IMG/VR virus record: IMGVR_UViG_3300045051_000854
Location: 1-34,890 of that record
Length of the DNA: 34,890 nucleotides
Direction: 5' to 3' (one strand)
From: a virus
The number at the start of each line of letters is the position of its first letter. Position 1 is the stretch's first letter. This document shows positions 1 to 34,890 of this stretch, one piece after another. The notes under the pieces are model-generated. The model was not told the origin of the DNA and searched no databases. It worked only from the letters and a program-made list of their open reading frames with translations. A program made the translations under genes and the position numbers.

Positions 1-127
1 TCGAGGAGGTGGGTGATGGCCGAGTTCGTCGAGAAGGTCCGCTATGAGGCCGACATCAGCGATCTGAAGCGCAAGCTCGGCGAGATCGAGGGCGCCACCG
101 AAGCGGTCGGTGACACCACCCAGTCGA
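1..127. repeat. Left copy of 127-bp terminal direct repeat
   Basis: Bases 1-127 are identical to bases 34764-34890. The repeat covers the last bases of the tail chaperone frameshift gene and the first 37 codons of the tape measure gene, so it cuts through genes rather than marking a phage end. A length of exactly 127 is a common maximum assembly k-mer. The simplest reading is a circular assembly graph, from a circular or circularly permuted genome of 34,763 bp. Confidence 0.95.
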
Positions 128-1866
128 CGGCCGGCAAGGCCGGCCGCAACTACGGGTCGATGGCCAAGAGCGCCGGCCTGTGGGGCGTCGCGATCGGCGC
201 GACTGCGTTGGCGGTCGGGTCGAAGCTGCTCGATCAGGGTGCGTCGCTCGACGCGCTCGGCAAGAAGTCGGCGACCGTCTTCGAGGGTTCGCTCGGATCG
301 GTCCAGGCGTGGGCGAAGGAGAACGCCAGCGCGCTGGGCATGACCCGCGATCAGCTGACCGGCACCGCCGCAGGGGTCGCCGACCTCTTGAAGCCGATGG
401 GGTTCACGGCCGGCCAGGCCGCGGGCATGTCGACCGAGCTGATCAACCTGTCCGGTGCGTTGTCGGCGTGGACAGGTGGCGCACGGTCCGCCGGTGAGGT
501 GTCGGACATCCTCACCAAGGCTTACCTCGGTGAGCGCGACGGGCTCAAGGAGCTCGGCATCTCGATCAGCGAAGCTGACGTGTCCCGCCGGCTCGCCGAG
601 AAGGGCCAGACTGACTTGACCGGCGCCGCGCTCGAGCAGGCCAAGGCGCTCGCCACCCAGGAGCTGATCTTCGAGAAGTCGACCGACGCCCAGAAGGCGT
701 GGGCCGACGGGTCGATGGACGGCATCAAGGCCCAGAACAAGGCGAAGGCCGCGGTCGGTCAGCTCGGTGAGACGGTCGCCAAGGGTCTCTATCCGGCGTT
801 GGCGTCGCTACTTCCGGTGGTGCAGCGGGTCGCCCAGTGGATGGCCGACAGCCTGCCGGGAGCGATGAAGACCGCCAAGTCGGTCCTCGATGGGGTGACG
901 GGCGCGTTCGGGTGGCTGCGCGACAACATGAACATCGTCGGCCCAGTGCTGATCGGTGTCGGCGCCGCGGTCCTGGCCGTCGTCGTGCCAGCCTTCGTCG
1001 GGTGGGCGGTCGCCGCCGGCGCTGCCGCCGTCGCGACGATCGCCGCAGCCGCGCCGTTCATCGCGATCGGCGCTGCGATCGCCGCGGTGGCCGCCGGGTT
1101 CGTGTGGGCCTACCAGAACGTCGACTGGTTCCGCACCAGCGTCGATGCGGTGGCCTCGTTCCTCAAGAACACCGTCTGGCCGATCGTCAAGACCGTGTTC
1201 GAGGGCATCGCCAATGCGGTCGCCGTCGCGGTACGTGTAGCCGGCGACTGGATCGGCAAGCTGCGTGACACTTTCTCTGCGGTGTGGGGCACGATCCGCT
1301 CGACCGTCGAGGGCGCAGTGAACGCCGTCGTCGGGTTCGTCACCGGCATCGCCGGGCGTGTGTCCGGTTCAGCGTCGGCGGCGTTCGACACGTTGAAGTC
1401 GGCCATCACCGGCGCCCGTGACTGGGTGTCGGGTCGGGTCGAGAACATCGTCGGGTTCTTCTCCGGTCTGCCCGGTCGGTTGCGCGACGCCCTCGCCGGG
1501 CTGGCGACGATCATCACCACCCCCTACCGGCTGGCGTTCAACGGGATCGCGAACCTCTGGAACAACACTGTCGGCAAGCTCAGCTTCACCGTGCCGTCGT
1601 GGATCCCAGGCATCGGTGGGAAAGGCTGGGACGTCCCGAACATCCCCACGTTCCACAACGGCGGCACCATCATGGGCCTGCGGGGCCAGGAGGTCCCGAT
1701 CCTCGCGCTCGCCGGCGAAACGGTCCGCACCCGCGCACAGGAGCAAGGGCTGCAACGGCAGCTGGTCGGATCCTCGTCAAACACGACGATCATCCAGCAG
1801 ATGACCGTCGTCACCAACGACGCACCCCGACGGTTCTTCGACGAGGGCAAGTGGAGGGTGGCCTGA
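16..1866 (+). CDS. Tail tape measure protein
   Basis: 616 residues. The N-terminal part is helical and rich in Ala, Lys, Gly and Glu. Around residues 310-370 lies a long hydrophobic Ala/Val/Ile stretch, as in tape measure proteins that also help DNA cross the membrane. The C-terminal part contains amphipathic helices and ends near the baseplate genes. The gene directly follows the G/GT chaperone pair, as is usual in siphoviruses. ATG 16 is chosen over GTG 13 because its A overlaps the TGA of the frameshifted chaperone. By the usual rule of about 0.15 nm per residue, the tail would be roughly 90 nm, an inference. The start codon is present again at 34779 in the terminal repeat. Confidence 0.92.
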   Translation: MAEFVEKVRYEADISDLKRKLGEIEGATEAVGDTTQSTAGKAGRNYGSMAKSAGLWGVAIGATALAVGSKLLDQGASLDALGKKSATVFEGSLGSVQAWAKENASALGMTRDQLTGTAAGVADLLKPMGFTAGQAAGMSTELINLSGALSAWTGGARSAGEVSDILTKAYLGERDGLKELGISISEADVSRRLAEKGQTDLTGAALEQAKALATQELIFEKSTDAQKAWADGSMDGIKAQNKAKAAVGQLGETVAKGLYPALASLLPVVQRVAQWMADSLPGAMKTAKSVLDGVTGAFGWLRDNMNIVGPVLIGVGAAVLAVVVPAFVGWAVAAGAAAVATIAAAAPFIAIGAAIAAVAAGFVWAYQNVDWFRTSVDAVASFLKNTVWPIVKTVFEGIANAVAVAVRVAGDWIGKLRDTFSAVWGTIRSTVEGAVNAVVGFVTGIAGRVSGSASAAFDTLKSAITGARDWVSGRVENIVGFFSGLPGRLRDALAGLATIITTPYRLAFNGIANLWNNTVGKLSFTVPSWIPGIGGKGWDVPNIPTFHNGGTIMGLRGQEVPILALAGETVRTRAQEQGLQRQLVGSSSNTTIIQQMTVVTNDAPRRFFDEGKWRVA

Positions 1867-1867
1867 G

Positions 1868-2710
1868 ATGCCGGCAGGTGACCTGATCACACTGCCTTGG
1901 CAGGCCGAGCTCAACGGGGTGCTGATGGGTCCGAACACGGCGTTCGTCCTGCGTGGTTTCGAGCCATGGACTGCTCCCGTTGTCCGCAACGTCGACATCG
2001 CCCGAGCGCAGCAGCACGGCCTGTTCCCTGGCCGCGACTATCTCGGTGAACGGCTGGTGACCGCTGACATCGCGATCCGCGCTGCGACCGACGCACTCGA
2101 GCAGGCGGCACGCCGGCAACTGGCGGGGGCCTTCGTGCCGCCAGCGGGTGGGCTCGCAGAGTTGGTCTGGATGGAGGACGACGGTGTCCGGTATCGGCTG
2201 GTCGGGAAGCCACGGATGGCGGACTCGAGGGTTGTGTCGTTGCTGCCGACCGAGGCGCGTTTCATCGCGACCGATCCGCGCATCTATGCCGCCACCCTCA
2301 CCAGCCTGTCGACCGGCCTGTCGGCCGGGTCCGGTGGTGTCACGTTCCCGGTCGTGCCGCCGTTCGTGTTCGGCTCGGCCGGCGCCGGGTCATCGATCGC
2401 GGCGACGAACGCTGGCACCTTCCAGACCCCCTACGTGATCACGTTCACCGGTCCGCTCGTCGCGCCGGTGCTCGTACATCAGGGGCAGGGGCGGCGGCTC
2501 GAGTTCACCGGGACGCTCGCCGCCGGCGAAACCCTGGTCGTCGACTCGGACGCTCGCACCGTGCTGCTCAACGGGACGGCGTCGCGGTACTCGTGGCTGA
2601 CGTCGTTGTCGCAGTGGTTCACCCTCGAGCCGGGCGCGAACCCGCTGCAGTTCGGCGCAGGGTCCGGGTCTGGGACCTGCCAGATCGTCTACCGCTCCGC
2701 CTGGATCTAG
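1868..2710 (+). CDS. Distal tail (Dit-like) minor tail protein
   Basis: 280 residues, starting one base after the tape measure stop. The N-terminal half (LPWQAELNGVLMGP, then a GRDYLGER segment) reads like the beta-rich N-terminal domain of actinophage Dit-type proteins that form the hub under the tail tube. The C-terminal half, from about residue 150, is Gly/Thr/Val-rich and ends in a predicted beta sandwich. Position immediately after the tape measure gene fits a Dit role. The assignment rests on order and composition more than on a diagnostic motif; it could be another baseplate hub protein. Confidence 0.7.
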   Translation: MPAGDLITLPWQAELNGVLMGPNTAFVLRGFEPWTAPVVRNVDIARAQQHGLFPGRDYLGERLVTADIAIRAATDALEQAARRQLAGAFVPPAGGLAELVWMEDDGVRYRLVGKPRMADSRVVSLLPTEARFIATDPRIYAATLTSLSTGLSAGSGGVTFPVVPPFVFGSAGAGSSIAATNAGTFQTPYVITFTGPLVAPVLVHQGQGRRLEFTGTLAAGETLVVDSDARTVLLNGTASRYSWLTSLSQWFTLEPGANPLQFGAGSGSGTCQIVYRSAWI

Positions 2711-2718
2711 GAGGTCCG

Positions 2719-3672
2719 ATGCCTGTTCGCACTCAGCCCTGGGTCATTCAAGGGTTGTCGACACCCGCCGAGGCGGCCCGCGACGTGCTCGCCGCGATGC
2801 TCGGCGCCCCGCTCGTCGCCGAGACCCCCAGCGCGACCCTGACCGCCGGCGGTGCGCACGGTGTCGTGCTGGCGACCGACTTCGCAGTCACCCAGAACGG
2901 AACCCCGAACATGAGCGTCAACGTCGCCGCCGGGCGTGCGTTCGTCCGGGCGACCGTGACCGAGTCGCTGACCGCCGGTGTGTACTCGGCGTTCAACGAT
3001 GGGACGGTGAACCTGGCGATCGCCGCCGCCGACCCGACGAACCCTCGACGGGATCTCGTCTGCCTGCAGACCCGCGATTCGAACTACGCGACTGGTGGCG
3101 GCGCGACCGACGCCCGGCTGTTCGTCATCACCGGCACGCCCGCGGCGTCACCGTCCGATCCGACGATCCCAGCGAACTGTCTCGTCCTGGCCCGGGTCGC
3201 GGTCGCTGCCGCGGCGGCGTCGATCGTGAACGCCAACATCACCGACCTTCGGCCCCGTGCCCGGGTCGCGTGGAACACGTCGTGGGGCACCATCGCATAC
3301 GCGCAGACGACCACAGCCCAGGGAAGCATCACGGCCATCACGGATCTGACCGGCCTGTCGGTGCAGTTCACTGCGCTTGCAACCCGCCGGTACCGGACCC
3401 GCGTGTTCTTGATTGCCAGCAGCTCCGTCAACGGCGACACCGCCACGATGACGATCACCGATGGCAGCAACGTACAGGTTCAGGGTGGGACACTGGCCAT
3501 GAACTCCTCCGCGTTCCAGCCGTTCGTGCTCGAGCTGATCGAGTCGGGCCTGTCAGGCACGATCACCCGCAAGGCGAGGATGGCTCGCAACAGCGGGACC
3601 GGCAACATCGCGACCGGTTCGGCTGCCGCGCAGGTGGCGTTCATCGTCGTCGAGGACATCGGGCCCGTCTGA
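2719..3672 (+). CDS. Minor tail / baseplate protein, possible receptor-binding part
   Basis: 317 residues. ATG 2719 has a strong AGGAGG ribosome site just upstream (2709-2714); more upstream in-frame starts lie inside the previous gene. The first 80 residues are Ala-rich and partly helical. The rest is rich in Thr, Val, Ala and Asn, typical of beta-structured tail-tip proteins. The NPRRDLVCLQTRD segment resembles the conserved core of actinophage tail-tip proteins. Residues about 230-317 could be the surface-exposed, receptor-contacting half. No enzymatic motif is seen. Confidence 0.65.
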   Translation: MPVRTQPWVIQGLSTPAEAARDVLAAMLGAPLVAETPSATLTAGGAHGVVLATDFAVTQNGTPNMSVNVAAGRAFVRATVTESLTAGVYSAFNDGTVNLAIAAADPTNPRRDLVCLQTRDSNYATGGGATDARLFVITGTPAASPSDPTIPANCLVLARVAVAAAAASIVNANITDLRPRARVAWNTSWGTIAYAQTTTAQGSITAITDLTGLSVQFTALATRRYRTRVFLIASSSVNGDTATMTITDGSNVQVQGGTLAMNSSAFQPFVLELIESGLSGTITRKARMARNSGTGNIATGSAAAQVAFIVVEDIGPV

Positions 3673-3675
3673 TCG

Positions 3676-4749
3676 ATGGCGGTCTACCGGTACTTCGCTC
3701 ACGACCTGCGCACGAACGCCGCGCTGGCCGAGCTCCCACTCTCGTCGCTCACGTACACCGAGACCCTCAACGGGCCCGGGTCGTGGTCGGCGACGTGTCC
3801 GCTGCTCGGCAACGCCGTGCTGTTGAACGCCGCGACGGAACCGGAACGCACCGCGATCTACATCGAACGCGACGGCGCGATCGTCGGCGGTGGGATCGTG
3901 TGGACCCGCACCAGGAGTATGGATCAGCCGATGACGCTCGGCGGTGCGGGCTGGTGGTCGTTCTTCAAGCGGCAGAACCTGCGCTCGACGCTCACGTTCG
4001 CCGCTACCGATCAGCTGCTGATCGCCCGGACCCTGATCAACACCGCCCAGGCGCAGCCGGGCGCGAACATCGGGGTCACGGTCGGCGCTGAGGTGTCCGG
4101 CATCGCCCGTGATCGGGTCTACAACAGCTTCGAGTGCAAGCAGATCGCCGAGGCGGTCGAGCAGCTCGCCGACGTGCAGACCGGGTTCGACTTCGCGATC
4201 GACACCACCCAGGCCCGCGGCAAGGTCCTCGCGTTGAGCTACCCGCGCCGTGGCCGGATCTCCGGCAGCACCGGGATCGTGTTCGAGACCGGGAAGAACC
4301 TGATCGGCTACACCGCCACCCAGGACGGCACCCGGTCGGCTCGGACGTTCACCGCGATCGGCGCCGGCGACGGTGTCGACATGCTGATCGCGACGAACAC
4401 GCGCACCGACCTGCTCGACGCCGGGTTCCCGCTCACGAGTGACACCGGGTCGTTCAAGGATGTGATCGTGCAGGCGACCCTCGACGGGCACGCCCTCGCA
4501 GGTGTGAACGCTCGGGCGGTGACCCCGACGTTCTGGTCGATCGTCGTCGATCCTGATGACCCCGACGGTGGGATCAAGTCGTTCATCACCGGCGACGACG
4601 CGGTGCTGCGCATCGGCGACGACGTCAACTTCCCCCGCCAGGCCGACGGCAGTCCCGGCTATGAACGCGCGCACCGCATCCTCGAATGGTCGCTGAACGT
4701 CCCCGAGAGCGGCAAAGACACCCTCGGCGTCACTCTCGGCACGATCTGA
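3676..4749 (+). CDS. Minor tail protein, Gp37-like hub
   Basis: 357 residues, starting 3 bases after the previous stop. The N-terminal motif LTYTETLNGPGSWSA, followed by repeated short beta strands and a late VDPDDPDGG segment, resembles the ReqiPepy6 Gp37-like family of actinophage tail proteins (structural relatives of gp27/Tal hubs). Its place after Dit and before the side-tail proteins fits a baseplate hub that contacts the cell surface. No peptidase or lysozyme motif is visible. Confidence 0.72.
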   Translation: MAVYRYFAHDLRTNAALAELPLSSLTYTETLNGPGSWSATCPLLGNAVLLNAATEPERTAIYIERDGAIVGGGIVWTRTRSMDQPMTLGGAGWWSFFKRQNLRSTLTFAATDQLLIARTLINTAQAQPGANIGVTVGAEVSGIARDRVYNSFECKQIAEAVEQLADVQTGFDFAIDTTQARGKVLALSYPRRGRISGSTGIVFETGKNLIGYTATQDGTRSARTFTAIGAGDGVDMLIATNTRTDLLDAGFPLTSDTGSFKDVIVQATLDGHALAGVNARAVTPTFWSIVVDPDDPDGGIKSFITGDDAVLRIGDDVNFPRQADGSPGYERAHRILEWSLNVPESGKDTLGVTLGTI

Positions 4750-4768
4750 GCAGGAAGGGACCGGCCTG

Positions 4769-5338
4769 ATGCCCGAAGTGCTGCAACCCGACCAGCTGGC
4801 CGCCGCCCTCGCCGACTTCGATCGACGGCTCCGCAACATCGAGACCTCGACCCGTGTCGGTCTCGGCGGTGTGCGCACCAGCTGGTCCGCGTCGATCGGC
4901 ACGACGGCCACCTACGGCGCCTGGGAGACGTCGGGCGGCGGGCTTGCCACCCACCGCCGTGACAATCAGGCGGGGACGTTCGCCGGTTACCCGTTCATCT
5001 CGATGACCACACCGAGCCGGGTGCTCGCGATCATCAGCGGCACCGTCGCCGACGTCGGCGCGAGCCCGTTCCGCGCGAATCAGGGGACGCTCGGCCTGTC
5101 GATCGATGGGGCCGCCATCGGCGGCGGAACAGTGACGGTGCCGTTCCTCGGTGGGATCGAGGCGAACAACGACGCCACATCAGGGACCGGCAGCATCGCC
5201 GCAGCCGTGACGCTCCCGCTCACCCCGGGCGTGCACACCTTTCAGATCGCCATGTTCTGGACGGCGACCGGCGGCGCCGGCGCCGCACCGTACATCACCA
5301 GCGCGAACCTCGTCATCATCCCCATCGCCGCCGCCTGA
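4769..5338 (+). CDS. Small minor tail protein
   Basis: 189 residues, with an AGGAAGGGA ribosome site upstream of ATG 4769. The first 35 residues form a probable helix or coiled coil (LAAALADFDRRLRNIE), a common trimerisation segment of tail fibres. The remaining residues are Gly/Thr/Ala-rich with alternating hydrophobics, consistent with a beta-sandwich tip domain. It is the last tail gene before the lysis region. It may be a tip or fibre protein; no specific ligand can be inferred. Confidence 0.6.
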   Translation: MPEVLQPDQLAAALADFDRRLRNIETSTRVGLGGVRTSWSASIGTTATYGAWETSGGGLATHRRDNQAGTFAGYPFISMTTPSRVLAIISGTVADVGASPFRANQGTLGLSIDGAAIGGGTVTVPFLGGIEANNDATSGTGSIAAAVTLPLTPGVHTFQIAMFWTATGGAGAAPYITSANLVIIPIAAA

Positions 5339-5380
5339 CCCCCCGGGTTGCGACCCCCCCACACCGCCCTGGGAGGCGAC

Positions 5381-5494
5381 ATGATCCGCACCATCACCCT
5401 GTGCGCCGCCGCGCTCGCCGCCGGCTGGGTCGCCGGGTTCGCCGCCGCGATCGGCTGGGCGGCCTGGGACGCGCACCGGACGGTCGACCCGTGA
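5381..5494 (+). CDS. Very small membrane protein
   Basis: 37 residues. ATG 5381 follows a GGGAGG ribosome site. Almost the whole protein is one hydrophobic helix (WVAGFAAAIGWAAW) preceded by an Arg and followed by a polar tail. It overlaps the next gene by GTGA. It may be a holin partner or an accessory lysis membrane protein given its place before the endolysin, but it could also be a fortuitous small frame. Confidence 0.5.
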   Translation: MIRTITLCAAALAAGWVAGFAAAIGWAAWDAHRTVDP

Positions 5495-5643
5495 GCGATC
5501 ACACGCCGTTCGACGACTTCGACGGGCCCGACGTTGACGACAGTGCCGAGCTCGCCGCCTACGCAGCCGACCTGGCCGCCGCGGTCGAAGCGTTCGGCCT
5601 GACCCCGCTCGAGCGCGGCGTCGAAGAGGGCGGCCGACGGTGA
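5491..5643 (+). CDS. Small acidic protein
   Basis: 50 residues, GTG start overlapping the stop of the preceding gene and ending with overlap into the endolysin gene. It is strongly acidic at the N-terminus (Asp-rich) with an Ala-rich helix after it. Not recognised. The two stop-start overlaps argue that it is translated as part of the tail-lysis operon. Confidence 0.55.
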   Translation: MSDHTPFDDFDGPDVDDSAELAAYAADLAAAVEAFGLTPLERGVEEGGRR

Positions 5644-6656
5644 GCTACTTCTGGGCGCGGTGGCTGCCGGATGCGCTGCAGTCCGACCCGTTCGTCGCGG
5701 ACCGCCTGGTGGTCCTCGACGGGTGGGAGAACCGTGGTCGGCCGCCGTCGTCGACGATGTTCCTGCCGTCGGGGATCGTCGACCATCACACGGCGTGCAT
5801 GATCCGCGAAGGCCACGACCCCCAGTCCTGCATCAACGGGATCATCGCCGGCAACAGCGTCGCACCCGGCCCGATCTCGCAGCTGCTCGGCACGTTCACG
5901 CCGCCCGGGGTGCGATGGAATGGCAGCAACCCGGACCCGCGCATCGTGCTGATCGCTGCGGGCCGAGCGAACCACGCCGGGACCGGCATCTACCCGTGGG
6001 GCGCTCCCGGCGGGAACGGTTCGAGCATCGGTGTCGAGTGGTGCGGCCCGCCGGCGGGCGGGTGGCCCGATGTCGTGGTCGAGCTTCGCGCCCGGGTCGA
6101 CGCGGCGATTCTGCGGTGGAACGGCTGGTCGACCGATCAGCTGACCACGCACTGGGAGTACGCGACACCTCGTGGCCGCAAGATCGACCAGTCGGGTGCA
6201 CATCGTGACGAGCCGACGATCGGTCAGCTGCAGCCGTGGAACCCGGACCGCTGGCGCGCACGAGTAGCCAGTGTGCTCGCACCCCCACCGATCGAGATCC
6301 CACCACCGGAGGACGACGAAGTGACCGCACTCGCCAGACCAGCGCAAGCGCACGACACCCGCGAGACCCCGGCCGGGGTGCTCAAGGCCGGCGAGGTGCG
6401 CCGCATCCCGGTGTGGGTCGCGGACATCACCCAGGCCGAGCTGATCCTGACCGTGATCGGCCCACCGAACGCCGGCTACCTCACCGTGTGGGGCGAAGGC
6501 GCCGACCCGCCGAAGCCTGCGACGGTCGCCTACAACGGTGGGCCGCCCGACCGGGTGACCACCACCAGCACGCTCGTGGCCGTCCGTGAGCGGCAGGTGT
6601 ACGTCCGATCGACGCAGGCGTGCCATCTCGTCATCACCGTGGCGGGGGTTTCCTGA
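5640..6656 (+). CDS. Endolysin, N-acetylmuramoyl-L-alanine amidase with surface-binding domain
   Basis: 338 residues, GTG start overlapping the previous stop. Residues about 25-210 are an Amidase_2/PGRP-type domain that cuts the bond between muramic acid and the peptide stem. Visible key residues are VDHHT (H49/H50), NHAG (residues 111-114), IGVEW (E133), H171 and KID (K181, D183), matching the zinc-ligand and catalytic pattern of AmpD-like amidases. A Pro-rich linker at 215-226 leads to a C-terminal beta domain (about 228-338) with the pattern LTV, GYLTVWGEG, HLVITVAGVS. This is a fold widely seen in secreted proteins of Acidimicrobiia and other Actinobacteria. It probably anchors the enzyme to the cell envelope. 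No signal peptide, so export depends on the holin. Confidence 0.88.
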   Translation: MSYFWARWLPDALQSDPFVADRLVVLDGWENRGRPPSSTMFLPSGIVDHHTACMIREGHDPQSCINGIIAGNSVAPGPISQLLGTFTPPGVRWNGSNPDPRIVLIAAGRANHAGTGIYPWGAPGGNGSSIGVEWCGPPAGGWPDVVVELRARVDAAILRWNGWSTDQLTTHWEYATPRGRKIDQSGAHRDEPTIGQLQPWNPDRWRARVASVLAPPPIEIPPPEDDEVTALARPAQAHDTRETPAGVLKAGEVRRIPVWVADITQAELILTVIGPPNAGYLTVWGEGADPPKPATVAYNGGPPDRVTTTSTLVAVRERQVYVRSTQACHLVITVAGVS

Positions 6657-6658
6657 CG

Positions 6659-6979
6659 ATGAGAGCGAGCCTCCGCACGGTCGCCGAGCCCGGCGTCACC
6701 TACCAGTCGCTGCTCTTCCGGTGCCCGGGCTGCGAGGAGTTCGGCGGCAGCGGCCACCACATGCTGCCCGTCAACTCCGCCGAGAAGTCGCCGTCGTGGG
6801 AGTGGAACGGCAGCCTCGACGCACCAACGCTGTCGCCGTCGATCCTCAGCCGCCGGCGACCCGAGCAGGTGTGCCATTCGTTCTTGCGCGACGGCGTGTT
6901 CGAGTTCCTCGGCGACTGCACGCACTCGCTCGTGGGTCAGAGCGTGCCGATGCCCGACCTCGAATGGGACCCGGCGTGA
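6659..6979 (+). CDS. DUF6527-like putative metal-binding protein
   Basis: 106 residues. ATG 6659 starts just after the endolysin stop. The pattern fits the DUF6527 family as I recall it: CPGC (22-25), GHHMLPV (H33, H34), SWEWNG, PTLSPSI, then CHSFLRDG (C72, H73) and a final FLGDCTHSLVGQ (C87, H89). Members occur in phages and in bacterial ubiquitin-like (Bub/Bil-type) operons, where they have been linked to ubiquitin-like protein processing. No ubiquitin-like, E1 or E2 gene is present here. Its location between endolysin and membrane protein suggests a lysis or late role, but the function is not known. Confidence 0.6.
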   Translation: MRASLRTVAEPGVTYQSLLFRCPGCEEFGGSGHHMLPVNSAEKSPSWEWNGSLDAPTLSPSILSRRRPEQVCHSFLRDGVFEFLGDCTHSLVGQSVPMPDLEWDPA

Positions 6980-7359
6980 TGCTCGCCGGCGCGTTCGGTG
7001 GCACGACGGTCGACGACACCGTGCTGCGCGGGCTCGCGCTCGTGATCGCTCTCGGTGGCGCGGCCGAGCTGCTGCGCCGCTTCATTCGCTGGTGCTGGCG
7101 GCTGGGCAAGAGCTGGGAACGGATCGACGTCGCCACCCGGCAGCTCGTGGCGAACGGTGGCGAGTCGGTCAAGGACAAGGTCAACACGATCGCCGCTCGC
7201 CAGCACACCGACCATCAGCTGATGCTCGAGGTGCAGCAAGACGTCCGCGAGCTCTCCCGTCGCGCCGACGTGCTGGAGCGTCGGCTTCACACCCTCAACG
7301 AAACCCAGGTCGTCGACGGTCAACGCCTCGACCACCTCGAACACAAGGAGTCAGCGTGA
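6979..7359 (+). CDS. Membrane protein with coiled coil, possible second holin
   Basis: 126 residues; ATG 6979 overlaps the preceding TGA. One hydrophobic segment (about residues 13-32, VLRGLALVIALGGAAELLRR) is followed by a basic, aromatic patch and a long helical region (about 45-124) with heptad-like Leu/Val spacing. This is the layout of DUF2746-type actinophage membrane proteins found beside endolysins. It may act as holin, antiholin or spanin-like partner. It overlaps the next gene by GTGA. Confidence 0.6.
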   Translation: MLAGAFGGTTVDDTVLRGLALVIALGGAAELLRRFIRWCWRLGKSWERIDVATRQLVANGGESVKDKVNTIAARQHTDHQLMLEVQQDVRELSRRADVLERRLHTLNETQVVDGQRLDHLEHKESA

Positions 7360-7583
7360 TCATCACTCGCGTTTTCTGGATCGACGCCGCCGAGCGGGCG
7401 ATCAAGACCGTCGCCCAGTCCGCGGTGGCTGCGATCGGTGTGGCCCAGACCCCGATCCTCGACATCGACGCCGGGGCGATCCTCGGTGTTGCTGCGACAG
7501 CCGGTCTGGTGTCGCTGCTCACGTCGATCGCTTCGGCCAGCCGGCGGAGCACGGTCTCGCCGGCGTCGCTGGTGAAGGACTGA
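7356..7583 (+). CDS. r1t-type holin
   Basis: 75 residues, GTG start overlapping the previous stop. The pattern FWIDAAERAIKTVAQS, then a first hydrophobic segment, ILDIDAGAILG and a second hydrophobic segment ending LLTSIASA, matches the phage r1t holin family closely. It would form pores in the inner membrane and release the endolysin at a set time. The polar C-terminal tail (SRRSTVSPASLVKD) is typical. It is the last gene of the late transcription unit, facing the minus-strand gene at 7588. Confidence 0.85.
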   Translation: MIITRVFWIDAAERAIKTVAQSAVAAIGVAQTPILDIDAGAILGVAATAGLVSLLTSIASASRRSTVSPASLVKD

Positions 7584-7587
7584 GCGC

Positions 7588-8085
7588 TCAGGCGCAGTCG
7601 TTGATCGTCGTCGCCTGAGGTTGGCTGAGGACTTCCTCGAGCGCCTTCGCGGCAGGTGAATCGCCCGTGGCCAAGGGGAACCCCGACGCATCAGCGGTGA
7701 CCTGATCCATCGATGCCGTCAGTCCGGTGACGGTGCCGCCCTCCTGGTCGACTGCCCAGGTGTACCGCCCACCCGGCCCTCGCCCTTGCACCACCGTGTT
7801 GTAGCCGCCTGTAGGGCTGGGCTCGATGGGCAGCTGGAACCACTCGTCGATCTCAATGCCGTCGCCGATGGTCCGCACGGCCTCGCTCACATCGTCACAC
7901 TGCTGCGTCTGGCTGGTCGTGCCTGGCGTCCCGGCTTCCGCAGGCTTGCTCGCTGCGTCGTCACCGCCGCCGCTGGCCGCTGCGATCGCAACCAAGGCGA
8001 GGACGATGGCGATCCACGCCCACGTCGGCAGTCGTAGGAACGTGCGCTTCCACCACGGCGACTTCGTGCTGCTCTGTTCGCTCAT
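7588..8085 (-). CDS. Membrane-anchored secreted protein beside attP (possible lysogenic conversion gene)
   Basis: 165 residues on the minus strand. The start is ATG at 8083-8085 (MSEQSSTKSPWWKR); a longer frame upstream is antisense of a tRNA fragment and is rejected. A basic N-terminus precedes one membrane segment (WAWIAIVLALVAIAAAS). After this comes a Gly/Asp/Thr-rich linker and an exported domain with two Cys (QQCDDV and the last NDCA) that could pair. A TAGGTT box sits 8 nt before the ATG (plus-strand 8094-8099), consistent with a short or absent leader. Position between holin and attP, opposite to the late genes, is typical of prophage-expressed cargo such as superinfection exclusion. 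Function not recognised. Confidence 0.75.
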   Translation of the reverse strand: MSEQSSTKSPWWKRTFLRLPTWAWIAIVLALVAIAAASGGGDDAASKPAEAGTPGTTSQTQQCDDVSEAVRTIGDGIEIDEWFQLPIEPSPTGGYNTVVQGRGPGGRYTWAVDQEGGTVTGLTASMDQVTADASGFPLATGDSPAAKALEEVLSQPQATTINDCA

Positions 8086-8119
8086 GGTGGCCGAACCTAT
8101 CCCGGACGACGCACCCGCA

Positions 8120-8137
8120 TGTGGCCAAAATGTGGCC
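8120..8137 (+). repeat. Left pair of TGTGGCC repeats (candidate integrase arm sites)
   Basis: Two copies of TGTGGCC at 8120-8126 and 8131-8137, spaced 11 bp start to start. The same paired pattern recurs on the other side of the attP core at 8327-8345. A weaker GGTGGCCGAAC copy lies at 8087-8097. Paired short repeats about one helical turn apart on both sides of a crossover site are what arm-type binding sites of tyrosine integrases look like. Binding is inferred. Confidence 0.6.
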
Positions 8138-8230
8138 GAACGTGAGCAGGGATGATGCGAAGTCCCTGGTGGTGGAGTGCCTGTGCGACACGTTGCGCCT
8201 GGTAGCGGGACTGCCGGTAAGAATCGCACT

Positions 8231-8266
8231 GTTGAGGCCAGGGGTTCGATTCCCCTCACCTCCACC
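8231..8266 (+). other. attP: Candidate attP core: 3' end of a tRNA or tmRNA gene
   Basis: Bases 8240-8264 form a perfect T arm (AGGGG stem, TTCGATT loop, CCCCT) followed by the 3' acceptor strand CACCTCC and an A discriminator, then CC. The 5' part of a tRNA (matching acceptor GGxGGTG, D arm, anticodon arm) is not found upstream, so this is a fragment. Phages that integrate at tRNA or tmRNA genes carry exactly such a 3' end so that the host gene is restored. T at acceptor position 70 would fit a G3-U70 pair, as in tRNA-Ala or tmRNA, but the identity is open. It lies 110 bp before the integrase gene. The exact ends of the crossover core cannot be set from this sequence alone. Confidence 0.78.
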
Positions 8267-8282
8267 CGAATAGCACCAGCTC

Positions 8283-8317
8283 AGAGGCCCTATCCGCACT
8301 CAGCGGGTAGGGCCTCT
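8283..8317 (+). terminator. Strong hairpin downstream of the tRNA fragment
   Basis: Fifteen-base arms (AGAGGCCCTATCCGC and GCGGGTAGGGCCTCT) pair with a single G-T wobble and a 5-nt loop, followed by a short TTTC. It resembles an intrinsic terminator. It sits just after the tRNA fragment and may end tRNA transcription after integration or insulate the integrase from the host gene. Confidence 0.65.
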
Positions 8318-8326
8318 TTCGCGTCA

Positions 8327-8345
8327 TGTGGCCGAAAATGTGGCC
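8327..8345 (+). repeat. Right pair of TGTGGCC repeats (candidate integrase arm sites)
   Basis: Two copies of TGTGGCC at 8327-8333 and 8339-8345, 12 bp apart, in the same orientation and with nearly the same flanks (A before, GAA after) as the left pair at 8120-8137. The pair lies between the hairpin and the integrase start, so binding here could also regulate integrase expression. Confidence 0.6.
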
Positions 8346-8377
8346 GAACGCACACCCGTTTGTCAGACTCCCGACGC

Positions 8378-9490
8378 ATGGGGACCATGAACGAACGCTC
8401 ACCGGGGGTGTGGCAGCTGCGCGCAGACCTGCCGGCCGATGCGATCACCGGCCAGCGCCGGCGGGTGACCGAGACGTTCCATGGCGGCAAGCGCGCCGCC
8501 GCCGACCGGCTCCGCGAGCTCGAGGTCGAGGCCCGTGGTGGCCGCCGACGCAAGGACGTCACCTTGGCGGTGGCCATCAACTCATGGCGTGACCAAGCTG
8601 ATCACGCGCCGGCGACTGCAGCGAACTACGACCGGGCTGTCGCCACGCTGCCGGCGCACCTGCGACGGACCCCGGTTGGCCAACTGGACGCCAAGGTCCT
8701 GCGCACGTTCGTCGACCGCGTCGTCGTCGAGCACAACGCCCACCGCGGCCGCCTCGTCCACGCCCTCCTGTCGGGCGCGCTGCGGCACGCCTGGGAGCAG
8801 GAGTGGATCCAGTCGAACCCCATGGCACGCGTCCGGGTGCCGCCCGTCGACGCACGCTCGAGCACCACCCCCGACGCGCATGCCGTGCTGCAGCTCCTCG
8901 ATCTGGTCCGCGACGATCTCGAGCTCCACGCCTGGCTCCTGTGCCTCGTCGATCTCGGCGCTCGCCGCGGTGAGGTCCTCGCCCTGCGTTGGTCGGCGCT
9001 CGATCTTGACGCCGGCAAGGTCCGCATCCGCTCGGCGCTCGACCCGGTGCTCCACACCGAGAAGGACCCTAAGGCCCGCCAGAAGCGCACCGTCGCCATC
9101 GGGCCGGCGACGGTCGCAGCGCTACGCAGGTGGCGTGCAGCGACCCGAGAGCGGGCCCTCGCCGTGGGTGTCCGGCTCGTGGACGACCCGTTCGTGTTCA
9201 TGGCGCCGACCGACTTCACGGGCGCCTCACCGTGGCGACCCGATCTCGGCACACGCAGGTTCCGACGTCTCGCAGATCAGGTCGGCCTCGACGATGTCCG
9301 CCAGCACGACCTCCGTCACCACGTCGCAAGCGAGCTCCTCGCCGCCGGCGTCGACCCGAAGACGGTCGCTGGCCGGCTTGGCCACACCCGGGTGGCCACC
9401 ACCACCGATCTGTACGCGAGCGCCCTGCCGGCCCCAGACCGGGTGGCGGCCGAGATCCTCGCTGGCCTCCACACTCGCGGGTCCCAATAG
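8378..9490 (+). CDS. int: Tyrosine integrase
   Basis: 370 residues from ATG 8378; ATG 8387 is an alternative. It inserts the phage genome at attB and, with an excisionase, removes it. Residues 1-60 resemble an AP2-like arm-binding domain (GVWQLRADLP, then KRAAADRLRELE). Residues about 65-150 are the SAM-like core-binding domain, and 165-365 the catalytic domain. The catalytic set is visible: LGARRGEVLALRW (R196 or R197), H310-DLR-313, LGH (H336) and the nucleophile Y346. Length is normal for the family. It is separated from the repressor by accessory genes, and attP lies just upstream. Confidence 0.95.
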   Translation: MGTMNERSPGVWQLRADLPADAITGQRRRVTETFHGGKRAAADRLRELEVEARGGRRRKDVTLAVAINSWRDQADHAPATAANYDRAVATLPAHLRRTPVGQLDAKVLRTFVDRVVVEHNAHRGRLVHALLSGALRHAWEQEWIQSNPMARVRVPPVDARSSTTPDAHAVLQLLDLVRDDLELHAWLLCLVDLGARRGEVLALRWSALDLDAGKVRIRSALDPVLHTEKDPKARQKRTVAIGPATVAALRRWRAATRERALAVGVRLVDDPFVFMAPTDFTGASPWRPDLGTRRFRRLADQVGLDDVRQHDLRHHVASELLAAGVDPKTVAGRLGHTRVATTTDLYASALPAPDRVAAEILAGLHTRGSQ

Positions 9491-9498
9491 TTATTGGG
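9483..9498. promoter_or_regulatory. Perfect 16-bp palindrome over the integrase stop codon
   Basis: CCCAATA, a 2-base centre, then TATTGGG; the TAG stop of the integrase lies inside it. A 2-nt loop is too tight for a good RNA hairpin, so a DNA-binding site for a dimeric protein is more likely than a terminator. What binds it is unknown. Confidence 0.4.
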
Positions 9499-9545
9499 TC
9501 GCATCGTGTGGTGCTTGGACAGTGCTGCGGGTATCAGATTGCGCC

Positions 9546-9571
9546 GTGACAGATTGATCCGACTGTGTCAC
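9546..9571. promoter_or_regulatory. Inverted repeat GTGACA-N14-TGTCAC upstream of the accessory genes
   Basis: Two 6-bp half sites in inverted orientation, in the 138-bp gap between integrase and the gene at 9629. Spacing places the half sites about two helical turns apart. It could be an operator for the accessory genes. No convincing -35/-10 pair was found in the gap. Confidence 0.35.
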
Positions 9572-9628
9572 GATGAACGCAAGTCAGCGTCCGAGTGGCC
9601 GCAATCGTGCCGAGGGGGCACCGAAAGA

Positions 9629-9940
9629 ATGACAGCAGCAACCCTGCCCGAGATCGTTGAAGAAGCGCAGCAGCAGCCAAGTCTTGTGATTGATCAGATC
9701 ATCGGTCGGCTCGGCGAAGGTGATCGTCAGGAGTTCATCACGGGGCTGAGTGAGCGCCTGGTGTGTGACGTTGCTGATGCGCAACGCTGGCTGGGATCGT
9801 GGCTGATCTCCACGCTGCTTGCCGACAGCGTCACCTTCAGAGCACAGGACGATGCTGCTGAGAAGCTCATCGCCGCCGGCCAGCTGGGTGACGGCATCAC
9901 TCATGCCGAGCTCCTCGCTCGCTACGGCCGTTCGCTCTGA
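9629..9940 (+). CDS. Unknown accessory protein
   Basis: 103 residues, ATG 9629 with a GAGGGGG stretch upstream. Mostly helical and acidic (LPEIVEEAQQQPS, GEGDRQEFITGLSERL). No domain recognised. It lies in the block between integrase and repressor, where prophage cargo is usual, and ends 13 bp before the next gene, so the two may form a pair. A longer in-frame extension upstream to 9494 has no ribosome site and is not used. Confidence 0.6.
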   Translation: MTAATLPEIVEEAQQQPSLVIDQIIGRLGEGDRQEFITGLSERLVCDVADAQRWLGSWLISTLLADSVTFRAQDDAAEKLIAAGQLGDGITHAELLARYGRSL

Positions 9941-9952
9941 TCGCCGAGCTTC

Positions 9953-10270
9953 GTGGCTCCGGCCGACAACCCATTCGTTTGGCGCTGGGCGAACGAGCAG
10001 GTCTTGACGTGGCGCCTCGACACGCTTGCCGATGAGGAGTACTTCGATGAGATGCTCCTCGCGTTGGGTGCGATCATCATGGATCCAGACGACCCCGATT
10101 GGGTGCAGCCGCTAAGGGGCGACTTCCACCACCCGGACCATTTCCTTGCCACCCTGCCGGCGGGCTGGTTCCTCGTCTTCACCAAGGCGTGGAGTGGGAA
10201 ACCTCCAACGGTCGGTCATCCACAGCTCGTGGTGCACGCCTTCTACAACATCGACGAGCTGCTGGGCTGA
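9953..10270 (+). CDS. Unknown accessory protein
   Basis: 105 residues, GTG 9953. Rich in Trp and Asp in the first half (FVWRWANEQVLTWRLD, MDPDDPDWVQPL) with a C-terminal WFLVFTKAW beta-like segment. Not recognised. It follows 13 bp after the previous gene. The direct repeat that brackets hicAB begins about 30 bp after its stop. Confidence 0.6.
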   Translation: MAPADNPFVWRWANEQVLTWRLDTLADEEYFDEMLLALGAIIMDPDDPDWVQPLRGDFHHPDHFLATLPAGWFLVFTKAWSGKPPTVGHPQLVVHAFYNIDELLG

Positions 10271-10300
10271 GGCGCGGCGCTGGCCGGGACCGACTTCGAA

Positions 10301-10350
10301 GGCCTGCCCGGGCGGCGGGGGTGGGTGGCGAATTCGCGCACGGCGGCATC
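10301..10350 (+). repeat. Left direct repeat bracketing hicAB
   Basis: About 50 bp similar to 10896-10946. The last 25 bases (GTGGCGAA, T or C, TCGCGCACGGCGGCATC) differ at one position, and the first half is less well kept. This copy lies between the stop of the gene at 9953 and hicA. Read on the minus strand both copies encode DAAVREFATHPRRP, so they may be remnants of one duplicated gene end. Confidence 0.7.
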
Positions 10351-10357
10351 CCCGTCG

Positions 10358-10543
10358 ATGAAGGCCAAGGATCTGTTGAGGGTGCTGTCGGCAGCGCCTC
10401 TCGGCTACACCGTCGTGCGTCAGAACGGGAGCCACAAGATCCTCGTTTCCGATCGTCACCCCCGACTGGTCTTCTCGTTTCATGACAGCGCCACCGTTGC
10501 TCCGGGGGTCGTCAAGAAGGTCCTCACGAAGAAGTGGGGCTAG
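10358..10543 (+). CDS. hicA: HicA-type toxin (mRNA interferase)
   Basis: 61 residues from ATG 10358; a GTG at 10325 would add 11 residues lying in the repeat. The family pattern is clear: MKAKDLLRVL, a GYTVVRQNGSHKIL segment with the catalytic His of the GSH motif (H26), a second strand around LVFSFH, and a terminal VVKKVLTKKW. HicA toxins have a double-stranded-RNA-binding-like fold and cleave mRNA; the partner neutralises them. Length is normal. The pair with the next gene suggests stabilisation of the prophage or anti-phage defence. Confidence 0.85.
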   Translation: MKAKDLLRVLSAAPLGYTVVRQNGSHKILVSDRHPRLVFSFHDSATVAPGVVKKVLTKKWG

Positions 10544-10576
10544 CCGAAGCCGACGCCAGGCGGTTACTGTGAACAC

Positions 10577-10894
10577 ATGAGCGGAGCAGCAAGGACGATC
10601 GACGTCGCGTATGTCGTAGAGGTCGTCGATGACGGTCTGGCCGTGGCGGCGATCAGTGATGACCTGCCTGGCTATTACGCGTTCGGTGGTTCGATCGAGG
10701 AGTGCCGGAACCTCGTCGGCGAGTACCTGGCGGCGCAGAATCCCACTGCTCAGATTGGTCGCGAGGTGTTGCTCGACGCAGACGAGAACCCTGTGTCGTG
10801 CGTGGGAGGTTTCTGGCTCGACAGTGAGCGCTTCGACCCTGGTGCCGCTCATCCCGTTGCTGCGAACGATCCTCGTGTCCTCATCGAGCGCTGA
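10577..10894 (+). CDS. hicB: HicB-like antitoxin
   Basis: 105 residues. The N-terminal 50 residues (YVVEVVDDGLAVAAISDDLPGYYAFGGSIEECRNLV) show the partial RNase-H-like fold of HicB: a beta strand, an acidic turn and a helix after a GxS/E step. The C-terminal part has no obvious HTH, so it may regulate poorly or bind DNA in another way. It follows hicA by 33 bp. A TACTGT box ends 6 nt before ATG, which would give a leaderless transcript for the antitoxin alone and allow it to be made in excess of the toxin. Confidence 0.75.
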   Translation: MSGAARTIDVAYVVEVVDDGLAVAAISDDLPGYYAFGGSIEECRNLVGEYLAAQNPTAQIGREVLLDADENPVSCVGGFWLDSERFDPGAAHPVAANDPRVLIER

Positions 10895-10895
10895 C

Positions 10896-10946
10896 GGCCG
10901 GCCGGGGCCGGCGAGGGTGCGTGGCGAACTCGCGCACGGCGGCATC
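10896..10946 (+). repeat. Right direct repeat bracketing hicAB
   Basis: Partner of 10301-10350, beginning just after the hicB stop. Beyond it the minus-strand frame stays open up to 11099 (ending in AELAAGPVFLDAAVREF), so this copy may be the better-preserved end of an old gene. Confidence 0.7.
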
Positions 10947-11390
10947 GAGGAAGACGGGCCCCGCGGCGAGCTCGGCGATCGGGTTGGGGAAGGCGCTCGA
11001 GGCGGTGAGCGCGTGCGCAGTTTCCGCGTGCGGATGCGGCAGTGGAGAAGCGACAGCGGCCTGCACACCGACTTCGAGGTCGAGTCTGTTCTGGAACACA
11101 TCCCTGCGGCTCGTCCCGTTCCTCTGCCGTTCACAGACGAGGATCCGCCGTCAGCACACCAAGGATGACCGAGCGCCGGCGTCGCGGTCGGGGCGTGGCT
11201 ACCTCTGCCGGCGTAGCCCAACCCCGCGACACCCTCCGACCAGACTGGCTGCAATCCGTGGGCCGCTGGACGCCGACGGTAGAGGTGGCACGAACGGGAA
11301 ACGGGGAAGCACAGATGTCGTCGCACGAGGGTGAAGGGGAGCGCACTGCCGATCAGCTGCGGAGCGAGCTCGACCGGGTGATGCTGCGAA
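10947..11390. other. Stretch without a confident gene
   Basis: About 440 bp between hicB and the repressor. Short frames exist on both strands. One is a minus-strand frame to 11099 that may be a gene remnant. Another is a plus-strand frame from ATG 11315 (with GGGGAAG upstream, starting MSSHEGEGERTADQL) that would run 140 bp into the repressor on the opposite strand. Neither is convincing. No RNA gene or clear repeat beyond the one at 10896-10946 was seen. Confidence 0.4.
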
Positions 11391-11780
11391 TCACCCTTCG
11401 GCTGGACGCACTTGACGCCGCAAACGCTCCAGCTCGGCACCCTGCAGCGCGACTACTGCGGCCAGTTGGTCGACCTTCACCGCCAGATCCAGAACCCTGC
11501 GCAGTGCTTCGGCTTCGCCGGCGAGCTGGCTGAGCTGCTCCTCGAGGGCCACAAGCCGATCTGCGAAATCCGCTTCATTGGTGTAGCCGAAGATGGCCAG
11601 GACGGCTCCGCCAGCTTCGAGGGCTTCGTCGATTGCCTGGGCAGTACGGCGTCGCGGCGTGTACTTGTCCGTCTCCCATTGGGTGACCGCTGTGGGATGA
11701 CGCCCGATCGCCTTGGCCAACTTCTGCTGCGACACCCCACGACTGCGCCGGAGTGTCTGAAGCTGCTCCCCAGGGGTCAC
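11391..11780 (-). CDS. HTH repressor of lysogeny (candidate)
   Basis: 129 residues on the minus strand, GTG start at 11780. Residues about 3-55 are a Cro/CI-type helix-turn-helix (VSQQKLAKAIGRHPTAVTQW is the recognition region). Residues about 75-129 are a Leu-rich coiled coil likely to mediate dimerisation. There is no peptidase-like C-terminal domain, so SOS-type self-cleavage is not expected. It is divergent from a second HTH gene across a 102-bp region with palindromes, which is the normal immunity switch. A TACGGT box at plus 11788-11793 sits 7 nt before the GTG, suggesting a leaderless transcript. Confidence 0.82.
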   Translation of the reverse strand: MTPGEQLQTLRRSRGVSQQKLAKAIGRHPTAVTQWETDKYTPRRRTAQAIDEALEAGGAVLAIFGYTNEADFADRLVALEEQLSQLAGEAEALRRVLDLAVKVDQLAAVVALQGAELERLRRQVRPAEG

Positions 11781-11882
11781 GTTGCAAACCGTAACCGCTG
11801 GTCAGAGCGCCCGAAATAGTTTGGCTATTCTATGTAGTTTGCCTCTTGCGGAGGGGTACTGAGTTATGCCATAGTTCGGGCC
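11781..11882. promoter_or_regulatory. Divergent switch region with candidate operators
   Basis: 102 bp between the two HTH genes, more AT-rich than its surroundings. It contains the palindrome AATAG-N5-CTATT (11815-11829), a direct repeat of TAGTTTG(G/C)C (11817 and 11835), and TATG-C-CATA (11865-11873). The rightward gene has CATAGT (11870-11875) 7 nt before its GTG; the leftward gene has TACGGT (11788-11793) 7 nt before its GTG. The palindromes would let a repressor cover one or both promoters. Which protein binds where is inferred. Confidence 0.65.
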
Positions 11883-12140
11883 GTGGTTATCAGAGTAGGC
11901 AACGATCCGATGGAGCTGGCGATTCGCCGGCGGCAGGGTGTGGCGATCAAGAAGGTCCGCCTGTTGCGTGGCATGGCGATCGCCGAGCTGGCTGAGCGCG
12001 TCGGTGTCACGCCGAGTGCGGTGTCGCACTGGGAGAACGGCCGGTGGTCGCCCCGTCAGGCGCAGCAGGTGAAGATCGCCAGGGCGCTCGAGGTGCCGTG
12101 GTCGACCCTGTTCGACCTCGATGCTGAGGCGTCGATCTGA
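11883..12140 (+). CDS. Cro-like HTH protein
   Basis: 85 residues from GTG 11883; ATG 11910 (MELAIRRRQG) is an alternative start. Residues about 20-75 form an HTH of the Cro/CI type (MAIAELAERVGVTPSAVSHW, then NGRWSPRQ). It is first in the rightward early operon and divergent from the repressor, so it is probably the lytic-switch counterpart. Its stop overlaps the next start (TGATGG). Confidence 0.82.
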   Translation: MVIRVGNDPMELAIRRRQGVAIKKVRLLRGMAIAELAERVGVTPSAVSHWENGRWSPRQAQQVKIARALEVPWSTLFDLDAEASI

Positions 12141-12403
12141 TGGCTGCGCATCTGGATTGCTTCCGGTTCCTGACGCGTGCGAACCGGAACGCGGTACGTC
12201 GCGGCTACCGGGGGGACCGGCGTCCGGGCACTCTTGTTGGTGGCCGGCCGGTCGATCGGTCGGACAAGATGTCGAAGCGTGACGCTCGCCGTCGCGCGGA
12301 CTGGCGGATCCTGTGTCTGCTCGACGATCAGCTCGAGCAGGCCGGCTATGGGGCCGAGGTGTCGCCGGGCAACCCGACTGGTGTGCCGGGTGGTGTGCGG
12401 TGA
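12140..12403 (+). CDS. Small basic protein, unknown
   Basis: 87 residues, ATG overlapping the previous TGA. Very Arg-rich (RGYRGDRRPG, KRDARRRADWR), so nucleic-acid contact is possible. The C-terminal 25 residues are Gly/Pro-rich. Not recognised. It overlaps the next gene by GTGA. Confidence 0.55.
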   Translation: MAAHLDCFRFLTRANRNAVRRGYRGDRRPGTLVGGRPVDRSDKMSKRDARRRADWRILCLLDDQLEQAGYGAEVSPGNPTGVPGGVR

Positions 12404-12717
12404 GCCTGGAGCGGGTGTTGCGTGGCGAGCTCGGCCGCCTGGTCGATGGGTTGGCGTCTGATCCTCAGGTGCCGGCGGCTGCGTTGTGGGCGTTGCCGGA
12501 TCAGCGGATGGACTTGTGGGCGGAGTCGTTACGCGCGGCGGTGATGGGCTGGTTCGTGGACAACCGGCTGGTGTCGGTCCCTCAGTGGGTGGACTGCGCG
12601 ACGTGCGGCCGGAAGCGGTCGGCGGTGTGGTCGTTGGACGCGTGGGTGTGCGACGGGTGTGGCGACGAGTGGTTCCCGACGGAGCCGGAGATCGAGTTGA
12701 TGGAGGTGGCCGGGTGA
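12400..12717 (+). CDS. Small zinc-ribbon protein
   Basis: 105 residues, GTG start overlapping the previous stop. The N-terminal 60 residues are helical. The C-terminal part has CATC (66, 69) and CDGC (84, 87), a four-cysteine zinc ribbon with a 14-residue spacer. Early phage proteins with such ribbons often bind DNA or RNA polymerase, but no specific role is visible. Confidence 0.65.
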   Translation: MSLERVLRGELGRLVDGLASDPQVPAAALWALPDQRMDLWAESLRAAVMGWFVDNRLVSVPQWVDCATCGRKRSAVWSLDAWVCDGCGDEWFPTEPEIELMEVAG

Positions 12718-12899
12718 ACCCGTATCACCGGTTGTTCGACCGTCAGGACGACGTCGCCGAGCACGCGACCGAGTTGTCGTTGGGGATGGCCATCCCGTAT
12801 CGGGATGAGCCGCCGGCCGAGGGGATGGTGTGCGATCACCGTGCCCGCCAGCTGGTCGATGAAGCCCGCCGTGCACGGGTGCCAGGGGAGGGGCTGTGA
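12714..12899 (+). CDS. Small unknown protein
   Basis: 61 residues, GTG start and stop overlapping both neighbours. Mixed charge, with a C-terminal amphipathic helix (ARQLVDEARRARVP). Not recognised; the coupled overlaps support translation. Confidence 0.55.
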   Translation: MNPYHRLFDRQDDVAEHATELSLGMAIPYRDEPPAEGMVCDHRARQLVDEARRARVPGEGL

Positions 12900-13165
12900 G
12901 TCGTCAGGAGGAGCTGATCCCGAAGCCGACGATGTGTTGGGAGTGCCTGCGTCGCTCACCGAACGTGGGGCCCAGGTTCGATCATCCGGTGCGGGTGCGT
13001 TACTCGTCGGGCGGTCGGGTCGGGTTGCGGTCGTTCTGTGACGAGCATGCCGACCTGGCGCCGGAGTTCGTCGCTGGTGTGCGCAATGACCCGTCTGGTG
13101 CGCTCCTCGAGGTGGTCGGCCTGCCGGTCGACGAGCGTCCGCTCCTTCGGCTGGTGGGCTCATGA
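12896..13165 (+). CDS. Small Cys/His protein, unknown
   Basis: 89 residues, GTG start overlapping the previous stop. CWEC (C14, C17) with FCDEH (C49, H52) forms a possible C-C-C-H zinc site that resembles short treble-clef or HNH-less zinc proteins. The C-terminal half is acidic and hydrophobic. Function unknown. Confidence 0.6.
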   Translation: MSRQEELIPKPTMCWECLRRSPNVGPRFDHPVRVRYSSGGRVGLRSFCDEHADLAPEFVAGVRNDPSGALLEVVGLPVDERPLLRLVGS

Positions 13166-13587
13166 ACTGGAACGCCATGGACACAGACGAGCCCCAGGGA
13201 GCCGGTGTGGCGGCCCTGGCTGAAGACCTCGAGGAACGTCTCGCTGAGTACTTCAACGAGGAGTTCGATCTGACCGGCGGGTCGACACCTCGTCTCACGA
13301 TTACACGCCGGGCGCTCGCCCATGAGCTGGCCAGCACCTACCCGCTGAGTGCCCTGTTGGACGGCCTTGTCCTGGCCGGCGACGAGCTGCGGTCACGTCA
13401 GCGTCAGCGCAGCCAGGCCGAGGTGGATGCCGGGCAGATTGTCGCCCTGCGACGGGCTGTGTGTGAGCTCTACGACGAGCTCAGCCACCGGTCGGCGCCG
13501 CCGATCGACGCGTACGTGTCGGACCCTGCGGCGCTGTTCGTTGCGCAACTGGCGCTGGAAGACCGCGCGAAGGGTGACCGCTCATGA
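13162..13587 (+). CDS. Helical unknown protein
   Basis: 141 residues, ATG 13162 overlapping the preceding stop. Mostly alpha-helical and acidic in the first 40 residues (LAEDLEERLAEYFNEEF), then a central helical section with many Arg and Gln. No motif recognised. Confidence 0.6.
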   Translation: MNWNAMDTDEPQGAGVAALAEDLEERLAEYFNEEFDLTGGSTPRLTITRRALAHELASTYPLSALLDGLVLAGDELRSRQRQRSQAEVDAGQIVALRRAVCELYDELSHRSAPPIDAYVSDPAALFVAQLALEDRAKGDRS

Positions 13588-13733
13588 TGTGGGTCAGGTT
13601 CGTGGTCCTCGCTGCGCTGGTCGCGGTGCTGGCCGGTGTCCTGACGGGCGCGGGCTCAGCAGTGCTCGCGGTGGTCCTCGCTGTGGGCATGGTCGTCGTT
13701 CTTCGTGGCGAGTTCGCTGGTGGTCGCTGGTGA
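13584..13733 (+). CDS. Small membrane protein
   Basis: 49 residues, overlapping both neighbours (ATGA, GTGA); ATG 13587 is an alternative start. Two hydrophobic segments joined by a Gly-rich turn (VLTGAGSAVLAV), with a short polar C-terminus. It is a candidate membrane effector expressed early; no known family. Confidence 0.55.
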   Translation: MMWVRFVVLAALVAVLAGVLTGAGSAVLAVVLAVGMVVVLRGEFAGGRW

Positions 13734-13963
13734 GCGGCCGTCGGGTGGTCGAGCCGGTGCCGGTGCATCTGATGCCGGCGTTGACCCCGGCGCAGGTCGG
13801 GTCGCTGTGCGGCGGGTTGTCCGAGGACTCGGTTCGTCGGCTGATCTCGAAGGGTGTGCTGCGGACGGTTCCGCACTCGCAGTACACGCTGATCGCCCGG
13901 GCCGAAGTCGATCGCTGGTTGACGTCCAACCTCGATCGGGAGCGTCAGGAGGGCGCAGCATGA
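13730..13963 (+). CDS. Excisionase-like MerR/HTH_17 DNA-binding protein
   Basis: 77 residues, GTG overlapping the previous stop. The central part (MPALTPAQVGSLCGGLSEDS, then VRRLISKGVL and the wing PHSQYTLIARAEVDRWL) matches the helix-turn-helix with wing of excisionases and related MerR-like proteins. Such proteins bend DNA at attachment sites and steer integrase towards excision, or act as transcription regulators. It lies in the lytic early operon, away from integrase, which is common in actinophages. Excisionase is the leading guess. Confidence 0.72.
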   Translation: MSGRRVVEPVPVHLMPALTPAQVGSLCGGLSEDSVRRLISKGVLRTVPHSQYTLIARAEVDRWLTSNLDRERQEGAA

Positions 13964-14310
13964 GCAACAGCCAGTTGGTGTTCCCCGCCCGTTCGCACGG
14001 GTCCACCGCCGAGTCGCCATCGTCGACGTGGACGGTGTTGCCGTCGGGTCGAGTCGGGATCGGTGTCCGTGCGGCGGACGAGACGATCGTGGCCTTGCTC
14101 CGCGAGCTCGACCCGGTGGTCGTCGATCAGGAAGTGATCGAGGTGTTCGATGTCGAGCCGACCATCGCCGAGCTGGAGGTGCAGCGCCCGTTCCACGACA
14201 TCCTTCGTTGGCAGGCGCTCGCCGCGGCGCACGGGTGGACGTTGTGGTGGCAGCCGCAGCTGACCCGTGACGGTGGGGTGTGGTCGGTGTTGGCGGAGCG
14301 TGTGTGGTGA
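13960..14310 (+). CDS. Unknown early protein
   Basis: 116 residues, ATG overlapping the preceding TGA. Rich in Val, Glu and Trp, with a middle acidic stretch (ALLRELDPVVVDQEVIEVFD) and Trp clusters near the end (WTLWWQPQL). Not recognised. No cofactor or metal motif. Confidence 0.55.
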   Translation: MSNSQLVFPARSHGSTAESPSSTWTVLPSGRVGIGVRAADETIVALLRELDPVVVDQEVIEVFDVEPTIAELEVQRPFHDILRWQALAAAHGWTLWWQPQLTRDGGVWSVLAERVW

Positions 14311-14699
14311 CGCAGATCAGTGTGCGGGTCCACGCAAAGGGCGACCCGCCGATCGATCGTCCGCCGGTGTTGGGACATGTGCTCCATTCGACGGAGCCGT
14401 TGCAGTTCGTGGTGCTCGAGCCGGGGATGGTGTCGGGCGAACCGTCGGTGATGATCCGAGTCGATGACCAGCGCGCCGCCGGCGTCGGGGTGACGGTCTT
14501 GCTGGAGACCAGCTTGGACAAGCTGATCGCGGCGACGTCATCGCTCGTCGCCCTTGCGGAGTCGAGGTTTGGCTGGACCCGACCAGTGGGTCATGCGACG
14601 TTGATGCCGCCATCTCGCGCTGCACGCAGAGCGATGCTCGAGGCCCTCGTTCGTGAGCTGCGCGAGTGGGACGCTCTCGATGGTGAGGCTGCCGGATGA
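14307..14699 (+). CDS. Unknown early protein
   Basis: 130 residues, GTG overlapping the previous stop. The first half looks beta-rich (VLHSTEPLQFVVLEPGM), the second half helical, ending in an Arg-rich amphipathic helix (RAARRAMLEALVREL). Not recognised. Confidence 0.55.
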   Translation: MTQISVRVHAKGDPPIDRPPVLGHVLHSTEPLQFVVLEPGMVSGEPSVMIRVDDQRAAGVGVTVLLETSLDKLIAATSSLVALAESRFGWTRPVGHATLMPPSRAARRAMLEALVRELREWDALDGEAAG

Positions 14700-15007
14700 G
14701 CGCTTCGACGACTACCTCCCCGACCTCGACGTCGACGCCGCCGGCGTGCGAGGGGATCTGTGGGCCCGCGGTTGTGACCGGCCCGACGCTCGTTCCTCTC
14801 GAGGATGCGTGCCTCGAGGTGGCGCCGGGGGTCGGTCAGACGCGTTGGACGTTCATGCCGTGCACGCCACCGTCGACGTCGTCGACTCTCCACGTGGTGC
14901 GTGATGTGCCGTTGCCGGTGACCGGGGTGTCGACGGGTGCTGTCGGGTGGGCGGTCGTGTTCGTCGTGTTCGGTGCGGCCTTGCTGCAGGCGAGGCGCCG
15001 GCCATGA
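14696..15007 (+). CDS. Small protein with LPXTG-type sorting signal
   Basis: 103 residues, ATGA overlap with the previous gene. Residues 1-16 are Ser/Thr/Pro-rich. Four cysteines (18, 22, 39, 56) are spread over a folded middle part. The C-terminus has LPVTG (73-77), a hydrophobic stretch (about 81-97) and RRRP: the full layout of a sortase cell-wall sorting signal. No N-terminal signal peptide is visible, which is odd for a sortase substrate. The hydrophobic tail might instead act as a C-terminal anchor, and the LPVTG could be incidental. Confidence 0.65.
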   Translation: MSASTTTSPTSTSTPPACEGICGPAVVTGPTLVPLEDACLEVAPGVGQTRWTFMPCTPPSTSSTLHVVRDVPLPVTGVSTGAVGWAVVFVVFGAALLQARRRP

Positions 15008-15279
15008 GCGCACCGTTCACTCCGTTCACGCCTGCGGCGCGCAAGCACCTCGACAACGCCGAGAAGGTGTTGCAGGTCCTCAGGTTGCGTTGCACCGACC
15101 CTGAGCTGGTCCCGCGGGCGTTCGACGGGTACAGCGATGAGCAGCTGTCGGCGTTCCTGGCGTCGAGCGCCGTCGAGTTGCATCACGAGCTCGCTTACCA
15201 ACAGCGGGTCGGCCGGATGTCGGCCGGCGTGAGGTCGGCAGCTGCGAATCCGGCCCGGAAGGGCACGGTCCGCCGGTGA
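15004..15279 (+). CDS. Unknown early protein
   Basis: 91 residues, ATG overlapping the previous TGA. Helical and basic at the C-terminus (NPARKGTVRR). Leu-rich first half (HLDNAEKVLQVLRLR). It may bind nucleic acid through its basic tail. Not recognised; overlaps the next gene. Confidence 0.55.
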   Translation: MSAPFTPFTPAARKHLDNAEKVLQVLRLRCTDPELVPRAFDGYSDEQLSAFLASSAVELHHELAYQQRVGRMSAGVRSAAANPARKGTVRR

Positions 15280-15491
15280 CCGCGTTGGTGTACGAGGTGG
15301 TGTTCTCGACGTGGCAGCTGTTGCTGCTGTTGATGTTGTTCGTGGTGGTGCATGTGCTGGTTGCTCGTGATGTGCGCCGTCGTGAGCGGCTGTTGCGTGT
15401 GCGGTCGCGACGGTTGGAGCAGTGGGAGAACGAGCTCCGCAACGAGGCCGCCTCCCGGATGCTCGGCCCCCATTGGAAGGACGGTCGTTGA
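15276..15491 (+). CDS. Small single-pass membrane protein
   Basis: 71 residues, GTG start overlapping the previous stop. A hydrophobic segment (about residues 8-30, TWQLLLLLMLFVVVHVLV) is followed by an Arg-rich helical tail (DVRRRERLLRVRSRRLEQW). By the positive-inside rule the tail is cytoplasmic. Role unknown; it stands between unknown genes and the metallopeptidase. Confidence 0.6.
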   Translation: MTALVYEVVFSTWQLLLLLMLFVVVHVLVARDVRRRERLLRVRSRRLEQWENELRNEAASRMLGPHWKDGR

Positions 15492-16021
15492 TGTTGTGGC
15501 GTCACGCTCCGGAGGTGGAGGAGATCGCCGGCGAGTTGATCGCCGAGGTGCACACCGATCTGTTGGCGGTGCGGATCGAGTACCTGTTCATGGACAAGGT
15601 GCCGATGTCGAATGGTCGCATGGTGTTGGGTCGGGCACGGCGCGTGTCGGGGATGACGGCGTTCTTCGCCCAGTTCGGCCTCGGCCAGGATCTGGCCCGG
15701 GCGGACAGGTTCGAGTCGGTCGCCCCGTTCGGGGTGATCGAGATCGCCGAACCGGCGTGGGGTGAGCTGCGTCCGCGGCAGCGGCGGGCGTTGGTCGATC
15801 ACGAGCTCTGCCACTTGAAGGTCGACTTCGATGTCGAGCCGCCCCGGCTGGGTGTGCGTGGGCACGACGTCGAGGAGTTCACGAGCGTGTTGCGCCGGCA
15901 CGGGTTGTGGTCGTCGGCGTCGCAGGGCGCCGGCCGCGCGTTGGCCGAGTCGTTCGCTGACGCCCTCGACGGGATCGAGATGTACGTGAACGGTCCCGAC
16001 GACGACGTCGGGTCTGGCTGA
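15491..16021 (+). CDS. Putative phage metallopeptidase (HELCH)
   Basis: 176 residues from ATG 15491, whose A overlaps the preceding TGA. The zinc-peptidase signature HELCH (H104, E105, H108) lies in the pattern ALVDHELCHLKVD, with GHDVEEF (H125) as a possible third metal ligand. The overall pattern fits the putative phage metallopeptidase (PhageMetallopep, PF18894-like) family of actinophages and proteobacterial phages. Its substrate is unknown. It sits in the early operon, so a role against host proteins is more likely than virion maturation, but this is inferred. Confidence 0.8.
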   Translation: MLWRHAPEVEEIAGELIAEVHTDLLAVRIEYLFMDKVPMSNGRMVLGRARRVSGMTAFFAQFGLGQDLARADRFESVAPFGVIEIAEPAWGELRPRQRRALVDHELCHLKVDFDVEPPRLGVRGHDVEEFTSVLRRHGLWSSASQGAGRALAESFADALDGIEMYVNGPDDDVGSG

Positions 16022-16185
16022 GTTCGTGAGGCAGCCGTCGGCCGGTGTTCGGGGAAGCGCACCGGGCCCATGTGTGCGGCTCATGCAGTACCGAACCTCG
16101 AGGGGAAGTGGCCTCACGTGTCGGGGTGACAGCCGGGAGAGACCGGCACCCAACCGTCAGATCGAGACCATGAGGAGTGACCAGC

Positions 16186-16707
16186 ATGACAGCGACGAGT
16201 GAGGACACGAAGACGAACCTGTTCGTCTGGGAGGACCCACCGAACGGGCCTGGCCGGCGAGCGATGCTCGATGACCAGATCGCCCAGATCGTGCCGGTGT
16301 TGCGGCAGCACCCGGGCCGGTGGGCGAGGCTCGAGCTGGCGACCCGCTACACGCCGGCGTTGAAAGAGCTGCGGACCCGGAGGCCCGGCTTCGAGTTCAC
16401 CGGTTCGTTCGACAAGCCGACCGGGAAGCGTGTGCTGTTCCTGCGTGCGGCGCGCTCTGACGGTCCGGCGACCTCCCCCTCGTCGTCGACGTCAGCGCGG
16501 ACACCGGCCCCCAAGGCCACCCCCAGGCCGTCCGGGCCGGTGTCCGCACCTCGCACCGCCCCGTTGGGTTCGACACCCGCCGGCAGTGTTCTCGCCTGCG
16601 CCGACTGCGACTTCGAGACCGCGAAGGTCGCCGACATCATCAAGCACACCGTCACCGACCACGATCGGCAGGCGACGACCGCTGAGCGCACACCGGTGCC
16701 GGCATGA
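16186..16707 (+). CDS. Early protein with C2H2-like zinc finger
   Basis: 173 residues from ATG 16186; GAGGAG at 16172-16177 is well placed for it. The first 90 residues form a compact helical domain (LRQHPGRWARLELATRY). A Pro/Ser/Thr-rich linker (95-132) follows, then a zinc finger: C138-x2-C141-x12-H154-x4-H159. It may bind DNA or RNA. A 164-bp untranslated stretch precedes it, so it probably starts a sub-operon. Overlaps the next gene by ATGA. Confidence 0.7.
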   Translation: MTATSEDTKTNLFVWEDPPNGPGRRAMLDDQIAQIVPVLRQHPGRWARLELATRYTPALKELRTRRPGFEFTGSFDKPTGKRVLFLRAARSDGPATSPSSSTSARTPAPKATPRPSGPVSAPRTAPLGSTPAGSVLACADCDFETAKVADIIKHTVTDHDRQATTAERTPVPA

Positions 16708-17081
16708 CCGCGACCATGCCCTCAGCGGTGCACGGGCTCTGCCACGTCTGCTCGACGAACGTATTCACCGTCCTTGTCGGCGGCCAACGGACCGTCCTCG
16801 ATCGTCCCCCGTCACCCGCCGGTGACGTGTTTGTCCGCTTCGACGCCGACCCGATCGTCGGTGTCATCCGCACCGCGATCGATCTGACCGACCCGTTCGA
16901 TGACGGCACCCGCTACGTCATCCACCAGTGCCCGACTGGGGTGTGCTCGATGTGCCACGTCGACATCGACCCGGACGACTGGTCCGGATGGGTGACCCTC
17001 ACCGGTGAGCACGTGTGCGACAGCTGCGCACCATCCACCGCCCCCAACGTCGACACCGACCTGCAGCTGGTGGCCGGGTGA
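16704..17081 (+). CDS. Cys-rich zinc-binding protein
   Basis: 125 residues, ATG overlapping the previous stop. Cys pairs CHVC (13, 16), CPTGVCSMC (76, 81, 84) and CDSC (105, 108) could hold two zinc ions. The middle part is beta-rich (TVLDRPPSPAG, FVRFDADP). Such multi-zinc early proteins are common in actinophages, and the role is unknown. Overlaps RusA by GTGA. Confidence 0.65.
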   Translation: MTATMPSAVHGLCHVCSTNVFTVLVGGQRTVLDRPPSPAGDVFVRFDADPIVGVIRTAIDLTDPFDDGTRYVIHQCPTGVCSMCHVDIDPDDWSGWVTLTGEHVCDSCAPSTAPNVDTDLQLVAG

Positions 17082-17503
17082 ACGACCTCATCGACGACCT
17101 CGGACGGTTGCAGGTCACTGACGACACGGTCGTCGTCCTCTTCGACCAGCCGGCCCCGCTGATGTCGATGAACCACCGCGCCCACTGGACCGCGAAAAAC
17201 CGCCTCACCCGCCTGTGGCGGCACGCCGCCGGCTGGGCCGCCGCCTCCACGATCCACGGAAACGGCCCGATCTCGGCGTCCTGGATCCAGGTCCACCTTC
17301 CCGTCCCGACACGAGCCCACCGCGACCCCGCCAACTATGCGCCCAGGACGAAGGCGATCGTCGACGGCCTCGTCGACGCCCACCTGTGGCCCGACGACAC
17401 CCCTGCGTGGGTCACCACGCTCGAACCGGTCCTCGACCGAGAGCTGCACACACCATCACGTCGACTCGTCAGGGTCGTCATCACCCCAAGGAACCGCCCA
17501 TGA
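17078..17503 (+). CDS. rusA: RusA-like Holliday junction resolvase
   Basis: 141 residues, GTG overlapping the previous stop. The RusA signature is present: HRDPANYAPRTKAIVDGLVD (D83, N86, K92, D96) followed by LWPDD (D106, D107). The acidic residues bind the metal ions used to cut four-way junctions during recombination and before packaging. Length is normal. It stands in front of the ParB-like gene, with which it overlaps (ATGA), a common pairing in actinophage early regions. Confidence 0.9.
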   Translation: MNDLIDDLGRLQVTDDTVVVLFDQPAPLMSMNHRAHWTAKNRLTRLWRHAAGWAAASTIHGNGPISASWIQVHLPVPTRAHRDPANYAPRTKAIVDGLVDAHLWPDDTPAWVTTLEPVLDRELHTPSRRLVRVVITPRNRP

Positions 17504-19011
17504 CCACCACCGCCACCCTGACGACCGAACTGGTCGGCATCCCCCACGCCAAGCTCCACCCCGCACCCGACAACCTGCGCGGCACCCTCACCGACGTCGA
17601 CGACCTCGCCCAGTCGATCGCCGAAGCCGGCCTCCTCCAACCGCTGCGCGTCACCCCACACCCCGACAGGGCCGGCCAGTGGATAATCATCGCCGGTCAC
17701 CGCCGCCACGCCGCGATCGGCCGTCTCATCGACGCCGGCCGCTGGCGCAAGACCCAGCCGATCGCCTGCATCCACGACGGCACCGCCGTCGACGACCAGG
17801 CCCGCGTCCAGGCGATGCTGATCGAGAACCTGCAGCGCGTCGACCTCGACCCGATCGAGGAAGCGAACGGGTATCAGCGTCTCGCCAACGAGTTCGGCAT
17901 GTCGGTACGGGCGATCGCCGACAAGGTCGGCCGCTCCAAGAGCGTCATCAGCGCCCGCACCACCCTGCTCAAGCTCCCTGAGTCGGTGCGCACCGCCGTT
18001 TCCGAAGGCACCGTCACGCTCGACGTCGCCAACAAGCTCACCCGCCTCCCTGCTGCGGACGCCGAGAAGCTCGCCAAGGCCGGCAAGACGATCAGCGACT
18101 GGCAGGTCGACGAAGCGATCCGCCGTCACACCCGAACCGAGTTCGCCGCAAAGGTCAAGACCACCGCGAAGACGCTCGGCCTCGAGATCACCAAGGACCC
18201 GGTGTGGAAACTCTCGCAGGACGGCTGGACGCGGCTCCACGACCGGATCACCCCCGACGCACTCGCCAAGGTGATCATCCCCGGCCCAGGCCACGCCGTC
18301 ACCTGGGACGACTACAACCTGGTCTGCACCGTCTGGGCACCACCGGCACCCACCGACACCACCGACACCCAACAGGCCGACACCGATCAGCCAGCATCAA
18401 AGGCGCCGATCACGCCACTCGAGCAGGCACAGAAGGACTGGCGTGACCGGTACTCGCGCCTCGAACGCTCCTACCACGACACACGCACCGTGTGGAACGA
18501 ACGCCGCCACCAGCTGCTCGTCAACATTGCTCGCGAGCTCTCCACCAAGGACGTCGCCGCCAGTGCCCTGTGGTTCGCCGCCAGCGCCGACGGAGCGATG
18601 GAGGTCGCCACCGACCTCGGCTTCAACCCGGAGATCTCCGACGCCGACTCGTTCGAGGTGTTCGACGAATGGTTGCGGTCTCCGGCGAACCTCACCGCGC
18701 TCGCCGCCCTCGTGATGCTCACCGCGTTCGAGGACGTCCCGATCAAGCAAGCCGCGAACACCCGCATCGACGCCGAGCTCGGCCCCGAGCCCCAGCCGGC
18801 CCGCCAGGTCCTCGGCTACGCCCAGCCGTACACGATCGAGGCCGCCCTGCTCTTCTACGACCGGATCGGCTTCACCGGCGACCCCGTACCAGCGCTGCGC
18901 GCCGAGCTCGCCGCCAACCCGCCGGCCCCTGCCCCCACCGACGACGACGGTGACGACGTCGACGAGAACGCCCACCTCTACGACGACGACGAGGGCGAGG
19001 AGGACCTGTGA
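17500..19011 (+). CDS. ParB-like DNA-binding protein
   Basis: 503 residues from ATG 17500, overlapping the RusA stop. Residues about 10-115 form a ParB N-terminal domain: LHPAPDNLRG, DDLAQSIAEAGLLQPLRVT, the AGHRRH box (65-70) that binds CTP or phosphate in ParB relatives, and ENLQRVDLDPIEEA (109-122). Residues about 125-160 are an HTH (SVRAIADKVGRSKSVIS). The long C-terminal part (about 230-503) is helical with a strongly acidic tail and is not recognised. No ParA partner is encoded, so plasmid-type partition is unlikely. A role as regulator, replication factor or nuclease is possible. Confidence 0.85.
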   Translation: MTTTATLTTELVGIPHAKLHPAPDNLRGTLTDVDDLAQSIAEAGLLQPLRVTPHPDRAGQWIIIAGHRRHAAIGRLIDAGRWRKTQPIACIHDGTAVDDQARVQAMLIENLQRVDLDPIEEANGYQRLANEFGMSVRAIADKVGRSKSVISARTTLLKLPESVRTAVSEGTVTLDVANKLTRLPAADAEKLAKAGKTISDWQVDEAIRRHTRTEFAAKVKTTAKTLGLEITKDPVWKLSQDGWTRLHDRITPDALAKVIIPGPGHAVTWDDYNLVCTVWAPPAPTDTTDTQQADTDQPASKAPITPLEQAQKDWRDRYSRLERSYHDTRTVWNERRHQLLVNIARELSTKDVAASALWFAASADGAMEVATDLGFNPEISDADSFEVFDEWLRSPANLTALAALVMLTAFEDVPIKQAANTRIDAELGPEPQPARQVLGYAQPYTIEAALLFYDRIGFTGDPVPALRAELAANPPAPAPTDDDGDDVDENAHLYDDDEGEEDL

Positions 19012-19193
19012 TCGGCCAGCAAAGCACCCGCGACCTCCTCCTCGTCCTCGCCGAAGCGCACCGCAACCTCGACTACGACCGCAACGAACACACCCGGCGC
19101 CCCTACTGCGCATCGATGGAGGAATGGCACCGCTGGGCAGGCCGCACCATCGAAGCCGACCAGTGGGCCACCGTCACCCAGGAGGCCGCATGA
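19008..19193 (+). CDS. Small unknown protein
   Basis: 61 residues, GTG overlapping the previous stop. Rich in Arg, His and Trp (HRNLDYDRNEHTRRPY, MEEWHRWAGR). Not recognised; translated by coupling to neighbours. Confidence 0.55.
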   Translation: MIGQQSTRDLLLVLAEAHRNLDYDRNEHTRRPYCASMEEWHRWAGRTIEADQWATVTQEAA

Positions 19194-19384
19194 GCACCGC
19201 ACCCACCATCCGCGTGATGCAAACCAACTTCGGCTGGCAGGTCGTCACCACACGCCCCGACCTGCGCACCGAGCTCGTCGCCGTCGCACCCACCGAACCA
19301 CTCGCCCGACGGATCGCACACCTCGTCCACCTCTACGGCCTCGACGACACCCCGATCCCCGACACCCCCGGCGACATCACATGA
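19190..19384 (+). CDS. Small unknown protein
   Basis: 64 residues, ATG overlapping the previous TGA. Short beta-rich start (TIRVMQTNFGWQVVTTR) and an amphipathic helix (PLARRIAHLVHLYG). Not recognised. Confidence 0.55.
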   Translation: MSTAPTIRVMQTNFGWQVVTTRPDLRTELVAVAPTEPLARRIAHLVHLYGLDDTPIPDTPGDIT

Positions 19385-19596
19385 ACGCCGACCCGACCGT
19401 CGTCCCGTTGCGACCGGCCGACGAAGCCGCCAAAGCGCTCGCCGGGTTCACCACGAACACCGCCATCCCGTTCGCCGAGCTCCTCGTCCGCATGAAGGCG
19501 AACACCGCCGCCGACCGTGACACCGTCGTCACCCCCGACGAAGCCCGGATCCTGTTCGACGTGCTCCGCGTGCTCCGAGACGGCAGGCACAGATGA
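19381..19596 (+). CDS. Small unknown protein
   Basis: 71 residues, ATGA overlap with the preceding gene. Helical (PADEAAKALAGF, DEARILFDVLRVLRDG). Not recognised. Confidence 0.55.
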   Translation: MNADPTVVPLRPADEAAKALAGFTTNTAIPFAELLVRMKANTAADRDTVVTPDEARILFDVLRVLRDGRHR

Positions 19597-19793
19597 CCTC
19601 ACCAGACGCACGAACACGCCGCCACCGACTCGCGGTCACCAACAGCGCCAAGGCCGCCACGGTCATCATGGACAAGGCCCTAGCCGACTTCGACTCGGTC
19701 AGCCACCATCACGAGCTCGACCCGCACTGGGGCTGGGTGGTCGTCGTCACCGTCGACGAGCTCGAGTACCTCCGCTGGTGCGCACAGCCATGA
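19593..19793 (+). CDS. Small unknown protein
   Basis: 66 residues, ATGA overlap. Two short parts: a basic helical start and a Trp/Val strand region (HWGWVVVVTVDELEYL). Not recognised. Confidence 0.55.
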   Translation: MTSPDARTRRHRLAVTNSAKAATVIMDKALADFDSVSHHHELDPHWGWVVVVTVDELEYLRWCAQP

Positions 19794-20021
19794 GCCGTTG
19801 CCGATCATGTCACGCCCCGATCGTGTGGGCCATCACCACGTCAGGCAAGCGCATGCCAATCGACCAGGCCCAGACCGCCGGAGGCAACATCCGCCTCATT
19901 GGCACCACCGCCCACGTCACCGGCCCCCACGATCGATCTCCTCGACCCGACCGACACCGGCGAACGATGGATGCCCCACCATGCCACCTGCCCCCACGCC
20001 GACACCTGGAAGAACCCCTGA
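19790..20021 (+). pseudogene. Zinc-binding small protein split by a +1 frame change
   Basis: Starts at ATG 19790 (ATGA overlap). Residues 1-46 (CRSCHAPIVWAITTSGKRMP and on to HVTGP) match a common actinophage zinc protein. After a run of five C (19924-19928) the expected C-terminus continues only in the +1 frame: GERWMPHHATCPHADTWKNP, ending at TGA 20019-20021, which overlaps the next ATG exactly like every other junction in this operon. So the intact gene spans both frames. It is either a one-base indel in the run, a sequencing or assembly error, or a programmed +1 shift at CCC-C. The 0 frame would otherwise read on into the next gene. Confidence 0.7.
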
Positions 20022-20377
20022 TGCCCCGCTACCTCGCCACCTGGACCTACACCTCCACCTACTCGCAAGAGTTCATCGCCGACGACCTCGACGAAGCGCA
20101 ACAGCTTGCGGCTGACGTACTCGGCAGCTTGGCCGGTGACCTCGAGGACGATCACTACAACGAGGACCTCGTCGTCACACCCGTCTCAGACGACACCATC
20201 CAGTGGACCAACATCTTCGAAGACGGCTCACACTCGTCGCCGTACGCCAGGCGCACTCTCGCCGACTTCGCCGCACGACGATCGTTCACCCGCCTGCGCG
20301 TCGTCCGCACCCACGTGCTCGAACACAACCGGACCACCGGCGCAGTGCGCCTGCACGACGTCCGAGGCGAAGCCTGA
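20021..20377 (+). CDS. Unknown early protein
   Basis: 118 residues from ATG 20021, whose A overlaps the TGA of the preceding frame. Aromatic and acidic start (YLATWTYTSTYSQEFIADDL), then a mixed alpha/beta pattern with a basic C-terminal half. It resembles small phage proteins of unknown role with a single alpha/beta fold. Overlaps the next gene (TGATG). Confidence 0.6.
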   Translation: MPRYLATWTYTSTYSQEFIADDLDEAQQLAADVLGSLAGDLEDDHYNEDLVVTPVSDDTIQWTNIFEDGSHSSPYARRTLADFAARRSFTRLRVVRTHVLEHNRTTGAVRLHDVRGEA

Positions 20378-20763
20378 TGCCCCGCCGCATGTCCTGCTCG
20401 ATGACCGTCGAGGCTGTGCGCGCCCGCACCAAGACGGTCACACGCCGCCACGTCGACACGTGGAAGGACCTCAAGCCTGGCGACCGGCTGACCCTCATCG
20501 AGAAGGGCATGGGCCTACCCAAAGGCGCCCGCCAGGTGGTCCTCGACGAGGTGGAGATCGTCGACAACCGCGTCGAACCACTGCACCTGATGGAGCGTGA
20601 CGACGACTACGCCTGGCGCGAGGTAGCCGCAGAGGGGTTCCCAACGATGGAGCCCACGGAGTTCGTGGCGATGTGGCTGGAAGGCCATAACGTCGGCACG
20701 TTCCTCGGCCAGGCCCAATTCATGGCGTACGAGGTGCGTCGCATCGAGTGGCGGTACCTGTGA
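20377..20763 (+). CDS. ASCH-domain protein
   Basis: 128 residues from ATG 20377. The pattern MSCSMTVEAVRARTKTVTRR, then DLKPGDRLTLI and a beta-rich middle (VVLDEVEIVDNRVEPL), is that of ASCH (PUA-like) proteins, which bind RNA or modified nucleotides. Phage copies usually start with this S-x-T-x-x-A/V-x-x-x-x-K-T-x-T-R segment. A late FPTMEPTEFVAMWLEGH segment is also usual. Its target is unknown. Confidence 0.78.
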   Translation: MPRRMSCSMTVEAVRARTKTVTRRHVDTWKDLKPGDRLTLIEKGMGLPKGARQVVLDEVEIVDNRVEPLHLMERDDDYAWREVAAEGFPTMEPTEFVAMWLEGHNVGTFLGQAQFMAYEVRRIEWRYL

Positions 20764-20880
20764 GGCCCAGGCAGGTCACCCCGGCTGATGTGCAGCTGTT
20801 CCATGGTCGGAACCCACGCGTCGCCGTGTTCACGGGCCCGGGCGAGGTCGAGGCCCGGGATCGAACCGTGCCAAGGAGTC
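20764..20880 (+). other. Short stretch without a confident gene
   Basis: 117 bp between the ASCH gene and the next small gene. A GTG at 20760 overlaps the ASCH stop and opens a frame, but that frame loses plausible composition after about 40 codons. A GGGATCGAACC motif on the minus strand looks like a T arm but does not belong to a foldable tRNA. An AAGGAG ribosome site at its end (20873-20878) serves ATG 20881. Confidence 0.4.
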
Positions 20881-21039
20881 ATGACGGACGACATCGACGG
20901 TCGCGCAGTTCATGTGCCATGGGAACTCGACGAGATCGAACTCGCCACACTGGCCAACGGCGGGACCTTGTGGTTGTCGTGCTGGGGTGGCCTGCCGGTG
21001 CACCAGCTGCAGGTGGTCGGGAGGCCGGCCGGCCTGTGA
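20881..21039 (+). CDS. Small unknown protein
   Basis: 52 residues from ATG 20881 with AAGGAG 3 nt upstream. Contains GGTLWLSCWGGLPVHQL, a pattern seen in small actinophage proteins. Function unknown. Some in-frame starts further upstream have poor composition and are not used. Confidence 0.6.
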   Translation: MTDDIDGRAVHVPWELDEIELATLANGGTLWLSCWGGLPVHQLQVVGRPAGL

Positions 21040-21104
21040 CCGCCCTCTACGTCCTGTCACGAGATCTCGATCACCGACCGGTGCCGGTCGGACTTTCCCG
21101 CGGC

Positions 21105-21398
21105 TCAGGTCTGCCAGAGCTGGATGTCGGCTTGCTCAGAGAGCTGCTCGGCGATGTCGGCGGCGAGCTCGACTGTGTACCTACCGAGCGCCGACATGAA
21201 CTCGTCGACGCCGTCTGGTCCGCTCGCGAGACCGAAGCCTGGAGCGAGCTCGGCGAGCTGCACCGCCATCGCCAACGCTGCGTCGAGCTGCACCCGCTGG
21301 TGGGCGAGCAGCGCACCCAAGGCGTCGAGCAGACGAACGGTGCTCTGCACGGTGCCGGCCGCAAGGGTGACGGGTTGGTTCAGTCGAGGATCATCCAC
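21105..21398 (-). CDS. Minus-strand helical protein inside the early operon
   Basis: 97 residues on the minus strand, GTG start at 21398. Good amino-acid composition for a helical protein (LLDALGALLAHQRVQLDAAL, then AMAVQLAELAPGF), GC-rich third codon positions, few Cys or Trp. A TACTGT box (plus 21405-21410) lies 6 nt before the GTG, the same layout as hicB. The opposite strand carries a frame at 21036-21434 that also has stop-start overlaps at both ends, so one of the two must be spurious. The minus frame looks better. It would be a lone lysogeny-expressed gene; function unknown. Confidence 0.5.
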   Translation of the reverse strand: MDDPRLNQPVTLAAGTVQSTVRLLDALGALLAHQRVQLDAALAMAVQLAELAPGFGLASGPDGVDEFMSALGRYTVELAADIAEQLSEQADIQLWQT

Positions 21399-21430
21399 GA
21401 GGCGACAGTAGCGACGGCTGGTGGTGGCGT

Positions 21431-22231
21431 GTGACGTGGTTCAAGGTGGACGACAAGCTGCACTCGCACCCGAAATGGTGGGCGCTCTCCCCGAACGCGA
21501 AGGCGTTGTGGACGACCGCCGGGTCGTGGTGTTCGAGCTACAAGACCGACGGGTTGATCGCCGCGAACCAGCTGCCGATCCTCGCCCCCCAGGTCGGCCT
21601 CTCGGTCGTCAAGGTTCGTGCCGCAGCGATCGAGCTGACGGAGGCGGGGCTGTGGAAGCAGAACGAGGCGGCGAACGGCTGGGCGTTCCACAACTGGACC
21701 GACTTCAACCCCACCCGCCTGCAGCAGGACAAGGAAGCCGCCATCGAACGCGAACGGAAGAAGATCCAGAACGACCCGGACCTGAAGGCCGCAGTGCGTC
21801 TCCGGGACCGTGACCGCTGCCGCTACTGCCGCGAGCTCGTCAACTTCGCGGCCCGAACCGGCCACCTCGCTGGCCGCTACGACCACGTCGTCCCGGTCAC
21901 CAAGGGCGGCAAAACCGTGCTCGACAATGTGGTGGTTTGTTGCGACTACGACAACCGCCGCAAGTACAACAAGACCCTCGACGAAGCCGGAATGGTCCTG
22001 CTAGAGCCACCTGCGCCCGAGAAGACGGCTGAGCTGCGTCTCAGCTCCGGCTTAGAAAATGCTCAGTCTAAGACTAAGCCGGGACACGGGTCGGGTCTGG
22101 GCCGGGTCCTGGCCGGGCCGGGGCAGGACGGGCCGGGTCTGGACGGGTCTGGTGGTCGGGTCGGGTCGGGGAGCGCGGCCACCGCTCTCGCCGACAGGCC
22201 ACCGGTCGCACCCCCAGGAGAGGAGTTCTGA
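21431..22231 (+). CDS. Replication-organiser-like protein fused to HNH endonuclease
   Basis: 266 residues, GTG 21431. Residues about 1-100 (TWFKVDDKLHSHPKWWALS, EAGLWKQNEAANGWAFHNW) resemble the winged-helix N-terminal domain of phage replication organisers of the DnaD/ORF-type family. Residues about 115-185 are an HNH domain: RDRDRCRYC (C130, C133), YDHVVPVTKGG (D151, H152), N166 and C170. The tail (about 205-250) is Gly/Ser-rich and low in complexity (GLGRVLAGPGQ). It may load replication proteins at the origin and nick DNA; the fusion is inferred to be functional because both parts are intact. Confidence 0.75.
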   Translation: MTWFKVDDKLHSHPKWWALSPNAKALWTTAGSWCSSYKTDGLIAANQLPILAPQVGLSVVKVRAAAIELTEAGLWKQNEAANGWAFHNWTDFNPTRLQQDKEAAIERERKKIQNDPDLKAAVRLRDRDRCRYCRELVNFAARTGHLAGRYDHVVPVTKGGKTVLDNVVVCCDYDNRRKYNKTLDEAGMVLLEPPAPEKTAELRLSSGLENAQSKTKPGHGSGLGRVLAGPGQDGPGLDGSGGRVGSGSAATALADRPPVAPPGEEF

Positions 22232-23073
22232 TGAGGCGTGTTCCGCGCGAGCTCGATGAGGTTCACACGATGCTCGGTCAGGTGGTGGTGAAGAAGCTCG
22301 ATGGTCCCGGCCCGGCAACGGCGTTGCGTCGTGCGTTGGCCAACCTCGACGAGCTCGGCGCGTCGGGGTTCGGGTCGACCACACCGGGGAACGGGTCACC
22401 GGGTGGTGGCAAGGGTGGTGGTGGTCGCACGCTCGAGGTGAGGTGGGGTCGCACTGGCGTGGATCGTGTGCCGATCACGTCGGTGGAGGCGATGGCGTTG
22501 GCTGGCCCGGATGAGGTGGCCCGGGCTCGCACGTCGCTCGAGGATGGGGCGCGGCTGTTGGCCGACTGTTCGGCGACAGCGGTGCGCGACATGCTCGCCG
22601 GGAACCCGCCGGCGCCACGGCCGGGGACGCTCGGCGCGATGCACTACGCCTGGTGGTGCGTCAGCGTGTTGCACATGGCCGCCGAGCAGGGCCGGTTGCG
22701 GGCCGACCGGCCGTTGTCGGGTTGGCGGCCGCTGTATCAGTCGACGGAGCGGGTGTACCACGTGTGCACCCGTTGGGGGTTCACCGCGACGACGCCGGCA
22801 CCCGGACCCGATCGGGATCTGCTGCCCCACGATCTCACCGAGCTGAACTGTCGGGCCTGCCTGTATGTCGGTCGTCGGGAGAAGCGGTTCCGTGGCGAGC
22901 TGTGCGAGTGGTGCTACCGGTTCTCGCTGAAGGAGGGGTTCACACCGACGCGTCGGCTGATCGAGGACTTCCATGCGAACAACCGGCGCGGGTTGACGGC
23001 CCAGCTGCTCGACGCCGAGCGTGCCGCGTTCAAGGCCCGGAAGAAGCGTGAACGGCCGAACCGGCGTGTGTAG
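22231..23073 (+). CDS. Zinc-ribbon protein, unknown
   Basis: 280 residues from ATG 22231, overlapping the previous TGA. Gly-rich linker at about 53-66. The middle part (about 85-165) is helical with Trp (AMHYAWWCVSVLHMAAEQ). The C-terminal part has a zinc ribbon NCRAC (C207, C210) and CEWC (C225, C228), followed by a basic C-terminal tail (KARKKRERPNRR). Similar proteins stand near the terminase genes of actinophages and may be DNA-binding regulators of late transcription. Function not known. Confidence 0.65.
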   Translation: MRRVPRELDEVHTMLGQVVVKKLDGPGPATALRRALANLDELGASGFGSTTPGNGSPGGGKGGGGRTLEVRWGRTGVDRVPITSVEAMALAGPDEVARARTSLEDGARLLADCSATAVRDMLAGNPPAPRPGTLGAMHYAWWCVSVLHMAAEQGRLRADRPLSGWRPLYQSTERVYHVCTRWGFTATTPAPGPDRDLLPHDLTELNCRACLYVGRREKRFRGELCEWCYRFSLKEGFTPTRRLIEDFHANNRRGLTAQLLDAERAAFKARKKRERPNRRV

Positions 23074-23194
23074 AGGTCACGCTGCGGTGATGCGGGTGTG
23101 TTATGGTGATCTCTGTATGTGGGTCGCCCGTGTGGGTGGCCCACTGCCGCGTCCGGGGTCAACCGCACGGCAGCGGGACTGTCTGGGCGCACGG

Positions 23195-23266
23195 TGCGCG
23201 GTGGGGAAGCGGCAACCCGTCGGACTCATGCTCCGGAGATCGCCCGTTCGAATCGGGCCCGCGCCA
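23195..23266 (+). tRNA. tRNA with CAT anticodon (Met or Ile2 type)
   Basis: 72 nt. The T arm GCCCG-TTCGAAT-CGGGC (23242-23258) is perfect, and the anticodon arm TCGGA-CTCATGC-TCCGG has one T-G pair, anticodon CAT at 23227-23229. The D arm has GGG/CCC and an AGCGGCA loop. The acceptor strands TGCGCGG and CCGCGCC pair at six of seven positions, with T1-C72 unpaired; discriminator A. CCA is not encoded. The anticodon fits elongator Met, initiator Met, or Ile with lysidine. The stem has only two G-C pairs next to the loop, so a canonical initiator is less likely. It lies just before the packaging genes. Confidence 0.8.
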
Positions 23267-23283
23267 CAGGATCGAGGTCCAAG

Positions 23284-23532
23284 GTGATTGACCTTCCCCT
23301 CAGCAAAGTCGTGAGCCCTGACGGTCAGCACGTCGTGTTCTACGCGACACTTCCCGCGCGTAGTGAGCAGGGGTCGGTACAGCTCGCCGCAGTTGCCAAG
23401 CCGCCGGTCGTCGAGCCCGTCACCGCAACAAGGTCGATCGAGCAGATCGGCGACACCGAGCACCACGCTGCGCTCGTCCGGATCATCGACGGGAACGGTC
23501 GGGTCTTGGCCAGCGCGTGGGAGCTGCCGTGA
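23284..23532 (+). CDS. Unknown protein near the terminase genes
   Basis: 82 residues from GTG 23284; GAGG at 23274-23277 is a fair ribosome site. Beta-like composition (HVVFYATLPARSEQGSVQLA, then HHAALVRIIDGNGRVLAS). Not recognised. Overlaps the HNH gene by GTGA. Confidence 0.6.
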   Translation: MIDLPLSKVVSPDGQHVVFYATLPARSEQGSVQLAAVAKPPVVEPVTATRSIEQIGDTEHHAALVRIIDGNGRVLASAWELP

Positions 23533-23837
23533 CCGGCCGGGCGTCGACCGTCTGTCCGACGGCCGGTTGCCCGAACCTCAACCCGTGTCCTGCGCACGGA
23601 CGCCGGCCGTGGGCATCTTCGACCCGTCGGGCCCGGCTGCCGGCCGACTGGCGGGCCCGACGACAGTTGGTGATCGAACGTGCGCACGGTCGCTGCGAGC
23701 AACCGGGTTGTGGTGAGCCGGGCGTCGAGGTCGATCACGTACGGGCCGGTGATGATCATTCGCTGGCCAATCTGCAGCTGCTGTGCGCTGCGCATCACCG
23801 GGTGAAGACGTTGCGTGAGGCCAGCAGACGGAGGTAG
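23529..23837 (+). CDS. HNH endonuclease, packaging type
   Basis: 102 residues, GTG overlapping the previous stop. HNH core: CEQPGC (C56, C61), VEVDHVRAGDD (D69, H70), N81 and CAAHH (C86, H89/H90). The N-terminus has extra CPTAGC/CPAH cysteines that may bind a second zinc. HNH proteins next to the terminase genes are needed together with terminase to cut phage DNA in several cos and pac phages. Length and place fit this role. Confidence 0.85.
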   Translation: MTGRASTVCPTAGCPNLNPCPAHGRRPWASSTRRARLPADWRARRQLVIERAHGRCEQPGCGEPGVEVDHVRAGDDHSLANLQLLCAAHHRVKTLREASRRR

Positions 23838-23985
23838 GGGGGGTACCCCCGTGACCGATCGACGAGGCCGTCACCGGGTGGGTTCTGCAGTTTCCTCCCC
23901 GTACGGGTCTCCAGCTCGGTACGGATCCCGATCTTGTACACAACCAGGGGTTGTGTACGGTTCCCCAGCCTGGAAGGACGGTGCG
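23838..23985. promoter_or_regulatory. Palindrome-rich region upstream of small terminase (candidate cos/pac or operator)
   Basis: 148 bp without a gene. GTAC occurs five times within 120 bp: in GGGGGTACCCCC (23839-23850), CCCGTACGGG (23898-23907), GGTACGG (23919-23925) and both arms of GTACACAACC-AGG-GGTTGTGTAC (23936-23958), a perfect 10-bp inverted repeat. Repeats of GTACGG follow two of them. A cluster of palindromes just before the small terminase is where a packaging initiation site or a late-promoter operator is expected. Neither role is shown by sequence alone. Confidence 0.55.
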
Positions 23986-24420
23986 ATGCCGCCTGTTCCG
24001 AAGCATCCGTCGACTCGAGCTCGGCGCAACAAGGTCGCTGGCGCTCGGCAGCTCCGGGCGGTCGAGGACCTCGAGGTGCCGAGTCTTCCCGAGGGGGACT
24101 GGCACGGTCTGACCGAGATCTGGTGGCACGATATCTGGGCGTCGCCGATGGCCCCGGAGTTCGACCAGAGCGATGTGCACGGGCTGTACCTGTTGGCGAC
24201 GCTGGTCGATCAGTTCTGGAACGACCCGTCAACGTCGCTTGCCGCGGAGATCCGGTTGCAGCGTCAGTGCTTCGGTCTGACGCCGATCGATCGACGCCGG
24301 TTGCAGTGGGAGATCGACCGCGGTGACGAGGCAGAGAAGAAGACACAGCAGCGCCGCAACGCCACGGCGCCAAAGCCGGCGGGAAAGCCGAAGACCGACC
24401 CGCGTGCGATGCTCGGATGA
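23986..24420 (+). CDS. Terminase small subunit
   Basis: 144 residues from ATG 23986 with GGAAGGA upstream. Basic N-terminus (TRARRNKVAGARQL), then a helical core (LYLLATLVDQFWNDP) and RRRLQWEIDRGDEAEKKTQQ, similar to actinophage small terminases; the C-terminal tail is Lys/Pro-rich and ends DPRAMLG. It recognises the packaging site and guides the large subunit. It directly follows the palindrome cluster. The family shows little sequence conservation, so the call leans on context. Confidence 0.75.
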   Translation: MPPVPKHPSTRARRNKVAGARQLRAVEDLEVPSLPEGDWHGLTEIWWHDIWASPMAPEFDQSDVHGLYLLATLVDQFWNDPSTSLAAEIRLQRQCFGLTPIDRRRLQWEIDRGDEAEKKTQQRRNATAPKPAGKPKTDPRAMLG

Positions 24421-24656
24421 GCGCACGCACACCTGACGAGGTGCTCGCCAAAGCGCTCACCGATCTGCCTGAGGGCGCGTACCTGACGTCGGCGATCGTG
24501 ATCGTCGAGTACCAGCTGCCCGCGGAGGACGACGACCTTCAGCGAGGCCCGTGGTTGAGCTGGCGCGCCGACAGCGTCGTGGGCCGCTGGACCCATCTGG
24601 GGATGCTCGAATCGGTCGTCGGTGACGTCCGAAGGCAGCTCTCGCAGGAGGACTGA
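24417..24656 (+). CDS. Small protein between terminase genes
   Basis: 79 residues, ATGA overlap with the small terminase. Contains TPDEVLAKALTDLPEGAYLT and a mixed C-terminal part. Small unknown genes in this position are frequent in actinophages. Function unknown. Confidence 0.6.
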   Translation: MSARTPDEVLAKALTDLPEGAYLTSAIVIVEYQLPAEDDDLQRGPWLSWRADSVVGRWTHLGMLESVVGDVRRQLSQED

Positions 24657-24658
24657 CG

Positions 24659-26314
24659 GTGGCACTGCTGATGGTGCCGCCCCTCGACCCCAAGCCGTGG
24701 CCGACGCTCGGGCCGGGTGTGTGCGAGTGGATCGAGGACAACCTGGTGTTCGGGCCGGGCCCGTTGAAGGGCCAGCCGTACGTGATCGAGCCGGAGTTCC
24801 GTGCCGAGCTGTACCGCATGTACGAGCTGTTCCCCCGCGATCATCCTCGTGCTGGCCGGCGACGGTTCAAGCGTGTCGGCATGTCGAAGCGGAAGGGCAC
24901 CGCGAAGACCGAGAAGGCGGCGATCATCGCGGCCGCCGAGCTGGCGCCCGATGCGCCAGTGCGGTTCGATGGCTGGCGTAGGCAGGGGAGCAGCTGGTTT
25001 CCGGTCGGTCGGCCGGTCGCATCGCCGTACATCCCGATGCTCGCCTATACCGAGGAGCAGTCCGAGGATCTCGCCTACGGCGTGCTGCGCACGATCTTGG
25101 CCGAGTCGGCGATCGGTGATCACTTCGACATCGGGCTCGACCGGATCATCCGGTTGAACCACTGGGGGCGTGAGGACGGCAAGGCGCAGGCGTTGGCGTC
25201 GTCACCGAACGCTCGGGATGGTGCGCTCACCACGCACCAGCACTTCGACGAGACGCACCGCATGTATCAGCCGCGGCTCCGCAAGGCGCACGACACGATG
25301 CTGCAGAACACGTTCAAGCGTCGTGACGCTGACGCATGGACGTTGGAGACGACGACCCCGGGCGAGTTGGCGCAGGAATCGATCGCCCGTGACACCCACG
25401 AGCTCGCCGAGGCGATCGCCCACGGTGAGGTTGAGGAACCGCAGCTGTTCTACGTGCACCGGTTCGCTCCGCTTGAGCTGCCGTTGAACACGCCTCGCCA
25501 GGTGCGCGCTGCGCTCGTCGAGGCGACGGGGCCGGCGACATGGTCGGGTGACATCGATGCGCTGGTCGGCCAGTTCTTCGCCCCGAAGACGAACCGGCAG
25601 TACTTCCGCCGGGTGTGGCTCGGCCAGTGGGTCCCGGGCGGCGATCGGGCGTTCGACCTCGATGTGTGGCGCCACCTGGTGCACGACGAGCTCACCGACA
25701 TCGAACCTGGCCGGCTCGTCACCCTCGGCTTCGACGGTGCACGACGTCGTGACTCCACCGGTCTGGTGGCCACCGACGTCGAGTCCGGCTTCCAGAAGGT
25801 GCTCGGCTACTGGCCTCGACCCGATGACGCACCCGACGACTGGGAGGTGCCAGCCGCTGAGGTGGACCTGGCGGTCGAGTCGGCGTTCTCGACCTACAGC
25901 GTGTGGCGGTTGTACGCCGACCCGCCGTACTGGGATGAGTGGGTGGACTCGTGGGCGGGCCGGTACGGCGCCGAGCGTGTGGTGCGCTGGTGGACGAACC
26001 GTGACAAGGCGATGGCCGGCGCGCTGCGGGTGTTCAAGGATGCTCAGCTGACCGGCGACTTGTCTCATGACGGTGATGAGCGGTACGCAGCCCACATCGG
26101 CAACGCGTTCCGCAAGGACCTGCAGGTGCGTGTCGAGGATGGCGCTGAGCCGCTGTTCACGATCCGCAAGGAACGACCGGACTCGCCGTTGAAGATCGAC
26201 CTGGCGATGGCCGGCTGCCTGTCGTGGGAAGCCCGGGGCGATGCGATTGCCGCGGGTGCCAAGGCGGAGTCGACACGCTCGAAGTCGCGGGTGATGGGAA
26301 CGAGGAGGAGGTGA
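24659..26314 (+). CDS. Terminase large subunit
   Basis: 551 residues, GTG 24659. ATPase part at about 40-290: SKRKGTAKTE (76-85) stands where the Walker A loop is expected, and HFDETH (195-200) is the Walker B acidic motif. Nuclease part at about 350-530 with GFDG (D359), LYADPPYWDEW and later acidic residues, an RNase-H-like fold. It packages DNA into the procapsid and cuts it. The Walker A is atypical (no clear GKT/S); the residue doing that job is not certain. The next gene is portal, the standard order. Confidence 0.9.
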   Translation: MALLMVPPLDPKPWPTLGPGVCEWIEDNLVFGPGPLKGQPYVIEPEFRAELYRMYELFPRDHPRAGRRRFKRVGMSKRKGTAKTEKAAIIAAAELAPDAPVRFDGWRRQGSSWFPVGRPVASPYIPMLAYTEEQSEDLAYGVLRTILAESAIGDHFDIGLDRIIRLNHWGREDGKAQALASSPNARDGALTTHQHFDETHRMYQPRLRKAHDTMLQNTFKRRDADAWTLETTTPGELAQESIARDTHELAEAIAHGEVEEPQLFYVHRFAPLELPLNTPRQVRAALVEATGPATWSGDIDALVGQFFAPKTNRQYFRRVWLGQWVPGGDRAFDLDVWRHLVHDELTDIEPGRLVTLGFDGARRRDSTGLVATDVESGFQKVLGYWPRPDDAPDDWEVPAAEVDLAVESAFSTYSVWRLYADPPYWDEWVDSWAGRYGAERVVRWWTNRDKAMAGALRVFKDAQLTGDLSHDGDERYAAHIGNAFRKDLQVRVEDGAEPLFTIRKERPDSPLKIDLAMAGCLSWEARGDAIAAGAKAESTRSKSRVMGTRRR

Positions 26315-26317
26315 GCC

Positions 26318-27760
26318 GTGGCTGCAGTGAACTCGCCCGAGTGGTGGGCCGACCGGCTCTCCAAGAAGCTCTCCGCCCGTCAGTCGAAGCTCGAACGTCT
26401 CGAGCGCTACTACGACGGCAAGCAGCCGTTGTCGTTCGCTACGTCGCAGTTCCGGGCGGAGTTCGGGTCGATGTTGGCCGCGGTTCAGGACAACTGGTGC
26501 CAGCTGGTGGTGTCCGCTGTCGAGGAACGGCTCGACGTCGAGGGGTTCCGTGTCGGTGATGATGACCAGGCCGACGCTCAGGCGTGGAACCTGTGGCAGG
26601 CGAACGGACTCGACGCCGACAGTCAGGTGGCGCACACCGAGGCGTTGAAGCTGTCGGAGGCGCACGTCATCGTGTGGCGTCCCGATCTGGATGCGCCGCC
26701 GGTGATCACTGTGGAGCACCCGAAGTACGTCACGGTCGAGTTGGACCCGGAGAACCGTTCACGTCGACTTGCTGCGGCGAAGGTGTGGCGTGACCCAGAC
26801 GATGGCCGGCTGTGCACCGTCTATCTGCCTGATCGAATCGTGAAGCTGCGCGCTGGCCAGCGCGGTTGGGAACCCCGTCCGTCCGCCGGTGATCAGTGGC
26901 AGATCGACAACCCGCTCGGTGTGGTGCCGGTCGTGCCGCTGTTCAACCGGCCGGGTCTGCTGACCGAGGCGGCAAGCGAGATTGAGTCGATCCTGCCGAA
27001 GCAGGACATGGTCAACAAGCTGATCGCCGACATGATGATCGCCGCCGAGTACGGGGCGTTCCGGCAGCGTTGGGCGACGGGCATCGAGGTGCCTAAGGAC
27101 CCGATCACTGGCGAGGACCTCGAGGACTTTCAGACCGCAGTCGATCGGCTGTGGCATGTCCCGGCGCCGGACGCCAAGTTCGGCGAGTTCGAGCAGACCG
27201 ACCTCAACGTGTACGTGAAGGCGATCGAGATGCTCGTGCAGCACATCGCCAGCCAGACCGCCACCCCGCCGCACTACCTGCTCTCCACCGGCCAGCTGCC
27301 GTCGGGTGAGTCGCTTCGCGCTGCCGAGGCGCCGCTGGTGGCGAAGGCGCGTCGCAAGCAGCGGATCTTCGGCCAGGCGTGGGAAGAGGTGACACGGCTG
27401 GCGTTGCGGCTCGATGGCCGTGACGACGTCGATCAGTCGACGGTGATCGAGACGATCTGGCGTGACCCGGAAAACCGGACCGAAGCCGAGCACATCGACG
27501 CCGTGATCAAGCAGAAGGCGTTGGATGTGCCGATCGAGGAGCTGTGGCGCCTCGCAGGTTTCTCGCAGGTCGAAATCGACCGGATGCGCCGGCAGCGGGT
27601 CGAGCAGCTGACGATGCTGGCGCTCGGCCAGCCGATCACCGCGTTCGACGGCGAAGGCGTCCCTGCCGACGAGATCAAGACCCGCGCCGAGGCCGCTCAG
27701 GCGTTGGTTGCCGGCGGCATGTCGCTCGACGATGCGTTGCACAAGGCCGGCCTGGCCTGA
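26318..27760 (+). CDS. Portal protein (SPP1 gp6-like)
   Basis: 480 residues, GTG 26318, with GAGGAGGTGA just upstream. Portal pattern: N-terminal helical wing (RLSKKLSARQSKLERLERYY), DNWCQLVVSAVEERL, a middle beta part (VWRPDLDAPPVITVEHP), the clip region (VPVVPLFNRPG) and a C-terminal stem with helices (PLVAKARRKQRIFGQAWEE). It forms the ring at one vertex through which DNA is pumped. The DUF/Phage_prot_Gp6 family is common in actinophages. Stop overlaps the start of the next gene (TGATGG). Confidence 0.93.
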   Translation: MAAVNSPEWWADRLSKKLSARQSKLERLERYYDGKQPLSFATSQFRAEFGSMLAAVQDNWCQLVVSAVEERLDVEGFRVGDDDQADAQAWNLWQANGLDADSQVAHTEALKLSEAHVIVWRPDLDAPPVITVEHPKYVTVELDPENRSRRLAAAKVWRDPDDGRLCTVYLPDRIVKLRAGQRGWEPRPSAGDQWQIDNPLGVVPVVPLFNRPGLLTEAASEIESILPKQDMVNKLIADMMIAAEYGAFRQRWATGIEVPKDPITGEDLEDFQTAVDRLWHVPAPDAKFGEFEQTDLNVYVKAIEMLVQHIASQTATPPHYLLSTGQLPSGESLRAAEAPLVAKARRKQRIFGQAWEEVTRLALRLDGRDDVDQSTVIETIWRDPENRTEAEHIDAVIKQKALDVPIEELWRLAGFSQVEIDRMRRQRVEQLTMLALGQPITAFDGEGVPADEIKTRAEAAQALVAGGMSLDDALHKAGLA

Positions 27761-28485
27761 TGGTCGCCGAGGTTGAGCTCCGTCGGCTCGCCGTTCCGTA
27801 CCGTTCGCGGTTCGGTCAGGCGCTGATGGTCGCCGATCAGACGGTCACCCGGCTGTACGTCGCGACCGCCCCGACCGACGTCGACTTGTGGGTGACGACA
27901 GCGGTCCCGGTGGTGCAGGGGCTGCAGCAGGCGTTGATCGCCCTCGCCCAGCGGTACACGGCTTCGCAGCTCGAGCTGTTCACCCCGACCCGACCGGTTC
28001 GCCTGGTCGATGTCGCCGACGAGCTCCTCGTGCGCACCGACACGCCGTGGTTGCGTAGCCCGATGCTGCGTGAACGCCGACTGGTTGCGGTGGGTCTCCC
28101 GCCGTCGGAGGCACGGCAGCGTGCAGCTGGCTACGCCGGAGATCTGATGACCGCAGAAGCTCGGGTGACTGAGCGGGCTGCGGCCACGGCGACCTATCGG
28201 CAGCACTGGGACACTCGTGCACCGTTGAAGTATCGGCGGATCCTGGAGGGTGGTGCGTGCGGCTGGTGCCGTGTCGTGGCCGACCGGTTGTACAGCGCCG
28301 ACGACAGCGGCAAGTGGCACGCCCACTGCCGGTGCACGTGGCGGCTGATCACCCCGGCCGAGGCAGAGGCGCACGAGCCGAAGTTCACCGGTGACCGATG
28401 GAAGGACGTGATCAACGAGCGTGCGACGCGCCCGGTTGAGAGCCGCCGCCAGGTCCCCGATCTCACCCCGGTCCCCGCCGGCTGA
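27760..28485 (+). CDS. MuF-like capsid maturation protein
   Basis: 241 residues from ATG 27760. N-terminal 150 residues helical (VQGLQQALIALAQRYTASQL). The C-terminal part holds the MuF signature: GGACGWCRVVADRLYS (C167, C170) and WHAHCRCTWR (H187, H189, C190, C192), probably a zinc site. MuF proteins sit inside the capsid, bound to the portal, and leave with the DNA in some phages. No toxin domain is fused to it. Position between portal and scaffold is standard. Confidence 0.85.
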   Translation: MVAEVELRRLAVPYRSRFGQALMVADQTVTRLYVATAPTDVDLWVTTAVPVVQGLQQALIALAQRYTASQLELFTPTRPVRLVDVADELLVRTDTPWLRSPMLRERRLVAVGLPPSEARQRAAGYAGDLMTAEARVTERAAATATYRQHWDTRAPLKYRRILEGGACGWCRVVADRLYSADDSGKWHAHCRCTWRLITPAEAEAHEPKFTGDRWKDVINERATRPVESRRQVPDLTPVPAG

Positions 28486-28490
28486 TCCTC

Positions 28491-28507
28491 GCCCCCGCGA
28501 CGGGGGC
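28491..28507 (+). terminator. Small hairpin before the scaffold gene
   Basis: GCCCCCG, CGA loop, CGGGGGC: a perfect 7-bp stem, with no T run after it. It lies between the MuF and scaffold genes, 24 bp before the ATG, and could be a partial terminator, a processing site, or simply protect the downstream mRNA, where higher expression of scaffold and capsid is needed. Confidence 0.45.
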
Positions 28508-28530
28508 GCTTCAAACAGGAGGTTGCCGCG

Positions 28531-29199
28531 ATGGCACCGACCACTCACCGTCCCTTCACCCTCGTGCGAGGCGTGCTTCTCCGTCACCCCGAGAAGGAGG
28601 ACAACGGCACCACCGATGGCGCCGACAGCGATCACGGAGACGCGACCGCCGGCAGCGATCTGGGTGAGGCTGGCAAGAAGGCGCTCGACGAAGAACGTCG
28701 GGCCCGTCGGGCGGCGGAGAAGCAGGCCAAGGATCAGGCGACACAGCTGGCGACGTTGCAGCAACAGCTCGACGAGCTCAGCAAGAAGAACCAGACCGAC
28801 GACGAACGCAAGCTCGCCGAAGCGGTCGAGGCCGCCAAGGCCGACGCTGTGAAGGCGCTGCAGGATCAGTTCGCCGGGCAGCTCGCGGAGAAGGATCGCC
28901 AGATTGTCGGCGCCCGTCTCACGGCGATCGCTGCTGGCAAGCTGACGAACCCGGCCGATGTGCTGGCGTTCGTCGATCTCGACGACCTCGACCGCGACGG
29001 CGAGGGCAACGTCACCGACAAGGCCCTCTCGGGGGCCGTCGAGGAGCTCCTGAAGGAGCGTCCCTATCTGGCTGCGACGGCTGGCAAGGGTGGAGGGTCC
29101 GTCGATCAGGGTCGCCGCAAGGACGGCCCGGTCGACTTCAAGGACCGCAAGCAGTTGGCTGCCGATCTGGCCAAGTTCGGTCTGACCCCGCGCGGATGA
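28531..29199 (+). CDS. Capsid scaffolding protein with N-terminal cleavage-type peptide
   Basis: 222 residues from ATG 28531; AGGAGG at 28518-28523 is a strong ribosome site. The N-terminal 20 residues contain THR (5-7) and VRGVLLRHP (12-20), almost the same peptide as in the capsid protein. Then an acidic linker (DNGTTDGADSDHGD), a long coiled coil (about 50-115, rich in Ala, Glu, Lys and Gln), and a more hydrophobic C-terminal part. Charge pattern and place between portal/MuF and capsid define it as a scaffold, which shapes the procapsid and is removed before DNA fills it. Stop overlaps the next ATG. Confidence 0.88.
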   Translation: MAPTTHRPFTLVRGVLLRHPEKEDNGTTDGADSDHGDATAGSDLGEAGKKALDEERRARRAAEKQAKDQATQLATLQQQLDELSKKNQTDDERKLAEAVEAAKADAVKALQDQFAGQLAEKDRQIVGARLTAIAAGKLTNPADVLAFVDLDDLDRDGEGNVTDKALSGAVEELLKERPYLAATAGKGGGSVDQGRRKDGPVDFKDRKQLAADLAKFGLTPRG

Positions 29200-29381
29200 T
29201 CCGTGCCGAGGTGCTCGACCGTGACGGCGAGTGGCAGCTGACGATCTCCGGGCATTCACGCGATGTGGCGTGCGCGGCGGTCACCGCCATGGAGCAAACC
29301 GTGGCGATCTGGTTGGAGCAGCTCGCCGAGTTGAACCCGACCGACATCCAGTTCACCTACCGCCAGGAGGCAACACCATGA
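29196..29381 (+). CDS. prp: Prp-like cysteine protease (YsxB/DUF464 type), minimal form
   Basis: 61 residues, ATG 29196 overlapping the scaffold stop. The start MIRAEVLDRDGEWQLTISGH and the following DVACAAVTAM fit the ribosomal-processing cysteine protease Prp, whose core is a GHA motif and DIVCAxxS; here GHS (H20) and VACAAVT (C26) are the likely catalytic pair. The loop between them is about 6 residues shorter than in S. aureus Prp, and the protein is about 45 residues shorter in total. Prp is known to clip N-terminal extensions of ribosomal protein L27 and of scaffold and capsid proteins of staphylococcal phage. Here it sits between the scaffold and capsid genes, which share an N-terminal peptide, so it is probably the head protease. 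Confidence 0.72.
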   Translation: MIRAEVLDRDGEWQLTISGHSRDVACAAVTAMEQTVAIWLEQLAELNPTDIQFTYRQEATP

Positions 29382-30763
29382 ACACCCTCATCGTGCTGCT
29401 CGCCATCACACTCGTCGTGGCCGCAGCCTTCACCATCATCCGTGGCTCCGCCCACGGCATCGCCCGCACCCATCGCACTCAGGTGCGCTCGGTGCTGCTC
29501 CGCCACCCCGTCCGTGATGTGCTCCCTGCAGCTCTGCAGGCACAGATCCAGGACGGCATGTTGGAGGCGGCGTTCGACAACGCCCTGCGGCCCGACTTCC
29601 TGTTCCCCGCAGCTGCGGTGTCCGACCCGGTGTCGGGTGGGGTCGGTCAGCGGATCACCCGCACTCGTACCGGTCTGCTCACGCCAACCACCACGGCAAT
29701 CACCGGGTCCGATCCGGCTGCCGCCACCTACTCGATCGAGCAGTACTCCGGTGTGCTCGATCAGTACGGCAACTCGGTCGACACCAACATGCTCGGCTCG
29801 GCCGTTGGCCAGGCGTCGAAGTTCGTCCGCGACGTCGTCACGTTGGGCATCAACGCCGGCCAGTCCCTCAACCGGCTGTGCCGTGACCGCCTGTACCGCG
29901 TGTACAACGGCGGCCGCACCTGGTGCCGCACCGCTGACGGCGGATCCAACACGACGATCGACGTGAGCTCGGTCGACGGGTTCGAGTTCGTGCTCGTCAA
30001 CGGTGTCCCGACCGCAGTGTCGGCATCGACCCCGCTGAGCGTCACCGTCAACGGTGTCGCCAACACGGTGACCGGTGTCAACCGTGCCGCCCGCACCTTG
30101 ACGCTTGGCACCGCCCGCGTCGATGTGCTCGGCGACCCGATCGTCGCCGTGAACGCCCCGGTCACGCTGCGTCCGAACGCTCGGACCACGGCCTTCACCC
30201 TGATCGGCACTGACAACGCCACGGTCGGTCTGTTCTTCGACGCGGTCGCCCGACTGCGCGCGATGAACGTCCCGACGTTTCCCGACGGCAACTACCAGGC
30301 GCACGTGGATGCGACCACGATGCGGCAGCTGCTGTCGGACACCGAGTTCCGTCAGGCCTTCCAGAGCCAGGGTCCGAGCGACACCTACACCCAGGGTCGC
30401 CTGACGATCTTCGGTGGTGTGGCGTTCACCCTCAACATCGAGGCCCCGACGTTCAGCGGTGACGGCCAGGCACTCACGGTCCGTCGCCCGATCGTGCTCG
30501 GCGCCGAGCCGGTGATCGCCATGCCCCTCGAGGATCAGGGGATGCTCATCGACGAGACCCCCGTCTCCGATGTCCCCGGGATCAGCCTCATCGAGGTCGC
30601 CCCGCAGAGCCAGGTTGCGCTGATCGTGCGCCCGCCGCAGGACCGCCTGCAGCAGGTGATCAGCTCGAGCTGGGCATGGACCGGGGACTACGCCGTCCCG
30701 ACCGACTCAACGACCGGTGACTCGGCGATCGCCAAGCGCGCCGTCGTCATCGAGCACATCTGA
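29378..30763 (+). CDS. Major capsid protein with N-terminal membrane segment
   Basis: 461 residues from ATG 29378, with an ideal AGGAGG 7 nt upstream and overlap with the prp stop. Residues 3-21 form a hydrophobic segment (TLIVLLAITLVVAAAFTII), followed by basic residues and THR (31-33), then VRSVLLRHP (36-44), as in the scaffold. HK97-type capsid body from about residue 55 (DGMLEAAFDNALRPDFLFP, then NSVDTNMLGSAVGQASKFV). Around 190-270 there is a beta-rich Ig-like insertion (VNGVPTAVSASTPLSVTVNG). C-terminus typical (GDSAIAKRAVVIEHI). Basic residues after the membrane segment place the body in the cytoplasm. The leader is unusual for a capsid protein and is probably clipped off at the shared peptide. 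Confidence 0.85.
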   Translation: MNTLIVLLAITLVVAAAFTIIRGSAHGIARTHRTQVRSVLLRHPVRDVLPAALQAQIQDGMLEAAFDNALRPDFLFPAAAVSDPVSGGVGQRITRTRTGLLTPTTTAITGSDPAAATYSIEQYSGVLDQYGNSVDTNMLGSAVGQASKFVRDVVTLGINAGQSLNRLCRDRLYRVYNGGRTWCRTADGGSNTTIDVSSVDGFEFVLVNGVPTAVSASTPLSVTVNGVANTVTGVNRAARTLTLGTARVDVLGDPIVAVNAPVTLRPNARTTAFTLIGTDNATVGLFFDAVARLRAMNVPTFPDGNYQAHVDATTMRQLLSDTEFRQAFQSQGPSDTYTQGRLTIFGGVAFTLNIEAPTFSGDGQALTVRRPIVLGAEPVIAMPLEDQGMLIDETPVSDVPGISLIEVAPQSQVALIVRPPQDRLQQVISSSWAWTGDYAVPTDSTTGDSAIAKRAVVIEHI

Positions 30764-30780
30764 GCCCACTGCCCTGAACC

Positions 30781-30817
30781 GTCGGCTGGCCGGCCGTCTC
30801 CCCTCCGGCCAGCCGAC
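30781..30817 (+). terminator. Perfect hairpin after the capsid gene
   Basis: GTCGGCTGGCCGG and CCGGCCAGCCGAC form a perfect 13-bp stem with an 11-nt loop; no T run follows. It lies 18 bp after the capsid stop and before the connector genes, so it may reduce read-through or protect the 3' end of the capsid mRNA so that capsid protein is made in larger amount than the genes after it. Confidence 0.6.
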
Positions 30818-30859
30818 ACAGGGGCATCCCTTCACCCTCTCTCTGTCAAGGAGGTCGCC

Positions 30860-31255
30860 ATGAGCGACGACACCATCACCACCACAGACCCCGCCTTGGC
30901 GACGGCGCCCGAGCAGCCCGCCCTGGTCGTGCCCGACGTGTCCGCAGCCAAGTTGCTGGCATGGGCCGACGAGGCCGCAGACGACACCGAACGGCACACC
31001 CGGTTGACCGCCGCCCTTGAGGTCGAGTCGGCCAAGGACAAGCCGCGCAGCAACGTCCTCAACCTGCTCGCCCGCGAGCTCGGCATCGGCTCCGACGACC
31101 TGCCGGAAGGTCCTGGCCACTACGTGGCCACCGCCGACTTCGCCGGCATGTTCAACCACACGACCGTGTCGTTCAAGAAGGGCGCCGTCATAGACTTCGC
31201 CGCCGGCCTCGAGCTGGCCGCGCTCGGCTTCCCGGTCGCACCCGGCGACAGCTGA
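30860..31255 (+). CDS. Unknown structural protein after the capsid gene
   Basis: 131 residues from ATG 30860 with AAGGAGG upstream. The N-terminal 30 residues are Thr/Pro-rich and disordered, followed by a helical part (AKLLAWADEAADDTERHTRL). The C-terminal part ends with FAAGLELAALGFPVAPGDS, a pattern of small proteins following the capsid gene in actinophages. It could be a decoration protein or a head-tail connector. Confidence 0.6.
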   Translation: MSDDTITTTDPALATAPEQPALVVPDVSAAKLLAWADEAADDTERHTRLTAALEVESAKDKPRSNVLNLLARELGIGSDDLPEGPGHYVATADFAGMFNHTTVSFKKGAVIDFAAGLELAALGFPVAPGDS

Positions 31256-31267
31256 GCGGCAAGCGAC

Positions 31268-31963
31268 GTGGGCTCCACCCTGACCACATGGTCGACACAG
31301 GTCGCCTCGCTCGTTCGAGATGCCTCCGGCGTCGACGTATCGTCCGCCCAGGCCCGCGACGTCGGCGTGATCCCGGCGCTCGCCCAGTACTCGATCGATC
31401 GTCCTCGAACGGTGGTCGTCGACATCACCCGCCTCGCCGACCGCTACTCGGCGATCCCGACACCGGCACAGGGCTGGTCAGACAACTGGTCACAGGTCAC
31501 CCGTGTCGAGGTGCCGGCCGGCCAGACCCCACCACAGCCAGTCGACTTCGAGATGACCCGCGACCCGTCGACGCCCGCAACGCAACGAATCCTGCTGCCC
31601 GAGGGAACCGGGACGGGTGCGGTACGAGTGTTCTTCACCGCACCGTGGCCTACACCGACCACCGACCCTGCCGTCGACCTCGTGTCACCGGTCGGGTTCT
31701 CCGCGGTGACGAGCCTCGCCGCAGCGATGGTGCTGCTGTCGATGGCTGCCGAAGCTTCACGTTCCCGGCAGGGGGCCTTGGCGACCGACTTCGTCGACGG
31801 CTCCGACCGCACCCGCGACTTCCTCGACGTCGCCGCTGGCCTGCGGGTGGTCTACAACACGTTCATCGGGCTCGGCCAGGTCGCCGGCCAGACCCCATCG
31901 GCGAGCGACCGTCAGCTCCGCTCAACAAAGATCGACCGTCCACCGCGAGTGGTGGCCTGGTGA
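31268..31963 (+). CDS. Head-tail connector protein
   Basis: 231 residues, GTG 31268. N-terminal helical part (LTTWSTQVASLVRDASGVDV), then a beta-like middle part (RTVVVDITRLADRYSAIP) and a C-terminal helical part (AASRSRQGALATDF-like helices near ASLAAAMVLL). The order capsid, connector, neck fits an adaptor that docks under the portal. No strong motif. Confidence 0.65.
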   Translation: MGSTLTTWSTQVASLVRDASGVDVSSAQARDVGVIPALAQYSIDRPRTVVVDITRLADRYSAIPTPAQGWSDNWSQVTRVEVPAGQTPPQPVDFEMTRDPSTPATQRILLPEGTGTGAVRVFFTAPWPTPTTDPAVDLVSPVGFSAVTSLAAAMVLLSMAAEASRSRQGALATDFVDGSDRTRDFLDVAAGLRVVYNTFIGLGQVAGQTPSASDRQLRSTKIDRPPRVVAW

Positions 31964-32397
31964 GGTTCAAGGCGACGATCGACAGTCAGCTCGTCGACCA
32001 CGCCCGCGCAGCACGCGCCCGGATCGACGATCGCGTGAGCGCGGGACTCGACGAGCTCGGCCACCAGTGGGTCGCCGCCGCCGGCCAGATCGCCGGCGGC
32101 ACGGGCGACTACCGCCAGTCGTTCACGAGCGTCAACTCGGGTCGAGCGGTCGAGGTCGGTTCGACGTCCCCGTTGGCGCACGTCATTGAAGCGGGCCGTC
32201 GCCCCGGAAAGCGGCCACCTGTCCGCCGCCGCCGCAGTGGTGACCGCTACGGCGTCACGCCGGCCGCCGCCGAGAAGATCGCCCGGTCGGGTACCCGTGG
32301 CCGGTTCGTCGTCAAGCGGACCGCCGCCAAGATCCGCAACGGCACTCTGCAACGCATCACGTCATCGACGATGCGCGACGTTCTCGGTGGTCGCTGA
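31960..32397 (+). CDS. HK97 gp10-like neck/tail-joining protein
   Basis: 145 residues, GTG overlapping the preceding TGA. Helical N-terminus (LVDHARAARARIDDRVSAGL), WVAAAGQIAGGTGDYRQSF, then SPLAHVIEAGRRPGK (an HxxExGxxP-like segment usual in the HK97 gp10 family) and a very Arg-rich end. It probably closes the head-tail joint. Confidence 0.72.
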   Translation: MRFKATIDSQLVDHARAARARIDDRVSAGLDELGHQWVAAAGQIAGGTGDYRQSFTSVNSGRAVEVGSTSPLAHVIEAGRRPGKRPPVRRRRSGDRYGVTPAAAEKIARSGTRGRFVVKRTAAKIRNGTLQRITSSTMRDVLGGR

Positions 32398-32867
32398 TGG
32401 CCACGACCGACATCACCCCGGTGGTGGCCCGCATCGCGAACCGGATCCAGTCGGTCACCGACATCGGCCTCGTGTGGACGTTCGACCCGTACGACCGTGA
32501 CGACCTTCGCCCGTGGGTGATGTCGACGATTGGCAGTGTTCCGACGTTGCGCGCCTGGTGGGTGTCGGGCCCGACGATGGAAGCCCAACGGGCGACCCAA
32601 TCGTCAGCGGGCCACCTGTTGCGCCGGTGGACGTACACGATCTACGGGGTCGAGGGGTTGAACGCTGACGGCAGTTCGATGGCGACGTTGCGGACCAACG
32701 CCCTCGCGGTCACCGATGCCATCGATCTCGACCGTGACCTGGCCGGCACCTGCCATCGCACCGACCCGTGCTCGTGGCGGACCATCGAGAACCGCAACGC
32801 CTGGCTCGGCATCGCCGGCGCCATGGTCGAGATCACCAAGACCGTCCACACCTTGTCGACGCCGTGA
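32397..32867 (+). CDS. Tail terminator-like protein
   Basis: 156 residues from ATG 32397, overlapping the previous TGA. It follows the gp10-like gene and precedes the major tail protein, where the tail terminator is expected. VVARIANRIQSVTD and WTYTIYGVEG segments suggest an alpha/beta fold. The assignment comes mainly from gene order. Confidence 0.65.
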   Translation: MATTDITPVVARIANRIQSVTDIGLVWTFDPYDRDDLRPWVMSTIGSVPTLRAWWVSGPTMEAQRATQSSAGHLLRRWTYTIYGVEGLNADGSSMATLRTNALAVTDAIDLDRDLAGTCHRTDPCSWRTIENRNAWLGIAGAMVEITKTVHTLSTP

Positions 32868-32882
32868 CCTGAGGAGGAACCC

Positions 32883-33152
32883 ATGGCACCACGCCAACCC
32901 ACCAACCCGGCGCCCGTCCAGGAGGCGCCCGTCCAGGAGGCGCCCGGCACTGATCTGCCGCTCGCACCGGTGCGCGCCCGGTGGAACCACGTCCAGACGA
33001 TGTTCGTGCCCGGCGTCGGGCTCGTCGGCTACGGCGACGAGCTGTTCGTGTCGCCCGAGCAGCTCGACAGCGACGCCTTCCCGGCCATCGCCTGGGACGA
33101 CAACTGGACCCCCGATCCCGCCCTGCACCAGCAGGCCACCCAGGAGGGCTGA
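32883..33152 (+). CDS. Small unknown tail-region protein with a tandem repeat
   Basis: 89 residues from ATG 32883, with GAGGAGG upstream. Residues 9-21 contain PVQEA repeated twice (GCGCCCGTCCAGGAG twice at about 32911-32940, plus a partial third copy). The rest is compact (WNHVQTMFVPGVGLVGYG). Small proteins in front of the major tail protein gene are common; the function is unknown. The repeat unit may vary between relatives. Confidence 0.6.
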   Translation: MAPRQPTNPAPVQEAPVQEAPGTDLPLAPVRARWNHVQTMFVPGVGLVGYGDELFVSPEQLDSDAFPAIAWDDNWTPDPALHQQATQEG

Positions 33153-33155
33153 CCG

Positions 33156-34175
33156 ATGCCGTATCCCCGCTCCACCTCCGCCGCGCTCAACTACGTCGGG
33201 CTCGGCAAGCAATCCGCGAAGGGCACGCCGGTCGCGCCGACGGTCTTCCCGCCATTCCAGGGTGCAGTCGATCTGTCGTCCGGGATGGAAGGCGACGCGA
33301 TCCGCCAGGCGGGCACCGGCCCGTTCGTGAACCGGACGATGAAGACCGCCCACGACCCGGGCGGCGGACTGTCCATGGCGGTCCGTCCGCGCACCGCCGC
33401 CCAGCTGATCGCATGGTTCCTCGGCCAGGACACCCCGGCCGCGAACGGTTCACTGTGGGACCACACCGCCGTGCCGAACGAGGCGAACACGTGGCTGACG
33501 GTCGAGCAGGCCGCCGGCATCTCTGGTGACATCATCGAGCGGTACACCGACGCGGTGCTCACCAAGATGACCTTGTCGGCGCAGGGCAACGGCGACATCA
33601 TGGCCGAGTTCGACTGGACCGCCCTCACCCCTGGCTGGCAGGCGACCGCCGCGACACCCACCCAGGAAACCGGGATCTCCGGCTCGACACCCGGTGGCCC
33701 GTATCGGGCGATGGAAGCCACCTACACCGTCGACGGAGTGAGTTCCGCCGTGGTCGAGTCGTGGTCCATCGAGCTGGAGTGGAAGCTTGACGACGTGCGC
33801 CTGTCACGTGTCACCCGGTCGGATCTGTTGAAGATGGAGCTGACCGGAAAGATCAAGCTCAAGCAGCTCCTCGCGTCGGCCACCGAACGCGACGAGTACC
33901 GCAAGATCATCTACGGCAGCACCACGGGCACCGTCGCCAACAAGAACTTCTTCCAGGGCGGTTCGTTCGTCGTCGCCCTGGACAACGGGCTGGGCACGAC
34001 CAACAACCGCACGCTGTCGGTGACGGCGCCCGTGGTCGACTGGATGGACTCGCCGTATACGCCGCTCAACCCGGACGGCGCGACCATGTACCTCGAGCGT
34101 GAGGGCACGATCCGTAAGGACACCGGCCAGTTCGTCACGATCGTGTCGAAGACCTCCGACGCGGCGGCCTACTGA
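33156..34175 (+). CDS. Major tail protein
   Basis: 339 residues from ATG 33156. N-terminal part with LNYVGLGKQSAKGTPVAPTV, central beta-rich domain with many Thr and Gly, and a C-terminal part with EWKLDDVRLSRVTRS and LSVTAPVVDWMDSPYTPLN, the style of actinophage major tail tube proteins. It directly precedes the G/GT chaperone pair, which is diagnostic of this gene in siphoviruses. Confidence 0.85.
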   Translation: MPYPRSTSAALNYVGLGKQSAKGTPVAPTVFPPFQGAVDLSSGMEGDAIRQAGTGPFVNRTMKTAHDPGGGLSMAVRPRTAAQLIAWFLGQDTPAANGSLWDHTAVPNEANTWLTVEQAAGISGDIIERYTDAVLTKMTLSAQGNGDIMAEFDWTALTPGWQATAATPTQETGISGSTPGGPYRAMEATYTVDGVSSAVVESWSIELEWKLDDVRLSRVTRSDLLKMELTGKIKLKQLLASATERDEYRKIIYGSTTGTVANKNFFQGGSFVVALDNGLGTTNNRTLSVTAPVVDWMDSPYTPLNPDGATMYLEREGTIRKDTGQFVTIVSKTSDAAAY

Positions 34176-34177
34176 GC

Positions 34178-34537
34178 ATGGATCGTGCAGCAATCGAACG
34201 GCTCATCGCGTCGGCGGCACGCCCCGAGCTCCACGAGCTGTACCTGCCGGCGTTGGACCAGACCGTGCACCTGCGCCGACCGACACGCGAGCAGGCGTTC
34301 CGGGTGGTCACCGCCGCCGGCCAGGACGAGGACTGGCAGGCCCGCGCGTTGACCGGCGCGTTGCGGTTCGCGCTCGTCGACGACGCTGGTCGCGAACTGA
34401 TCCGAACGTTCGAGGAGGCTGGCGCCTTCCTGAACGCCCTCGACAACGACGACCTGGTGCTGCTCATGCCCAAGCTCGACGAGCTGCTCGGTTCGGCCGC
34501 GGAGGTGTTGGATGGTGAGGCGGGAAAAGCGCTCTAG
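34178..34537 (+). CDS. Tail assembly chaperone G
   Basis: 119 residues from ATG 34178. Helical N-terminus (AIERLIASAARPELHELYL), middle QTVHLRRPTREQAFRVVTAA and a helical C-terminus. It follows the major tail protein and precedes the tape measure gene. A fraction of ribosomes shift frame at GGGAAAA (34522-34528), 7 nt before its stop, and make a longer GT form. Confidence 0.85.
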   Translation: MDRAAIERLIASAARPELHELYLPALDQTVHLRRPTREQAFRVVTAAGQDEDWQARALTGALRFALVDDAGRELIRTFEEAGAFLNALDNDDLVLLMPKLDELLGSAAEVLDGEAGKAL

Positions 34538-34779
34538 CCGAGCGTGACGATCTGTTCGTCCTGTACCACGTGTGCTTCGAGCTCGGCCGCTTCCCGCACG
34601 AGTTGCCGCCAGACCTGCCTGATGAGCAGTTCCTGCTGATGGCCGCCTACGTGTCGCTGCGGGCCGACATCGAACGCCGAGGGGCCGCTGGTGCCCGTTC
34701 GGCCAGGGGTCGTGCCGCCGAGGCGGCGTATCAGGCGGCGGAAGCCGAAGCGTGGGCAGCTCGTCGAGGAGGTGGGTGA
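34178..34779 (+). CDS. Tail assembly chaperone GT, made by -1 frameshift
   Basis: The longer form of G: about 117 codons in frame 0, then the -1 frame after the slippery site. The -1 frame continues without a stop as SALAERDDLFVLYHVCFELG and on to the end at TGA 34777-34779, about 200 residues in total. The C-terminal part is helical and Ala/Arg-rich (AEAAYQAAEAEAWAARRGGG) and should bind the tape measure. Its stop overlaps the tape measure ATG. A -1 frameshift in this position is conserved in siphoviruses and fixes the G/GT ratio. Confidence 0.85.
34522..34528 (+). promoter_or_regulatory. Slippery site GGGAAAA for -1 frameshift
   Basis: The heptamer reads G GGA AAA in the G frame and fits the X-XXY-YYZ rule. 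It is followed directly by GCGCTC and TAG. A -1 slip (GGG AAA) leads into an open frame that continues to the tape measure gene. No clear pseudoknot was worked out downstream. Confidence 0.85.
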
Positions 34780-34890
34780 TGGCCGAGTTCGTCGAGAAGG
34801 TCCGCTATGAGGCCGACATCAGCGATCTGAAGCGCAAGCTCGGCGAGATCGAGGGCGCCACCGAAGCGGTCGGTGACACCACCCAGTCGA
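34764..34890. repeat. Right copy of 127-bp terminal direct repeat
   Basis: Identical to 1-127. It carries the end of the GT frame and the start of the tape measure gene (ATG 34779), which is cut by the end of the window. It shows that the contig closes into a circle. Confidence 0.95.

Follow-up and report, generated by a model that had tools for sequence, protein, structure and literature searches.

The cysteine protease Prp is essential for the ribosome of its bacterial host, and the Prp family has been proposed as an antibiotic target. Host Prp is also known to cut proteins of phage 80alpha, a role that is hard to probe in this phage, as the host cannot do without the enzyme for its ribosome. 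The S. aureus enzyme needs residues H22, C34 and S38 and contains, between the histidine and the cysteine, a flexible 11-residue loop with G29 and D31 that is important for activity; its classical site is F-N-L-Q-F-F↓A, with the arrow marking the cut (PMC9405229). The N-terminal sequence of the 80alpha scaffold is essential, whereas its cleavage is dispensable (PMC5744158). Full-length Prp genes, together with the classical site, are also visible but unremarked in records of Firmicutes phages. They lie in the head operons of Brochothrix BL3, Lactococcus PLgT-1 and TP712, Enterococcus phiFL3A, Dorea DO134P1 and contig L121, and are labelled 'peptidase', 'ribosomal protein' or 'unknown'. In the literature searched, no paper treats a full-length or shortened phage Prp as a head-processing system, and an earlier mention is possible.

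This work describes a phage head operon with a 61-aa gene that we consider, based on sequence comparisons, to be probably a shortened, phage-dedicated Prp-type cysteine protease (further mini-Prp), trimming the tagged scaffold and capsid precursors through R-H. We follow the gene and the tags through a clade of related loci and weigh the alternatives.

Layout of the head gene region

The window analyzed here corresponds to a complete IMG/VR virus record, 34,890 bases long. The following features are relevant to the head gene region:

24659-26314, + strand: large terminase, as context (phrog_9, 1e-52)
26318-27760, + strand: portal protein, as context (PF05133, 2e-33)
27754-28485, + strand: VG15/MuF-type minor head protein (PF25310 VG15, 29.2 bits over cut-off; phrog_1522)
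28517-28522, + strand: AGGAGG ribosome site of the scaffold gene
28531-29199, + strand: scaffolding protein gene, 222 aa (PF06810 Phage_scaffold, 40.4 bits over cut-off; phrog_4708 head scaffolding, 6e-27)
28564-28590, + strand: tag peptide VRGVLLRHP, scaffold residues 12-20
29196-29381, + strand: mini-Prp gene, 61 aa, with G19-H20, C26 and T30 (PF04327)
29365-29370, + strand: AGGAGG ribosome-binding site of the capsid gene, 7 nt before the ATG, read directly
29378-30763, + strand: major capsid protein precursor, 461 aa (phrog_1357 major head protein, 1.5e-16)
29384-29440, + strand: hydrophobic, membrane-helix-like segment, capsid residues 3-21, followed by basic residues (Kyte-Doolittle 19-residue mean 2.83)
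29483-29509, + strand: tag peptide VRSVLLRHP, capsid residues 36-44, with the predicted cut after R42-H43

The ORF positions, overlaps, residues and codons given in the initial annotation were all correct on re-reading. This includes the placement of the 61-residue gene between the scaffold and capsid genes, which it joins through an ATGA overlap at each junction. The capsid gene runs from the ATG at 29378 to the stop at 30763, and its product matches the N4-gp56-type capsid profile TIGR04387 at 7e-7, under the cut-off of that profile. An HNH endonuclease gene (PF01844) is located at 21431-22228, upstream of the terminase region.

Family and fold of the small protein

The Prp layout initially read in the small gene (GHS, then DVACAAVT) is borne out by profile comparison. 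The window protein matches PF04327 (cysteine protease Prp) with 1.1e-5 and 26.0 bits, 1 bit short of the cut-off of 27, and is also matched by PHROG 4478 'peptidase'. A tblastn search with this protein in phage records and a single-sequence scan of viral contigs returned nothing, and the search had to be based on six aligned relatives. PF04327 is matched by all 67 aligned relatives (best 8.1e-10), among which M1, G19, H20, C26, A27 and P48 are invariant, and the residue at C+4, equivalent to S38, is Ser in 52 and Thr in 15. H20 and C26 correspond to the catalytic H22 and C34 of the S. aureus enzyme, the Cys being placed where helix 1 begins. With the catalytic residues kept in 67/67 proteins, the 61-aa ORF is confirmed, at the level of sequence, as a real Prp homologue. 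The dN/dS of the gene between window-clade pairs (0.38 to 0.95) gives a moderately clear signal and was therefore kept out of the main evidence.

The distance between His and Cys is 6 in the window clade and 10-12 elsewhere, mostly 10 in other phages and 12 in S. aureus Prp. The window clade also has no equivalent of the loop glycine G29, the proposed hinge in the S. aureus enzyme, and an Asp at C-3 occurs in the window protein only. Judged from the alignment, the window clade has no S. aureus-type active-site loop, which bears on activity and not on homology.

The AlphaFold2 model of the window mini-Prp, for which one row taken from a phage record was omitted from the input alignment, is a confident beta-beta-alpha fold (pLDDT 92.8). 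When the model of relative L018, which has a longer loop, was submitted to VIA-align, the Prp structures 1s12 (Z 4.8, rmsd 2.3, 54 aa) and 2g0i (Z 4.7, rmsd 2.4, 55 aa) ranked first and second, with the alignment covering the second half of both chains. The PDB matches of the window's own model in VIA-align include no Prp row, and Foldseek against the PDB gave nothing significant for either model; for so small a domain, such negatives do not speak against the fold.

Several comparisons indicate where the protein is shortened. A profile built from the phage proteins hits S. aureus Prp (4peo) in two places (query 1-37 on 1-41 and query 36-60 on 82-106), and five full-length phage Prps give the same two-part match to the mini-Prp profile. 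The pattern is found again in the alignment of the mini-Prp with the L121 Prp, and positions 75-109 of the 113 in the NCBIfam Prp profile fit L018. The second-part matches are individually weak (4-9 bits), yet all agree in direction. All point the same way, namely to a mini-Prp that would lack about 40 internal residues, with helix 1 continuing into the end of helix 2. It looks like one beta-beta-alpha unit of an apparent two-unit Prp fold, and since one unit is left, homodimerisation that would rebuild the two-unit fold is a reasonable guess. Because of its score against the ribosomal-processing Prp equivalog (NCBIfam PRK14553; 17.1 bits, cut-off 136), its length of 61 aa and the missing internal residues, the mini-Prp is not classed as a ribosomal-processing Prp. 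With about half the usual length, it may be smaller than any other Prp known and could show which minimal unit suffices for catalysis in the family. The mini-Prp frame of L002 (3739-4005) extends 28 Arg/Pro-rich residues past the usual end, and this extension overlaps the hydrophobic capsid segment in another frame.

A matched tag on scaffold and capsid precursors

The scaffold and the capsid protein are non-homologous, and the peptides that they share (VRGVLLRHP and VRSVLLRHP) are identical at eight of nine positions, exactly as initially noted. Within the first 60 residues of both proteins, no pair of 9-mers matches better; among 3000 shuffles, 7/9 occurred once and 8/9 never, and the analytic expectation is about 1e-5. 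The third-base differences in three of the eight shared codons were confirmed. Recent copying of the peptide had been considered unlikely, and we likewise rejected a recent duplication, as the tags are conserved, yet non-identical, in L002-L005 and dozens more. The THR preceding both peptides does occur in both proteins, but 4 versus 2 residues ahead; being out of register and absent from the nearest relative, L002, it is regarded as noise.

The co-occurrence of the small gene with a tag in both its neighbours, which the initial annotation had suggested looking for in related phages, was found in 87 of the 89 Prp-bearing loci with enough scaffold sequence. The two misses are L014, of which the scaffold is cut off, and L065, which has no tag in the frame read and may contain a frame error. 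The 8/9 identity in the window is at the high end, as the relatives conserve only the core F/V-x-L-x-R-H. Their consensus is W-F-x-L-x-R-H-D, in which the L position is taken by L, I, V, M or F, the R is near invariant and the H is sometimes F. Tags from the same locus resemble each other more (5.70 of 9) than tags from shuffled pairs (5.20 of 9), and 0/5000 shuffles reached the value of the own pairs. The scaffolds of Lactococcus TP712 (FNLQRF↓A) and L069 (FNLARF↓D) resemble each other at this site, and the actinobacterial tag is therefore read as a derivative of the Prp site, with the cut expected after H. Hence, the initial proposal of an own shortened Prp with a new recognition peptide stands for the phage-borne Prp, but the peptide is derived from the known Prp site and not wholly new.

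Pro directly follows R-H in both proteins in three of the four window-clade members having a scaffold; at P1', Pro is a poor residue for most cysteine proteases. Kineosporia L027 (107-1701) has the Prp gene and a degenerate capsid tag (WLRVPFQRAAVASHD), with the scaffold cut off, possibly a step in the loss or change of recognition. L023 (from 3902) and L080 (from 3887) have two tandem tag copies on the capsid N-terminus (SWFRLDRHDG ... PWFDLGRHDV).

The segment ahead of the tag varies in length from 8 to 37 residues and may even be membrane-like; this freedom to vary fits a discarded piece. The hydrophobic stretch of the window capsid has a counterpart of different sequence in L002 (KD19 2.83, 3923-3985) and is absent from the sisters L031-L033. 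It is doubtful, though conceivable, that in this phage the first 21 residues would form a membrane helix tethering the capsid precursor and that the half-sized Prp, perhaps as homodimer with a rebuilt two-half fold, would cut behind them at the tag to free capsid subunits for assembly.

Distribution across the capsid clade and its hosts

Scans with the capsid and Prp alignments yielded about 94 distinct capsid relatives whose gene is immediately preceded by a Prp gene. They belong to prophages of Streptomyces, Nonomuraea, Glycomyces, Actinoallomurus, Catenulispora and others, and to phage Kromp, and the hosts, where known, are Actinomycetota. A further scan gave 74 Prp-less, more distant capsid homologues, of which L067 was excluded as it is cut at a contig edge. 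The remaining 73 sister capsids have no significant Prp match on either strand and no N-terminal extension, and no tag was found in their capsid N-termini or upstream ORFs (61 loci with at least 900 upstream bases). The counter-case named initially, a motif kept without the protease, was found in none of these 73 sisters.

The Prp-less capsids start with M-A-I-x-N-F-P. In 56 of them the Met lies six residues ahead of the core Pro, a position held in most tagged capsids by the residue that follows R-H. As these starts coincide, the tagged N-terminus is taken to be an added piece, the removal of which would restore the family start. The cut position predicted for the window capsid follows from this register, and the tag-less sisters indicate the expected form of the trimmed capsid protein. 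All Prp-bearing capsids fall within one clade in a tree of 80 capsids (1 change, support 96/95), with the window, L002 and L031-L033 as an early branch. Since the tree needs a single gain, the co-occurrence represents one event kept many times. The initial annotation had described the system for a single phage; it is present here, but the trait belongs to the entire clade.

On the host side, 294 of 296 genomes of actinobacteria, the phylum of the L012 host, have no PF04327 match, the two matches being the L012 host's own prophage and a weak partial match with an internal stop. L27 starts at MAHKKGA, without an N-terminal extension, in five hosts of relatives. The phage mini-Prp probably has no ribosomal job, and with hosts devoid of the L27 extension (n = 5) and sampled actinobacteria devoid of Prp, a phage-dedicated system is the best reading.

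Proposed mechanism and alternatives

We infer from these comparisons that the mini-Prp cuts, where it does so and that this serves assembly. The mini-Prp would be translated from the same head operon as both substrates and recognize the N-terminal tag, V-L-L-R-H here and W-F-x-L-x-R-H in relatives. It would remove the peptide through R-H from the scaffold and capsid precursors, after which the capsid N-terminus would match that of the tag-less relatives. Cutting may time or license the assembly of heads, an idea also raised for 80alpha and host Prp. The self-contained head protease system proposed in the initial annotation is largely supported by the Prp homology, the conserved catalytic residues, the matched tags and the near all-or-none co-occurrence; its cleavage step is a prediction, for which the Pro at P1' and the short loop call for caution.

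The mini-Prp could instead bind the tag without cutting, as a Prp-derived chaperone or adaptor that joins the precursors, most likely in the window's branch. Because cleavage of the 80alpha scaffold is dispensable while its N-terminus is essential (PMC5744158), a binding role has some probability. It is highest for the window clade, given a very short His-Cys loop that has lost residues and a Pro after R-H in both tags of three out of four members. We nevertheless consider this unlikely: His, Cys and Ser/Thr are kept in all 67 proteins, those of the window clade included, and the piece ahead of the tag is unconstrained, and hydrophobic in two members, which would be hard to retain in a finished shell. 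The occurrence of one peptide on two proteins that must co-assemble would also suit an assembly signal independent of the small gene, such as a scaffold-capsid contact or a host-chaperone site, but as the tag and the Prp gene are present or absent together and the tag can be aligned to the established Prp site, this is very improbable. Least probable of all is a cut by another enzyme, either a host protease or the product of the upstream gene that phrog_1522 and the Kromp record call a head or capsid maturation protease, as the sampled actinobacteria have no Prp and Pfam assigns the upstream gene to the VG15/MuF type, without any match to a peptidase family. The gene at 27754-28485 was rejected as tag cutter on this ground, and the names 'head maturation protease' (PHROGs) and 'capsid maturation protease' (Kromp) are probably misnomers. 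The preferred reading thus remains trimming by the mini-Prp.

Comparison with known systems

HK97-type prohead proteases, which act with delta-domain capsids, are larger, unrelated enzymes and have no separate tagged scaffold; what they have in common with the system proposed here is that a phage enzyme removes an N-terminal peptide from the capsid protein as the head assembles. According to the literature, Firmicutes should encode their own Prp. As in the window, the Firmicutes phages encode their Prp close to the genes for scaffold and capsid, and the site is present in both head proteins. However, their Prps count about 95-109 aa, use the classical NLQxF(A) site and are encoded upstream of the scaffold, whereas the mini-Prp gene lies between scaffold and capsid. 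In the low-GC phage contig L121 (3590-6113), a full-length Prp gene immediately precedes the scaffold and capsid genes, which both carry NLQLF↓AD.

Within the actinobacterial clade, gp6 of Streptomyces phage Kromp ('protease', MH744420) is the same small gene in the order scaffold - gp6 - capsid, with tags WFQLTRHD / WFRLDRHD, and the window mini-Prp shares 66% identity with UniProt A0A6J5LQL6 ('Cysteine protease Prp'). Both names are database labels only, with no tag, substrate or mechanism given in the records or papers found.

The closest described system is S. aureus Prp (PF04327; PDB 4PEO, 7KLD) acting on L27 and on the 80alpha scaffold and capsid proteins, to which the mini-Prp is homologous. 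Both systems have the G-H ... C ... S/T residues, an N-terminal tag on scaffold and capsid, and the tag core F-x-L-x-x-[F/H]. S. aureus Prp is host-encoded, has 106 aa, also serves the ribosome and uses an LKxNLQxF↓A site. In contrast, the mini-Prp is phage-encoded, has 61 aa and a predicted [W]F-x-L-x-R-H site, and there is no tagged L27 in five hosts. What is new is a phage Prp that, as judged from the alignments, keeps the catalytic His, Cys and Ser/Thr without about 40 internal residues, in a phylum of which the sampled members have no Prp. Both the putative enzyme and its substrates are phage genes in Prp-less hosts, and the enzyme can therefore be deleted or mutated freely.

Follow-up and report, generated by a model that had tools for sequence, protein, structure and literature searches.

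Head genes of the phage

The window (the whole 34,890-nucleotide stretch of viral DNA analysed here) carries a temperate phage with a tyrosine integrase (8177-9490), an amidase endolysin (5640-6656) and a tRNA-Met (23195-23267). The record opens within a tape-measure gene (13-1866), ends in tail genes, and has the appearance of a permuted genome that is close to complete. Three short ORFs (5348-5494, 13584-13733 and 15276-15491) encode strongly hydrophobic segments and have no PHROG match; the first of these, which directly precedes the endolysin, is a possible holin. The head genes and the features of the capsid region considered here are as follows:

24659-26314, plus strand: terminase large subunit (PHROG 9, E 1.1e-52)
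26318-27760, plus strand: portal protein, SPP1 Gp6-like (PF05133, E 2.3e-33)
27757-28485, plus strand: minor head protein, VG15/MuF type (PF25310, E 1.3e-6; PHROG 1522, E 8.6e-14)
28531-29199, plus strand: scaffolding protein, 222 aa (PF06810, E 3.8e-10; PHROG 4708, E 6.1e-27)
28564-28590, plus strand: motif VRGVLLRHP at the scaffold N-terminus (residues 12-20), shared with the capsid protein
29196-29381, plus strand: 61-aa Prp-type cysteine protease (H20, C26), overlapping the scaffold stop and the capsid start (PF04327, E 1.1e-5)
29365-29370, plus strand: ribosome-binding site AGGAGG, 7 nt upstream of ATG 29378; AGGAGG also precedes the start in the related locus L001
29378-30763, plus strand: major capsid protein (MCP) precursor, 461 aa, HK97 fold (PHROG 1357, E 1.5e-16; AlphaFold pLDDT 83; Z 19.6 to the capsid protein of Ralstonia phage GP4)
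29384-29440, plus strand: hydrophobic segment of membrane-spanning type, MCP residues 3-21 (mean Kyte-Doolittle hydropathy 2.83, null P 1.5e-5; common only to L001)
29441-29482, plus strand: basic linker RGSAHGIARTHRTQ, MCP residues 22-35, by direct reading
29483-29509, plus strand: presumed Prp recognition and cleavage motif VRSVLLRHP, MCP residues 36-44 (8/9 residues common to the scaffold motif)

The capsid gene and its start

In a profile search the product of the last gene listed matched PHROG 1357, a family of major head proteins, and it is 49% identical to the MCP of Streptomyces phage Kromp; no Pfam family matches it. An AlphaFold model was built on 55 relatives (pLDDT 83). Phage capsid proteins make up the Foldseek matches listed for this model (best E 1.4e-10), and VIA-align superimposes it on the GP4 capsid protein with a Z score of 19.6 and an rmsd of 3.4 over 284 residues. 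As modelled, the protein is an HK97-fold major capsid protein, of which residues 2-42 find no confident placement.

The initial annotation had assigned the start to ATG 29378, with the AGGAGG placed for it and the ATG overlapping the protease stop, and had named ATG 29558 as an internal start that would undo its reading. The assignment holds: the spacing is 7 nt, the start and the stop of the upstream Prp gene share the sequence ATGA, and up to the conserved body no internal in-frame start has a ribosome site. Translation from ATG 29558 would moreover lose the conserved residues 40-60, and internal in-frame GTGs were likewise rejected, no ribosome site being seen for them. L40, R42, H43, P50, Q58 and G60 are each conserved in at least 90% of 55 MCP homologues. 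The leader itself is coding in character, its G+C at codon positions 1, 2 and 3 being 0.55, 0.36 and 0.86 (0.59, 0.27 and 1.00 in the L001 leader). An origin of the leader by frameshift or as a fused separate gene was rejected, since it lies in a single open frame of coding composition.

An N-terminal segment with features of a signal-anchor

Residues 3-21 had been described in the initial annotation as a clean hydrophobic helix with basic residues after it, and the hydrophobicity and the charges are borne out. On the Kyte-Doolittle scale this 19-residue span averages 2.83, and on the Wimley-White octanol scale it sums to -9.8 kcal/mol; the call of a membrane segment rests on these hydropathy scales. 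The span ranks highest in hydropathy among all 19-residue spans in the record's listing of coding-like ORFs. A hydropathy of at least 2.83 is reached by 1.5e-5 of 45-residue leaders drawn from the residues of this phage's structural proteins, an indicative value, as the null model disregards residue order.

The segment is followed by R22, R30, R33, R37 and R42 together with histidines, the first acidic residue being D47, and is preceded by a tail (MNT) that bears no charged side chain. Because positive charge is present only after the segment, the positive-inside rule predicts an N-out/C-in orientation. Type III (N-out/C-in) signal-anchors have 18-22 uncharged hydrophobic residues near the N-terminus and a more positive cytoplasmic (C-terminal) flank; both are found here. 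In these respects the MCP segment resembles an N-out/C-in signal-anchor, and it is predicted to take that orientation in the membrane.

Distribution of the segment among relatives

Scans of viral contigs and species genomes yielded about 100 loci, reduced to 89 distinct MCPs with a supported start, among which the window's gene is entered in the leader hydropathy table as L006. The initial annotation had proposed a comparison of homologue starts. L001, whose MCP is 72% identical to that of the window, has an equal segment: its leader is MKYFPLVVAFVAFVVAFAVIVTPHLFRSDRSQVRPVLHRHP, with the same AGGAGG upstream and the same mean hydropathy of 2.83. The other 87 of the 89 proteins, however, have different and non-hydrophobic leaders, the best of them reaching a hydropathy of 1.26. 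The rest of the closest clade (L032, L033 and L034, at ~70-72% identity) carries short basic leaders. No further carrier was found in the closest-clade scans, the species-genome collection or 396 sampled genomes of the phylum. The segment was accordingly rejected as a general feature of the family, being absent from those 87 MCPs and from a further survey around Prp genes.

Between the window and L001, 5/19 aligned segment residues are identical, as against 75% of the MCP body, and the hydrophobic character of the segment would thus appear either to have persisted or to have arisen twice. In the capsid tree L001 groups with L032, which has no segment (support 85/93), whereas Prp identity places the window nearer to L001 (72%) than to L032 (61%). 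The capsid tree does not support one clean clade for the anchor-bearing phages; two gains of the segment, a single gain followed by loss, or an exchange would each account for the pattern. Its presence in only two non-sister phages indicates that it is dispensable in the family.

A phage-borne Prp-type protease gene and a motif shared by scaffold and capsid

The gene that overlaps the capsid start encodes a small protein whose match to PF04327 (E 1.1e-5, 26 bits) lies just below the curated cut-off of 27; the Prps of related prophages exceed that cut-off in 5/6 genomes. A profile built from 52 relatives finds the solved Prps 2g0i (E 3e-6) and 4peo/7kld, and a Foldseek search with a model of the 61-aa protein (pLDDT 90) gave no significant match. 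G19, H20 and C26 are invariant in the 52 copies, and the position four residues after the cysteine, which corresponds to Ser38, is T in the window and S or T in the aligned rows read; the roles of the catalytic G-H, C and Ser38 are as described for Prp (PMC9405229). The profile matches and the invariant residues point to a Prp-type cysteine protease (MEROPS C108), with predicted proteolytic activity.

Phage 'mini-Prps' of ~61-65 aa (106 in S. aureus) are widespread in actinobacterial prophages, with about 50 relatives (for example L007:4760-4945); Kromp is the sole isolated phage found with one, annotated only as 'protease'. The window clade has a His-to-Cys spacing of 6, compared with 10 for most relatives and 12 for the S. 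aureus enzyme. In Prps of this clade (29250-29273, residues 19-26) the mobile loop of the active site, which separates the catalytic histidine and cysteine, is thus four residues shorter than in most relatives. The L001 Prp frame (4739-5005) stays open across the capsid start and continues for 27 codons within the capsid gene, up to where the anchor-coding part ends.

The Prp gene stands between two genes that bear a common motif, in the order scaffold, Prp, MCP. The MCP and scaffold motifs agree in 8/9 residues, a figure to be compared with a maximum of 6 in 3000 shuffles. More broadly, a hydrophobic-x-R-H/F motif is present in both N-termini in 68 of 71 distinct loci that have all three genes, loci that are related and hence non-independent, against a mean of 0.5 and a maximum of 3 in shuffles; a few matches to the pattern fall outside the true motif. 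Other Prp-bearing relatives have a short, non-hydrophobic MCP leader that ends in a similar motif, and MCP relatives lacking Prp (L005, L008, L105 and L106) have neither leader nor motif. In most actinobacterial prophages the motif is WFxLxRHD in both proteins, and in some lineages it varies in parallel (RFD in both L113 proteins, VLLRHP in both here). Two Streptomyces prophages (L023:5902-6030 and L086) have capsid leaders with two motif copies, WFRLDRHD ... WFDLGRHD.

We therefore regard VRSVLLRHP as a strongly supported predicted Prp cleavage motif, at which the precursor is presumed to be cut. In the window a proline follows the motif histidine; this proline and the shorter Prp loop of the window clade make both the activity of the enzyme and the exact bond uncertain. 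The shortened loop and the altered motif (VLLRHP rather than WFxLxRHD) look like enzyme-substrate co-evolution.

In six of six actinobacterial genomes, which are hosts of related prophages, the Prp match lies only inside the prophage, and the host L27 (N-terminus MAHKKGASS) carries no cleavable extension. With no other Prp in those hosts and no extension on L27, the evident Prp substrates are the phage's own scaffold and MCP.

Comparison with known systems

The nearest known system is that of phage 80α, whose capsid and scaffold both lose 13-14 N-terminal residues to the host Prp at a shared motif (PMC5744158). The 80α procapsid contains 415 capsid copies, with proteins already cut and with the MCP N-arms pointing inward; capsid proteins that are pre-cut or uncuttable are both viable, and MCP cleavage is dispensable (PMC5744158). 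The window phage resembles 80α in its Prp-family protease, the N-terminal motif shared by capsid and scaffold that marks the cut, the N-terminal propeptides and the HK97-fold capsid. It differs in carrying its own 61-aa Prp, where 80α uses the host enzyme that also matures L27; in the part removed, which would be ~43 residues with an anchor-like segment rather than 13-14 without one; and in the motif, which is LNLQ(F/H)F in 80α and hydrophobic-x-R-H here. By analogy, we read the locus as a self-contained version of the 80α Prp system, with two phages having a signal-anchor in the MCP propeptide.

Kromp and related actinobacterial prophages have a homologous MCP (~47-59% identity), scaffold and Prp gene (Kromp gp6, annotated 'protease') in the same order. 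Unlike the window phage, the Kromp group has shorter leaders with the motif WFxLxRH (doubled in one pair), no hydrophobic segment, and a longer Prp active-site loop.

Two other systems link coat or head assembly to the membrane. In T4, prohead initiation (gp20/gp40) does so, but the membrane-bound part is the portal, aided by gp40 and perhaps host YidC, and not the MCP (PMC9958956); in the portal of the window phage no hydrophobic span exceeds a Kyte-Doolittle value of 1.0. The major coat protein pVIII of filamentous phages is inserted in the membrane at one stage, and some of these phages give it a leader that a peptidase cuts off; it differs in fold, in forming an extruded virion with no HK97 shell, and in that a cellular peptidase cuts the leader after insertion (PMC3185693). 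Phage JBD30 was considered as a precedent for membrane assembly and set aside, the passages found reporting none. The literature searched (titles and abstracts, and few subscription papers) contained no precedent for an HK97-fold MCP with an N-terminal membrane segment.

Possible roles of the leader

We propose transient N-out/C-in tethering of the MCP precursor, released through cleavage by the phage Prp ahead of shell closure, and give this reading a probability of about 0.5. We infer the following course, from membrane insertion through cleavage, its exact bond and its timing to the benefit of the tether. Translation would give an MCP precursor whose propeptide, ~43 residues long, combines two modules: the signal-anchor of residues 3-21 and the basic linker ending in VRSVLLRHP. 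The anchor would insert so that its short N-tail faces outward, leaving linker and body cytoplasmic. Prp, encoded by the overlapping gene upstream, would then cut the MCP at or beside H43-P44 and the scaffold at the matching site H19-P20, releasing the capsid subunit while the hydrophobic peptide stays in the membrane. Until Prp acts, before or during shell growth, the tether would hold MCP subunits at the membrane.

We favor tethering because the start and the hydrophobic segment are well supported; because the L001 leader is equally hydrophobic despite its low segment identity; because the related prophages' hosts examined have no Prp outside the prophage and no extension on L27; because the scaffold/MCP motif recurs across the Prp-bearing loci, and leader and motif are absent without Prp; because the motifs change in parallel and the Prp GH and C do not vary; and because the host Prp cuts both N-termini in 80α (PMC5744158). 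The restriction of the segment to two non-sister phages weakens it. The initial annotation had suggested that subunits are held at the membrane and released by the protease, and for this the signal-anchor features, the motif downstream and the adjoining Prp-family gene do speak, with the same narrow distribution (2/89) counting against it.

An alternative is a neutral propeptide, a discarded and quickly removed sequence that drifts freely, has no role and became hydrophobic in two phages by drift. Leaders in this family are very variable in length and sequence, the close relatives L032-L034 do without the segment, and the viability of 80α with pre-cut or uncuttable MCP implies that a capsid propeptide can be functionally neutral. 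Drift would nevertheless have to produce a hydrophobicity expected by chance in so few leaders (1.5e-5); if the two segments have one origin, free drift would leave all 14 changed sites with uncharged, non-amide residues at P ~3e-4 to 4e-3; and an anchor this strong, on the virion's most abundant protein, should carry a cost if it does nothing. We consider neutrality rather unlikely, though it is the most probable of the alternatives.

A little less probable still is a role in assembly rather than at the membrane, with the segment binding a chaperone, the scaffold or the N-arms and blocking assembly until Prp removes it. The 80α N-arm lies inside the procapsid and contacts the scaffold, and its authors suggest that the N-termini recruit a common chaperone (PMC5744158); the lack of a confident place for residues 2-42 in the AlphaFold model also fits. 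Nineteen uncharged residues with strong basic charge after them nonetheless far exceed the hydrophobicity that chaperone binding needs, and the scaffold has no comparable segment.

It is improbable that the freed peptide is itself the functional product, accumulating by the thousands in the membrane to affect lysis timing or exclude other phages: the hundreds of subunits cut per virion would yield as many membrane peptides, but the phage already has an endolysin and separate short hydrophobic ORFs as candidate holins, and nothing ties the peptide to lysis. Export of the MCP by a cleavable Sec signal peptide, for which G-S-A ahead of H26 is a conceivable signal-peptidase site, is very improbable, as the n-region (MNT) is not basic, strong basic charge follows the segment, L001 has no such site, and an exported MCP could not join packaging.

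Returning to the tethered precursor, the suggestion in the initial annotation that procapsids may start at the membrane claims more than the evidence gives, in view of the inward N-arms of 80α and its indifference to capsid cleavage. The inward N-arms and already-cut procapsids of 80α make cleavage before or during growth likelier than a completed procapsid attached to the membrane. We accordingly regard as doubtful the stronger proposal of a small group of tailed phages in which a signal-anchored HK97-fold MCP precursor nucleates shell assembly at the membrane and is released by a dedicated Prp cutting between anchor and body.

Implications

The sequence feature is confirmed, and the mechanism is a proposal, a variant on the theme of 80α and Prp. 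The comparison also reveals a phage-borne Prp uncoupled from ribosome maturation, with cut-site motifs parallel in scaffold and capsid. Capsid proteins with the HK97 fold are regarded as soluble, and it is for T4, by way of the portal, that assembly of heads on the membrane has been demonstrated. If true, the proposal would amount to a membrane-tethered route to an icosahedral procapsid, distinct from the portal-based case of T4, and the anchor with its cognate protease would make a membrane role in head assembly directly testable in a two- or three-gene system.
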